NCBI GenBank assembly: GCA_020847545.1
Contig: JADLBV010000056.1
Span: 1-50,577, forward strand
Direction: 5' to 3'
DNA length: 50,577 nucleotides
Source of the DNA: Phycisphaerales bacterium
GTDB lineage: Bacteria > Planctomycetota > Phycisphaerae > Tepidisphaerales > Tepidisphaeraceae
Part shown: positions 1 through 50,577 of the stretch, one piece after another
Numbering within the stretch: the first letter of the stretch is position 1
Layout: every line of letters starts with the position of its first letter
Program-made: the position numbers and the translations under genes
Notes under the pieces: generated by a model
Seen by the model: only the letters and a program-made list of their open reading frames with translations
The model's database searches: none
Told to the model about the DNA's origin: nothing

Positions 1-2
1 AT

Positions 3-1469
3 GGGTCGCCGGTGCGGGTGATTTTTATCGCGCTGGCGTTGGGAGTGACGCTGGGGGCGGGCTGGGGTGTGGGGTTGTTGCTGAGCATCGCGTTGGGGGT
101 TGGATATGGTGTGGTGTCGGGGGGGAGTGTTCATGTGCATGGTGTGGCGCAGCTTTGGGGATGGATGGCGCTCTTTGTTTTTGCGGTGGGGACTCATCTG
201 TTGCGGCAGAACACCAAAAAACCCGCGCCGGCATGGCTGGAACAGGCCGCTGCCGGTGCGATAGTGGCGGGGTTGGTGATTTTCTTTGTCGGATTGAGTC
301 ATTCGGTCAGACATGGGATGCCGTGGATTGATCTGGCAGGATCGAGTTTGTTGGTTGTGGCAGCAGTGTTGTTTGGGGTGTCGGTCCTCTGGTCGTTGTG
401 GGGGAGAGGACAAAAGCCGCTGTTGTGGCATGGATTTGTGCTGGCGATGCTGGGCTGGTTGTGGGGATGGTCGGGGTGTGATTGGGCGTTGCGGCTGAAA
501 TATGAAGGTCTGGCGGTGTTGCCCGATGGGGCGAGAAACCTGCTGATAGTGCTGCCGGTGCTGGGATTCGCGGCCAATGCGATTTACGGGTTTGGGATAC
601 GGTTGATACCGGGGTTGTTGAACATCGGCAATCTTCGGCCGCGTTGTTTTGCGACGACGCTAGCCATGCACAATGTGGGGTTGGTCTTGTCGCTGTTGCC
701 GTGGTACGGGGTTGGCATTGCCGGGGCGGCGATGATGCTCCTGGGTGCGCTGATTTATCTGGAGGGGCAAAATGGCCTGCGTAGCAAACCATCACGTCAG
801 ATTTTCGGCATCGATCCGCGCGGGCATGTTTTGATCCGCGTGGCGTTTTTCTGGCTGGTGGCGGGATTGGCGATGGTTGTGGTGCAACACATCCGGCCGG
901 GATTGCCGCACGCATTCAGCGGGGCGTGGCGGCACGCGCTGACGGTGGGATTCATCACGACGATGATCCTTGGCGTGGCGCAACGGATGCTGCCGGTCTT
1001 CATCAAACAGCCACTGGCGTCCAATCGGCTGATGCTGGTCAGCGCGGGGTTGATCATTGTCGGCAATGCCGGCCGGGTGACGCTGGAACTGGCAACGATC
1101 GGCGAGTGGAAATGGGCGTTTCGGCTGATGGGGGTAACCGGACTGCTGGAACTGTCGGCGCTGGCGATGTTTGCGTTCAATCTGATCTGGACGGTGCGGA
1201 ATCGACGGCACATTTATTTGGCCGATGATGCGTTGCGGACGGACACGCGCGTGCGTGAGGCGGTCAATGTCCGCCCACAATTACAGCATTATTTGCGGCG
1301 GATCGGTGTTACGATGCTGGATGATGCCCCCTTTATCGCGCCGTCGCTGACATTTGGGGCGATGGCGCTGGCATGGGGAAAACAGCCGGAGGAATTGCTG
1401 TCCGAACTTGCCGCGATTGAGGAAAAAGAGCCGACAACCGGTCAAGGGCCTATACTTACACCATCATGA
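3..1469 (+). CDS. NnrS family heme/copper membrane protein with DUF1858-like C-terminus (5' partial)
   Basis: A polytopic membrane protein with about twelve hydrophobic segments. The short motif HGVAQLWGW near residue 45 and the segment HALTVGFITTMILGVAQR near residue 310 are typical of NnrS, a family linked to nitric-oxide stress and denitrification. The last ~75 residues are soluble and resemble the DUF1858 fold (TRVREAV..., later FGAMALAWGKQPEELLSEL), which is often attached to NnrS-like or redox proteins. The frame is open to the left edge, so the true start may lie outside; the first in-window start is a GTG at 12. The stop overlaps the next gene's ATG (ATGA), suggesting translational coupling. 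Family assignment is good; a specific NO role is inference. Confidence 0.8.
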   Translation, partial: GSPVRVIFIALALGVTLGAGWGVGLLLSIALGVGYGVVSGGSVHVHGVAQLWGWMALFVFAVGTHLLRQNTKKPAPAWLEQAAAGAIVAGLVIFFVGLSHSVRHGMPWIDLAGSSLLVVAAVLFGVSVLWSLWGRGQKPLLWHGFVLAMLGWLWGWSGCDWALRLKYEGLAVLPDGARNLLIVLPVLGFAANAIYGFGIRLIPGLLNIGNLRPRCFATTLAMHNVGLVLSLLPWYGVGIAGAAMMLLGALIYLEGQNGLRSKPSRQIFGIDPRGHVLIRVAFFWLVAGLAMVVVQHIRPGLPHAFSGAWRHALTVGFITTMILGVAQRMLPVFIKQPLASNRLMLVSAGLIIVGNAGRVTLELATIGEWKWAFRLMGVTGLLELSALAMFAFNLIWTVRNRRHIYLADDALRTDTRVREAVNVRPQLQHYLRRIGVTMLDDAPFIAPSLTFGAMALAWGKQPEELLSELAAIEEKEPTTGQGPILTPS

Positions 1470-2233
1470 GCAACAATCGTTTTGACGACCTGACGGACAT
1501 CTACGAAGCGATGATCGACTGGCCCAAGCGCCTGGCGAACGATGAGCCATTTTTTCGCCGCCTGTTCGGCGAAAACGGGGTCAGGAAGGTTTTAGACCTG
1601 GCGTGTGGCACCGGCCGGCACGCGGCGATGTTTCATGGGTGGGGGTTGGAGGCGATGGGGGTGGACATCAGCGCGAACATGCTGGATCGCGCCCGCAAAC
1701 AGTTTGGCGAATCGGACCGGTTGAAGTGGAAGTTGGGGAATTTCGATCAACCCATCAAGCCGGCGGGGTCGTTTGACGCCGCGTTGTGCCTGGGCAATTC
1801 ACCCGCATTGGCCGGCAGCATAGAGGCGGTTGGGCGACTGGTGGGGAATCTGCTGGCGGCGGTGCGTCCGGGCGGCGTGGTGATGATGCAGGCGATGAAC
1901 ATATGGAAACTGCCCGATGGGCCTTGTGTCTGGCAGAAAATCATCCGCAAGAATGTGCAAGGAACCGAGGCGATGATTCTCAAGGGGGTGCATCGCTGCG
2001 GCGACAGGGGTTTTGTGGAATTGCTGGTTGGCCCGGCGGATGATCCGGCCGCCTTCAAGACCGATTCGTTTCAATTTCTGGGTTTGCGGCCCGATGATTT
2101 GCAACCGGCGGCGATCAACGGCGGCGCGGATGAGGTGAATTTTTACGGCAATCACAAGTTCCAGCCGTATGAGGCGCAAAACAGTCCGGATTTGATCATG
2201 GTGGCGCGAAAATCCCCGGCGTCGATCAAGTGA
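1466..2233 (+). CDS. Class I SAM-dependent methyltransferase
   Basis: 255 residues with the AdoMet-binding glycine motif VLDLACGTGRHAAMF near residue 43, an acidic residue closing strand beta-2 (GVDIS near residue 67) and a later LCLGNS-type motif IV. This is the ordinary seven-beta-strand methyltransferase fold; similar proteins act on small molecules, but the substrate cannot be read from the sequence. The ATG overlaps the stop of the NnrS-like gene by four bases, so the two are probably one transcription unit. No signal peptide or membrane segment; a cytoplasmic enzyme is expected. Confidence 0.85.
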   Translation: MSNNRFDDLTDIYEAMIDWPKRLANDEPFFRRLFGENGVRKVLDLACGTGRHAAMFHGWGLEAMGVDISANMLDRARKQFGESDRLKWKLGNFDQPIKPAGSFDAALCLGNSPALAGSIEAVGRLVGNLLAAVRPGGVVMMQAMNIWKLPDGPCVWQKIIRKNVQGTEAMILKGVHRCGDRGFVELLVGPADDPAAFKTDSFQFLGLRPDDLQPAAINGGADEVNFYGNHKFQPYEAQNSPDLIMVARKSPASIK

Positions 2234-2263
2234 TTTTTTGCCCATAGCGGCTACAATCCACGC

Positions 2264-3748
2264 ATGGCCAATGCGTACGAAAATCAGACGCTGGATGAGA
2301 ACACGACGCGGTTTCTGAGTGAGGCGGCCGAATCCCACTTTGATTTTCATTCCGTCAGCACACAGGCCGCCGGCGATGAGCGGCTGAAAAAGGCGGTCAA
2401 CAACGCCACGATGCGGCAATACACCGGCCGGCAGCTTCAACTGCTGGAACTGCCCGATGCGGACAAGCTCCGCACGCTGGCCGGCAACATCAAACAACAC
2501 GCTCTGGAAAATCTGGACTATTATCTGGAGCTGTTGCGGAAAAACGTCGAAAAAAACGGGGGACAGGTTCATTTTTCCACAACCGGCGAGGATGCCAAGC
2601 GGATCGTGATGAAGATCGCGATGGAAAACCGCTGCCGCAGCATCATCAAATCCAAGTCGATGGTCAGCGAGGAGGTGAATCTGGCTCACGCGCTGGAAGA
2701 TGCCGGGCTGGATGTGGTGGAAACGGACCTTGGCGAATTCATCGTGCAGGTGAGCCACGACAAACCCAGCCACATTGTCGCCCCGATCATCCACAAGGAC
2801 CGCGCCTCCATCGCCAAGGTCTTCAGCGAATATTTCCACAGTGATTACAACGATGATCCACAGGCATTGACGGCGCAGGCCAGGCTTCATCTGCGCGAAA
2901 AATTCCGCCGGGCCGATCTTGGGATGACCGGTGGGAATTTTCTGGTGGCCGAGACCGGCCAGGTGTGCGTCGTTGAAAACGAAGGGAACGCACGCCAGAG
3001 CATGACCACACCGCGCATTCTCATCAGCATGGTGGGGATCGAAAAGGTGGTTCCAAGACTGTCGGATTTGTCGGTGATGCTGAAATTGCTCGCCCGCAGC
3101 GCCACCGGGCAGATGATGACCATTTACACCAGCATCTTCGGCGGCACGCGCACGGCCGGCGAAAAGGATGGTCCAGAACAATTTCACCTGATCCTGGTGG
3201 ACAACGGCCGCACCGAAATCCTGGCCAGTGAATATCGCGAGACCCTTCGCTGCATCCGGTGCGGCGCGTGTCTCAATGCGTGCCCCGTTTATCGCAAAAT
3301 CGGCGGCCATTCCTACGGCAACGTCTACAGCGGGCCGATCGGGGCATTGATCACGCCATTGTTTGAAGGGTTGCATGATTACAAAGACCTGCCGCAGGCG
3401 TCGAGCCTGTGCGGGGCGTGTTACGAAGCGTGCCCGGTCAAGATCAACATCCCCGAACATCTGGTGCGGATGCGCCGGGACATCGTTCGACACAAATTCA
3501 ACGGCCGACTCGAACGGCTGGTCTACCGTCTTTGGGGATGGGGATTGCGCTTCCCCTTCCTGTACAAATGGATCGGCATCGCGCAGAAATTCGACCTTCG
3601 TCGCCGTGCCCACGGCAGCGGGTGGATTCGCTCCTTGCCGAAAATCTCGGCCGGCTGGACGCAGGTGCGCGACATGCCCGCCCCCGCCAAGCGGACGTTT
3701 CACCAGGTGTGGAAGGACCGCCCACAGGATTCGCAAAACCCCAACTGA
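2264..3748 (+). CDS. lutB: LutB-like LUD domain iron-sulfur protein
   Basis: 494 residues. An N-terminal LUD domain (about residues 50-310) precedes a ferredoxin-type pair of cysteine clusters: CIRCGACLNACP near residue 328 and CGACYEACP near residue 382, enough for two [4Fe-4S] clusters. Order and length match LutB (YkgF family), the iron-sulfur subunit of the LutABC L-lactate oxidation complex, which passes electrons from lactate oxidation toward the respiratory chain. LutC follows after nine bases, supporting the call. LutA, the CCG-domain subunit, is not encoded beside it. An AGCGGCTACAATC stretch ends six bases before the ATG, so TACAAT could be a -10 element of an almost leaderless transcript; that is speculative. 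Confidence 0.9.
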   Translation: MANAYENQTLDENTTRFLSEAAESHFDFHSVSTQAAGDERLKKAVNNATMRQYTGRQLQLLELPDADKLRTLAGNIKQHALENLDYYLELLRKNVEKNGGQVHFSTTGEDAKRIVMKIAMENRCRSIIKSKSMVSEEVNLAHALEDAGLDVVETDLGEFIVQVSHDKPSHIVAPIIHKDRASIAKVFSEYFHSDYNDDPQALTAQARLHLREKFRRADLGMTGGNFLVAETGQVCVVENEGNARQSMTTPRILISMVGIEKVVPRLSDLSVMLKLLARSATGQMMTIYTSIFGGTRTAGEKDGPEQFHLILVDNGRTEILASEYRETLRCIRCGACLNACPVYRKIGGHSYGNVYSGPIGALITPLFEGLHDYKDLPQASSLCGACYEACPVKINIPEHLVRMRRDIVRHKFNGRLERLVYRLWGWGLRFPFLYKWIGIAQKFDLRRRAHGSGWIRSLPKISAGWTQVRDMPAPAKRTFHQVWKDRPQDSQNPN

Positions 3749-3757
3749 CACCAGACC

Positions 3758-4441
3758 ATGCCCACTCCCCTCCCCACCAACACCGATTCTTCCCTGACCC
3801 TGATCGACCGCGTTCGGCGGGCGCTTGGCCGATACGAGCCGATCACAGCGCCGACCACCCCGCCGCCGGTGATTGATGAATCGATCACCCGGCTGGTCCA
3901 CAGCGACATCGGCCTGAGCGAACTGTTCGCCAAACGGGCCGAGGAAAACAAAATGATCGTTCACCGCGTCTACCCCGAAGAACTGGGGCCGACGCTGGTG
4001 CGGTTTTTGATCGATCAAAAATGCACCCGACTGGCGCTGCCCGATTCACCCTTTTTGAATAAACTCAACCTCATCGACAACCTTCGCAGCGCCGGATTAG
4101 ATGCCAAAACGTGGGATCGGATGATGCTCGATGAGGTGTACGATTGCGATGCGGGGGTGACGGATGTCTTCGCGGCCGTGGCCGAGACCGGCTCGCTGGT
4201 GATTCGCCCAACGGCGCAACATGGGCGGGCGTTGTCGCTGGTGCCGATGATTCATGCGGCCATCGTCCAGCCGCGCGATCTGGTGGCGGATCTGGTCGAT
4301 TTGTTCGACAACGCTTCGCGCGAAGGGAATCGCAACGGCCTGACGATCATTTCCGGCCCCAGCAAGACATCGGACATTGAGATGAACCTCGTCACCGGCG
4401 TGCATGGACCTTGCGCGGTGGGTGTTTTTCTGCTGCAATAA
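3758..4441 (+). CDS. lutC: LutC-like LUD domain protein
   Basis: 227 residues forming a single LUD domain, typical of LutC (YkgG family), the small subunit of the lactate-utilisation complex. Recognisable parts are the acidic stretch around residue 130 (DAGVTDVFAAVAETGSLV) and the C-terminal signature SGPSKTSDIEMNLVTGVHGP, in which SxTaDIe...GvHGP is the family hallmark. It starts nine bases after lutB stops and is surely cotranscribed with it. A secreted protein gene begins 17 bases after its stop. Confidence 0.9.
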   Translation: MPTPLPTNTDSSLTLIDRVRRALGRYEPITAPTTPPPVIDESITRLVHSDIGLSELFAKRAEENKMIVHRVYPEELGPTLVRFLIDQKCTRLALPDSPFLNKLNLIDNLRSAGLDAKTWDRMMLDEVYDCDAGVTDVFAAVAETGSLVIRPTAQHGRALSLVPMIHAAIVQPRDLVADLVDLFDNASREGNRNGLTIISGPSKTSDIEMNLVTGVHGPCAVGVFLLQ

Positions 4442-4457
4442 CCTTTCAGGAGAAGCC

Positions 4458-5636
4458 ATGAAATCATTGGTTAGCCGTATGGGTTTGATCGTTTTGGGAT
4501 TGGCGGTTCTGTTGGCCGCCGGCGCAAGCGCGCGGGGGGATGATCGCGCCCAAACCCTGATCACCCGTGGATTGGACTACCTCAAAGGCCAGCAAAAAGA
4601 GGATGGGAGCTGGCAAAACCCGCCGGAACCTCCGGGAATCAGCGCGTTGGTGATTCGCGTATTCCTGAACGATTCAAATCACAACGCGCAGGAGCCTTTT
4701 TTACACAAGGCCATTGAAAAATTGCTCAGCTATCAAGGCCCGGATGGACGGATTTCCAACCAGATGCTGGACAATTACAACACCGCCATCGCCATCAGCG
4801 CCCTGGCGGCTGCCAAAGGCGACCCCTATCGCGCGCAGATCGACAAGGCGGTCGGCTTTCTCAAAAGCATCCAGTGGACCGACCAGATCGAGGGGCTGGA
4901 GAAGCAAAACCGCAAGGTGGACCCTTCCGACCCGGCCTATGGTGGATGGGGATATGGTCGTCACGGCCGGCCCGATTCATCCAATCTCCAGATCACCATC
5001 GAAGCCCTTCACGATGCGGGGTTGAAACCGGAAGACCCGGCCTATCAGGCGGCATTGAAATTCATCACCCGTTCACAAAATCACTCTGAAACCAACGACC
5101 AGCCGTGGGCGGGGGATGATGGCGGGTTCGTCTACACCCCCGCCGGCGGCAAACCCGGCGCGCCCGGTGAATCACCCGCCGGTGAATACACCTCTCCCGA
5201 TGGTCGGCGCATGTTGCGGTCGTATGGTTCAATGACCTACGCGGGGTTGAAGTCGATGATTTACGCCGGTCTGAAACACGATGATCCGCGCGTCAAGGCC
5301 GCATGGGACTGGATCGGCCGCAATTGGACACTGGATGAAAACCCCGGAATGCGCCTGGGCGACCCGGACAACGCGCAAAACGGCCTATATTACTATTACA
5401 TGACCCTCGCGCGCTCATTGCATGCCTACGGGCAGCCGATCATCACCGACCCGCAGGGCAAAACCCACGACTGGCGTGTGGAACTGATCGCCAAACTGGC
5501 CGAGCTGCAAAATCCCGATGGAAGCTGGGCGGGCGATAAACGCTGGATGGAAAACAACCCCACACTCGTGACCGCCTATGCCCTGATCGCATTGGAAAAC
5601 GCACAGCGGGACCTGCACGATCACCCGGCCGACTGA
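4458..5636 (+). CDS. Secreted prenyltransferase/squalene-oxidase repeat protein
   Basis: About 392 residues from the ATG at 4458, preceded by CAGGAG eight bases upstream; the open frame extends 54 bases further back, but that would overlap lutC. An N-terminal signal peptide (MKSLVSRMGLIVLGLAVLLAAGASA) is followed by alpha/alpha-barrel repeats of the terpene cyclase/prenyltransferase type. QW-like motifs include QQKEDGSWQN near residue 40 and LQNPDGSWAGD near residue 360. No DxDD catalytic motif of squalene-hopene cyclases is evident, so enzyme activity is doubtful. Such exported cyclase-fold proteins are common in planctomycetes and mostly uncharacterised. The 3' end overlaps the convergent TMEM175-like gene by 16 bases. 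Confidence 0.8.
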   Translation: MKSLVSRMGLIVLGLAVLLAAGASARGDDRAQTLITRGLDYLKGQQKEDGSWQNPPEPPGISALVIRVFLNDSNHNAQEPFLHKAIEKLLSYQGPDGRISNQMLDNYNTAIAISALAAAKGDPYRAQIDKAVGFLKSIQWTDQIEGLEKQNRKVDPSDPAYGGWGYGRHGRPDSSNLQITIEALHDAGLKPEDPAYQAALKFITRSQNHSETNDQPWAGDDGGFVYTPAGGKPGAPGESPAGEYTSPDGRRMLRSYGSMTYAGLKSMIYAGLKHDDPRVKAAWDWIGRNWTLDENPGMRLGDPDNAQNGLYYYYMTLARSLHAYGQPIITDPQGKTHDWRVELIAKLAELQNPDGSWAGDKRWMENNPTLVTAYALIALENAQRDLHDHPAD

Positions 5637-6217
5637 TCCGAGCGGCCATAGAGCATCCGTTCGATCCGCCGGTCGGGGATCAGCCAGATCAGTGCGACAA
5701 ATGCGTAGATTCCGCACGCGATCCATGAATTGACGAAACTCAGGGCAATGGCGGCCGCATAAAAAACGACTGAGGCTTTCCCCTTCACATCACGCCCAAT
5801 CGCGGCGGCCAACGTGGCATTGCCGCCGGGCGAATGCAATATCGTCCATTGAAGGATCCAATACGCCACCGCCGCCATCAAAAAGACAAACCCGTACATC
5901 GCGGCCGGCGTCGCGGCAAAATGGGTGTCCCCCAGCCAACTGGTGACAAACGGGATCAGCGAGAGCCAAAACAGCAGATGCAGATTGGCCCACAAAATCG
6001 CCCCCGTCACCTTGGGCGTGATCTGAAACAGATGGTGATGGTTGTTCCAGTAAATGCCAAGATAAACATAACTGAGCACATAACTCAAAAAGACCGGATA
6101 CATCGGCCGCAAACTCGCCAATCCGGTATGCTCCGGCGCTTTCAACTCCAACACCATGATGGTGATGAGAATCGCCATCACCCCATCACTGAACGCTTCG
6201 AGTCTTCCCTTGTGCAT
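5621..6217 (-). CDS. TMEM175 family (DUF1211) potassium-channel-like membrane protein
   Basis: 198 residues with six predicted membrane segments. The N-terminus carries the TMEM175 filter-helix signature R5-L-E-A-F-S-D-G-V-M-A-I (RxxxFSD), followed by ITIMVLEL. Bacterial TMEM175 proteins form tetrameric potassium-permeable channels without the GYG filter of classical channels. A second conserved stretch, YWNNHHHLFQ, near residue 57 is also typical. Length matches bacterial members (about 200). It is convergent with, and slightly overlaps, the squalene-cyclase-like gene. Ion selectivity is inferred from the family only. Confidence 0.87.
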   Translation of the reverse strand: MHKGRLEAFSDGVMAILITIMVLELKAPEHTGLASLRPMYPVFLSYVLSYVYLGIYWNNHHHLFQITPKVTGAILWANLHLLFWLSLIPFVTSWLGDTHFAATPAAMYGFVFLMAAVAYWILQWTILHSPGGNATLAAAIGRDVKGKASVVFYAAAIALSFVNSWIACGIYAFVALIWLIPDRRIERMLYGRSDQSAG

Positions 6218-6262
6218 GGTTTGATTTATGACGGATGACCGAAATTCAGCCTTAAGCTCTGA

Positions 6263-6565
6263 CTATGCAACGGTTCGACGGGCATATTCAAGCGAGCGAT
6301 TGAACACCTGCTCCTGTGCCGCCGTGTCGAATTGCAATCGCACACGCTGAGGAAACTCCGCCAATGTGATCGCATCACCCACCCGCTGCAACAGAACATT
6401 AAAATAGCTGGAGGAAAGGCCGCGCATCTGGCTCAAATCAACCATGACAACCTTGTGGTCCGTCAACTGGATTACAATTTCTTTGGCCAGTAGCTCAGCG
6501 CTGGCAACAATACTTCCATTGGCTTCAATGAACTGCATTGCCTGAATCGTGTATGTGTGAGTCAT
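6263..6565 (-). CDS. STAS-like (DUF4325) domain protein
   Basis: About 100 residues making a single alpha/beta domain resembling the STAS-like DUF4325 family: a central strand with VVMVDLSQMRGLSSSYFNVLL and a basic C-terminus. I chose the ATG at 6565; a GTG at 6574 is possible. It lies nineteen bases after a GHKL ATPase whose own N-terminus is STAS-like, and the two are surely an operon. STAS/ATPase pairs usually act as anti-anti-sigma factor and anti-sigma kinase in partner switching; that role here is inference. Base composition is visibly less GC-rich than the flanking genes. Confidence 0.7.
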   Translation of the reverse strand: MTHTYTIQAMQFIEANGSIVASAELLAKEIVIQLTDHKVVMVDLSQMRGLSSSYFNVLLQRVGDAITLAEFPQRVRLQFDTAAQEQVFNRSLEYARRTVA

Positions 6566-6583
6566 ATCAGTCACGCGCCCATA

Positions 6584-7429
6584 TTACTTCACCGGTACAC
6601 CAAAGAATATGCCTGTTCCGGGAAAATTCATCCCAAGGGATTGCGAAACGGGCCGTTCGCGAGCTTTCCCATCCGCAAACGCATCTTCCGTCACTATAAA
6701 CAGTTCGCCACGAAGCTGGTGAAGAATGATCTGGCAGAGATTGCTGATCCCCATGCCCATGTTGTTGGACCGTGATTTTGCGGAATATCCACCCTGCAGG
6801 ACTCGCTCCAATGCCTGGACGTTTGAAGCATCTGGATATATCCCACGCAGCGTTGTTCCGATGCCCCGGCCAAGATCCACGATAGCCACTCGAACTTCGC
6901 CAATATTTTGCAGAAATCGCGCACAAGTGACGCAGCCAATCCTTGAATGTGCATGGTCTTCCACATTCTGAATGACTTCGTTAACGCAAATTCGCAGATA
7001 TTCTTCCGTCTCCGGTGAAAGTTGTACAAATTTTCCGATCAACTGAATGACCGGATCCGGGTCGTTGAAACCGGCTTTGTGCTGCACTCGATATGGGATG
7101 GTTACATTGTCCGGATGGTTGCCGGAAGGAATGGCGGTTCCTCGCAACAAATGATTCAGGCCGGAAAACTCACAAAATGCCTCCAGTGACGCATTGCCCT
7201 TGGGCAAAATCACTTCATGATTCACTCCATTGCGTCGGGATTCCTCGACTGCCGCCACAACAATGGCAACGGCATCAGGCCCAAGATACTTGCACTTGGA
7301 AAAGTCAATCGACCATGATTTGGTATTTGGATCAAATATGCCACGAATTCGTTTCAAGAATGTCACCACGGACTTTGGTGAATCATTCACCTGAAAATCG
7401 ATCTCGCAGTGAACCGCTCCATTGGGCAT
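6584..7429 (-). CDS. STAS-GHKL ATPase protein (HATPase_c)
   Basis: 281 residues. The first ~110 resemble a STAS-like fold (SWSIDFSKCKYLGPDAVAIV). The second half is a GHKL/HATPase_c domain with an N box NEVIQNVEDHA near residue 149, a G1 box VDLGRGIG near residue 185 and a G2-like segment NNMGMGISNL near residue 222. There is no histidine phosphoacceptor domain or membrane segment, so it is not an ordinary sensor kinase; a serine/threonine anti-sigma-type kinase is more likely. It precedes the DUF4325 gene in the same operon. The codon use of the pair is more AT-rich than that of its neighbours, a mild sign of transfer. Confidence 0.75.
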   Translation of the reverse strand: MPNGAVHCEIDFQVNDSPKSVVTFLKRIRGIFDPNTKSWSIDFSKCKYLGPDAVAIVVAAVEESRRNGVNHEVILPKGNASLEAFCEFSGLNHLLRGTAIPSGNHPDNVTIPYRVQHKAGFNDPDPVIQLIGKFVQLSPETEEYLRICVNEVIQNVEDHAHSRIGCVTCARFLQNIGEVRVAIVDLGRGIGTTLRGIYPDASNVQALERVLQGGYSAKSRSNNMGMGISNLCQIILHQLRGELFIVTEDAFADGKARERPVSQSLGMNFPGTGIFFGVPVK

Positions 7430-7462
7430 ATTCCAAATTATGCCGTCGGGAGGTCTGATTTC

Positions 7463-8761
7463 CTAATTCCCATGCGGCGCCGCGATCAACGGCGGCGGCT
7501 GGTCACTCAGGGCGGATGGGGGCCAGTCGAACAGGCCGCTGTTCCAGCGTTGCAGGCGGAAATAGTAGCTCGCCTGCCCGGAGTCGGGGACATCGATGTT
7601 GCGCCAGGTTTGATACAACCCGGGCATCGCGGGAAATTCAACCGTCAGGTCATGGCGGCCGGGGGGGAGTCTCATCGGCAAAACATAGGTCGTGCGCGGG
7701 AGCATCTCCCACTGGCGGATATCGGCCTGACTGGAGGCTTTTAAGAGCAATCCCGCCCCCAGCAGAATCACCGACGCGATCAGGTCGCGGCGCTGGGCGG
7801 CCCCCGATTCGCTCAATCCCCTGACCCCTTCGGCCGCGCCGGCGGCGATCAATCCCGTGCCGACGGCGTTTTTGACCGCGCGAATGGTGTCGATCGACTG
7901 CCAGCGGCGATCCTGCGCCAAGGCCAGCAGGTCGAACATCGGCCGATTGACATCCTCAAGGTTCACATATCGGTTGTCCATCAGCACGCGCGGCAGGGGG
8001 ATCGGACCCTCCTGCGCCGGCAGCGGGGCGAAGCCGACCAGCGCGCCGCTGTCATCGGTCACCTTTTGCGGGCCGTAGCCGACATCGACAAAGAGCACCA
8101 CATTGGCCCCCAGGTTGCGGTCATAATCGGCCAGTGGCGCCAGATCGGGGCGCAGCTGCGCCATGCGCGAAAAGGCGGCGCGGGCCTGATCCTCATTGCC
8201 AATCCGCTGCCAACAGCGCCCGAGCATGAGCCAAGCGGCCGTGAAATTGGACTCCACCTGCGCGTATTTGTCGGGCGCATCCGCCTCCTCACCATAGTCG
8301 CGGAGCTTGAAGAGCGAATTCTCAAACGCAGCGCGGGCGTTGAGATAATCCCGGTTCATGTAATAGATCATCCCCAGATAAAAATTGGCCATCGCCCGCT
8401 CAAACGGCTCCCCCTTCCACACCTTGATCTTCTCATCCACCAGCACCGCCCCCAGCGAACGCCCACCCTCATTGACACCAACCGCGTTGATCACCTCATA
8501 GGCTCGCAAAAACGCGGCCTCGGCCTCCCTCAGGTGATAATCGGTCAGACACACCGAGGCCAACCGAAGGTTGTTGAGGACAAAATCCTCATTCTCCTCA
8601 TTGGCCAGCGGACGGAGAATCTGGCGGGCCTGCTCGTAGTTTCCGATGTAATAGTCGTTGACGGCCTGATCGATCTTCTTCTGATTGGGATTGGCGCACC
8701 CGCCGAGCAACACGCACGCCGACAACACAAACAGCGGGAGAATGGACCGCAAATGTTTCAA
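7463..8761 (-). CDS. COG3014-like TPR lipoprotein
   Basis: About 432 residues. The open frame continues upstream to 8854, but a TTG at 8761 overlaps the stop of the preceding gene (TTGA) and directly begins a lipoprotein signal with lipobox LLGGC near residue 21. TPR-like helices follow (YYIGNYEQARQIL; KVWKGEPFERAMANFYLG; RDYLNARAAF), and the KxWKGEPFERAM motif with its repeats resembles the COG3014 lipoproteins that accompany lpoB-like genes in gamma-proteobacteria. The C-terminal part contains a hydrophobic stretch and a beta-rich tail. It is the third gene of a tight leftward lipoprotein operon. Biochemical role unknown; a periplasmic scaffold is an inference. Confidence 0.75.
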   Translation of the reverse strand: MKHLRSILPLFVLSACVLLGGCANPNQKKIDQAVNDYYIGNYEQARQILRPLANEENEDFVLNNLRLASVCLTDYHLREAEAAFLRAYEVINAVGVNEGGRSLGAVLVDEKIKVWKGEPFERAMANFYLGMIYYMNRDYLNARAAFENSLFKLRDYGEEADAPDKYAQVESNFTAAWLMLGRCWQRIGNEDQARAAFSRMAQLRPDLAPLADYDRNLGANVVLFVDVGYGPQKVTDDSGALVGFAPLPAQEGPIPLPRVLMDNRYVNLEDVNRPMFDLLALAQDRRWQSIDTIRAVKNAVGTGLIAAGAAEGVRGLSESGAAQRRDLIASVILLGAGLLLKASSQADIRQWEMLPRTTYVLPMRLPPGRHDLTVEFPAMPGLYQTWRNIDVPDSGQASYYFRLQRWNSGLFDWPPSALSDQPPPLIAAPHGN

Positions 8762-9360
8762 TCCAGAAATCCTTTGACGGCCGACTTGCGCACCTCGTAC
8801 TTGTCGGTCCAGAGCACATCCCGTGTCCGCAAATTGGTCAGGAAATAGACGCACAGATAATAACTGGCCCGGCGGTCGGGGTCTTCGGTGGTGATGGAAT
8901 CAAATCGCGCCCCCAGCGCATATTCCGGCTGGATCGAATCGGGGTTGGGGCCGGGGTCGATCCCCTCCAATTCCGAATCGCGCAGATAATAATACGCATC
9001 GCGGTTCATAATCCAGATGAATTGGTTTGGCGCATGCACCGCCAGCAGCGCCCGCAACCGGGCCACAAACGCATACGCCTGACCGGCCGGCAGAACCTCG
9101 GCCGTCATGTAATTTTCCACCGGCGAGATGACGATCCGCAACTTCCCTTCGCGGGCGATGGCCCCCCGCACGGCCGGCGCCCCCATGATCTTCATCGCCA
9201 TGTCATCGGTCATGGCCACCAGATCATCCCCCACCAGCGAGGTGTATCTCGCCTTGGCCAATGGCGATGCGCAACCGCCGCACATCGTCGCCAACAGTGC
9301 CGCCAGCAGCGCTGACACGACCGTCAAGACCCATGTATCTCGCTTGGAAGTAAAATTCAT
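8758..9360 (-). CDS. LpoB-like penicillin-binding-protein activator lipoprotein
   Basis: 200 residues with a signal sequence ending in the lipobox MCGGC near residue 29. The mature part (KLRIVISPVENYMTAEV..., LRALLAVHAPNQFIWIMNRDAYYYLRDSE..., ASYYLCVYFLTNLRTRDVLWTDKYEVRK) follows the LpoB/PF13036 pattern: a first strand with a conserved N, a helix-strand carrying R-x-x-Y, and a final L-x-N-x-R-T-x-x-x-x-W-x-x-x-Y-E-v-x-k strand. LpoB activates the bifunctional peptidoglycan synthase PBP1b in E. coli. Its ATG abuts the stop of the upstream LpoB-like gene. Remote homology, so function is tentative. Confidence 0.72.
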   Translation of the reverse strand: MNFTSKRDTWVLTVVSALLAALLATMCGGCASPLAKARYTSLVGDDLVAMTDDMAMKIMGAPAVRGAIAREGKLRIVISPVENYMTAEVLPAGQAYAFVARLRALLAVHAPNQFIWIMNRDAYYYLRDSELEGIDPGPNPDSIQPEYALGARFDSITTEDPDRRASYYLCVYFLTNLRTRDVLWTDKYEVRKSAVKGFLD

Positions 9361-9948
9361 CTAGTTGTTGATCTTCACCTCATACGGATCGAGCGGAATC
9401 TGCTCGCGCGTGTGGAGGTTGGTGATGTCGAAATTAAAGAGGTAATACCGGTTCCCCTGGTTGGGCAGTTCGCTGACCACCAGGTAGAGCGAAAAGTCGG
9501 GGTTCTGGCTCTGCGGCGGGATCGGCTGCGATCCATCCCCCTGCCCAAAATCATCGCTCGGCCCCTCGATCTCATCGGAGCGCAGATGCTGCACGCGCGC
9601 CTTGTTCTCGATCAGCATGATCCGGTCGCGGCCGTATTTGCCGATGTTCGCCCGCAGACGCTGCAAAAAGATGTCGTAATTGAAATTGGGATTGTACGTC
9701 CGGTTCTCCACATTGGAGACGACGATCTTCTGTCGGGTTGGCTGGTTGAACTCCGGCAGTTGCAGCAGATACATGCAGACCTTGTCGGAGGCCTCCAGCA
9801 CATCCTTGGATTGCAGCCCCTTGTCATCGGGGCTGGTGTCGCGGACATCCGGCCGCTCATGGGCATACTCGTGCGGACGGTCGGCATAACAACCGGCCAT
9901 CAACGCAACCAATCCGATGGCGGCCAGACGAAAAGGATGACTGAGCAT
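9361..9948 (-). CDS. LpoB-like lipoprotein (paralog of the next gene)
   Basis: 195 residues from the ATG at 9948, with AGGAG nine bases upstream; a far longer frame reading back to 11394 in this phase is an artefact. The lipobox is LMAGC near residue 20. The mature domain (QKIVVSNVENRTYNPNFNYDIFLQRLRANIGKYGRDRIMLIE..., FSLYLVVSELPNQGNRYYLFNFDITNLHTREQIPLDPYEVK) is a clear match in pattern to LpoB-type activators and to the neighbouring protein. It is the first gene of a three-gene operon and divergent from the rightward lipoprotein genes. Its target in a planctomycete, a group with reduced peptidoglycan machinery, is unknown. Confidence 0.75.
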   Translation of the reverse strand: MLSHPFRLAAIGLVALMAGCYADRPHEYAHERPDVRDTSPDDKGLQSKDVLEASDKVCMYLLQLPEFNQPTRQKIVVSNVENRTYNPNFNYDIFLQRLRANIGKYGRDRIMLIENKARVQHLRSDEIEGPSDDFGQGDGSQPIPPQSQNPDFSLYLVVSELPNQGNRYYLFNFDITNLHTREQIPLDPYEVKINN

Positions 9949-10185
9949 TTGAATCACTCCTGTTGATGATTGACTGACATCATACCCTATCCAACACCGC
10001 CCCGAACGGCAATCGTGCGGCCCGGAACCCTCCTCCTCCCACGCTTGACAGGAGAACGGCCCGGCATAGTCTTTAAGACACACCGGACGGTCAAAGGACA
10101 GGAACAATTGACCCCTCCCTTTGCCCATCCTTTTGCCGGTTGGCGTGTCTAGTCGTACGGCTTTATCACAATCAAGGAGGCTTCT
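9949..10185. promoter_or_regulatory. Divergent intergenic region between lipoprotein operons
   Basis: 237 bases between the leftward LpoB-like operon and the rightward lipoprotein genes. It must hold promoters for both directions, but I cannot pick convincing -35/-10 pairs. The ribosome binding sites at its ends are clear: AGGAG for the leftward ATG at 9948 and AAGGAGG at 10174-10180 for the rightward GTG at 10186. Confidence 0.5.
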
Positions 10186-11274
10186 GTGCGACGATTTGGC
10201 TGGTTGACAATGGTGGCGATCTCGGCCGGGACGATGGTGGGGACGTTGGCGGGATGCCACGACAACAGCCCCCCACCCCCGCGCGTGCCGGTCCCCGCCG
10301 CCGGCAATCCCGATGCCGCCATCCGCGAGCGCAACCCCCAGCGTCCCCTCAATCAGGAACCCCCCGACCCCAACGCCGGCCGACTCTATCAGGATGTCCC
10401 CCTCGCCAACGAACGCCCCCCCGAACAGCGCGCATTTGTTGAGGCGTATCAGCACGTTGGCCGCCCGCGCATTGTCCTCTTCGTCAATCGCACCCTCGAC
10501 GGCAACATCATCCCGGTCAATCCCCAAGACCCTGACATCCGCATCGAACACCGCCGTCAATCCACCACCGGTGTCTCGGTGGAGCGCGGCGAGGAATACC
10601 ACGAACAGACCCCCTATGGTGACCGCCATTACGAGCGCCACAACGACTACAACAGCACCGGCCCGGGTGAATACAGCGAACGAACCGATGTCTATCTCCA
10701 ACCGGGCCAATACGATGAGGCGATGGCCAAATCGCTGGATTACGAGGCGATGGAGAACATCCTCACCGACTGGATCGCCTCCGATGGCCAGGTGATGGTC
10801 ATCTCCCCGATCATGGCCCGCCAACGACTCACCGACCAGCAGGTCAAGGACCTGCAATCGGGCCGCCCGCAGGTGCTGGCCGAACTCGCCCAACAACTCA
10901 ACGCCGACATCCTCATCCAGGTGCAGGCCCACCCCACCCGCCAGTCGCGACAGGGACTGGAAATCCGCGTCATCGCCGAGGCGATCAATATTCGCGGCGG
11001 CCAGTCGATCGGCCGGGCGGTGGTCGATTTCCTCCCCCCGCTGGAAAAGACCACCCTCAACAAATACACCCGCTTTCTCGCCCGCAAATTGATGGATGAC
11101 ATGACCGGCACGTGGGTCAACTTCGCCTCCCCACCCGCCCCGCAACCCCCGGCCCAACAACCTCCAGCGCCACAACAACCCGCGCCCCGGACTCAAACCC
11201 CTCCCCCCCCACCTTCCACCCAACCCTTCCTCCCCCTCCCCCAGCTCGATGGGCCACCGGAACCGGATCGGTAG
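10186..11274 (+). CDS. Proline-rich CsgG/LpoB-like lipoprotein
   Basis: 362 residues starting at a GTG with AAGGAGG five bases upstream. The lipobox is TLAGC near residue 24. A low-complexity P/N-rich linker precedes an alpha/beta domain starting GRPRIVLFVNRTLDG near residue 92. The later segment (LAEQLNADILIQVQAHPTRQ..., LEIRVIAEAINIRGGQSIGRAVVDF) follows the usual order of CsgG- or LpoB-type periplasmic domains. The last ~60 residues are almost pure P, Q and A, as in wall- or envelope-spanning linkers. A hydrophilic insert around residues 120-185 is rich in E, Y and R. Function unknown; the setting suggests an envelope role. Confidence 0.7.
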   Translation: MRRFGWLTMVAISAGTMVGTLAGCHDNSPPPPRVPVPAAGNPDAAIRERNPQRPLNQEPPDPNAGRLYQDVPLANERPPEQRAFVEAYQHVGRPRIVLFVNRTLDGNIIPVNPQDPDIRIEHRRQSTTGVSVERGEEYHEQTPYGDRHYERHNDYNSTGPGEYSERTDVYLQPGQYDEAMAKSLDYEAMENILTDWIASDGQVMVISPIMARQRLTDQQVKDLQSGRPQVLAELAQQLNADILIQVQAHPTRQSRQGLEIRVIAEAINIRGGQSIGRAVVDFLPPLEKTTLNKYTRFLARKLMDDMTGTWVNFASPPAPQPPAQQPPAPQQPAPRTQTPPPPPSTQPFLPLPQLDGPPEPDR

Positions 11275-11344
11275 ATCAAACATAAAAACCCCCTTCCCAA
11301 CAGAAGGAATGATAAAAAACATCAACAGACAAGAGGAACCCAAC

Positions 11345-11749
11345 ATGAAAAACTGGCGACAATCCATCCCGGCACTTGCGATCTTCCTTCTCATGGGATG
11401 TCAACAGGGTGTCTCCCCCCCCATTCAGGGTCGACAAGACCCGTACGCCGAGAATCAAGTCACCTTCGCCAGCGAAGACCTCCGCCAGCACACCGCCATC
11501 GACCGCCCCAGTTTGTCGCGTGATCCCGATTCGGGCATCCTCTATGTCCAGCTCCCCATCCGCGCCACCGGCGACCAGAACCTCTACATCGACTACCGTT
11601 TCACCTTCAAGGACCGCAACGGCCAGGACCTCTGGACCACCGCCTGGCTCCACAAGGTGTTAAATCCCCACGTGAACGACTCCATTCAAGGCAACAGCAC
11701 CGATGCCCGCGCCGCCGATTTCCGGCTGGACCTCCGCTATTCCAAATAA
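11345..11749 (+). CDS. YcfL-like (DUF1425) lipoprotein
   Basis: 134 residues from the ATG at 11345, preceded by AGAGGA; the open frame runs back to 11249 but the signal peptide begins here (MKNWRQSIPALAIFLLMGC, lipobox at about residue 19). The mature part (DPDSGILYVQLPIRATGDQNLYIDYRFTFKDRNGQDL...DARAADFRLDLRY) follows the DUF1425/YcfL pattern. In E. coli ycfL lies directly beside lpoB, so the co-occurrence with LpoB-like genes here is telling. The stop codon's last base is also the first base of a 32-bp inverted repeat. Confidence 0.72.
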   Translation: MKNWRQSIPALAIFLLMGCQQGVSPPIQGRQDPYAENQVTFASEDLRQHTAIDRPSLSRDPDSGILYVQLPIRATGDQNLYIDYRFTFKDRNGQDLWTTAWLHKVLNPHVNDSIQGNSTDARAADFRLDLRYSK

Positions 11750-12023
11750 GAATCCATCTCAGAGCCTAATGAGCCTGCGATGGGCCACAAAAGGCCCGGA
11801 TGCGAGGCGGAGGACCGAGGCGTATCAATGGAAAGATACTCCAAGGTCCGACAACGACGCAGATGGGCCTTTTGTGGCCCACCCGAAGGGCGACACGCTT
11901 TTGGGCCCCATCCGGCGGCGCTCCTCCTCAACGACTCGTTCCATTGAGTCGCCTCGTCGTCGCTACTTGGCTGGGGCCGAAAATCGTGTCGTCGCAGGCT
12001 CATTAGGTTCTGAGATAGATTCT
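11749..12023. mobile_element. 275-bp symmetric inverted-repeat element (MITE-like, no transposase)
   Basis: The ends are 32-base near-perfect inverted repeats (11749-11780 and 11992-12023, 30 of 32 matching). Inside are two lobes. The left lobe is closed by an exact 16-base inverted repeat, GGGCCACAAAAGGCCC at 11782-11797 with its complement at 11865-11880, around a GTATC/GATAC hairpin with loop AATGGAAA. The right lobe is closed by 11891-11910 with 11972-11991 (18 of 20) around a CGACTC/GAGTCG hairpin with loop GTTCCATT. The two loops are nearly complementary, so the lobes look like inverted copies of one another. No protein is encoded and I see no clear target duplication. A non-autonomous mobile element is the best reading; a structured RNA is the alternative. 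Confidence 0.7.
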
Positions 12024-12034
12024 AATCAGTCCGC

Positions 12035-12062
12035 TTGAAATTACGGCCGACTTGAGGATACT
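12035..12062 (+). promoter_or_regulatory. Probable promoter of tRNA-Tyr
   Basis: TTGAAA at 12035-12040 (five of six to the -35 consensus) and GATACT at 12057-12062 (four of six to the -10) are separated by 16 bases. Transcription would start near 12069, about 40 bases before the tRNA. Confidence 0.45.
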
Positions 12063-12107
12063 GTGGCTCCCTTCCCGACTCCGCCCCTTCGGGTTGGCAA
12101 GGAAATC

Positions 12108-12189
12108 GGGCGTGTACCGAAGTGGCCAAACGGGTCAGACTGTAAATCTGATGGCTCTGCCTTCGTTGGTTCGAATCCAACCGCGCCCA
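12108..12189 (+). tRNA. tRNA-Tyr (anticodon GTA)
   Basis: An 82-base gene of class II shape. The acceptor stem GGGCGTG pairs with CGCGCCC (one T-G pair), the anticodon loop AGACTGTAAATCT carries GTA, a long variable arm follows, and the T arm GTTGG-TTCGAAT-CCAAC is complete. The discriminator base is A and the 3' CCA is not encoded. It lies 84 bases after the symmetric repeat element. Confidence 0.95.
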
Positions 12190-12223
12190 ATTTTCCCCTC
12201 CTTGTATTGACTCCGCACCGATC
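12190..12223. other. Short spacer after tRNA-Tyr
   Basis: The 3' flank of tRNA-Tyr contains a short T-rich run right after the gene but no convincing hairpin terminator. The next possible terminator-like hairpins lie near 12475 and 12517. Confidence 0.4.
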
Positions 12224-12418
12224 TCACGCCGCCAGGTTCCCGGCCGCCGGGCCAAAACCGGGGAGGTTGGCGCAGATCGGCGCGGCCATCGGGCCGGTTT
12301 GGGCGCGCGGGTTGAACCAGCGGGCGGTGAACCAGACCGTGCTCCCCGTCCGGAGTTTTTCATCGAACTCCATCCGCACCCTTGTTCGCTTGCAATTGGC
12401 ACCAAAGGTCCATTGATT
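12224..12418 (-). pseudogene. Short orphan protein or domain fragment (WFTARWFNPRAQTGP)
   Basis: A 64-residue frame from the ATG at 12418. The sequence is protein-like rather than random: an acidic/basic beta-like segment (RVRMEFDEKLRTGSTVWF) and then TARWFNPRAQTGPMAAPICANLPG, which resembles the C-terminal part of larger planctomycete or verrucomicrobial proteins. No clear ribosome binding site, and the upstream frame runs into direct repeats. It may be a small gene or the remnant of a longer one. I do not recognise a function. Confidence 0.4.
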
Positions 12419-12474
12419 CATGTGCCACAACCGCCGAAAAGTCCTCTTTTTGACACTCAACGCCCAATTTTCGA

Positions 12475-12530
12475 CCCGCGTCGGCGGGTTTTTGCCCCTA
12501 AAACTCCACCTTTTGTCCCGCGTCGGCGGG
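12475..12530. repeat. Pair of identical CCCGCGTCGGCGGG hairpins
   Basis: Two copies of CCCGCGTCGGCGGG at 12475-12488 and 12517-12530, 42 bases apart start to start. Each folds to a CCCGC/GCGGG stem with GTCG loop; the first is followed by five T and the second by ATTTT. They could terminate rightward transcription from tRNA-Tyr, or be a small duplicated repeat. Confidence 0.5.
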
Positions 12531-12607
12531 ATTTTGAGTCTTGTCGGTCTGTTTCCCGATCCCATCGGCGTCTTTTCTTTTTCGTCTCTACATGCCGCGA
12601 AAGAAGA

Positions 12608-12626
12608 GGGTCCGCGGGGCGGACCC
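12608..12626. repeat. GGGTCCGC palindrome
   Basis: GGGTCCGC (12608-12615) and GCGGACCC (12619-12626) form a perfect eight-base stem with a GGG loop, followed by TACG. Similar palindromes occur at 40179-40198 (GGTCCGCAC) and, with a related TGTAGG edge, at 37881-37936. Confidence 0.5.
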
Positions 12627-12646
12627 TACGGATTCAAATCAAAATC

Positions 12647-12768
12647 AAATGTGCCACGGCTCGACGTAGCTCGCCGAAGTCAGAGACACGGAGAGCACGG
12701 AGAAGAGAAGAAAATAAAAATATTCTCCATGTCTTCCTCTGTGCTCTCCGTGGCTCGGTGGCACATTT
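12647..12768. repeat. 122-bp composite palindromic repeat
   Basis: The ends AAATGTGCCAC (12647-12657) and GTGGCACATTT (12758-12768) are perfect inverted repeats. Inside, CACGGAGAGCACGGAG (12687-12702) pairs with 12737-12752 at 15 of 16 positions around an A-rich loop. A 26-base module at 12656-12681 recurs inverted at 29098-29123 with two mismatches. The 'cacggag' style repeat is of a kind seen widely dispersed in planctomycete-like genomes; here it sits just behind the convergent radical SAM gene. Confidence 0.6.
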
Positions 12769-12800
12769 CCCTTTTCCCCCTCACCTTGTCACCTTGTCAC

Positions 12801-14276
12801 CTATTTTCCCCCCGCGCGTTGGTGTCTGGCCTGGCGTTTGGGGAGTTGTTTGGAGAGGGATCGATCGGGCTGGTCGGCCGACAGGGCATCGGCGATGGTT
12901 TGCGGGTTGGCATCGGGACGGGAGAGGAGATAGTCGGTTACAAATTCGCTCAGGTGATTGAGGGCGATCCCGTGGGTGCGGGTGGCGGTTTTGTCGTAGA
13001 GCCATTGGGAGAAGGCCCAGAAGTTCCAGAAGGCCGAACCCTCGGCCCAGATCAGGGCGCGGGCGCGGACAAAATGGCCGCTGTTGGCGACCAAATCCCA
13101 GTAGCGCGCGAATCGGCGGATTTTTTGCATCGTCTGAAAATCGATCAACTTCGTTTGCAGGATTTCATAGGGGGGGTGGGAACAATAGACCATCTGCCAC
13201 TGTTGATCATGGCGGGCGATGGGGGCGCCGCGGAGACGTTTGAGGATGCCGAGTTGGATTTCGTGCGGGTCCAGGGCCACCAGTCGATCAAAACCGGCGG
13301 CGAAGCTGTTCAAATCCTCACCGGGCAGTCCGGCGATCAGGTCGGCGTGGATGTGGACGGTGGTCTGCCGGCGAAGAAAGTGGAAGTTGGCCTCCACTTT
13401 GGCGTTGTCCTGTCGGCGGCTGATCAGGTCGGCCACGGTTTCGTTGAAGGTTTGGATCCCCACTTCAAATTGGAGGGTGCCGGGTGGGAATTGGGTGAGG
13501 CGTTGGCGGAGGGATTCGGGAAGACGGTCGGGGATCATCTCAAAGTGGAGGAACAGATTGGGGTGTTGCGGAAGGCGATGGAGGAAAAAGTCGAGGATGG
13601 CCGTGCTGATGGTGGGATTGAGGTTGAAGGTGCGGTCGACGAATTTGAATTGCTTCGCCCCGCGCTCCAAGAGTTGATCCAGCGCGGCCAAAAAGGGTTC
13701 GATCGGCACGTTGCGCAGCGGGATGTCCAGCGAGGAGAGGCAAAACTCGCAGCGAAAGGGGCAGCCGCGCGACGCCTCGACATATAAAATGCGGTGGGCG
13801 ATGTCCTGATCGGTGTACAGGTCATAGGGAAGTTTTAATTGGGCCACATCGGGGAGGGGGGCGGGGATGATTTTCATCGAGGGTTTTTGGCCGGAATCGA
13901 TTTGTTGGCACAATTGGGCGAAGGCCAAATCCCCTTCCCCTTGAATGACAAAGTCGGCCCATTGGGTGATCTCCTGCTGGTCCGTTTCGTGGCTGATTTC
14001 AGGACCACCCAGGACCAGCGCCACATCAGGCCGAAGTCGTTTGAGGATCGCGGCCAGTTGCAGGCTTTGGGAGGCGTTCCAGACATAAATCCCCAGGCCG
14101 ATGATCGTTGGATGGTGGGATAAAATGGATTCGGCGATGTCGATGGGGCGCTGGTTGATGTCGAATTCCAAGATATTGGCCGATGAACGAAGCGCGCCCA
14201 GGTTGGCCAGCAGATAGCGCAGGCCAAAGGAGGCGTGAACGTAGCGGGCGTTGAGGGTGGCGAGGATGATCTTCAT
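12801..14276 (-). CDS. B12-binding radical SAM protein with DUF4080
   Basis: About 491 residues from the ATG at 14276 (MKIILATLNARYVHASFGLRYL, the family's usual beginning); an in-frame ATG at 14324 directly after the upstream stop is an alternative. Residues 1-130 form a cobalamin-binding Rossmann domain (GLGIYVWNASQSLQLAAILK..., VLGGPEISHE). The radical SAM domain carries the cysteine triad CPFRCEFC near residue 177, with RILYVEASRGCP before it. The last ~150 residues match DUF4080. Such enzymes use adenosylcobalamin or methylcobalamin with a [4Fe-4S] cluster for methylation or rearrangement; the substrate is unknown. It is the last gene of a leftward run after UbiA. Confidence 0.87.
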   Translation of the reverse strand: MKIILATLNARYVHASFGLRYLLANLGALRSSANILEFDINQRPIDIAESILSHHPTIIGLGIYVWNASQSLQLAAILKRLRPDVALVLGGPEISHETDQQEITQWADFVIQGEGDLAFAQLCQQIDSGQKPSMKIIPAPLPDVAQLKLPYDLYTDQDIAHRILYVEASRGCPFRCEFCLSSLDIPLRNVPIEPFLAALDQLLERGAKQFKFVDRTFNLNPTISTAILDFFLHRLPQHPNLFLHFEMIPDRLPESLRQRLTQFPPGTLQFEVGIQTFNETVADLISRRQDNAKVEANFHFLRRQTTVHIHADLIAGLPGEDLNSFAAGFDRLVALDPHEIQLGILKRLRGAPIARHDQQWQMVYCSHPPYEILQTKLIDFQTMQKIRRFARYWDLVANSGHFVRARALIWAEGSAFWNFWAFSQWLYDKTATRTHGIALNHLSEFVTDYLLSRPDANPQTIADALSADQPDRSLSKQLPKRQARHQRAGGK

Positions 14277-14324
14277 CGGGTTGAGTGTTGTTTGATTCCG
14301 GATCAATGCGAAGTCACGGTTCAT

Positions 14325-15338
14325 TCACGCCCGCTTAAAGGTGGGCGTGCGCGTCAGCAGGGCGAGGCTCGACCACCAGCGGATCAACTGCACGCTCAGC
14401 CACGCCACCGGGGCGAGCAGAAGGATAAAGGCGGCCGCCTTCCACCCGATGTACCCCAGGGCGAAGGAGGCATCATAGATGATCAGCCAAAGCAGCCCAT
14501 AGAGCATCACCTGTTGGCCGGCCGACCGCCCCGACCCACCGCGCAGGCGAATCCATGTGGCCAGAAGAACAAACCCGCCGGCCGCGAGGATCGGCATCCA
14601 GAGTCCGGGCGTAATCCACAGTGCCTGATCGAACGTCAACCCCCCCCGCCAGCGCTGCCAGGTGGCCAGCGCGATCACCGCCAGGTCGATCAGTCCCAAT
14701 CCGCCAAGGACCAAAAGCCAATGTCGGCCGGTGAGTGCGGGGCGCTTTTGTTCCCAGCGATAGGCGACCGCGGAGAGGATGACGATGTGGTTTAAGAGGA
14801 GCAGCGGGTGCCAGATCAACGGGGTGGTGGGTGCGGGAATGGCGGCGTGGCAGAAGCGAATCAGCCCCAGCGTCAACAACCCCGGCGCCACCAGGTATTT
14901 TCCGGCGAAGTCGTAGAAGCAGATCAGCAGCACAGCGCCGATCACGAGGATCAAGCTCATCCAGCCGCGCGGCGCCAGGAGCATGTAATAGACCGCGGCC
15001 GACAAGGCGAGCATCACCAGAAGAATGCTGACGACATGCGCCCCCACCATCCCCACCCGCCCGCTGGGAAGGGGCCGATGGGAGGCGAGTTGGCGGTCGC
15101 GGCGGTGGTCGATGATGTCGTTGAGGCTCATGCCAAAGCCATACAACCCCACCGAGATGGCCGCGATGCACAACACCTGTCGCCAGTCGAGCGAAGGAAG
15201 CACCTGCTCGCCCGTTTTCCCGCCGGCGCGCACCCGCAGCAGCAACCCGCACCCGCTGTCGGCGATGGCGGTAAAGACCAGCGCCATGCGGGTGAGTTGA
15301 AGGAGCGAAAGCAATCGGCCGGAGAGGCGCACGAGCAT
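14325..15338 (-). CDS. UbiA family prenyltransferase
   Basis: 337 residues with eight to nine membrane segments. The first aspartate motif N73-D-I-I-D-H-R-R-D81 fits NDxxDxxxD of UbiA enzymes, and the later segment YDFAGKYLVAPGLLTLG corresponds to the region of the second motif, although the second aspartate is not clear. These proteins transfer prenyl groups onto aromatic or other acceptors in the membrane (quinones, hemes, lipids). The acceptor cannot be read from the sequence. It stands 42 bases after the third paralog of the unknown secreted family and directly before the radical SAM gene. Confidence 0.82.
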   Translation of the reverse strand: MLVRLSGRLLSLLQLTRMALVFTAIADSGCGLLLRVRAGGKTGEQVLPSLDWRQVLCIAAISVGLYGFGMSLNDIIDHRRDRQLASHRPLPSGRVGMVGAHVVSILLVMLALSAAVYYMLLAPRGWMSLILVIGAVLLICFYDFAGKYLVAPGLLTLGLIRFCHAAIPAPTTPLIWHPLLLLNHIVILSAVAYRWEQKRPALTGRHWLLVLGGLGLIDLAVIALATWQRWRGGLTFDQALWITPGLWMPILAAGGFVLLATWIRLRGGSGRSAGQQVMLYGLLWLIIYDASFALGYIGWKAAAFILLLAPVAWLSVQLIRWWSSLALLTRTPTFKRA

Positions 15339-15380
15339 GACATCAGCGTAAACGAAACCAAGGCGGTTGGCGACGGCGGG

Positions 15381-16682
15381 TCATCGCACGCGATAGAGGG
15401 TGTTTTGCGTATGAAGAGGTGGATCAGTCATCTGCACCGCGCACAGGATACCGTTAGTCATATCATAGACATAATCCGTCCGCACGGCGTTGTTGGCAAT
15501 GAACTCGGTAATCGTCACCACATCGTTACCGGAGGGATCCTGGCCGATGAACGACACGAAGGTATTTACCTTGGTAATGGGATCCTGGTCGATCTTCTGG
15601 CCGCTGCGCAGTCGCGCAAGCGCCTGCGGAGGGATGCACAGCGGCAGAAGCTGATGGGAGCCGCTGACACCACGGGATATATTCTCCTGCGGCGGCATCG
15701 CGCCGTTGTAATCGATCTTCACCTTTTTTTTCGTTTGAACAAATCCCGGCCCCCGCCCGGTGATGTCGATGGTTACCTGCATCGGCATTTTGGCTGACAC
15801 ACCCTCGACCGTCACGACACTCTGGCCTTCAAAGACCAGTTGCCGCATCCGGCCAAATGACCGGGGTATCGGCATGCCGATCCATGGGGCCTGGATCTGC
15901 CGCATCCCCACGAAGGTGGTCTGGCCCAGTGTGGTGTATCCGCCGACGTTGGTCGGAACGCCATTGAGGTTGGTCACACTGCTGGCGGCCGATGTGCGTG
16001 AACCGGTATGCAGCGTCAACCCGCTGGCCAAATCCATGACATATGACATCGACCCACCGCCGGCAGTCGTGTTGATCCAGACCGCATCGTACTGGTTTCC
16101 CGCCGCCTTATATGGCGTGCGATAGGTTTTGTGGCCCTGCTCGCCAAGATTTACTATCTCACGGTTAAGTACTTCAGGATTCATCCACCAGTCGGCAGCC
16201 GCCCCAGGCACGGTGGTGCTGCCAACCGCCGAAACCATCTTCACCGGGCCACTGATATCTGTAAAAACATAAAATCGCTGCTCAAACACCACCGCATCAT
16301 CGGTCATCGATACCACTTCAAGCTGGTTGTATCCATGGCCCGCTGCACCGGTGCCCTCTTCCATGCGGTAGGTCTTTCCCGTGGTCGGATCGACCCACTT
16401 GCCGGTGGGATCCTGCACCATGCCTCCGACGTGACTGCTGGGGATCGTCGCGCTGGCGCAGTAAAACGACAGCCGCAACCCCGGCTTCACCCAGTCGGGC
16501 GCGGGGGCGGTCCGTAAACCCGGAAAAATCAATAAAGAAGGATTGTCAGTGTCGATCTCATAGCCCAACTGTCCTGAAGGCCGATTGCCCTGGGGCGAAT
16601 TGCCAAACTGCGCCATCGCCCCGCCACTTCCAAACAGAACAGCCCATACAAAAAAACCGCCCATCCACTTGCACATGTTCAT
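15381..16682 (-). CDS. Secreted protein of unknown family, tandem paralog 3
   Basis: About 433 residues from the ATG at 16682, six bases after GAGG; a GTG at 16694 is possible. The signal peptide ends near GGAMAQF. I do not recognise the family. The mature protein is beta-rich and shares a long list of motifs with the two upstream genes: PGLRTAPAPDWVKPGLRLSF, VPGAAADWWMNPEVLNREI, KAAGNQYDAVWI, TTFVGMRQIQAPWIGMPIPRS, CIPPQALARLRSGQKIDQDP, TFVSFIGQDPSGNDVVT and the ending MTDPPLHTQNTLYRVR. It is probably periplasmic or surface-bound. It lies 24 bases after paralog 2. Confidence 0.8.
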   Translation of the reverse strand: MNMCKWMGGFFVWAVLFGSGGAMAQFGNSPQGNRPSGQLGYEIDTDNPSLLIFPGLRTAPAPDWVKPGLRLSFYCASATIPSSHVGGMVQDPTGKWVDPTTGKTYRMEEGTGAAGHGYNQLEVVSMTDDAVVFEQRFYVFTDISGPVKMVSAVGSTTVPGAAADWWMNPEVLNREIVNLGEQGHKTYRTPYKAAGNQYDAVWINTTAGGGSMSYVMDLASGLTLHTGSRTSAASSVTNLNGVPTNVGGYTTLGQTTFVGMRQIQAPWIGMPIPRSFGRMRQLVFEGQSVVTVEGVSAKMPMQVTIDITGRGPGFVQTKKKVKIDYNGAMPPQENISRGVSGSHQLLPLCIPPQALARLRSGQKIDQDPITKVNTFVSFIGQDPSGNDVVTITEFIANNAVRTDYVYDMTNGILCAVQMTDPPLHTQNTLYRVR

Positions 16683-16706
16683 GAAACGCCTCACTGATAT
16701 TTGTAT

Positions 16707-18011
16707 TCATCTCACCCGATAGAGGCTGGTTTGCGTGTGCAGGGTTGGGTCGGTCATCTGCACGGCGCACAAAACACCGCTGGAGGCGTCGTAGACATAG
16801 TCGGACCGCATGGCGTTGTCGTTGATGAACTCACTGAGCGTCACCACGTTGTTGCCGGAGGGGTCCTGTCCGATGAATGAGACGAATGTGGTGATCTTGG
16901 TGATCGGATCCTGGTCGATCTTCTGCCCGTTGCGCAGTTGCGCCAGCGCCCGCGGCGGAATGCACAAGGGCAGCAACTGATTTGACCCGCTGACGCAGAG
17001 GCTGATGTTGTCCTGCTGTTGAAACAGGCTGCCGCGCGTGTCCGTCTTCACGGTTTTTTTGAATTGGATGAAATCAGGCCCCCGGCCGGTGATGTCAACG
17101 ATCACCCGCATCGGGATGTCGGCCGATGTCCCCTCCATTGTCATCCGGCTCTGGCCGTCAAAGACCATCTGCCGGAGTTGGCCCAGCGAACGGGGCATCC
17201 GCATGCCGAACCAGGGGGCGTGGATTTGGCGCATCCCCACGAAGGTGGTCTGTCCAAGGCTGGTGCTGCCGCCGACGTTGGTCGGCACGCCGTTGATGTT
17301 GGTTGTGCCGCCGGCCGAGGCGGTGCAGGTGGCGTTGTGCAGCAGCATCCCCCCATCGGTGTCGATGACATAGGAGGTTGAACCGCTGCCGGTCTGGGTG
17401 CTGACCCAGACCGCGTTGTATTCGTTGCCGGCCGCCTTGTAGGTGGTGCGCATCGACCTCATGCCGGGGCCGTTGAGGTTGTCCACCGACTTGTTGAGCA
17501 CATCGGGATTGACCCACCAGTCGGCCGCCGCCCCCGGCAGGGTTGTCAGGCCCGCTGCGGAGATCGGCCGAACCGGCCCATCCACCCCCTCGATCCCCAA
17601 GGCGCGAAGATCCAGCACCACCGCGTCATCGGTCATCGCGATCACATCAAGCTGGCTGAACCCATGCCCCGAAGCGCTGGCGGCCCCTTCCATGCGATAA
17701 CTCTTGCCGGTGTTGGGATCGACCCATTTGCCGCTGGGGTCCTGCACCAGACCGCCGACATAACTCTGCGGGATGGTGGCGCTGGCCGAATAGTACGTCA
17801 GCCTCAGCCCCGGCTTCACCCATTGGGGCGCGGGGGCGGTGCGAAGGTCCGGGTAGATCAACAGCGCTGAATTGTTGGTGTCAATCGCGTAACCATTGGG
17901 GTTGTCCGGCTTGGGATTGTTCTCCTGATTGCCGAACTGGGCCATCACCCTCCCGCCGGCCGCCAGAACAACCATCAAAACCATTCCACCGATCCATCGA
18001 CCATTCGCCAT
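16707..18011 (-). CDS. Secreted protein of unknown family, tandem paralog 2
   Basis: 434 residues starting at ATG 18011 with GGAGG six bases upstream. A signal peptide ends near GRVMAQF. It is the closest relative of paralog 3: TFVSFIGQDPSGNNVVTLSEFI, DYVYDASSGVLCAVQMTDP and the terminal LYRVR match almost word for word. The segment DWWVNPDVLNKSVDNL corresponds to the conserved DWWMNP core. No cysteine cluster, catalytic triad or metal motif is obvious. The gap to paralog 1 is 15 bases. Function unknown; repeated duplication in one operon implies a structural or binding role. Confidence 0.8.
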   Translation of the reverse strand: MANGRWIGGMVLMVVLAAGGRVMAQFGNQENNPKPDNPNGYAIDTNNSALLIYPDLRTAPAPQWVKPGLRLTYYSASATIPQSYVGGLVQDPSGKWVDPNTGKSYRMEGAASASGHGFSQLDVIAMTDDAVVLDLRALGIEGVDGPVRPISAAGLTTLPGAAADWWVNPDVLNKSVDNLNGPGMRSMRTTYKAAGNEYNAVWVSTQTGSGSTSYVIDTDGGMLLHNATCTASAGGTTNINGVPTNVGGSTSLGQTTFVGMRQIHAPWFGMRMPRSLGQLRQMVFDGQSRMTMEGTSADIPMRVIVDITGRGPDFIQFKKTVKTDTRGSLFQQQDNISLCVSGSNQLLPLCIPPRALAQLRNGQKIDQDPITKITTFVSFIGQDPSGNNVVTLSEFINDNAMRSDYVYDASSGVLCAVQMTDPTLHTQTSLYRVR

Positions 18012-18026
18012 GGAACACCTCCGGTT

Positions 18027-19373
18027 TTAACGCACCCTGTGAAATGTGATCTGCATGTTCAACTGCGGGTCGGTCATCTGCGATGCGATCAGGATGCCGC
18101 CCCGCATATCATAGACCAGATCCGTGCGAAAATCCTTCTCGCTGATGTATTCGGTCAACGTCACCACATCGTTGCCCGACTGATCCTGCCCGATGAACGA
18201 AACAAACGTGGTGATTTTGGTGAAGGGGTCCTTGTCGATCACCTGGCCGTTGCGCAATTTCGCCAGCGCCCCCGGCGGGATGCAGATCGGCAAAAGCTGA
18301 TTGACCCCATTGACCTGTTTGACCACGCTCTCCTGCGGCGGTGTGCCATTTTGCAGGTCGGTGATGTTCGTCTTTTTGAGCTGGACAAAATCCAGCCCCC
18401 GGCCTGTGATGTCATAGATCACCTTCATCGGCATGCTGACCGTATTGCCCAACATCGTCGAGGACATCTCCCCCTCATACACCAGTTGATCCACCCCATC
18501 GATCGACTTGGGCATCGCCATCCCGATCCAGGGGGCCTTGATCTCACGCATCCCCACAAACGTGGTCCGCGCCAGATGGGTGCCTCCGCCGATGCGGGTT
18601 GGCACATCCCCCAATTGGGTCATTCCATCAGGTCCGGTCTTGTAACTGCTGCTGTAATTCAACGTCAATCCACTCGCCAGGTCGATGATGCTGGATACAT
18701 TTCCGCTTGCGGTTTTGGTGGTGATCCAGACCGCATCATATTCATTCCCCGCGGTTTTGAATGTGGTGCGCATCGACTGAACCCCCGGCCCTTTGAGTTG
18801 ATCAACCGTCTGGTTCAACACCTGCGGATTCATCCACCAATCGGCCGCCGCCCCCGGCATGGAAGTGAATCCACTGGCCTTCACCAACCTGATCGGCCCC
18901 CCCAGCAAATCGATGAGATAACTTCGCAGCGAAACCACAACCGCATCATCCGTCAACGAGACCACATCAAGCTGGTTGTAACCCTCACCATACGATCCGC
19001 GATTTTGTTCCACGCGGTACGTCTGGCCGGTGGCCGGATCAAACCATTGTCCCCGATGGTCCTGCACCAGCCCCGCGATGTCCCCTCCCGGAACGGTGGC
19101 ATCGGCCGAAAAAAACGTCAGCCGCAACCCCGGCTTCACCCATTTGGGCGAAGGCGCCCCCCGCAACGCGGGAAAAATCAACAGCAATGGATTATTGGTT
19201 TCAACCTCATACCCCCCACGCCCAGTCTCCTTGGGCACATTCTCCTGATTGCCGAATTCCGGAGCCTTTGCTCCAAAATCCTTGAATTGAGCCATCGCCC
19301 CGCCGCCACCCCACAGGCCGGCCGCCAAAACCATCCCCCAAACCCACACCCGATTGATACGGCAATGCTTCAT
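18027..19373 (-). CDS. Secreted protein of unknown family, tandem paralog 1
   Basis: About 448 residues from ATG 19373 (a GTG two codons upstream at 19379 is also open), with GGGG five bases before the ATG. The signal peptide ends near GGAMAQF, after which a short insert (KDFGAKAPEFGNQENVPKE) is longer than in the other two. It shares PALRGAPSPKWVKPGLRLTF, MPGAAADWWMNPQVLNQTV, RTTFKTAGNEYDAVWI, CIPPGALAKLRNGQVIDKDP and TFVSFIGQDQSGNDVVTL with its paralogs, but is the most divergent copy. It is the first gene of the run and is transcribed away from the sulfatase-like gene. Confidence 0.8.
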   Translation of the reverse strand: MKHCRINRVWVWGMVLAAGLWGGGGAMAQFKDFGAKAPEFGNQENVPKETGRGGYEVETNNPLLLIFPALRGAPSPKWVKPGLRLTFFSADATVPGGDIAGLVQDHRGQWFDPATGQTYRVEQNRGSYGEGYNQLDVVSLTDDAVVVSLRSYLIDLLGGPIRLVKASGFTSMPGAAADWWMNPQVLNQTVDQLKGPGVQSMRTTFKTAGNEYDAVWITTKTASGNVSSIIDLASGLTLNYSSSYKTGPDGMTQLGDVPTRIGGGTHLARTTFVGMREIKAPWIGMAMPKSIDGVDQLVYEGEMSSTMLGNTVSMPMKVIYDITGRGLDFVQLKKTNITDLQNGTPPQESVVKQVNGVNQLLPICIPPGALAKLRNGQVIDKDPFTKITTFVSFIGQDQSGNDVVTLTEYISEKDFRTDLVYDMRGGILIASQMTDPQLNMQITFHRVR

Positions 19374-19490
19374 GATCACCCCATCACAACCATATAATGA
19401 CCCAAAATCAAGGAGTTTTCAGACAATTTCATCCGATTGCAATTGGACATTTTCAGTACAATCGTTACATTTTTCCCAGAGGGCAACTCT

Positions 19491-21446
19491 TTGCAACAAA
19501 CAACCGCTCCATCCGATGTTCCCAACGCCTCCGCCGACCGTTTCAGCCTGGCCGCGGCCGGTTGTCTGCTGATTTTTCTCGCCATTTTGAAAATCTACCT
19601 GCTGATCTGGTATTGGCGGATGCGGGACATCAATCCACTGGCCGACCTGCCGGCCGATGGCGTCCTCTACCTGTGCGGGGCCGACCTGATCCTCTGTTTC
19701 CTGCTGGCGATCTTCTATCGCGCCCTGCAAACCGCATCACATTGGACACCCTCCCCCTTGCGATGGTTTGTCTCTCGTGCAATCCCCTACGCCGTTCATG
19801 TCGCGATGGCGGTATTCGCCGTCGTCAGCCTGCAGGTCAACGAAATGTACGGCTCACCCTTGGAAATCCGCCTGATGCGCTCCGCCGATGACCCGGCCAT
19901 TGTCCGCGCATCGGTCATGGCCTATGCGGGAATCGCCCCGCTGATTCTGATCGCGCTGGGACTGGCCATCTGGCCAATCCTGCTTCGTCCGCTCAATGCG
20001 TTGCTGGGACGCTGGCGATGGGCCACCCGCCCCAGGCGTTTGTGGCTGGTCGCGGGAACCGTGGCCGTGGTCGGCTTCGGGTTATGGACCGTCCGTCTCT
20101 CCGGCCATGACACCTACGGGGTCAAACAAAACGCCATCGTCTTTTTCATCAAACATTACGAACCCCCCATCTCCCCCATCGACATCCAGCAGCGATTGAA
20201 AAAATTGCAGGAACAGTTCTCCAACTATGGCGAAAACCAACAACCCACCGATTCGATCCAGCGCCCCGATCAACCGCTGGAGCGCGATTTTGCCCGCCCG
20301 GCTGACGGTCGCGACATGAACATTCTGGTCATCCAGATGGAATCCACCATGTCCGTCCACATGGATCGCAAGACCACCCCCAACATCATGGCACTGGCAG
20401 ACCATGGACTACGCTTTACCCACCACGCCACCGTCTTCGCCCAGACCGAGCGGGCTTCTTATTGCCTCTATTATTCGGATTATCTCCTGAACATCGGCTC
20501 CAATATCAGCATGATCTACGGCCGGCCACTCCCCCAACCCTGCCTGGCCGAACTGCTCAAACAAAACGGCTACCAAACCGCCCTCTTCCACTCCGGCTTT
20601 TTAAGCTACGCCAATCTGAACTATCTTTTCCGATCCAAGGGCTTTGACACACTGGTGGACGCCCGCGACCTATGGAACAACCAGCCATTGCCCTGGAGCT
20701 GGGGTGTCCGCGAAGAGCAGACCGTCGATGCCATCGACCAATGGCTCCAATCCCACGGCCAACAGAAATTTTTTCTCCTCTATTCAACCATTTTCCCCCA
20801 CCATCCTTATCTTTGCCCCAGCGATGACAAACCCTATCCCGATGACACATGGCTAAACCGTTATCGCAACTCATTGCACTACGCCGATGCCAACGTCGGC
20901 CGACTGGTCGAATCCCTTCGCCGTCAAAATCTGCTCGACAAAACGATCATCGTCGTCGTCGGCGACCACGGCCAAACCGTCTCCACCTATCCCGTCGGCC
21001 ACGGCATCTCCCTGACCTCCGAAGAAATCTGGACCCCTTTCATCATCTCCAACCCCAAACTCTTCCCCAATGCCGTCCAAAGTAAGCTCTTTACCAGTCA
21101 CATCGACGTATCTCCCACTCTCGCCTCCCTGGTCGGCCTCAAATCCCCGCCGCAATGGCTCGGCCGCGACCTGCTGGCCGACTCCATCCCCGCAAGAGTC
21201 TCCTTTTTGACCCTCCAGCAAGTCCAGATCGACGCCATCCTCGACAATGGAATCATGTATGAATGGGATGAACGCAACGGCCATTCGCAGCTTTATCATC
21301 TGGACGGCAACAACATGACAAAACTGGACCCATCCGACCCACTCCGCAAATTGATGGACCAATACCACCAACGCGAATCATTGTTCCAAAATTGGGTCGC
21401 CTGGCGGCATTACAGCCGTGCCGTCGGCGGTGCCAATCACCCCTGA
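19491..21446 (+). CDS. LtaS-like sulfatase-superfamily membrane protein
   Basis: About 651 residues from a TTG at 19491 with AGAGGG seven bases upstream; a TTG at 19437 is an alternative. No ATG occurs before residue 45. Five membrane segments in the first ~190 residues precede an extracytoplasmic alkaline-phosphatase-superfamily domain. The first metal ligand region is NILVIQMEST (residue ~277), the putative nucleophile is the threonine in AQTERAS (residue ~318), and GDHGQ supplies later metal ligands (residue ~491). The design matches LtaS/OpgB/EptA-type phosphoglycerol or phosphoethanolamine transferases acting on envelope lipids or glycans. Precise substrate unknown. Confidence 0.82.
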   Translation: MQQTTAPSDVPNASADRFSLAAAGCLLIFLAILKIYLLIWYWRMRDINPLADLPADGVLYLCGADLILCFLLAIFYRALQTASHWTPSPLRWFVSRAIPYAVHVAMAVFAVVSLQVNEMYGSPLEIRLMRSADDPAIVRASVMAYAGIAPLILIALGLAIWPILLRPLNALLGRWRWATRPRRLWLVAGTVAVVGFGLWTVRLSGHDTYGVKQNAIVFFIKHYEPPISPIDIQQRLKKLQEQFSNYGENQQPTDSIQRPDQPLERDFARPADGRDMNILVIQMESTMSVHMDRKTTPNIMALADHGLRFTHHATVFAQTERASYCLYYSDYLLNIGSNISMIYGRPLPQPCLAELLKQNGYQTALFHSGFLSYANLNYLFRSKGFDTLVDARDLWNNQPLPWSWGVREEQTVDAIDQWLQSHGQQKFFLLYSTIFPHHPYLCPSDDKPYPDDTWLNRYRNSLHYADANVGRLVESLRRQNLLDKTIIVVVGDHGQTVSTYPVGHGISLTSEEIWTPFIISNPKLFPNAVQSKLFTSHIDVSPTLASLVGLKSPPQWLGRDLLADSIPARVSFLTLQQVQIDAILDNGIMYEWDERNGHSQLYHLDGNNMTKLDPSDPLRKLMDQYHQRESLFQNWVAWRHYSRAVGGANHP

Positions 21447-21720
21447 TCGCAGGCAAACGCATTTGTATTTTTTTACGGCATCCATGACACTGGCTGAGCC
21501 TCTTTATCCCCTCCCCCGGTACGCCGGGGGAGGGTAAGGGTGGGGGTTTTATCTAATTCGTCGAAATAAATCCCCCTCCCCAGCCCTCCCCCGGAAATAC
21601 CGGGGGAGGGAGAAAATACAAATGCGAATGCCCTACCCCTGATCGTAATCCTCATCCATAAGGCTACGATTCATCTGATCCAGCGGCTACAATCAAGGGT
21701 TTGATAAACGCCGACGGTCA
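21447..21720. repeat. Two perfect CCCTCCCCCGG hairpins and flanking dispersed repeat
   Basis: 274 bases without a gene. Hairpin one: CCCTCCCCCGG (21509-21519), TACG loop, CCGGGGGAGGG (21524-21534). Hairpin two: the same arms at 21584-21594 and 21600-21610 with an AAATA loop. Between them GGGGTTTTAT near 21543 can pair with ATAAATCCCC near 21566, giving a cruciform. The stretch after hairpin one (AGGGTGGGGGTTTTAT) recurs at 29135-29155. AGCGGCTACAATC at 21682-21694 also occurs before lutB and may contain a -10 element (TACAAT) for the next gene. Confidence 0.65.
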
Positions 21721-23379
21721 ATGAATTTAGATTCGGACTCATCCATACCAGTTCCTCTCTCCCCACACGGTGAGCCGGCTACCCAGCGCCCCGGCCCTTT
21801 GGTGAGATGGTCATTTGAAGATTACTTCTGGTTCATCCTGAAAAATTTCTTCGGTTGGATTCTCATCATCGCCGCATGGCCGGTGGGGATTCTGGTGCCG
21901 GGGCCGGGAGGGTTGCCCCTGTTTCTCATCGGTTTCGCACTGATCACCTTTCCGGGCAAGCGCAAACTGACGGCACGGGTGTTGCGCGGCCGACCATTAA
22001 ACATGACATGGAAGGGTTATCGCTGGATCGCGATTCTGTTCGGCCTGATCTTTCCGATCATCGCACAGACCGTTTTGTCATGGCGATTTGGCGACCCATT
22101 GGACTTCCATCACTTGAAGCGACCACAACAGGTTCTGTATTACCTTGTTTTCGCCTTGATCTGCTGGCTGGCGGCCAGAGTGATACTCCGGTCGGCCAAC
22201 GGCGTATTGCATCTCATCTCCCGCACCCGCCGAAAAGTGCGCCCATGGATGCGCCGACATGGCATCGACCTGCTCCCCCCCCGCCGTCGCAAACGCCATC
22301 GTCACGCGCGCCACACCCCGACCGCCCCGCCACCCGATCCGGATGAAATTCTCCAGATTCACCCGCGTCATTATCAACGCATGAGCCGAATCTGGAATCG
22401 GGCCAAACCCTGGTTGCGCAACGGCATCGGCCTGGCGATCATGGCGCTGGTGGTCATCTGGTTCACCCGCAGAATCGAAGGACATTGGGAAGCCATCGAC
22501 GACAAAATTCGCTCCACCAGCATCCTTCGCATCCTGATCGCCTCGGTCATGTTCGCCATCTTCCTGTTCCTTTTTCGAGCCATCTCCTGGCGACGGATTC
22601 TGATCGGATTTGGCCATCGGCTTCCCGTCGCGGCCTCGACGCGAATCTGGTCCACCTCGGAACTGGCCCGCTATCTGCCCGGCGCCATCTGGCAGGTGCT
22701 CGGCCGGGTCTATCTGGTCCGTCGATACGGCGTCGATGCGGCCACCTCCTCCACCAGTCAGGTGCTGGAACTGACGATTTTCCTGCTGGCAAATCTCTTC
22801 GCCGGTCTGGTTTGCCTCCCCTGGTTTGGCGCGCAAATGGATGCGGATGCACGATGGTATCTCTACCTCGCCGCCGGCCTCGCCCCACTGCTCCTGTTGC
22901 TGCTCCATCCGAAAATTTTCCTCGGCGTCGTCAATCGCGTTCTGAAATGGGTGGGCAAACCCCCCTTCGCACTGCGACTGCAAAAACGCCTGCTGGCCAA
23001 ACTGATGGTCTGGTCGATGCTGGGGTTGGCATGGCAGGGATTGGCCCTTTGGGTGTTGATGAGCCAGCCGGACACCTTGGGGTTGAAACTTTCGCAGCTA
23101 CCACTGATCATCGGCGCCTATTGTCTTGCGTGGTGCGCAGGGTTTTTGGCCGTGACCAACCCGGCCGGCATCGGCGTCCGTGAAGCGGTCCTGGTGACCA
23201 TCCTTCGATTCTCCCTGCCTCAATCGACACTGGAACATTTCGGCGGCGATGAGCGGGCGCTCAAGGCGTTTTTAATGTTTCTTGGTTTGTTGCTGCGGCT
23301 TTGGACAATCATCGGCGAATTGCTGGTTGCCGGATTGGCCTATGCGCTCGATTATCGTTATTGGAAACCCGAACCGTAA
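21721..23379 (+). CDS. PGPGW-like and flippase-like (LPG synthase TM) membrane protein
   Basis: 552 residues. The N-terminal ~100 residues resemble the small PGPGW transmembrane family (WPVGILVPGPGGLPLFLIGFALITFPGKRK). A basic cytoplasmic linker (RRKVRPWMRRHG..., near 180-210) leads to a C-terminal domain of about eight membrane segments matching the lysylphosphatidylglycerol synthase/AglD flippase-like fold (RISWRRILIGFGHRLP-type loop, SELARYLPGAIWQVLGRVYLVRRYG, TNPAGIGVREAVL). Such proteins flip or modify lipids in envelope biogenesis. The fusion is unusual, and neighbours include an LtaS-like transferase, fitting a lipid or glycan export role. Start lacks a strong ribosome binding site. 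Confidence 0.78.
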   Translation: MNLDSDSSIPVPLSPHGEPATQRPGPLVRWSFEDYFWFILKNFFGWILIIAAWPVGILVPGPGGLPLFLIGFALITFPGKRKLTARVLRGRPLNMTWKGYRWIAILFGLIFPIIAQTVLSWRFGDPLDFHHLKRPQQVLYYLVFALICWLAARVILRSANGVLHLISRTRRKVRPWMRRHGIDLLPPRRRKRHRHARHTPTAPPPDPDEILQIHPRHYQRMSRIWNRAKPWLRNGIGLAIMALVVIWFTRRIEGHWEAIDDKIRSTSILRILIASVMFAIFLFLFRAISWRRILIGFGHRLPVAASTRIWSTSELARYLPGAIWQVLGRVYLVRRYGVDAATSSTSQVLELTIFLLANLFAGLVCLPWFGAQMDADARWYLYLAAGLAPLLLLLLHPKIFLGVVNRVLKWVGKPPFALRLQKRLLAKLMVWSMLGLAWQGLALWVLMSQPDTLGLKLSQLPLIIGAYCLAWCAGFLAVTNPAGIGVREAVLVTILRFSLPQSTLEHFGGDERALKAFLMFLGLLLRLWTIIGELLVAGLAYALDYRYWKPEP

Positions 23380-23405
23380 ATTTTAACCACAAAAAGGATC
23401 AAAAT

Positions 23406-24425
23406 ATGTTCATCACCGATGCACACCTGGACCTGGCCTACAACGCCCTGCGCGGCCGCGATGTCACCCTTCCCGCCGACCAACAACAACCCGATGCCGA
23501 TGGCATCCCCACCGTCGGCCTGCCCGACCTCAAACGCGGCGGCGTGGAACTGCTCTGTGCCACAATTTTCTGCCAACCGGCCGGCGATGGACTACCCGGC
23601 TTCAGCACCTCCGGATATCGCACCTCCGAGGAAGCTCGTGAACAAGCCTTGGCCCAATTCAACTGGTATCAGCGGCAGTTCGAGGCCAAACGACTTCAAC
23701 TGGTCCGCAAACAAGCCGACCTGGCCCGGCTGCGGATGGGCCAACTGATCGGCCCACCCGCCACGATCCTGCTCATGGAAGGGGCCGACGCCCTGCGAAA
23801 CCCGCAAGACATTCCCGAATGGTTCGACAAAGGCCTGCGCATCGTCGGGCTGTCATGGAGAGCCTCCCGATACGCCGGCGGAACCGGCCACCCCGGCCCG
23901 CTCACTCCCGAAGGCGTCGAACTTGTTCGCGCACTGGATGCGGCCAATATGATTCACGACGCCTCCCATCTGGCCGAGGAATCCTTCTGGCAATTGAACG
24001 AAATCACCAACCGCCCGATCATCGCCTCGCATTCCAACTGCCGAACACTCGTACCCGGTGACCGCCATCTCTCCGATGACATGGCCCGCGCCATCTACAT
24101 GCGCAACGGCATCATCGGCATCAATTTCTACGATCAATTCCTGCTCACCCCCGAACAATCCGGCAAACGCCGGGCCACCCTGCGCGATGTGGTGTCGCAC
24201 ATCAACCATTATTGCAACCTCTTCGGCGACGCCCGACACGTCGGCCTCGGCACCGACATGGACGGCGGCCTCGGCCGCGAACAAATCCCCATCGAAATCC
24301 GAACCTCCGCCGACCTCTCCCGCGTCGCCGACACCCTCAGCGCCGCCGGCTATGGCGACGCCGATGTCCACCGCATCATGGGAGACAACTGGCTGACATT
24401 CTTCGGCAAAAACCTGCCGATTTAA
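23406..24425 (+). CDS. Membrane dipeptidase (peptidase M19)
   Basis: 339 residues from ATG 23406, with AAGGATC before it. It matches the M19 renal-dipeptidase family: the metal motif DAHLD (residue 4-8), a bridging glutamate in MEGADAL near residue 120, HDASHL near residue 180, IASHSNCR near residue 200 and the GLGTDMDGG signature near residue 282. These zinc enzymes split dipeptides, including D-amino-acid and beta-lactam-like substrates. No signal peptide is visible, so it may be cytoplasmic. It begins 27 bases after the flippase-like gene and probably belongs to the same unit. Confidence 0.9.
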   Translation: MFITDAHLDLAYNALRGRDVTLPADQQQPDADGIPTVGLPDLKRGGVELLCATIFCQPAGDGLPGFSTSGYRTSEEAREQALAQFNWYQRQFEAKRLQLVRKQADLARLRMGQLIGPPATILLMEGADALRNPQDIPEWFDKGLRIVGLSWRASRYAGGTGHPGPLTPEGVELVRALDAANMIHDASHLAEESFWQLNEITNRPIIASHSNCRTLVPGDRHLSDDMARAIYMRNGIIGINFYDQFLLTPEQSGKRRATLRDVVSHINHYCNLFGDARHVGLGTDMDGGLGREQIPIEIRTSADLSRVADTLSAAGYGDADVHRIMGDNWLTFFGKNLPI

Positions 24426-24432
24426 AACATCC

Positions 24433-25986
24433 TCACTTCATCGCCTGAATCTTCCCCAACGTCGGTCTCGTGGCGATCAGAACGCCGTCGCGGAACAACT
24501 GCAATCCGGGTCCGCGGCCATAACGCGAGCCGTTACGGTCCCACAGGATGGTCAAATGTCCATCGTGGTACGGAATGCGTTCCAGGCAGAAATAGTCCCA
24601 TGCGTTGTGTGGAATCAGCGGATTGACTTCGATCACCGAATCCACCCGCGGGCGCAGGCCGATCAGGCCGGTGATGATCAGGTCGCAGAAGGTGGAATGG
24701 TTGTAATCCTTGCCCCGCTCCACGTTTATTCCATCCACCGACCAGATGGGACGATATCGGCTGCGGGCGATCCAGTCGCCGGTGTAGGGATGCAGGTTTT
24801 CATCAATCCAAGGGAGCAGCGTGCCATCCTCCCGCACGCGACGGTGGCTGCGGGCATAGCATAGCAGCGTATCAAAATAGTCGCGGGCGCTGATCGTAGC
24901 CTTTGGGTAATCATTGAGCAGATTCGCCATCGCCGTCAGCGTAATCGACGTGGTCAACGGCCAACTTGGGCCGTTCCACTGGCATTCGTGACCTTCGTAA
25001 CTGAGTTGAAAACCGCCGTGGCGCTGCTCGGGAAATGTCGGCCCGTACGGGGCGGCGAACCCTTCGGGATCGCGAATCTGCGACCATCCCGCCTCGTATC
25101 CATCGTCGGCCACACCGAAATACCACGGGGCATATCCACACAACTCGCGCACGGGGGCCAATTGGTCGGCCGGCGTGCGCGTGCAGAAAAACTCCAACTC
25201 CTCGTTCCACAACTGACGATGAATCAACTTGCGAAGCCGCTCCGATTCAATTCTGAATTCCTCCTCCAGTTGCCCATTTCCCGCCTGGCGGGCGACAGCG
25301 GCGATGGCCGCGGCGTTGGCGCACATGCCCGAATTGGTCAATGGACGATATCCATACCCTGAGATGGAATATTCGGTCCCCTCATAATTGTCCCCCTGAA
25401 AAAACAGGCCGTTGGGATGCAGGCCAGTGCGATAGGCGCCCCCTTCGGCCGGTCCAAAACCGGGAATCTCCCAGCCGCGCTGCCAGGCATGATAATTGTC
25501 GGCCATCTCCGCGAGATATTCCGTCAGCGCATCGACATCGCCGAACGCCTTGGCGCATTCCCACAGGGCGTGAGGCAACCAGTTGGCATAAGCCCCCGGA
25601 CCGCTGATGGTTCCCCCCTGACGCCACCAGAAGTGGGTGTATGCCTTGATGAATCGGCGATCACACAACCATCTCCCTTCGTTGACATGCACCGGGGCGG
25701 TGAGGTTGATCGTGTTGTATTTCCTGGCCCACGAGACATCCGGCAAAAATTCGGTGATGACAAACCCTTGCGGCGTCTGCTTGATGTGCTTGCGATACGT
25801 CCACCAACGAAAGTAGTACGTCAACTCCAGTTCCTTGTCCGGACAATCAAACAGGGGAATGTTCCGCGACAGAAAATCCCACGCATCGCGGTTGGGAACA
25901 TACCGGGGATACAGTTCCTGATCCTCGCGGTTGAATGCTTCGATGTAATGACGAAATTGCGAGGATTGAAGAATCAAACAGCCCAT
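24433..25986 (-). CDS. MGH1-like glycoside hydrolase (six-hairpin fold)
   Basis: About 517 residues from ATG 25986; a TTG at 26034 would overlap the preceding gene by 23 bases. The sequence follows the alpha/alpha six-hairpin hydrolases related to mannosylglycerate hydrolase and GH63: WLPHALWECAKAFGD, GYGYRPLTNSGMCANAAAIA, YEGHECQWNGPSWPLTTS near residue 350 and NHSTFCDLIITGLIGLRPR near residue 455. The W-N-G-P-S-W-P segment and a later carboxylate in this group build the active site. No signal peptide is seen. It is paired with a Gfo/Idh oxidoreductase, so it probably takes part in breakdown of an oligosaccharide; substrate unknown. Confidence 0.8.
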   Translation of the reverse strand: MGCLILQSSQFRHYIEAFNREDQELYPRYVPNRDAWDFLSRNIPLFDCPDKELELTYYFRWWTYRKHIKQTPQGFVITEFLPDVSWARKYNTINLTAPVHVNEGRWLCDRRFIKAYTHFWWRQGGTISGPGAYANWLPHALWECAKAFGDVDALTEYLAEMADNYHAWQRGWEIPGFGPAEGGAYRTGLHPNGLFFQGDNYEGTEYSISGYGYRPLTNSGMCANAAAIAAVARQAGNGQLEEEFRIESERLRKLIHRQLWNEELEFFCTRTPADQLAPVRELCGYAPWYFGVADDGYEAGWSQIRDPEGFAAPYGPTFPEQRHGGFQLSYEGHECQWNGPSWPLTTSITLTAMANLLNDYPKATISARDYFDTLLCYARSHRRVREDGTLLPWIDENLHPYTGDWIARSRYRPIWSVDGINVERGKDYNHSTFCDLIITGLIGLRPRVDSVIEVNPLIPHNAWDYFCLERIPYHDGHLTILWDRNGSRYGRGPGLQLFRDGVLIATRPTLGKIQAMK

Positions 25987-26011
25987 GGATTGCTCAACGG
26001 GATATGTTTTC

Positions 26012-27319
26012 TCAGCCCAGCGGCTCGATCTCAATCGGGCGGTTTTCCTTGATCGACCGCCAGACCGCCTCGCCCACCATCACCGCCTCCGCACCCTGCC
26101 TGGCATCCGCCAGCAGGCCCAGTTCCTTTGACTGGGGGAGGCGTTCCACAAACAGGTCATATTTCAACATCGGGTCAGCCCCACCGTGACCACCATCCAC
26201 CCGCAGCACTTCAAGAACCTGACGTTGGCCGAAGATCGGATAATAGTTGAGAGTCTCATGGTTGTCGGCAGGGAAGGGGCACCGGCTCGGCTCGGTGTAG
26301 TGCCTCGCTTCGATCCGTCCATGCGTGCCGTTGATCCCAAGGGTATACCCTTCCCAAGGGGCCGAGAAATTGGCCGAGTAGCTCAGCGATGCGCCGCCGC
26401 GATATCGCACGACCGCCGAATAAGTGTCTTCGATGTCGATCGCTTCATCAAAAATATCAAAGGGAGGATCCTGCGGGTACTGCTTTTCATAGGGAAGATT
26501 AAAGACCTTTTCATAGGCGATCAGGTGGTCATCCTTGGGTCGATCCAACCAGGGGGCCGCCCAGCGCAGCCGATAGGGCGAACGCTCGCGCACCTCGGCG
26601 GCGCTCAGCTTGCCTTGCGGCTTGTGCGGGCTGTTGGGGCCGTAATAGTTCAGCGCGCCATACGCGAATACCTGCTGCGGATGATCGTTCACCCACCAGT
26701 TGACCAGATCGAAATGGTGACAGCTCTTGGTGATCGACAACCCGCCCGACATCGCACGATCCCGATTCCACCGGTAAAAATAGCTCGATCCGTGATAGGT
26801 ATCGAGGTTCCATGTCATCTCGACATTGGTCACCCGCCCCACCCTCCCCTCCATGATCAGCCTTTTGATCATCATATGGGTCTGCGTGTAGCGATAATTG
26901 AACGTGACATACACGTGCCCCTTGCTTTGCGAGTGGGCATCCAGCACACGCCTGGCCTGCGCGGCGTCAATCACCATCGGCTTTTCGGAGATGACATCAA
27001 TGCCGTGGTTGAGACCGGCCACGATCCCGTCAACGTGCGTTCCATCCGGCCCGGCGACGATCAGCGCCTCCGGTCTGACCTGTTCAATCATGCGGCCGAG
27101 ATCAGACGTCAAAAAGCAGGGAATCGCCGTCCCCATCGCCTGATTAAACGCCTCAACCCGCGCTAAATCGATGTCGCAAATCCCAACCACTTCCCCATGT
27201 TGTGAATAGTTTCCATATTCCGGTAACTTGGGATGGCCGATCATGGGGAGCACATATTGTCCGATCGCGCGGTTGCTCAGTCCAACAACCGCATATCGAC
27301 GCCGGGTAGTTTTTGGCAT
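26012..27319 (-). CDS. Gfo/Idh/MocA oxidoreductase
   Basis: 435 residues. The N-terminal Rossmann domain begins RYAVVGLSNRAIGQ (a degenerate GxGxxG), with GICDID and the catalytic ISEKPM motif near residue 113. The C-terminal alpha/beta domain contains TKSCHHFDL and DTYSAVVRYRGGASLSYS. Members of the family oxidise or epimerise sugars and sugar alcohols with NAD(P), but some planctomycete members are exported or act without cofactor. There is no Tat or Sec signal here. It is transcribed together with the glycosidase downstream. Confidence 0.88.
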   Translation of the reverse strand: MPKTTRRRYAVVGLSNRAIGQYVLPMIGHPKLPEYGNYSQHGEVVGICDIDLARVEAFNQAMGTAIPCFLTSDLGRMIEQVRPEALIVAGPDGTHVDGIVAGLNHGIDVISEKPMVIDAAQARRVLDAHSQSKGHVYVTFNYRYTQTHMMIKRLIMEGRVGRVTNVEMTWNLDTYHGSSYFYRWNRDRAMSGGLSITKSCHHFDLVNWWVNDHPQQVFAYGALNYYGPNSPHKPQGKLSAAEVRERSPYRLRWAAPWLDRPKDDHLIAYEKVFNLPYEKQYPQDPPFDIFDEAIDIEDTYSAVVRYRGGASLSYSANFSAPWEGYTLGINGTHGRIEARHYTEPSRCPFPADNHETLNYYPIFGQRQVLEVLRVDGGHGGADPMLKYDLFVERLPQSKELGLLADARQGAEAVMVGEAVWRSIKENRPIEIEPLG

Positions 27320-27466
27320 GGTGAAAAAACAATCTGTAAAGTAAATAAGCCTTTCAAACCCAATTCCTTACCGTTTTAGTCCATCGACTCCAAAATTTCC
27401 ACAATAGCCCCCTTGAATATCCCCCTCTGCATTGAGATCGTCATCGATTGGATCAAATTATCCCCA

Positions 27467-27494
27467 TTTACTCCCAGCCCGCGCTTCCTATACT
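27467..27494 (+). promoter_or_regulatory. Possible promoter of gnd
   Basis: TTTACT at 27467-27472 and TATACT at 27489-27494 are 16 bases apart (four and five matches to the consensus hexamers). It is followed by a CGGGTC/GACCCG inverted repeat around 27507-27533, which could be an operator or simply chance. Confidence 0.35.
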
Positions 27495-27553
27495 TTCCTA
27501 ATCCCGGGTCACGATAATCGACCCGAAACTATTTCAACCGGAGCAACAAAAAA

Positions 27554-29065
27554 ATGCCGCAACAACCCACCGCTGACATCGGACTGATCGGTTTGGCCGT
27601 CATGGGGGAGAATCTGGCCCTCAACATCGCCGACCACGGCTTCAAGGTGGCCGTCTACAACCGCACCACCGAGACAATGCGGCAATTTATCGATAAAAAC
27701 CCCAACACCCCCGGCGGACTGATCGCTTGTGAAACGATCGAACAACTCGTCGCCTCCATCAAACGCCCCCGCAAATTCATCATTCTCGTCAAGGCAGGCC
27801 CGGCCGTCGATGCGGTCGTCAAACAACTGATCGACGCCGGCATCGCCACCGATGACATCGTCGTCGATTGCGGCAACAGCCTCTGGACCGACACCATCCG
27901 CCGGGAAAAGGAATACGCCGACAAGTGCAAATTCTTCGGCTCGGGCGTCTCCGGCGGCGAAGTCGGGGCGCGATTCGGCCCCTCCATGATGCCCGGCGGC
28001 GATCCGGATTCTTGGAAACACCTCAAAACCATCTGGGAGGCCGTCGCCGCCAAGGTGGATGCCAAAACCGGCACGCCCATCGAAACCGCCCAGCCCGGCA
28101 AGCCGGTCGTCGGCGGCGTCCCCTGCACCGCCTACCTCGGCCCCAACGGCGCAGGCCACTACGTCAAGATGATCCACAACGGCATCGAATACATCGACAT
28201 GCAGCTCATCTGCGAAGCCTATTTCCTCATGAAAAACCTGCTGGGCATGAAAGCCGGCGAGCTGGGCGATGTCTTTCACCAGTGGAATGAAGGAGACCTG
28301 GACTCCTACCTGATCCAGATCACCGCCGACATCCTCAAACAGCCCGACCCGCTGCACAAGGGTGAGTTTCTGGTCGATTACGTCCTCGACACCGCCGGCC
28401 AAAAAGGAACCGGCAAATGGACCTCCGTCAACGCGCTGGACATGGGCATCCCCGCCAACTCCATCGCCGAGGCCGTCTTCGCACGATGCCTCAGCGCCCT
28501 CAAGGATGAGCGCATCGAGGCCTCCAAACATCTGGTCGGCCCCAAGTCAAATTTTTCGGGCAACAAACAGGAACTGATCGCGGCCGTGCGCGATGCGTTG
28601 TACGGCTCCAAGATCTGCGCCTACGCCCAAGGCTTTCAACTGATGCGCGAGGCGCAAAAGGAATACAAGTGGAAGCTGAATTTCTCCGAAATCGCCAGCA
28701 TCTGGCGCGGCGGATGTATCATCCGCGCCCGCTTTTTACAGAAGATCACCGACGCCTACACCCGCAATCCCAACCTGGTCAACCTTCTGCTTGATCCCTA
28801 TTTCAACGAGCAGATCCAAAAGGGACAGGCCAACTGGCGAAAAATCGTCTCCCTGGCGGCCGAAAACGGCATCGCCGCACCGGCCTTCATGTCGGCACTG
28901 GCCTATTACGACGGCTATCGCGCCGCCCGGCTGCCGGCCAACCTGTTGCAGGCCCAACGCGACTACTTCGGCGCCCACACTTACGAGCGCACCGATACAC
29001 CACGCGGCAAATTCTTCCATCTGGATTGGCCGGAACCGACCCGTCCCCAACTCAACATCGGATAA
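27554..29065 (+). CDS. gnd: 6-phosphogluconate dehydrogenase, decarboxylating
   Basis: 503 residues, a typical length for the long form. The NADP-binding motif [20 protein letters not shown] stands at the N-terminus. Substrate and catalytic motifs are intact: [20 protein letters not shown] near residue 135, the catalytic lysine region [11 protein letters not shown] near residue 206, and KGTGKWT near residue 277. The C-terminal tail with [16 protein letters not shown] is usual. The enzyme converts 6-phosphogluconate to ribulose-5-phosphate in the oxidative pentose phosphate pathway. It stands alone, flanked by oppositely oriented sugar oxidoreductases. Confidence 0.97.
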
Positions 29066-29097
29066 TCGAAAATCCCCGGCGATGATCCCCTCCTCCG

Positions 29098-29155
29098 GAC
29101 TTCGGCGAGCTCAGTCGAGCCGTACTCCGGGGGAGGGCAGGGTGGGGGTTTTATT
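29098..29155. repeat. Dispersed composite repeat behind gnd
   Basis: 29098-29123 is the reverse complement of 12656-12681 with two mismatches, and 29131-29152 repeats the GGGGGAGGG...AGGGTGGGGGTTTTAT sequence of 21526-21551. Together with CTCCGG/CCGGGG pairing it can form an imperfect hairpin that may also end transcription from gnd and the convergent gene. Confidence 0.6.
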
Positions 29156-29172
29156 TCTCGACGAAAACAGGC

Positions 29173-30471
29173 CTAATTCTCAATTTCCACCGTCTGTCTG
29201 CCCAACATCGCCCGATCGGCCGCAAAGGCGATCAGATGTCCGGTCAGCGAATCCTCGATGCGCGTAAGTCCGCCGGTTGATTTATCAATGATGGTGGAGA
29301 CAAAATCCGCGATCAGCCGACTGTCACCACCGCCGTGGCCATCGGTTTCAACCTCGCCCCCATGGTTGTTCACGTCGATGACTTCGTCGCTGAATGCCGG
29401 TTCCGGTGTCGGGCGGGGATGGCGGACATGAATGATCCCATCCTCCAAATCCCCTTCGATTTCGCCCAATGTTCCGACAATGTACATCTTTCGGCACGGT
29501 CGGCTGGTGGCGCACAGCAGGTCGTGGCTGGCCGTCACACCATTGGCGAACTGCACGATGACCGATTGATGATCGACCACGTTGTTGTCGCAATGCCAGA
29601 CGCATCGCCCGTAGGGGTTGTCGGTCTGGAGCGATTCGATTTTCTGCGCCTCAGTGTGATCACCCAGATGTTCGATGGTTTCCCACGCATAAGGCGCCCA
29701 CAACCCCTGTTTGATGTACATCGTTTTGGCCGAATAAGGGCAGGTGGATTCGATCTTGCACCCATTGAGACAGCGCAACGCCGAACCGGCCGGCGCGTTC
29801 TCCGGCTTGAACTGCGTCAACTCGCCAAAACTCGCCACCCGCGCGGCCGGCACTCCGCTGTTCATCCACGCCAGCAAATCCAGATCATGACAACACTTGG
29901 CCAGCATCATCGGCACCGAGGTGTTGCGGTTGTTCCATCGGCCGCGAATAAAGGCCGTCGCCATGTGGTGATAACTGACATTTTCCGTTGAGTGCAGCGC
30001 GACGATCTTTCCGATTCGACCATCGGTCAACAGCTTTTTGATCGTTGAATAAAACGGCGCATACCGCAACACATGGCAGATCATGACCACGCGGTTGTGT
30101 TTTTTGGCCGCCCCGATCAGTTCCCGCACCTCCCACTCAGTCGGCGCGATCGGCTTTTCCAGCAGCACATCATACCCCGCCTCCAGAAAGGGCATGGTGG
30201 AACGATGATGAAGTTGATCCATCGTGCCATTGATGATCGCATCGGCAATTTTCGGCCCACCGACTATCTCCTCATACGACCTGAATTGCCCCTCCCTGGG
30301 AATGTTGTGTTCCCTGGCGACCATCTCCCGCCGGGTGTCATTCGGATCGGCGACCGCGACCACCTTCATCCTCTTGGGATGTTTCAAGGCATATTTTGCA
30401 TATTCGACCGCACGATGCCCCGCCCCGATCACGACAACCGTCACTGGCTTTTGTGGATTAGTATCTGTCAT
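29173..30471 (-). CDS. Gfo/Idh/MocA oxidoreductase
   Basis: About 432 residues from ATG 30471 (the frame is open to 30522). Rossmann motif VVVIGAGHRAVEYAKYAL near residue 10, the EKP motif LLEKPIAP near residue 105 and the C-terminal histidine segment AKCCHDLDLLAW near residue 195 identify the family. A four-cysteine stretch, SALRCLNGCKIESTCPYSAK, around residue 235 is not part of the classical fold and may bind a metal or cluster. No signal peptide. Sugar substrate unknown; it is a different subfamily from the other oxidoreductase in this window. Confidence 0.88.
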   Translation of the reverse strand: MTDTNPQKPVTVVVIGAGHRAVEYAKYALKHPKRMKVVAVADPNDTRREMVAREHNIPREGQFRSYEEIVGGPKIADAIINGTMDQLHHRSTMPFLEAGYDVLLEKPIAPTEWEVRELIGAAKKHNRVVMICHVLRYAPFYSTIKKLLTDGRIGKIVALHSTENVSYHHMATAFIRGRWNNRNTSVPMMLAKCCHDLDLLAWMNSGVPAARVASFGELTQFKPENAPAGSALRCLNGCKIESTCPYSAKTMYIKQGLWAPYAWETIEHLGDHTEAQKIESLQTDNPYGRCVWHCDNNVVDHQSVIVQFANGVTASHDLLCATSRPCRKMYIVGTLGEIEGDLEDGIIHVRHPRPTPEPAFSDEVIDVNNHGGEVETDGHGGGDSRLIADFVSTIIDKSTGGLTRIEDSLTGHLIAFAADRAMLGRQTVEIEN

Positions 30472-30587
30472 GTTGGCAATTTCCAAAGTGACGCAGTTTA
30501 AGTCCGAATCAAGATGAGTCAATTTAGCCGATTCCCAAACTTGACACCAATCGGATAATTTGATCCAATACCTCCGTTCGATAGGTT

Positions 30588-30617
30588 CCCCATCGGTTGC
30601 TGTTTGGGCCGATGGGG
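30588..30617. terminator. CCCCATCGG/CCGATGGGG hairpin
   Basis: A perfect nine-base stem with a twelve-base loop, just downstream of the small leftward gene at 30643-30807. No T run follows on either strand, so it is only a possible terminator. Confidence 0.35.
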
Positions 30618-30642
30618 CGAATAGGGAAGTGTGGTGCCCCGG

Positions 30643-30807
30643 CTAATCAACCGGGAATTCCACCGCGGACGCGCCGCCGTAACGGATGGTGAGCCACAGC
30701 TCGCCGGCGTCCCGTTCAACATGCCACTGTCGATCCCGCAACGGGAACGATGGGAAGGCGAACGGGAAGCAAATCCCAAGCCGGAAGACCTGCCTGTCGA
30801 GTTTCAT
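30643..30807 (-). CDS. Small hypothetical protein (54 residues)
   Basis: ATG at 30807 with GAGGA five bases upstream, which is a better site than most in this window. The 54 residues (MKLDRQVFRLGICFPF... to GELWLTIRYGGASAVEFPVD) have an aromatic, proline-rich first half and a beta-like second half. I do not recognise it. It lies alone between a leftward oxidoreductase and a rightward PEP-CTERM gene. A longer frame to 30888 exists but lacks a ribosome binding site. Confidence 0.45.
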   Translation of the reverse strand: MKLDRQVFRLGICFPFAFPSFPLRDRQWHVERDAGELWLTIRYGGASAVEFPVD

Positions 30808-30955
30808 GTGTGTCCTCGCGATATGGGACGCCGTGGGCTTGGCTTGTTTCCCTCCTGGACAGCTTCCGCCCCGGTCCATTAATCCCAACGCGAAGACTGA
30901 TTTTTTTATGGTTCAGGAGGATCGCTCCACGCGAACTGGAGCAGGGAGTTTTTTC

Positions 30956-31783
30956 ATGTTGGGTCGAAGTGTTCTTGTCTGGGCAACCGCCCTGTCGGCC
31001 GCCCCACTCTGGGCCGCCACCGCGCAATCGGTCGTCGATTATGATTTCGGCGTCGATTCCAATGCCGGCTATCACGATCTCTCCACACCCTTGGGTGAAA
31101 CCAGCCGAATCACCGGCGCATGGGGAGATACCACGTCTCTTTCAACCCCCTACGGCAACCCCTGGAGCAGCGCCGATTGGGTCTCCATCGGCAAAGGGGG
31201 CCACCTCACGCTGCAACTGCAAAATTACGCCCTCCCGCAGGCCGCAGCGCCGGAACTGAACGTGCTGGTCTTCCAGCAACTCAACACGGATGGCTCCTTT
31301 ACTTCATTTTATGATCGACAAGCCCGCGTTTCCGTCAGCGAAGACGGCACGAATTGGGTCAACCTCAATAACAACAACATCATCTCGTTTGATGTCCCCG
31401 CAACCGGATACATCTTCAACGAAACCACCCCGATCCCATACAACGTGGATTGGGGCTCCTATGGCGACATCAACACCGCCGATCTGGGCAACTACACCCC
31501 CTCCGACTATGGCCTGCCGATGCCCGGAACCATTGGTGTCGACTCGCTCACCGACGCCTACGGCAATTCCGGCGGCGGCAACTGGCTGGACATCTCATCC
31601 ACCGGCCTGTCCAAGGTCGGATTCATCCGTTTCGACGTGGATGCCAATGCCCCGGCCTATTTCGCGCTTGACGCGGTCTATCTGAACAACAACGCCATCG
31701 GCGCGCCCGTCCCCGAACCGGCCATTTCGCTGGTATTGGGTGCTTTCGGCCTGCCGATGCTGCTGCGTCGGCATCGTCGCTGA
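30956..31783 (+). CDS. PEP-CTERM sorting domain protein
   Basis: 275 residues from ATG 30956, seven bases after AGGGAG. A signal peptide (MLGRSVLVWATALSAAPLWAA) precedes a beta-rich extracellular domain with YDFGVDSNAGYHD and DRQARVSVSEDGTNWVNL, similar to F5/8-type or concanavalin-like surface domains. The C-terminus PVPEPAISLVLGAFGLPMLLRRHRR is a full PEP-CTERM signal: VPEP motif, membrane helix and basic cluster. The protein is expected to be processed and anchored or released by an exosortase encoded elsewhere. It is followed by a pseudopilin gene in the same direction. Confidence 0.85.
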   Translation: MLGRSVLVWATALSAAPLWAATAQSVVDYDFGVDSNAGYHDLSTPLGETSRITGAWGDTTSLSTPYGNPWSSADWVSIGKGGHLTLQLQNYALPQAAAPELNVLVFQQLNTDGSFTSFYDRQARVSVSEDGTNWVNLNNNNIISFDVPATGYIFNETTPIPYNVDWGSYGDINTADLGNYTPSDYGLPMPGTIGVDSLTDAYGNSGGGNWLDISSTGLSKVGFIRFDVDANAPAYFALDAVYLNNNAIGAPVPEPAISLVLGAFGLPMLLRRHRR

Positions 31784-31846
31784 TCGTCCACCATCCCGCC
31801 CGGCGCGGGGGAAACTTCGCGCCGGGCGTTTAACGGGAATCGCGCC

Positions 31847-32623
31847 ATGCACTGTTCATCACACAGTCGGTTGCATAATTCCATTCGCCATGGATTTACC
31901 CTGGTCGAACTGCTGGTCGTCATCAGTGTGATCGCGCTGTTGATCGCCCTGTTGCTGCCGTCGTTGAGCCGTTCCCGTCAGGCCGCACTGCGGGTGACGT
32001 GCCTGAGCAACCTTCGACAAATGGCCATCGCCGCACAGGCTTACGTCAACGAAAACAAGGGTTTATACCCCATCGCGTATTACACAACGATTGAAGGAGG
32101 CACCCGGTACGCCTACGCGTGGGATCTGACCACCATCACCCATCCGGATATGACAAGAGAAGTGATCCCCGGCCTGCTATGGGGACGCGGCGGAACGATG
32201 CAGATTCAGCAATGCCCCTCATACGAAGGCAAGGCCAACTGGATGGCAGACCCATTCACCGGCTACAACTACAACACCAGCTACATCGGCCATGGCCAAC
32301 TGGAATCCATCGTCGCTCCCGCCAGGGCCGTTCAAATTAAGTCCCCAGCCCAAACCGCCCTCTTCGGCGATGGCCAGTATTCCGCCGGCGCCAACAAATT
32401 CATGCGCGCCCCATGGCCCAACCCCGGCGATCAATCCTATTACGGGCGCTGGGGCGGAACCCAGGGCTTCCGTCACCTGAACATGACCAACGTCGCCTTC
32501 TGTGACGGCCACGCCGAATCACTCAAAGAACGATTCACCGACAACAAGGATGGCGCATCCCGCATCGCCCCCGGCACCGGGTTTCTGTCGCCGGACAATC
32601 GGATGTATGGTGGAATTCCCTGA
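31847..32623 (+). CDS. Type II secretion-like pseudopilin (H-X9-DG type)
   Basis: 258 residues. A short basic leader ends before the prepilin cleavage motif [25 protein letters not shown], with the cleavage site after G and the conserved glutamate at position +5. The body has the planctomycete-type segment [26 protein letters not shown] and a terminal [12 protein letters not shown] (H-X9-DG group). Such proteins are major exported filaments or secretion pseudopilins in planctomycetes. It starts 63 bases after the PEP-CTERM gene. Confidence 0.88.
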
Positions 32624-34279
32624 TCAGTTTTCAGAATCAACCGCCGCCTCGCGCAGCTTGGCCAGCGCCGATTGTTCGATCTGCCGAACCCGCTGACTCG
32701 TCAGACCCATCCGCCGGCTCATCTGCTCATAAGTGGCGGGCGATTCCTCTTCCCCCACGCCAAAATGGCTCGATAAAATGTTCCGCTCCCGCTCATTGAG
32801 CACCTTCATCAACTGATGCACCTGCTCGCGCAGCTGCATCCGATGACCCACCCCTTGCGCGCGACCATCCACTACCTCCGCCATTGATGGCGAATCCATC
32901 CGGCCACCCAGCCGGCTCGTTCGCATCAATGACGCACTGCGCGCAAAACCCTTCATCAACGCCAACGTCGCATAGGTGCTGAATCGTGTCCCGCGATGCA
33001 CATCAAACGACTCAACCGCCCTCATCAGCGTCAAATTGCCATCGCTGACCAGCTCCATCAGATTCAAGCCCGGCCGCAGATGCTTGCGCGTCACGCTGAC
33101 CACCAGACGCAGATTCGCCCTCACGATGGCGTTGCGGGTGTCGTAGGCCAACTTCCATTGCCTCTCCATCCGCTGCAAATCACGACCTCGCACAAATTGC
33201 GGGTCGGTTCGACGTCGGAATTGCACAAACTGGAACTTGTGAAAATTGAATTTCAGGAACAACCCGCGTTCCCGCGACGCCGTCAACAGCGGCACGCGGT
33301 ACAACTCCTGCATGTAGGCCGGCAAATCCTTCGGCACACGCAGCGCCTCACCCTTTTGCGGATCGGCCAGGCTCTCCTGACGAACAATCGCCTCCACCGC
33401 GCCGGCCGCATCATCCTGATGATATAACTGATCATCGATAAACTTCACCTTGCGACGATTGAGCCGCTCCAGCCGCTGCTCAACCACAATCCGATACATC
33501 GCGGCCTTGGTCCGCCCATACCGCCCGGCCAGTTCCGCCAGCGTCGCCCCGCGGCGATAGGTCCGCGCGATCGCCACCCGATCCGCGTCACTCAACGCCG
33601 CCGGCGCGGATGGAAAAACCGCCCTATCCGGATGCAACTGATCGTGCTTGCGAATGGTGTGCAAAATCGTAATCGGCGAACGGTTGAGCTTTCGTCCGAT
33701 CCGCCGGGCAATCTCATTGGTGCAGCAATGGCACTGTGTCGCCAGCCGACGTGCCCGCCGTAAAATCAATTCATTTTCTTCCGCGTCCACCTGCGAAAAA
33801 TTGGCGCTTCGCGTCATCTGGTCCTGATGCGAGGCGAAAAACCGCTCAACGCTGCTGACCAGAAACCCCACCCGTCGCTTGCCATCGGCAAAGATAAACC
33901 GACGGCTCGGCAACCCGCGCCGACGCCACCGCTGAATCGTCTTGCTGGTGACGTTGAATCGCTCGCTGACCTGCTCGATGGTCAAGACCGGCTCCACGGC
34001 CGAGCCTGCCGGTACATCCAGCGTGTCGCTCAACTGCTCAATCAAAACCCCAAGGTCATGTTGCAACGCAAGACCCGTCAACAGGTCCGCCGTCACCTCC
34101 TCCTTGGGGTGATATCCGGTAATGCGATAAACGACAAAACTGTAAGGGTAAGCCTTGGCGGGATCGATGTCGTGCAACAGTTCTTCCGCCGCCGACACCT
34201 GGGCGGTACGACGCGGCACCGGAGCGAACTCCAGTTGCCGGGCCAAAGCCGCCAAACTGTCAAGGCGATACTTCGACAT
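32624..34279 (-). CDS. Sigma-70 family factor with helix-turn-helix N-terminal extension
   Basis: About 551 residues from ATG 34279 (the frame is open to 34330). The last ~270 residues contain sigma regions 2 to 4: ANLRLVVSVTRKHLRPGLNLMELVSDGNLTLMRAVESFD (region 2), STYATLALMKGFARS, and a final helix-turn-helix TYEQMSRRMGLTSQRVRQIEQSALAKLR (region 4.2). Residues ~100-190 look like a MerR/excisionase-type helix-turn-helix (TIEQVSERFNVTSKTIQRWRRRGLPSRRF). A middle part has another HTH-like stretch (TLAELAGRYGRTKAAMYRIV). This long architecture recurs in planctomycetes. It ends at the stop of the convergent pseudopilin. Confidence 0.88.
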   Translation of the reverse strand: MSKYRLDSLAALARQLEFAPVPRRTAQVSAAEELLHDIDPAKAYPYSFVVYRITGYHPKEEVTADLLTGLALQHDLGVLIEQLSDTLDVPAGSAVEPVLTIEQVSERFNVTSKTIQRWRRRGLPSRRFIFADGKRRVGFLVSSVERFFASHQDQMTRSANFSQVDAEENELILRRARRLATQCHCCTNEIARRIGRKLNRSPITILHTIRKHDQLHPDRAVFPSAPAALSDADRVAIARTYRRGATLAELAGRYGRTKAAMYRIVVEQRLERLNRRKVKFIDDQLYHQDDAAGAVEAIVRQESLADPQKGEALRVPKDLPAYMQELYRVPLLTASRERGLFLKFNFHKFQFVQFRRRTDPQFVRGRDLQRMERQWKLAYDTRNAIVRANLRLVVSVTRKHLRPGLNLMELVSDGNLTLMRAVESFDVHRGTRFSTYATLALMKGFARSASLMRTSRLGGRMDSPSMAEVVDGRAQGVGHRMQLREQVHQLMKVLNERERNILSSHFGVGEEESPATYEQMSRRMGLTSQRVRQIEQSALAKLREAAVDSEN

Positions 34280-34392
34280 ACACCTTATTATCACCCCACA
34301 AAGCCCGCCGGTCAACTGTAAAATGACCAATTCATGGATCAGGTTGTTGATCGTTAATGGTTTATCGAAAAAGACTTACATCAATCCTAAAT

Positions 34393-35301
34393 TTATCCCG
34401 CCCGACGCACGGTTTTGAATACCGTAATCTCCGGCCGACACCAATCCAGCACCCGCTGGCCATACGACAAACCCCGATTGACGTACAAGTCACGTCCCTC
34501 AACCCGGTAATGTCCATGGGTGTAATGCCGATACTTGTGCGGATAAAACCGCTGACCAAACCGGCTGGTCGCCACCTGCCGCCCGTGCGTATGCCCGCTG
34601 AGCATCCATTGCCACGGATATCCAAGCAATTCCCTGACATTCACCGGATTGTGGTTCAAACAAATAATCGGCAAATTCGGATCCACTTCGGCAAACGCCT
34701 CATCCGGGTCGATATGTCCCGACCATTCATCATCCAACCCCACCAGCGCCAGCGGCTGGCTCGCCCCCTCAACCCAGATCATCTGTGACTCATTGCGCAA
34801 CACGATCAACCCGCGATTCCGCAAACATTTTTCCAGATAATCCCCCCGTCGACGACCCTCCAGCGAACCGTTTCGCCCGTAAATGCTGTAGTCGTGATTC
34901 CCCAGCGTGCAGATCACCCCGCGCGGGGCCTTCAAGTGTGACAAAATGGTCGCAATCCGATGGGCATATCGATACCCGCCGGTGATCAGGTCCCCCGTGA
35001 CGACGATCAGGTCGGGTGTCAGTTCATTCACCCAATGAACGTATTGCATCAGATATCGCTGCCACACCATCGGGCTGTAATGCAAATCTGAGATCTGAAC
35101 AATCTTCAACCCCTCCAGCGCCGGGTCCAGATTCACCAATGGCATCGGCCGACGCTGAATCTCCACCCAGCGCCGGTTCATCGGCAACGCATGAACACCC
35201 GTCAACCCGACGCGCGACATGGTGGTCCAGATCGCCTTGCGCCAACGGTGCTGTCGGCGCCATTCCGGTTCGTTCAGATAATTGACGATTCCTTCCACCA
35301 T
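34393..35301 (-). CDS. Calcineurin-like metallophosphoesterase
   Basis: 302 residues with all five metallophosphoesterase motifs: ISDLHY near residue 73, VVTGDLITGG near residue 101, LGNHDYS near residue 132, the histidine in ICLNHNP near residue 200 and SGHTHGRQ near residue 222. The protein binds two metal ions and cleaves phosphate esters. Sequence and length resemble the YkuE/YaeI group linked to lipid or UDP-sugar hydrolysis, but no membrane segment is visible. It is the gene after the TPR protein in the leftward run. Confidence 0.85.
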   Translation of the reverse strand: MVEGIVNYLNEPEWRRQHRWRKAIWTTMSRVGLTGVHALPMNRRWVEIQRRPMPLVNLDPALEGLKIVQISDLHYSPMVWQRYLMQYVHWVNELTPDLIVVTGDLITGGYRYAHRIATILSHLKAPRGVICTLGNHDYSIYGRNGSLEGRRRGDYLEKCLRNRGLIVLRNESQMIWVEGASQPLALVGLDDEWSGHIDPDEAFAEVDPNLPIICLNHNPVNVRELLGYPWQWMLSGHTHGRQVATSRFGQRFYPHKYRHYTHGHYRVEGRDLYVNRGLSYGQRVLDWCRPEITVFKTVRRAG

Positions 35302-35331
35302 TGTTCAAACACATCCAAGGCAATAATCAGA

Positions 35332-35646
35332 CTATTCCAACATCGACAAAGCCCCCTGCAATTCCTGTTGGGCATGGGCATCACCCTTTCGGCCGGCCGC
35401 GTCGATGCCCAGTTGATACGCCTTGCGGGCGTCCTCTGGTTCGCCGAGATTTTCAAAAATCTGCCCCCGCTGAAAATAGGCGTAACAATAGAGCGGATCC
35501 ACTTCGATCACCTGTTGAAGATAATCCAGCGCCGTTTGCGACTGTCCCTTCTTCTTGAATTCCATCGCCAATCCGTACAGCAAAAAAGCGTCCTTGGGCG
35601 ATTTGAGTAGCATGGCCTGCAACTGATGGAGTCGATCTTCATTCAT
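35332..35646 (-). CDS. Small TPR protein
   Basis: 104 residues making two to three tetratricopeptide repeats (PKDAFLLYGLAMEFKKKGQSQTALDYLQQVIEVDPLYCYAYFQRGQIFENLGEPEDARKAYQLG). No signal peptide. It probably serves as a protein-protein interaction module; the partner cannot be read. It lies 20 bases behind modB in the same direction. Confidence 0.8.
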   Translation of the reverse strand: MNEDRLHQLQAMLLKSPKDAFLLYGLAMEFKKKGQSQTALDYLQQVIEVDPLYCYAYFQRGQIFENLGEPEDARKAYQLGIDAAGRKGDAHAQQELQGALSMLE

Positions 35647-35666
35647 GGTGACAAATTTTAGGCGTC

Positions 35667-36329
35667 CTAGACCTGCCGTCCACCCAGCCAGCGGTTGCGC
35701 ATCGCAATCACAACAAAAGAAACCGCCGACAACAGCACCACCGCCGGCCAGGCGCGCTCGGCATGGCGGTCGATGTATTCAACATAAATCATCACCGGCA
35801 GCGTCCGCTTTCCGGGCGTCGTCCCCAGGACCATCACCGTTGCGCCAAATTCGCCCAGCGACCGCGCAAACGCCAGCAGCATCCCACTGACAATGCCCCT
35901 TCTGGCCAATGGAAGGCTCACATGCCAGAAGGTGGACAATGGGCCTGCCCCAAACAATCGCGCCAGTTCCTGCATCTCCGGTTCGATCGATTCAAACGCC
36001 GCCTTGGCCGGCAATAAAAGCAGCGGGAAACCAACCACAACCGCCGCGATCACCGCCGCCTCGTAACTGAACAAAAATCGATACCCAAACGCCTGATGCA
36101 ACCATTGCCCCAGCCAGCCGCGGGTTCCCATGAGCAAAATCAACAAATAACCCACCACCGTCGGCGGCAAGACCAACGGAACCGTCAAAATCGCTTCCAG
36201 AATGCTTTTGCCCCAAAACCGCCGATGTGCCAACCAGAACGCCAGCGGCACGGCCAGCAACGCCCCCACCGCCGTCGCCGTCGTCGCCACCCTGGCCGAC
36301 AACCATAGTGCCGATGCTAAATCATCCAT
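35667..36329 (-). CDS. modB: Molybdate ABC transporter permease
   Basis: 220 residues with five to six membrane segments. The inner-membrane permease loop EAA-type motif is present (FGAGPLSTFWHVSLPLARRGIVSGMLLAFARSLGEFGATVM), where SLGEFGAT is typical of ModB. It stands 24 bases after modA. The ATPase ModC that should complete the importer is not next to it. The protein forms the membrane channel for molybdate or tungstate. Confidence 0.92.
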   Translation of the reverse strand: MDDLASALWLSARVATTATAVGALLAVPLAFWLAHRRFWGKSILEAILTVPLVLPPTVVGYLLILLMGTRGWLGQWLHQAFGYRFLFSYEAAVIAAVVVGFPLLLLPAKAAFESIEPEMQELARLFGAGPLSTFWHVSLPLARRGIVSGMLLAFARSLGEFGATVMVLGTTPGKRTLPVMIYVEYIDRHAERAWPAVVLLSAVSFVVIAMRNRWLGGRQV

Positions 36330-36353
36330 ACACTTTTCCGATGGTTGCCTGTC

Positions 36354-37184
36354 CTATTCGCCCGCGGGGCGGCTGGTCGGCTCGACATCACTAAATCCAT
36401 GCGCCTTCAGGATTTGCTGTCCATCAGGGCCGGCCAGCCATTGTACAAATTGTTCGGCTTGCGCCTTGCGGTCACTGTTTTTCAACACGCCCGCGGGATA
36501 TTCGATCGGCGTATGCCAATTTGACTCGGCGACCGCGACCACCTGAATCTGATCCGAAGTCATCGCATCACTCTGATAAATCAGCCCGGCATCCACCTCG
36601 CCCCGCTCGACATAATCGAGTACCTGGCGGACATTGGCCGCATAAATCAGTTTTCCCTTGACCGTATCGAGCAGATCCAGGCTTTTGAGTACTTCCAACG
36701 CATATTGGCCGGCCGGCACGGTACGCGGCTCGCCAATCGCAATTCGTGTAACATCTGATCCCGCAAGGGCTTGGAATCCACCCGGAGGATATTTGATATC
36801 TTTTGGACTCACCAGCACCATCCGATTGCGGGCGATGATGGAAATATCCTCAGATCGGACCATGCCGACTTTGATCAGCGGTTCCATCTGTTTGGCGGCG
36901 GCGGGTATGAAAACATCCGCCGGCGCCCCCTGTTCGATCTGTGCCGCCAACTGACCGCTGGCCCCCAGATTGTACAAAATTGATATGCCTGTCTGCGCCT
37001 TAAACTCTTTGGCAGCATCGGTTAATGACTCGCTAAGGCTAATGGCCGCAAACACCCGCACAGGAGGCTCGGCCGCTAGGGCGAGTGTGCCAATCCCCAT
37101 CGAAATGGCCAAAATGGATGCGAAGGCAACCTTGAGCGGGAAGTGCCAAAACCGCTTATAAATAATTTTTGCTTTCAATTGCAT
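36354..37184 (-). CDS. modA: Molybdate-binding periplasmic protein
   Basis: 276 residues with a Sec signal peptide ending near GTLALAAEP. Motifs typical of ModA follow: VFAAISLSESLTDAAKEFK near residue 46, GASGQLAAQIEQGAPADVFI near residue 75, RIAIGEPRTVPAGQYA near residue 150 and the C-terminal region FVQWLAGPDGQQILKAHGF. The protein captures molybdate or tungstate for the ModB permease that follows. A perfect GTTATAAC palindrome lies at 37194-37201, right before the start codon. Confidence 0.92.
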   Translation of the reverse strand: MQLKAKIIYKRFWHFPLKVAFASILAISMGIGTLALAAEPPVRVFAAISLSESLTDAAKEFKAQTGISILYNLGASGQLAAQIEQGAPADVFIPAAAKQMEPLIKVGMVRSEDISIIARNRMVLVSPKDIKYPPGGFQALAGSDVTRIAIGEPRTVPAGQYALEVLKSLDLLDTVKGKLIYAANVRQVLDYVERGEVDAGLIYQSDAMTSDQIQVVAVAESNWHTPIEYPAGVLKNSDRKAQAEQFVQWLAGPDGQQILKAHGFSDVEPTSRPAGE

Positions 37185-37391
37185 GGTGGGTATGTTATAA
37201 CAGAACTTCAGTAAGGTGGCGGGTTAGTTGATCGGCTTGGGAAAGTGTTCAGTGTTTGTGCCCTTCTCCATTAGTTTGCGACCGCATCCCTACCGCGATG
37301 GTTGGCATGTCAACCTCTTTCGCATCGGCCCTGAAAGAACCACCACAAGTAATTGGGCCTGAGTCTACCCATCCATTATAGGAGATTACAA
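37185..37391. other. Divergent spacer between modA and the RRM gene
   Basis: 207 bases with no gene. GTTATAAC at 37194-37201 is close to modA, and an imperfect palindrome GGTTGGCATGTCAACC lies near 37300-37315, possibly an operator. A GGAG eight bases before the RRM gene's ATG is clear. I see no convincing riboswitch. Confidence 0.4.
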
Positions 37392-37784
37392 ATGGGTAAG
37401 AAGTTGTATGTCGGGAACCTGAGTTATGATGTGAGCAGTTCCGATCTGGAACAATTGTTCGCACAACACGGGTCGGTGCAGTCGGCGCAGATCATCAACG
37501 ATCGCGAGACCGGCCGCAGCAAAGGGTTCGGTTTTGTCGAGATGGCCAATGACAATGAGGCACAAGCCGCGATCGCGGCCCTCAATGGTCAACAGCACGG
37601 CGGGCGCGCCCTGACCGTCAACGAAGCTCGTCCCCGCGAAGAGCGTGGCGGCGGGTTCGGTGGCGGCGGTGGCGGCGGTGGCCGTGGCGGCTTCGGTGGC
37701 GGCGGCGGTGGCCGTGGCGGCCGAGGCGGCTTCGGCGGCGGCGGTCGTGACCGCGGCGACCGTGGCGGCCGGGATCGGTACTAA
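37392..37784 (+). CDS. Glycine-rich RRM RNA-binding protein
   Basis: 130 residues from ATG 37392, with GGAG eight bases upstream. Residues 1-80 form one RNA recognition motif with RNP2 LYVGNL near residue 5 and RNP1 KGFGFVEM near residue 44. The remaining ~50 residues are almost only G, R, F and D (RGG/FGG repeats). This design is common to the bacterial cold-inducible RRM proteins of planctomycetes and cyanobacteria, thought to bind RNA under cold or stress. Its gene ends shortly before a strong hairpin terminator. Function is inferred from the family. Confidence 0.93.
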
Positions 37785-37810
37785 TCGATTCTGATCAGTC
37801 CAGACCTCTC

Positions 37811-37838
37811 AAACCCCCGCCCCAACAGGCGGGGGTTT
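37811..37838 (+). terminator. Rho-independent terminator of the RRM gene
   Basis: AAACCCCCGCC (37811-37821) and GGCGGGGGTTT (37828-37838) form a perfect eleven-base stem with a CCAACA loop, followed by GTTTATTTT. It lies 26 bases after the RRM stop codon. Confidence 0.88.
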
Positions 37839-37880
37839 GTTTATTTTGCAACTGTTTACCGTACTACCCACATTGCGCCC

Positions 37881-37936
37881 TGTAGGTCCGGCTGTGCCGA
37901 ACGACAATGAAAACGCCCGGCACAGCCGGACCTACA
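37881..37936. repeat. 19-bp perfect inverted repeat (REP-like)
   Basis: TGTAGGTCCGGCTGTGCCG (37881-37899) and CGGCACAGCCGGACCTACA (37918-37936) are exact inverted copies with an 18-base loop. It resembles extragenic palindromes that often carry a TGTAGG edge. No gene lies in the surrounding 37785-38003 apart from the terminator. Confidence 0.7.
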
Positions 37937-38003
37937 AATGCCGCGATGCGAACAGAACGGCAAATTGCTTGTTTGGGGTTTGTTTTATTTTTGAGCGACC
38001 ATC

Positions 38004-38288
38004 ATGGACCCACGCACATTGACCCTCTCCCAATTTCAGCGGCACATTTCCGAACGTTACGAAAAAGCCGACCGCGCCCGCGGCACACCCGGAACATGGC
38101 TTCATTTCAGCGAGGAAGTCGGCGAACTGGCCCGCGCGCTGGCACGAGATGACCGTGCGAACCTGTCGGAGGAATTCGCCGATTGCGTGGCGTGGCTGTG
38201 TACACTGGCGAACATCAACGACATCGATCTGGCCGGGGCGATCTGCGATAAATATCTGGGCGAAAAGCGGCCGGAGGGGCATAAGTAA
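38004..38288 (+). CDS. MazG-like nucleotide pyrophosphohydrolase
   Basis: 94 residues making one all-alpha MazG domain. The metal-binding acidic motifs are EEVGELARAL near residue 37 and EEFADCVAWL near residue 56, in the order EExxE ... EExxD. Such small proteins split nucleoside triphosphates or their analogues to monophosphate and pyrophosphate. Length is normal for single-domain members. A tRNA-Arg gene follows in the same direction. Confidence 0.85.
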   Translation: MDPRTLTLSQFQRHISERYEKADRARGTPGTWLHFSEEVGELARALARDDRANLSEEFADCVAWLCTLANINDIDLAGAICDKYLGEKRPEGHK

Positions 38289-38395
38289 TTGATGGCATTT
38301 GACCAGCGGCATGGGACCGAAATCCGTCAAACCACATAAATATTCCCACCGCTCTTGACGGCCGCGGCCTCTTGGGCCTCAAATAGCCATCGGTC

Positions 38396-38469
38396 GCAGC
38401 CGTAGCTCAGTTGGACAGAGCAGCGGATTTCTAATCCGCCGGTCGCAGGTTCGAATCCTGCCGGCTGCA
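38396..38469 (+). tRNA. tRNA-Arg (anticodon TCT)
   Basis: A 74-base tRNA. Acceptor stem GCAGCCG pairs with CGGCTGC; D arm GCTC/GAGC; anticodon arm GCGGA-TTTCTAA-TCCGC with TCT; T arm GCAGG-TTCGAAT-CCTGC. Discriminator A, 3' CCA not encoded. It lies 30 bases before dprA. Confidence 0.96.
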
Positions 38470-38498
38470 TTTGGCAGTTGATTGGGAGGTTTGGCCGC

Positions 38499-39650
38499 GT
38501 GGGAACAATGCACAATCTCCAATTGGCGTTGACCAGCGGCATCGGGCCGATCCTGGCCCGTCGGCTCATCACGGCCTTGGGATCGGCCCAGCGTGTCTGT
38601 GCCGCTTCCATCCACGAGCTGCAAATGGCCGAAGGAATCGGCAACACCCGCGCGCGGGCCATTTACCAATCCCTCAAAGAAACCGCCGATGAAGTCCCGC
38701 GCGAATTGGAGCGTTCACGTCAGGCCGGCATCGAAATCATCACCATCGACGACAATCGATACCCCCCGTTGCTGCGGACCATCCCCGACCCGCCGCTGGT
38801 GTTGTATCTGATGGGGACGATCGAGCCGCGCGACCTTCACGCATTGGCGATTGTCGGCTCGCGGCGATGCTCCTATTACGGGCGCGAACAGGCGGAGCGT
38901 TTCGCGGCATTATTGGCGGGTGCGGGTTTGACGGTGGTGTCGGGCGGCGCCAGGGGTATTGATTCATCGGCTCATCGCGGCGCCCTGTCGCACCCACAGG
39001 GACGCACCATCGCGGTGCTGGGATGCGGGATGGATATCGTCTATCCGCCGGAAAATGCCTCGCTTTTCAAACAAATCGCCGGGCGCGGGGCGGTCTTGAG
39101 CGAATATCCGCTGGGGACGCCTCCGTTGCAGGAAAATTTTCCCCGTCGAAACCGCATCGTCTCCGGCATGTCGCGCGGCGTGCTGGTGGTGGAGGCGGAT
39201 GAACGGTCGGGCGCGTTGATCACCGCCCGCCAGTGTATTGATGACCACAACCGCCAAGTCTTCGCATTGCCCGGCCGGGTGGACAACCCGCTCTCCACCG
39301 GCCCGCATGAACTGATCCGCCAAGGGGCGGTGCTGACACGCGGATTGGAAGATATTTTATCCGAACTTGGCCCCCTGCCTGCCGAATTGGAATCGACGTT
39401 GCCTCCATTGGAACCGATAGAAGCAACCGAACCGGCTGAACCGCCACCCGGCAAACCCCTCAACATCAACATCAGCCCCGCCGGCCAACAAATTCTATCC
39501 CAACTGGACGGCCAATCGATCTCGGTCGACCAACTCATCGAACAGACCGGCCTGCCCGCCCAGCAAGTCCTGCAGGAATTGACCTATTTAACCCTAAAAG
39601 GGCTGGCCAAACGGGTGGATGGACAATCCTATGCCCGAACAAAACGTTAA
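38499..39650 (+). CDS. dprA: DNA-processing protein DprA
   Basis: About 383 residues from GTG 38499, nine bases after GGGAGG; ATG 38508 is also possible and a TTG at 38478 opens the frame. N-terminal helix-hairpin-helix-like segment (TSGIGPILARRLI, AEGIGNTRARAI) precedes the Rossmann DprA domain with ALAIVGSRRCSYYGREQA near residue 125 and TVVSGGARGIDSSAHRGAL near residue 155, NRIVSGMS near residue 220 and ALPGRVDNPLSTGPHELIRQGA near residue 265. A proline-rich linker leads to a C-terminal winged helix (SVDQLIEQTGLPAQQVLQELTYLTLKG). DprA loads RecA on incoming single strands in transformation. Confidence 0.94.
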   Translation: MGTMHNLQLALTSGIGPILARRLITALGSAQRVCAASIHELQMAEGIGNTRARAIYQSLKETADEVPRELERSRQAGIEIITIDDNRYPPLLRTIPDPPLVLYLMGTIEPRDLHALAIVGSRRCSYYGREQAERFAALLAGAGLTVVSGGARGIDSSAHRGALSHPQGRTIAVLGCGMDIVYPPENASLFKQIAGRGAVLSEYPLGTPPLQENFPRRNRIVSGMSRGVLVVEADERSGALITARQCIDDHNRQVFALPGRVDNPLSTGPHELIRQGAVLTRGLEDILSELGPLPAELESTLPPLEPIEATEPAEPPPGKPLNINISPAGQQILSQLDGQSISVDQLIEQTGLPAQQVLQELTYLTLKGLAKRVDGQSYARTKR

Positions 39651-39668
39651 GAACATTTAAGGAGTCGT

Positions 39669-40142
39669 TTGCAAGTCCGCACCGACATGATCGTCTGTCA
39701 CATCGTCCGCCCGGCCCAAAATCCCGGCGAACACGAGTTTTTACAGCTACGCCGATCCGCCGGCGATTATCTGGGTGGAACCTGGCAAACCGTGCGCGGG
39801 CGGATCGAAGGCGCTGAAACCGCATGGCAGGCCGCCTTGCGCGAATTGCGCGAAGAATGTAACCTGATCCCGGCCGAGTTTTATAAACTCAGCACCCTCG
39901 AAAATTTTTATCTGGCACACGAAGAAGCCATCTGGCATGTTCCCTGTTTTTGCGTTCTGGTTGGGCGCGATCAGGAAGTGAAGCTCAATGGCGAACACGA
40001 TGCTTATCGGTGGGTGCCGCGGGATAAAATCACGGATGCCGTGATGTGGCCGGGCGAACGCGAGGCGTTGAAGGAAATTTTCCGGGAAATTTTGGGAAAT
40101 GGCCTATCCAAACCCTTTTTGCGATTAACGATGATGGAATAA
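39669..40142 (+). CDS. NUDIX hydrolase
   Basis: 157 residues from a TTG at 39669, a few bases behind AAGGAG; ATG 39687 is an alternative with no good site. The Nudix box G-x5-E-x7-R-E-x2-E-E is intact (GRIEGAETAWQAALRELREECNL near residue 40). Similar to dihydroneopterin triphosphate or (d)NTP pyrophosphatases in length, but the substrate cannot be told. It begins 18 bases after dprA and is surely cotranscribed. Confidence 0.88.
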   Translation: MQVRTDMIVCHIVRPAQNPGEHEFLQLRRSAGDYLGGTWQTVRGRIEGAETAWQAALRELREECNLIPAEFYKLSTLENFYLAHEEAIWHVPCFCVLVGRDQEVKLNGEHDAYRWVPRDKITDAVMWPGEREALKEIFREILGNGLSKPFLRLTMME

Positions 40143-40178
40143 TCAGCCGGTTGGGCCGCCGATAGACCGAAATGAAAT

Positions 40179-40198
40179 GGTCCGCACGGGTGCGGACC
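40179..40198. repeat. GGTCCGCAC palindrome
   Basis: GGTCCGCAC and GTGCGGACC form a perfect nine-base stem with a two-base centre, followed by CGACAAAAAATTT. It could end the dprA-NUDIX transcript, or be a member of the extragenic palindromes seen at 12608-12626. Confidence 0.5.
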
Positions 40199-40233
40199 CG
40201 ACAAAAAATTTAAGGGAAATCATGGTCAATCGG

Positions 40234-40377
40234 TCAAGCAGCTTGTTGGGCAGCCACAAGCAGGCGAAGTCGCTCGGCCTGGTCGGGGGGATGGATGGAA
40301 GAAATCTGCGGATTCAGTCGTAGCGTCTTTTGAGGCCGGCAAAACAATCGTCGAAAAAATGATCCGATCAGGGCCAT
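40234..40377 (-). CDS. Small hypothetical protein (47 residues)
   Basis: A short frame from ATG 40377 coding 47 residues with a basic, arginine-rich N-terminus (MALIGSFFRRLFCRPQKTLRLN) and an amphipathic C-terminus (DQAERLRLLVAAQQAA). It follows the ACT gene in the same direction by 41 bases. No clear ribosome binding site. I do not recognise it; it may be a chance frame. Confidence 0.3.
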   Translation of the reverse strand: MALIGSFFRRLFCRPQKTLRLNPQISSIHPPDQAERLRLLVAAQQAA

Positions 40378-40418
40378 GATAGAGTTGATTATCGGCCCAT
40401 GAGCGAACCGAGGTTGAT

Positions 40419-40904
40419 TTAATCCCGCAGGTCGCTTTCGCCAATGAGCGTAAACCCCTTGCGAATCAGAAGTTGCGCCGCGAGCGTTGGGTCGTCCACA
40501 TATAATGCCAGTGCCGGCCCGCGTGGATAGGACAGGAGCGGGTAGACGTAATGGATGTTGATCTCGGCCGCCAGCAATGCTGCGCAGATGGCGATGAGGG
40601 GTTGTCGGGTTCGTTTGGGGAGTTCCAAGGCCAACAGATCGACTTCGGAAAAGGCGAATCCCGCCTCCATCAACGCCCGCCGGGATGTATCCGGATCGGC
40701 ACAGATCAGCCGGGCCAGTGCCGAGTCGGCCGACTGTTCGATTGATAGGGCGACGATGCGGACTTCCATCTCCTCCAGCGACCGAACCAGTGTTTGCAAC
40801 CGGCCGACTTTGTTTTCCAGGAAAACAGTGAATTGACGGATGCGCACCGGTTCAAACCCCGCACCCTCCTCCGTCAGCGGCGGCAACATATCCTGCATGA
40901 GCAC
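40419..40904 (-). CDS. Tandem ACT domain protein
   Basis: 161 residues with two ACT domains: the first begins IRQFTVFLENKVGRLQTLVRSLEEMEVRIVALSIEQSADSALARLI, the second PLIAICAALLAAEINIHYVYPLLSYPRGPALALYVDD. Proteins with only ACT domains usually bind amino acids and regulate partner enzymes. Neither a catalytic domain nor a neighbour reveals the partner. Confidence 0.85.
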   Translation of the reverse strand: MLMQDMLPPLTEEGAGFEPVRIRQFTVFLENKVGRLQTLVRSLEEMEVRIVALSIEQSADSALARLICADPDTSRRALMEAGFAFSEVDLLALELPKRTRQPLIAICAALLAAEINIHYVYPLLSYPRGPALALYVDDPTLAAQLLIRKGFTLIGESDLRD

Positions 40905-40954
40905 AGCTTAGCGATGGCCGTGACATTTAAGCAAGAAAAAACGTGGTTCAGATG

Positions 40955-40976
40955 AGGAGGTGGGCGGTGCCCACCC
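40955..40976. repeat. GGTGGGC/GCCCACC palindrome
   Basis: GGTGGGC and GCCCACC flank a GGT centre and are followed by CTACA (TGTAG on the other strand). It is similar in style to the other extragenic palindromes with a TGTAG edge in this window. Confidence 0.5.
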
Positions 40977-41007
40977 TACACTGGGTCTTCATGGCATGTG
41001 CGCAGAA

Positions 41008-41040
41008 AAGAACCCGCCTGATCGCGACAGGCGGGTTCTT
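41008..41040 (-). terminator. Strong hairpin terminator behind the pseudopilin gene
   Basis: AAGAACCCGCCTG (41008-41020) and CAGGCGGGTTCTT (41028-41040) form a perfect thirteen-base stem around ATCGCGA. On the minus strand it is followed by TTCTG, and it lies 54 bases behind the pseudopilin stop. It could act in both directions. Confidence 0.85.
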
Positions 41041-41094
41041 GGTTTATCTTCAGTATCTCATCCGATTTGCATCGGATGAGAAGACTGAATCGGA

Positions 41095-42003
41095 CTAGTT
41101 GTCGTCCGTCGGCAGCAGGACGCTGTCGTTGCCGTCACGCGGCAGACCGCCAGTGGCTCCGGTGGACAAACCACCCACACCGGTCGAAGCGGTATAGCCG
41201 CTTGTACCGCCGGTATAGATATTGTCCTTGTTGGCGCCCACCCGGCAGGTGGAGACAAACTCGGCATGGCCGTCACCAAACAGGACGTTCTGGCCGTCTT
41301 TGTTGTGGTTGTTGCTGTTGCCCAGCTTGAGGTCGCTGCTGGAGGCAGTGGTGGTCAACAGACCTGAGATGACGTTATCAGCCGCGGGAGTGACCCCAGG
41401 GTTGATATCCGCTGCCACGGCGAAGTCCGCCGTCAGGCTGTTGGACCAGCGATATCCGCCACCGATGCCGGTTGAATCCGGATAGGGGGCGGCCAAGCTG
41501 AAGCTCAGGTTCTTGGCGATCGAAGTGGCGGTAGAACCCGCATCGGAACCAGCCGAACCATTGGAGAAGTTGGAACGGTTCAGGGCGGAGTTGCTGCCGC
41601 CGCCGAATTCGTCCTTCTCACCGGTGCTGCTGGGGCAGGTGAACACCTCGGAGGTGATGTCCTGGGTCCGCAGCAACAGGAACATTGCGGCCGGCACGTT
41701 GTTGGTGCCGACGTTGCCGCTGGTCGTGTTGAAGGGGTTGGAGATTTTGAAACCGGTGTTGCTCAGATCGAGAGCATTACCGGCCACATAGTAAGTCCGC
41801 GGATACGCGCCGCGATTTTCGTTGGCGTACAGCAGGAGGGCCTGGCCGATTTGGCGCAGGTTGCTGGCGCACTTCACGCGGTTGGCGGTCTCACGGGCAC
41901 GATTCAACGAGGGAAGCAGGATCGAGATCAGCAGCGCGATAATGCCGATGACGACCAGCAACTCGACCAAGGTAAAGCCCTTGGACTGACTCTGACGCTT
42001 CAT
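41095..42003 (-). CDS. Type II secretion-like pseudopilin (H-X9-DG type)
   Basis: 302 residues from ATG 42003 with AAGGAG seven bases upstream; the frame is open further back but the leader begins here. [33 protein letters not shown] is a class III/prepilin signal, with cleavage after G and glutamate at +5. [33 protein letters not shown] is the planctomycete pseudopilin body, with the terminal [12 protein letters not shown] (H-X9-DG group). The C-terminal part is rich in N, S, G and T. It has its own promoter and strong terminator, which suggests high expression. Related to, but not a copy of, the gene at 31847. Confidence 0.9.
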
Positions 42004-42214
42004 AAAGAAGCTCCTTTCAGATGCGTCAGGTTCCAGCTTTGCCGGTCGGATCGACGGGAATCGGAATATAGAAATGATTGCCGTTTTCAGCTCCAGGGGA
42101 AAAACGTGGGGCTGTATCGTCGATCGCGGCTGCAATGCTCTCACCTGACTGGTTGATTCGCCGGCGAACGCCGCCGACGAGTAATTCCATGTTGACGACT
42201 CTCAATTCCGGAGT
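42004..42214 (-). other. Long leader of the pseudopilin mRNA
   Basis: About 205 bases between the proposed start site and the pseudopilin ATG. I see no protein gene and no known riboswitch. The AAGGAG ribosome binding site is at its end. A leader of this length could influence mRNA stability; that is speculation. Confidence 0.4.
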
Positions 42215-42242
42215 CTCATAAAAAGACCCCGGACCATGTCAA
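42215..42242 (-). promoter_or_regulatory. Promoter of the pseudopilin gene
   Basis: On the minus strand a perfect TTGACA (42242-42237) is followed after 16 bases by TATGAG (42220-42215, four of six). Transcription would start near 42208, giving a leader of about 205 bases. Confidence 0.55.
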
Positions 42243-42333
42243 TTGTTAGTTTAGCGGAAGAGGATCGATTAAATCAAGAAAAAATTGCGCGATCGACAAT
42301 TTTTTTCGAGCCAACACAACCCCCGCTGATGGC

Positions 42334-42876
42334 TCAAGTTATGGGCACATCCGAGATGGCTGAGGCCAGGCCGGGGGTGGTTTTTTGCTTTTCCAGGAGC
42401 CTTTTAATAACAATTTTGGGTAAAAGTCCGGTCAATTTTCGGACATCTCCACCCAGTGCGACAATCTGACGGATGAGGCTGCTGCTGGTGAGGGCGTGGT
42501 GGTCGCTGGTCATTATAAAAACAGTTTCAACCCCTCCCACCGCGCGGTTGGCCATGGCAAGGTGAAATTCGTAGCGTAAATCGGAGGCATCCCGGATGCC
42601 GCGAAGGATGGCGTTGGCGTTTACCTGGCGAACAAAATCGACGGTCAGGCCGCTGTAGCTTTCGACGCTGACCCCTTCCCATTCCTTGACCAGATCGCGG
42701 ATGACTTGTACCCGCTCATCCTGGGGAAAAAGCTCTTTTTTCTCGGGATTGTTGCCCACCGCCACGATCAGGCGGTCGAAGAGTTCGATTCCGCGATGGA
42801 TGACATCGAGGTGGCCATTGGTGATGGGATCAAACTGGCCGGGAAAGACGGCGGTTCGGCAAACGGGCTTTCGCAT
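42334..42876 (-). CDS. coaD: Phosphopantetheine adenylyltransferase
   Basis: 180 residues from ATG 42876; the frame continues to 42999 without family support. FPGQFDPITNGHLDVIHRGIELFDRLIVAVGNNPEKK contains the nucleotidyltransferase T/HxGH motif, ILRGIRDASDLRYEFHLAMANR is the phosphopantetheine pocket, and TSSSLIRQIVALGGDV corresponds to the SSTxxR motif. The enzyme makes dephospho-CoA from 4'-phosphopantetheine and ATP, the penultimate step of CoA synthesis. The C-terminus is about fifteen residues longer than usual. Confidence 0.95.
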   Translation of the reverse strand: MRKPVCRTAVFPGQFDPITNGHLDVIHRGIELFDRLIVAVGNNPEKKELFPQDERVQVIRDLVKEWEGVSVESYSGLTVDFVRQVNANAILRGIRDASDLRYEFHLAMANRAVGGVETVFIMTSDHHALTSSSLIRQIVALGGDVRKLTGLLPKIVIKRLLEKQKTTPGLASAISDVPIT

Positions 42877-43004
42877 GGCAAGGCTCCGGTGGAAGTTTTG
42901 GATCATAGCGATCTGACAGGAAAAGTCGCAAACTCTGGAATTTGGGACATCGAACAGAGTAAGACTGGTCAAGTCGGCGATGTTGGATACCATCCTCAAT
43001 TGTC

Positions 43005-43811
43005 ATGCTGCAACGAGAGACGAGCAATCAGGGGGTGGTCATTTATTATTCGCCTCTTTTGCGGGCGCGGGGCATCGCACACGCATTCAGTACGAGGATC
43101 GGGGGTGTCAGCAAGCCGCCCTTTGATTCGTTAAATCTTGGAAATCCCAATGGTTATGAGCTGCAGGATCGTAAGGAGAATATTGAAGCCAATTATAATC
43201 TGTTAATGCAGGCCGCGGGGTGTGGGGAACACAAATTGGTTCGGGTGCATCAGGTGCATGGGAATTGCGTTGCGCAAGTGAAGCAGGCACAAGGGTTTAT
43301 ATTTGACACGCAAGCCGATGGGTTGGTGACGGACGATCCGATGGCGTGTTTGTCGGTGCGGGTGGCGGATTGTGTGCCGGTGTTGTTGGCCAGCGGGGAT
43401 GGGAGATGGGTGGGGGCGGTTCATGCCGGTTGGCGAGGCGTGGTGGCGGGCGTGGTGCCGGCGGCGGTGGAAAAATTATCCTTGTCGGCCGACATTTGTT
43501 CGTCAAAAGTGGTTGCCGCGATTGGCCCGTCGATTGGTTTGTCGGCTTTTGAGGTGGGGGATGAGGTGGCAAAGGCGTTTGGCGAAGCGTTTGGCGAGCA
43601 GGCGCCGGTGAGTCGAGAGGGACATCAAAAGGCACATGTGGATTTGCGGGCAGGTATTGAATTGCAGTTGATACGGGCGGGTGTGCCGGCCGGTCGGATC
43701 GACACCACGGACCGATGCACCTATCGTGATGAGGCGGAATTTTTTTCCCATCGGCGGGAGAATGGGATCACGGGACGAATGGCGGCGATAATCGCGCCGG
43801 CATCGGGTTGA
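43005..43811 (+). CDS. pgeF: Peptidoglycan editing factor PgeF (YfiH/DUF152)
   Basis: 268 residues with all usual motifs: HAFSTRIGGVSKPPFDSLNLG near residue 26, the metal-binding HQVHG near residue 82, ADCVPVLLASGDGRWVGAVHAGWRGVVAGVV near residue 122, and IGPSIG near residue 173. In E. coli PgeF removes wrongly built muropeptides from peptidoglycan synthesis, although the family was first called laccase-like. It is divergent from coaD and precedes the GT-C gene. Confidence 0.9.
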   Translation: MLQRETSNQGVVIYYSPLLRARGIAHAFSTRIGGVSKPPFDSLNLGNPNGYELQDRKENIEANYNLLMQAAGCGEHKLVRVHQVHGNCVAQVKQAQGFIFDTQADGLVTDDPMACLSVRVADCVPVLLASGDGRWVGAVHAGWRGVVAGVVPAAVEKLSLSADICSSKVVAAIGPSIGLSAFEVGDEVAKAFGEAFGEQAPVSREGHQKAHVDLRAGIELQLIRAGVPAGRIDTTDRCTYRDEAEFFSHRRENGITGRMAAIIAPASG

Positions 43812-43816
43812 AATGA

Positions 43817-45520
43817 ATGGCTAAACCCTCCAATCAACAATTGAAGGTGGAAAACACAAAGCCGCCGGCATGGCCGCTGCTGGTTGTGTTGCTGGCGGCG
43901 GTCTTCACCATGGGGCGGGTGGTGAGCAATGATTTTTTGTGGTGGGATGACAACGTCAACATCCATCACAACCCGGACATGAACCCGCCGACGTTTGAGA
44001 GTGTGATCAAATATTGGTGGACGCCTTCGCAGGCACTTTATATTCCGGTTACTTACAGCATCTGGGGCGTATTGGCGTGGATGGCTCGGCTGCGGGTGGC
44101 GGATGACATGGGGATTCAACTGAATCCCATGGTGTTTCATGCGGCCAGCGTGCTGGTTCATGCGGCGACGGCGGCGCTGGTGTTTGCGTTGTTGTGTGAA
44201 CTTCGGATCAAAAGATGGGCCGCGATGCTGGGCGGGGTGTTGTTCGCGGTTCATCCGGTGCAGGTGGAGACGGTTGCCTGGGCGGCGGGATTAAAAGACC
44301 TGCTGTGCGGATTTTTCGCCATCTTGTCATTGTTGTTGTATGTGCGATATCGGGAATCGGGTGAACAAAAAACTGCCAAATGGTTTTATATCGGGGCGAT
44401 TGCGGCATTTGTGCTGGGGATGCTCTCCAAACCGACGGCGATGGTGACGCCGGCGATGGCGGGCGTGATTGATCTGTGGCTGTTGCGTAAGCCGGTAAAA
44501 AAAGTGGCATTGGCATTGTGGCCATGGTTTGTGTTGTCGATGGGGTGCATGGTGGTGACGAGGATTGTGCAACAGGCGCAGGTGTTGGGCGTTCCGTGGC
44601 ATGATCGGCCGCTGGTGGCGGGGTTTTCGGTGGCGTTTTATCTGTACAAGCTGATTTGGCCGGCGCATTTGGGGTTTGATTATGGGTGGCTTCCGCAGCG
44701 GGTGCTGGAATTGCGATGGATTTGGGTGATCAGCGCGATTCCGCTGTTGCTGGGTGTGATATTGTGGATTTTGCGACGGCGGTATCCTTATTTGTGGGCG
44801 GGGTTTGCGTTGTTTGTGATTGGGATGTTGCCGGTGGCGGGATTTGTGCCGTTTTTGTTTCAGTTTTAGTCCACTGTTTCGGACCATTATCTGTATTTGC
44901 CGATGGTGGGCGTGGCGATGACGGGCGCGTGGGGGGTTTCAAAAATCACTTCCCCGGCCGTGGTGGGTGTTTGCGGCGTTGTGCTTGCGGTGCTGTCGGT
45001 GCGATCCATCGCGCAGGCGGGGTATTGGTTTGACGATTTTGTCTTGTGCAACCATACGATTGAGATCAACCCCGGAAGTTCAGCGGCACACAACAACCTT
45101 GGTGTCTTGTTGACCCGACAAGGTAAACTGCTGGAAGCCGCCAGGCATCTGAAAAAGTCCATCGAACTGCGACCACAATCCAACCTGAGCCGGGCGAATT
45201 ATGTCTGGGCATTGGCGGGGTTGAATCGCATTGATGAAGCCATCGCCGAAATCGAGGAGATCATCCGCATCAACCCGACGCTGCCGCCGCAATTGCGGGT
45301 CAACATGGTGGATGAGCATTATTATCTGGCGATGGCGCTGATGAATCTGCATCGATATGCCGAGGCGATTCCCCATTTTGAGGCGGCACTGCGGTTGAAG
45401 CCGGATCATCCGACCGCGGCGACCGAATTGGCCAAGGCGAGACAAAAACTGGCGGAATCGACCACCACCCGGCCGGCCACCACCGCGCCGGATCACAAGT
45501 TGCCAATCCCCACCGGCTGA
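43817..45520 (+). pseudogene. GT-C/TPR membrane protein interrupted by one in-frame TAG
   Basis: The first part (350 residues to the TAG at 44867-44869) and the following frame to 45520 are in the same phase and form one protein of about 567 residues. Eight or more membrane segments start with FLWWDDNVNIHHNP, a DD motif of GT-C glycosyltransferases related to TMTC proteins, followed by AVHPVQVETVAWAAGLKDLL near residue 140. After the stop come STVSDHYLYLPMVG, a family signature normally continuous with the preceding FxFQF, and then three TPR units (AHNNLGVLLTRQGKLLEA...). The TAG probably replaces a tyrosine codon. Either a recent nonsense mutation, a sequencing error or readthrough; it begins five bases after pgeF. 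Confidence 0.8.
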
Positions 45521-45534
45521 TTTATCGTGAAGTT

Positions 45535-46266
45535 GTGAAGAGAGTTGTCCATGCAACACTGGCTTTGTGTCTGGCATTGATGCCAATTGCGGTTTGTGGT
45601 TGTATTTTCAATTCGGGTGGGGACGTGGACGCCGTGCAGCCGGTTTCCAATCTTCAGCGGGCGGGGAATGTTTATATTTTGCGTGGATTCATGGGTGTTT
45701 TGTCGCCGGGGTTGTATGACCTTCAGTCCCAATGTGAGTTGGATGGGGTGCGCACCCAGGTTTATGAGAATGACCAGTGGCGGGAGATCGCCGACCGGCT
45801 GATCGCCCGGTATCGGCCTGATCCTCATCCTGAGCCGTTGATCCTGATCGGCCATTCATTCGGGGCGGATGATGCGATATTGATTTCGCGGCGGCTGGCT
45901 GATGCGGGTGTCGGGGTTGATCTGTTGATCACGCTCGATCCGGTTTTGCCCGATGCGGTTCCCGTCAATGTCAGGCGGACGATCAATTTTTACTGTCCCA
46001 ACGGCGTGACCGATTTTCTGCCGGTCTTTCGCGGCACCGATTTGAAACCCGCCGACCCATCGGTTGCGCTGACCAATGTGGACCTCAATCGAGATGATCC
46101 GGCACTGGCGGAAGAGATCAATCATTTTAATATGGGGGAAAATCAGAAGATGCGGGAGGAAGTCATCAAACTGGTGCTGGATACCTGCCCGCCCAAGGCC
46201 GACTGGATGAAAATGCGTTCTCAACCCGCGACGATGCCGGTGGCCGTTGCGTTGATCCATCCGTAA
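45535..46266 (+). CDS. Alpha/beta hydrolase lipoprotein
   Basis: 243 residues from a GTG at 45535. The signal peptide ends in VCGC, with the lipid-attachment cysteine near residue 23. The mature part contains ILRGFMGVLSPGLYDL and the nucleophile elbow GHSFGADDA near residue 106, with an aspartate in ITLDPVLPDAV and a late histidine in INHFNMG as a possible triad. It could be an esterase or thioesterase anchored to the outside of the membrane. It follows the interrupted GT-C gene by fourteen bases. Confidence 0.75.
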   Translation: MKRVVHATLALCLALMPIAVCGCIFNSGGDVDAVQPVSNLQRAGNVYILRGFMGVLSPGLYDLQSQCELDGVRTQVYENDQWREIADRLIARYRPDPHPEPLILIGHSFGADDAILISRRLADAGVGVDLLITLDPVLPDAVPVNVRRTINFYCPNGVTDFLPVFRGTDLKPADPSVALTNVDLNRDDPALAEEINHFNMGENQKMREEVIKLVLDTCPPKADWMKMRSQPATMPVAVALIHP

Positions 46267-46284
46267 TTTCTCCATTATTTGCTC

Positions 46285-46920
46285 ATGATTTATTCCTGGC
46301 CCGCGCTCATGATCGGATGTCTGTTGCTCGCTTATTGGGCGAGGGTGGTGCGCATGGCGCATAAGTTGCGCCGGCGCAAGAAGTTTGAGTTGGGGGCCAA
46401 TTTCATCCCACCTGAACCGGTGGGTCGGTGGCTGCGGATCATGTGGATTCCACTGGTTGGTCTGTGGATTATTTTGCCGCTGCTGGTGGCGTTGCGAGGG
46501 GGATTGCCGGTGGTTCTTCGGCCGATGGTTCAATGGCCGATGGTTTCGTGGATCGCGTCCATAATGGCGGCGGGGGCGTTTGTGGCGACCTGGGTTTGCT
46601 GGAGACGGATGGGAAAATCATGGCGGATGGGGATCAACCCGGCCGAGAAAACCCAACTGATCGTCAGCGGGCCATATGCGTATGTGCGACATCCCATTTA
46701 TGGCTTGTCATCGGTGTTGATGCTGGCAACCGTGGCGGCGGTTTCATCGCCGGCGATGATTGTGGTGGCGATGGCGCATCTGGCGCTGCTGCAATGGGAG
46801 GCCCGACGCGAGGAGAATCATCTGTCGCGACTTCACGGACAGGCGTATGTTGACTATGCTGCACGGACGGGGCGGTTTATCCCCATTTGTCGGCAGCGGC
46901 AAGGCGCAAACGTGAAGTGA
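46285..46920 (+). CDS. Isoprenylcysteine methyltransferase-like membrane protein (ICMT/PEMT)
   Basis: 211 residues from ATG 46285, with a TTG six bases before. Five membrane segments and the AdoMet-binding C-terminal signature VSGPYAYVRHPIY near residue 129 and ARREENHLSRLHGQAYVDYAARTGRFIP near residue 172 identify the isoprenylcysteine/phospholipid methyltransferase group. The substrate is unknown; in bacteria such proteins methylate lipids or small molecules. Its stop overlaps a possible GTG start of the following gene. Confidence 0.8.
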   Translation: MIYSWPALMIGCLLLAYWARVVRMAHKLRRRKKFELGANFIPPEPVGRWLRIMWIPLVGLWIILPLLVALRGGLPVVLRPMVQWPMVSWIASIMAAGAFVATWVCWRRMGKSWRMGINPAEKTQLIVSGPYAYVRHPIYGLSSVLMLATVAAVSSPAMIVVAMAHLALLQWEARREENHLSRLHGQAYVDYAARTGRFIPICRQRQGANVK

Positions 46921-46937
46921 TCCATCATCCGTCGGAC

Positions 46938-48200
46938 ATGCGAACCACACGGCTCAACATCTTCCAGCGCGTGGTCCGACGATGGGATCAGGTGCATCCG
47001 TACAACGCGGCGCAGGTTCTTAAAATCGCCGGCAAGGGCGATGCGGATTCCATTCAAAACGCGTGGGGACAATCACTGGTGACATTGGGGTTGGGGGATG
47101 GAACACAACCGACCAAATTGCATCTGGTCCCTCCAAACATCACGCTGGAAGATTATTTATCCGACAAGATCAACCGGCATTTTGATTGTCAATCCGACAA
47201 CGTCAGCCAAGGTTCGTTGCGGCCATTCGTGCTACAGCAATCGGATCATCATTACATGGGGGTGATTTATCAGCACTGGATCGGGGACAGTGTTTCGATA
47301 CGGATGCTGCTGGAGCAATGGTTCAAGCGGCTGCATGATCCGATGGCGGTGCAAAACGCGCCGGTTTGCGCGCCCGAGGGTGGATATTGGCATTATTTCG
47401 GGCCTCGTAAGGTGAATTGGCGGTTGCTGGATGGATTGCTGGCGGTGCCGCGGTGGTTTGGTCGGCTGCGTCGATGTCGAAAGATCCGAACATCCGGATC
47501 GACCGATTATGACATGCGTTTTGCGCGGTTTGACGCCCCGGCTGGGTGGATTGATCGGTTGCGAATATTTGCCCGCGAACATGGGATCACGGTCAACGAC
47601 CTGTTTCTGGCCGCCATCGCCGAGGCGTGTCATCGGCATGTCCCGATGCAGGTCAACCGCCGACGACAGGATTTGGCGGTGGGGACGATTGTGGACCTGC
47701 GGCCGGAAAGCCGCGAGGATTTATCGCGCACGTTCGGGTTGTTTCTGGGATTCACAACCGTTTTGTGCCGCCCGGCCGATCTGACTCATTTCCCACGCCT
47801 GGTGCGCGCGGTTGCCGGGCAGACGAGACTGCTTAAACTCCGCCATGCCGCATCGGCGGGGATTGTCTGGCTCTTTGTCGCTCATGCGGCGGGAAGACTG
47901 CTGAAGCCTGAAAAAACCTTTTCATTTTATCGAAAGCACATGCCGCTGGCGGCCGGCATTTCCAACATCAATCTGAATCGGACGTGGACGAGCCGATATC
48001 ATCCATCGCCCCTGCTGGATTACATCCGCATCTCCCCCACCGGGCCGATGATTCCGCTGGCGTTTACGCCGACGACGCTGGGGGATCGGTTTCATCTGGG
48101 GTTGAGTTATCGCGGGGCTGTGATTTCGCCTGATCGCGCCGTCGCCGTTGCCGAATCGTTTATGAGTCGGCTCACAAGTCTGATCGAACCCGCGGGCTGA
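46938..48200 (+). CDS. Condensation/acyltransferase-like protein (CAT fold)
   Basis: 420 residues from ATG 46938; a GTG at 46917 overlaps the preceding stop (GTGA) and could be used instead. Two halves of the chloramphenicol-acetyltransferase fold are visible. The active-site histidine is in YQHWIGDSVSIRMLLEQW near residue 110, a variant of HHxxxDG, and FRTFGLFLGFTTVLCRPADL lies in the second half. WS/DGAT-like or alcohol acyltransferase activity on lipids is likely. It forms a small unit with the ICMT-like gene, perhaps for a lipid or secondary product. Confidence 0.75.
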   Translation: MRTTRLNIFQRVVRRWDQVHPYNAAQVLKIAGKGDADSIQNAWGQSLVTLGLGDGTQPTKLHLVPPNITLEDYLSDKINRHFDCQSDNVSQGSLRPFVLQQSDHHYMGVIYQHWIGDSVSIRMLLEQWFKRLHDPMAVQNAPVCAPEGGYWHYFGPRKVNWRLLDGLLAVPRWFGRLRRCRKIRTSGSTDYDMRFARFDAPAGWIDRLRIFAREHGITVNDLFLAAIAEACHRHVPMQVNRRRQDLAVGTIVDLRPESREDLSRTFGLFLGFTTVLCRPADLTHFPRLVRAVAGQTRLLKLRHAASAGIVWLFVAHAAGRLLKPEKTFSFYRKHMPLAAGISNINLNRTWTSRYHPSPLLDYIRISPTGPMIPLAFTPTTLGDRFHLGLSYRGAVISPDRAVAVAESFMSRLTSLIEPAG

Positions 48201-48209
48201 TGCCCGATT

Positions 48210-50429
48210 TCAGATGGTCCATTGCCTGCTCACCGGCGGAAGGCAGGCGCGGTCATCACAGGCTTGATATCTCAGTGATAGAGTGATCGGCCGGTCTGAT
48301 TGTGGTTGATTGAAAATCACCGCGATGGTGATTGTGTTTTCATACACGGCGACGGGTTCGGGTGCGAATTCAAAGGACCGCTGTTCACCCGGTGGATAGT
48401 CGATCTGACGGACTTGAGATGCGGCATCCCCCATCACCGTCAATTGCGTGGCCAGCAGGCCGGCCGAGGGTTGGTGGGCGTTGATATGGAACCCGTTGGC
48501 GATCTCAACGCGCACCAACAGGCGATTGGGGTCGGTTCGGTCGGCCGATATTGATACGATTCCTTCGGCCAACTGATGGGGCGACAACGGCCGATCTGAT
48601 GAGGATACATCGGCCGAAACCGACAACGACCCGGATTGGCGGATATATTGGAGTGTCGCCTGCACCATCGCGCTCATCCCCTCGGCCTGTTCTTCCATTT
48701 GGCCTGAAAATGCCTCAAGAACCGCGGCCGACTCGCGCACCCGCCCCAGTTGCAACAACACCATCGCCGCCACGGCGTTTCCGCTGGGTAATGGGGAATC
48801 CGCGCCGACTTTTTGTCGCACGATCAGGTCGGTTGATGAGGCTCGCGTGAAATAAAGCCCGCCAATGGAGACTTTGTCTTCATAAAATTGATCGAGCATC
48901 CGGTTGGCGATGTCCATCGCGTGCAAGCGCCATTGGGATTGGCCGGTTGATTCGTACAAAGCGAGCAACGACTGGGCGAAGAAGGCGTAATCGTCCAGAA
49001 AACCGTGGTGTTTGGGGCGGCCATCGCGACTGGAGCGATACAGTTCGCCTTGTGGATCGCGATGATGATTCAGCAAAAATTCCGCCGCTCGACCAGCGGC
49101 TTGGAGATATCGCGGTTCATTGAGCACCATCCCGCCAAGGGCGAGCGCACGGATCATCAATGCGTTCCAACTGGTCAGGATTTTGGTATCCAGCAGCGGT
49201 TGTTTGCGTTGTCGGCGCGCCTCGTACAGTTTTTGGCGCATGGGGGAGAGGCGATGTTCCAGTTCGGCCGTCAGTTCCAGCGGGCGAGGAAGGTAGAGGA
49301 TATTTTGATTCGGCGTGCCATCCCCATGATGTGGATCGGCGAAATTGGGACCGCGATCCACGCCGTAAATGCGGTTGAAGACCTTCGCATCCTCTTTTCC
49401 CAGCACCTGTTCGATCTGTTGGGCCATCCATAGATAGGATTGCCCCTCCATCGCATCCACCTCGGCATCGAACGCGGTGTAAAACCCGCCGGCCGGGTCG
49501 GTCATTTCACGCAGCACAAAATCGAAGATTCCCCTCGCCACATCGGCATAGCGCGATTCGCCGGTGAGTCGATGCGCCTCGACATAACACCACGCCAGCA
49601 TCGCGTTGTCGTACAACATGATCTCAAAATGAGGCACCAGCCAGCGGGCATCGGTGGAATAGCGATGAAACCCGCCCCCCAGATGATCGCGAATCCCCCC
49701 CGCCGCCATGGCATCCAGCGTCCGCAACACCGATGGCATGTTCGGACCATTTTGGGTCAGCATCACTTCCAGCAAGGTCTGACGGGGAAATTTGGGCGGG
49801 CCGCCGAATCCGCCGTGGGTTGAATCGAAATCGCCAACCGATCGCGCGATCCATTCATCGACTCTTGGAGCATCGATTAGTAACGATTGTTTTGGCCGGG
49901 CTGGCTCGGCCAGTTGGCTCAGCATCCGCACCAGTTGATCGGCCGTCCGCGTCACATCGTCGCGCCTTTGTTGCCACGCCTCATCAATCCCCCGCAAGAT
50001 CGTGACAAACCCCGGCCGGCCTTGCATGTCCTGCGGCGGAAAATAAGTCCCCCCATAAAACGGGCGTAAATCCGGCATCAGAAAAACACTCATCGGCCAA
50101 CCCCCATGACGGGTCAGCAACTGCACCGCCATCATGTAAAGCTGATCCACATCCGGGCGTTCTTCTCGGTCCACCTTGATGTTGATAAACCGACGATTCA
50201 TCTCGTCGGCGACGCCATGATTCTCAAAACTCTGGCGCTCCATGACGTGACACCAGTAACAGGTGCTATATCCCACCGACAGGAAAATCGGCCTGTTTTG
50301 CGCGCGGGCCGCCTCAAATGCCTCATCTCCCCACGGATACCAATCCACCGGATTGTGCTGGTGTTGCAACAGATAAGGCGAAGATTCCTTCGCCAGACGA
50401 TTGGTCGGTTGATTGACTGAATTGCTCAC
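48210..50429 (-). CDS. DUF255 thioredoxin-domain protein (YyaL-like) with C-terminal DsbD-alpha-like domain
   Basis: About 739 residues from GTG 50429 with AGGAG six bases upstream; the frame is open to 50537. Residues 1-160 are the DUF255 thioredoxin-like domain: [27 protein letters not shown], with the CxxC-type [15 protein letters not shown] near residue 45. A six-hairpin-like central part follows ([46 protein letters not shown]). The last ~115 residues resemble the N-terminal alpha domain of DsbD, ending [12 protein letters not shown]. Family members usually stop before this domain. Function unknown; a disulfide or redox role is suggested. Confidence 0.85.
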
Positions 50430-50467
50430 AAGTGACTCCTGGCCCATTTGACCGGGCGTGTGACAGT

Positions 50468-50577
50468 TTATGCGGCCAGTTTGCGGGGAGGTAGCCCCAA
50501 CCAGTAGTGTTGTGACTCCTCGTCTTCGCTGAGCCATTTGCTTCGCAAAGCCAGGATTGCTTCGACACCTTCGATGC
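50468..50577 (-). CDS. C-terminal end of an unknown protein (partial at window edge)
   Basis: About 35 codons, open to the right edge and ending in TAA at 50468-50470. The residues [20 protein letters not shown] and a basic end (PPRKLAA) look like real coding sequence in an acidic, tryptophan-containing style. I do not recognise the family. It stands 38 bases before the DUF255 gene in the same direction. Confidence 0.45.

Follow-up and report, generated by a model that had tools for sequence, protein, structure and literature searches.

LolA and LolB bind the acyl chains of lipoproteins, and LprG binds lipids; other proteins with this fold are stress sensors (RseB/MucB) or, in the case of VioE, an enzyme. 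LmcA, a mycobacterial lipoglycan protein, has the shape of an elongated barrel that contains cavities, and lipid binding has been suggested for it (PMC8972800). Some bacterial lineages possess LolA paralogs of their own with distinct roles, e.g., lolA2/lolB2 in the flexirubin loci of Flavobacterium (PMC11885536), and in P. gingivalis LolB pairs with LolA, not with LolA3 (PMC13103446). Among planctomycetes, LolCDE has been detected in Tuwongella immobilis (PMC8567305). Here we analyze a 50,577-nucleotide stretch of DNA from a Phycisphaerales bacterium (hereafter the window) that encodes three tandem paralogs of a secreted family whose predicted fold resembles that of these proteins.

Tandem secreted paralogs and their distribution

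The three genes, P0001 (18027–19373, 448 amino acids), P0002 (16707–18011, 434 amino acids) and P0003 (15381–16682, 433 amino acids), are all located on the minus strand and are separated by gaps of 15 and 24 bases. The N-terminus of each protein is a hydrophobic signal sequence, and the VMA/AMA-Q at its end reads by eye as a type I site; inspection of the same signal sequences reveals no lipobox cysteine. The pairwise full-length identities (55%, 55% and 63%) are far beyond chance, and the spacing and order of the genes make it plausible that they form one operon; a scan for promoters and terminators at the locus yielded signal near the chance level. The original prediction of three leftward genes encoding proteins of 433–448 residues was correct to the base, as it was right on the signal peptides, and the shared motifs that it listed are present, with small variants such as WWVNP and YNAVWV in P0002. 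Its statement that the proteins belong to no named family also stands: P0001–P0003 match no Pfam, NCBIfam or PHROGs model, an hmmscan of 17 family members against Pfam assigned no family, LolA included, and the family profile has no match among the PDB sequences. The family is new and unannotated, and its predicted fold class, a lipid-binding one, is already familiar.

As the original prediction implied, the family is not confined to the source strain. In the congener, the MAG Phycisphaerales bacterium SJ572, four tandem copies (a–d) occupy the same genomic place, and a fourth, distant paralog encoded on a separate contig of the source genome (30% identity) has an ortholog there as well. A scan of genome contigs started with a single paralog identifies this congener as the sole match; profile searches of Planctomycetota identify the family in at least 17 of the 392 genomes of a phylum sample and in at least 20 of the 397 genomes of a class sample, both counts being lower bounds, with four candidates scored per genome. 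The occurrence of the family in Planctomycetota is patchy, and most of the carrier genomes possess one or two scattered copies, usually single and unlinked. Three tandem copies are found again in a member of another family of Phycisphaerae (G421, L048:8857–13022). Phage and plasmid records contain no match.

In a phylogenetic tree of 34 family members, P0002 groups with congener copy c (79% identity) and P0003 with copy d (85% identity), both with full support; P0001 joins copies a and b with modest support. This topology indicates that the multiplication took place before the two species diverged and that a fourth copy has since been lost or gained. The G421 trio forms a clade of its own (support 100/100) and is thus the product of a separate, independent triplication. 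That tandem multiplication has occurred twice independently suggests an occasional benefit of additional copies. The dN/dS values are ~0.21 (P0002/c) and ~0.10 (P0003/d) for the two clear ortholog pairs shared with the congener, and ~0.3 for P0001 compared with each possible partner (a or b); such low values indicate functional proteins under purifying selection.

Internal duplication and predicted fold

Aligned to each other, the profiles built for the two halves of 34 homologs, N-terminal versus C-terminal, show similarity with the probability of 97.8% (E-value 9e-13), which indicates that each of these proteins is an internal duplication. Both halves contain the motif [WC]-[IMV]-x-P-x-x-L, running into a helix, and the strand motif [YI]D-x-x-x-G; in an alignment of 17 homologs, the residues conserved without exception are W, L, D, P, G, P, D and G. 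Some distant members possess an N-terminal PDZ domain (L066:3913–5994, L055:8941–10650 and L056:9373–11568), and in some, a further beta-rich extension is seen in the sequence.

Each of the three paralogs is predicted to consist of two LolA-like domains, which in P0002 correspond approximately to residues 60–262 (N-domain) and 257–434 (C-domain). The full-length model of P0002, built from seven sequences only, is weak (pLDDT 59, pTM 0.56) and represents an all-beta protein with two similar halves; the C-domain folded alone (16710–17243, minus strand) gives a confident fold (pLDDT 87.3, pTM 0.83). A Foldseek search started with the full-length model places MucB and RseB at the top (best match MucB, 1.6e-4, probability 1.00), and one started with the C-domain identifies DUF1329 (4z48, 8e-5) and LolA (4e-4), both with the probability of 1.00, the global TM-scores being low (0.2–0.4). 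In structural alignments, Z-scores of 7–10 at ~4 Å and ~10% identity denote similarity at the fold level at best, and those below 8 may reflect a mere common arrangement; read in this way, a second aligner matches the N-half of the full-length model to YmcC-like proteins (3fzx, Z 10.2; 4fvs, Z 9.2), MucB (7.4) and LolB (7.0) and its C-half to the LolA-like domain of RseB (Z 7.1), and the C-domain alone is matched to LmcA (Z 10.2 over 153 residues, 3.8 Å, 7% identity), DUF1849 (6ntr, Z 9.1), YmcC-like proteins (8.9), the lipid-binding barrel of apoB (8.6), LolA of P. aeruginosa (Z 7.7 over 120 residues, 3.5 Å) and LprG (6.4). The structural matches of the C-domain are mostly lipid-binding or related folds, and the models suggest, at the fold level only, that the secreted proteins have a LolA-like half-barrel with a helix.

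These matches bear on three alternative explanations. The main one is that the paralogs sense a ligand or stress in the periplasm, as RseB/MucB do, and would bind a lipid-like signal and pass it on to a membrane partner. It is compatible with the top Foldseek matches of the full-length model, which are likewise two-domain proteins, and with the PDZ domain of some distant homologs, given that PDZ domains are common in envelope signaling and proteolysis. However, the second domain of RseB has a different fold, whereas the two halves of the proteins analyzed here are homologous; PF03888 (MucB_RseB) is detected neither in the source genome nor in the hmmscan of the family members; and no gene for a sigma or anti-sigma factor, including RseA/MucA or an ECF partner, was seen beside the paralogs or noticed in the neighborhoods read, so that we regard a sensor role as unlikely. 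Because VioE is also among the structural matches, of both the full-length model and the C-domain, the paralogs could alternatively be enzymes built on a half-barrel scaffold, a suggestion that seems barely credible given that no conserved catalytic-looking polar cluster is found in 17 to 22 homologs.

The third alternative is the one favored by the original prediction, namely, a role as surface-layer, adhesion or assembly subunits. Such a role would be in keeping with tandem paralogs that carry signal peptides, all the more as Planctomycetota make protein-rich envelopes. We nevertheless consider it improbable: the models match LolA/LmcA-type barrel domains, the homologs are usually single-copy and scattered rather than clustered, no sorting or polymerization motif was seen, and Pfam and NCBIfam detect no SLH, Ig-like, cadherin or sorting domains in the paralogs.

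Gene neighborhood

The paralogs are followed on the minus strand by a gene for a UbiA-like prenyltransferase (14325–15338), which begins 42 bases past the stop codon of P0003 and for which the closest NCBIfam model is EboC, far below the cut-off, and by an abutting gene for a B12-binding radical SAM protein with DUF4080 (12801–14324). On the other side, a divergent gene on the plus strand (19437–21446) encodes an LtaS/YejM-like membrane sulfatase-fold protein and marks the boundary of the paralog array. The four tandem copies of SJ572 have the same flanks, with the UbiA and radical SAM genes after them and the divergent sulfatase-fold gene before them. The product of this last gene is 81% identical to that in the window; only one further genome of the taxonomic family contains another close relative of this protein.

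The short gaps, the common strand and the gene order kept in the congener are compatible with yet another explanation, under which the paralogs would be dedicated carriers of a lipid that the UbiA-like enzyme and the radical SAM protein synthesize or modify, all of these proteins being encoded in one operon; such pairing does exist in Bacteroidota, where lolA2/lolB2 belong to flexirubin pigment loci (PMC11885536). The distribution of the genes argues against it. Of 61 genomes, 34 contain a UbiA ortholog and 23 a radical SAM ortholog. Both orthologs are found in the majority of genomes from the same taxonomic family, whereas the secreted family is found in few of these. In the contexts read, all three are apart from one another (e.g., in G013, a single contig, the UbiA and radical SAM genes are at 1.53 and 5.43 Mb, 3.9 Mb apart, and the secreted family member is at 1.40 Mb). 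The distant secreted homologs have other neighbors, among which a search for recurring ones found none, and no ebo cluster was recognized around the UbiA gene among the neighbor proteins in the relatives' contexts read. A dedicated carrier of this kind appears distinctly unlikely.

Given that the UbiA and radical SAM genes are unlinked in the other contexts read and that no recurring neighbors of the distant homologs were found, the linkage to the paralogs is best described as a genus-level arrangement, with which cotranscription in this genus is compatible. The two downstream genes were correctly identified by the original prediction, which proposed a search for genomes with the same paralog-to-UbiA order; this order recurs in the congener, with four copies, and is not found in the other contexts read. 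Its view of the proteins as secreted and outside any named family has thus been retained, and its view of an undescribed system comprising the UbiA and radical SAM genes finds no support here, nor does the surface-layer interpretation.

Elsewhere in the window, an envelope-type gene cluster (7463–11749) includes genes for a TPR protein (7463–8854, minus strand), an LpoB-like protein detected at the Pfam threshold (8758–9360, minus strand), a lipoprotein-like ORF that ends at 9361, and a DUF1425 protein (11249–11749, plus strand). The genes for LpoB and DUF1425 (YcfL) are neighbors in E. coli too, and on this basis the cluster may be a peptidoglycan-synthase activator locus of Phycisphaerae.

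Proposed function and comparison with known systems

The reading that we prefer, and that we hold to be about evenly balanced between right and wrong, is that P0001–P0003 are secreted double-domain LolA/LmcA-like proteins that carry, receive or buffer a lipid or a lipidated molecule in the envelope. They would be exported, soluble envelope proteins, each consisting of two tandem LolA/LmcA-like open or flattened beta-barrels with a short helix, and an acyl chain or a similar apolar group would sit in the concave face of each domain, by analogy with LolA, LolB, LprG and, putatively, LmcA. The tandem duplication in the genus, to three or four copies, might have produced variants, perhaps with different cargo or partners. 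The analysis itself demonstrates the export-type signal sequences, the internal duplication, the fold as far as models go, the purifying selection and the expansion in the genus, whereas the binding of lipid, the cargo, the direction of any transport and a division of labor among the copies are inferred.

We count in favor of the lipid-carrier reading the signal peptides and the paralogy, the homology of the two halves, the predicted fold of the C-domain and its structural matches, those of the N-half in the full-length model, the purifying selection, the expansion seen in the tree, the lack of an invariant polar cluster suggestive of an enzyme in the homologs compared, and the presence of some strands with one apolar face. 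We count against it the weak full-length model, the fold-level Z-scores, the low TM-scores, the sparse amphipathicity (the apolar face is clear in just 2 of 10 strands), and the use of the same fold by sensors and by an enzyme. The analysis provides a predicted fold and a testable function class for an unannotated secreted family in Planctomycetota, the membranes of which are unusual.

LolA and LolB are similar to P0001–P0003 in being exported and, as far as the models indicate, in the half-barrel fold, but differ in that the secreted family has two fused domains and no sequence match to PF03548 (LolA). This model was not detected in the source genome or the congener; of the 26 genomes searched, 9 have it. 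The negative result is weak evidence, given draft genomes and the sensitivity of the profile. A highly speculative extension, to which we attach very little weight, is that in a genus without detected PF03548 the tandem double-LolA-domain proteins would be a replacement of, or a parallel to, the lipoprotein or lipid shuttle across the envelope, in which the fused second domain would do part of the receptor job of LolB.

The RseB/MucB proteins resemble the family in the predicted LolA-like domain and part from it in the second domain, as discussed above. The YmcC-like, DUF1849 and DUF1329 secreted proteins show fold likeness to the N-half or the C-domain, without a Pfam sequence match. The best structural match of the modeled C-domain is LmcA, the Pfam model of which (PF11271, DUF3068/PorA) is absent both from the source genome and from the hmmscan of the family members. 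The major domain of LmcA is one elongated barrel, whereas the secreted family is predicted to have two domains, and such a fused pair of LolA-like domains would be an uncommon architecture, worth solving.
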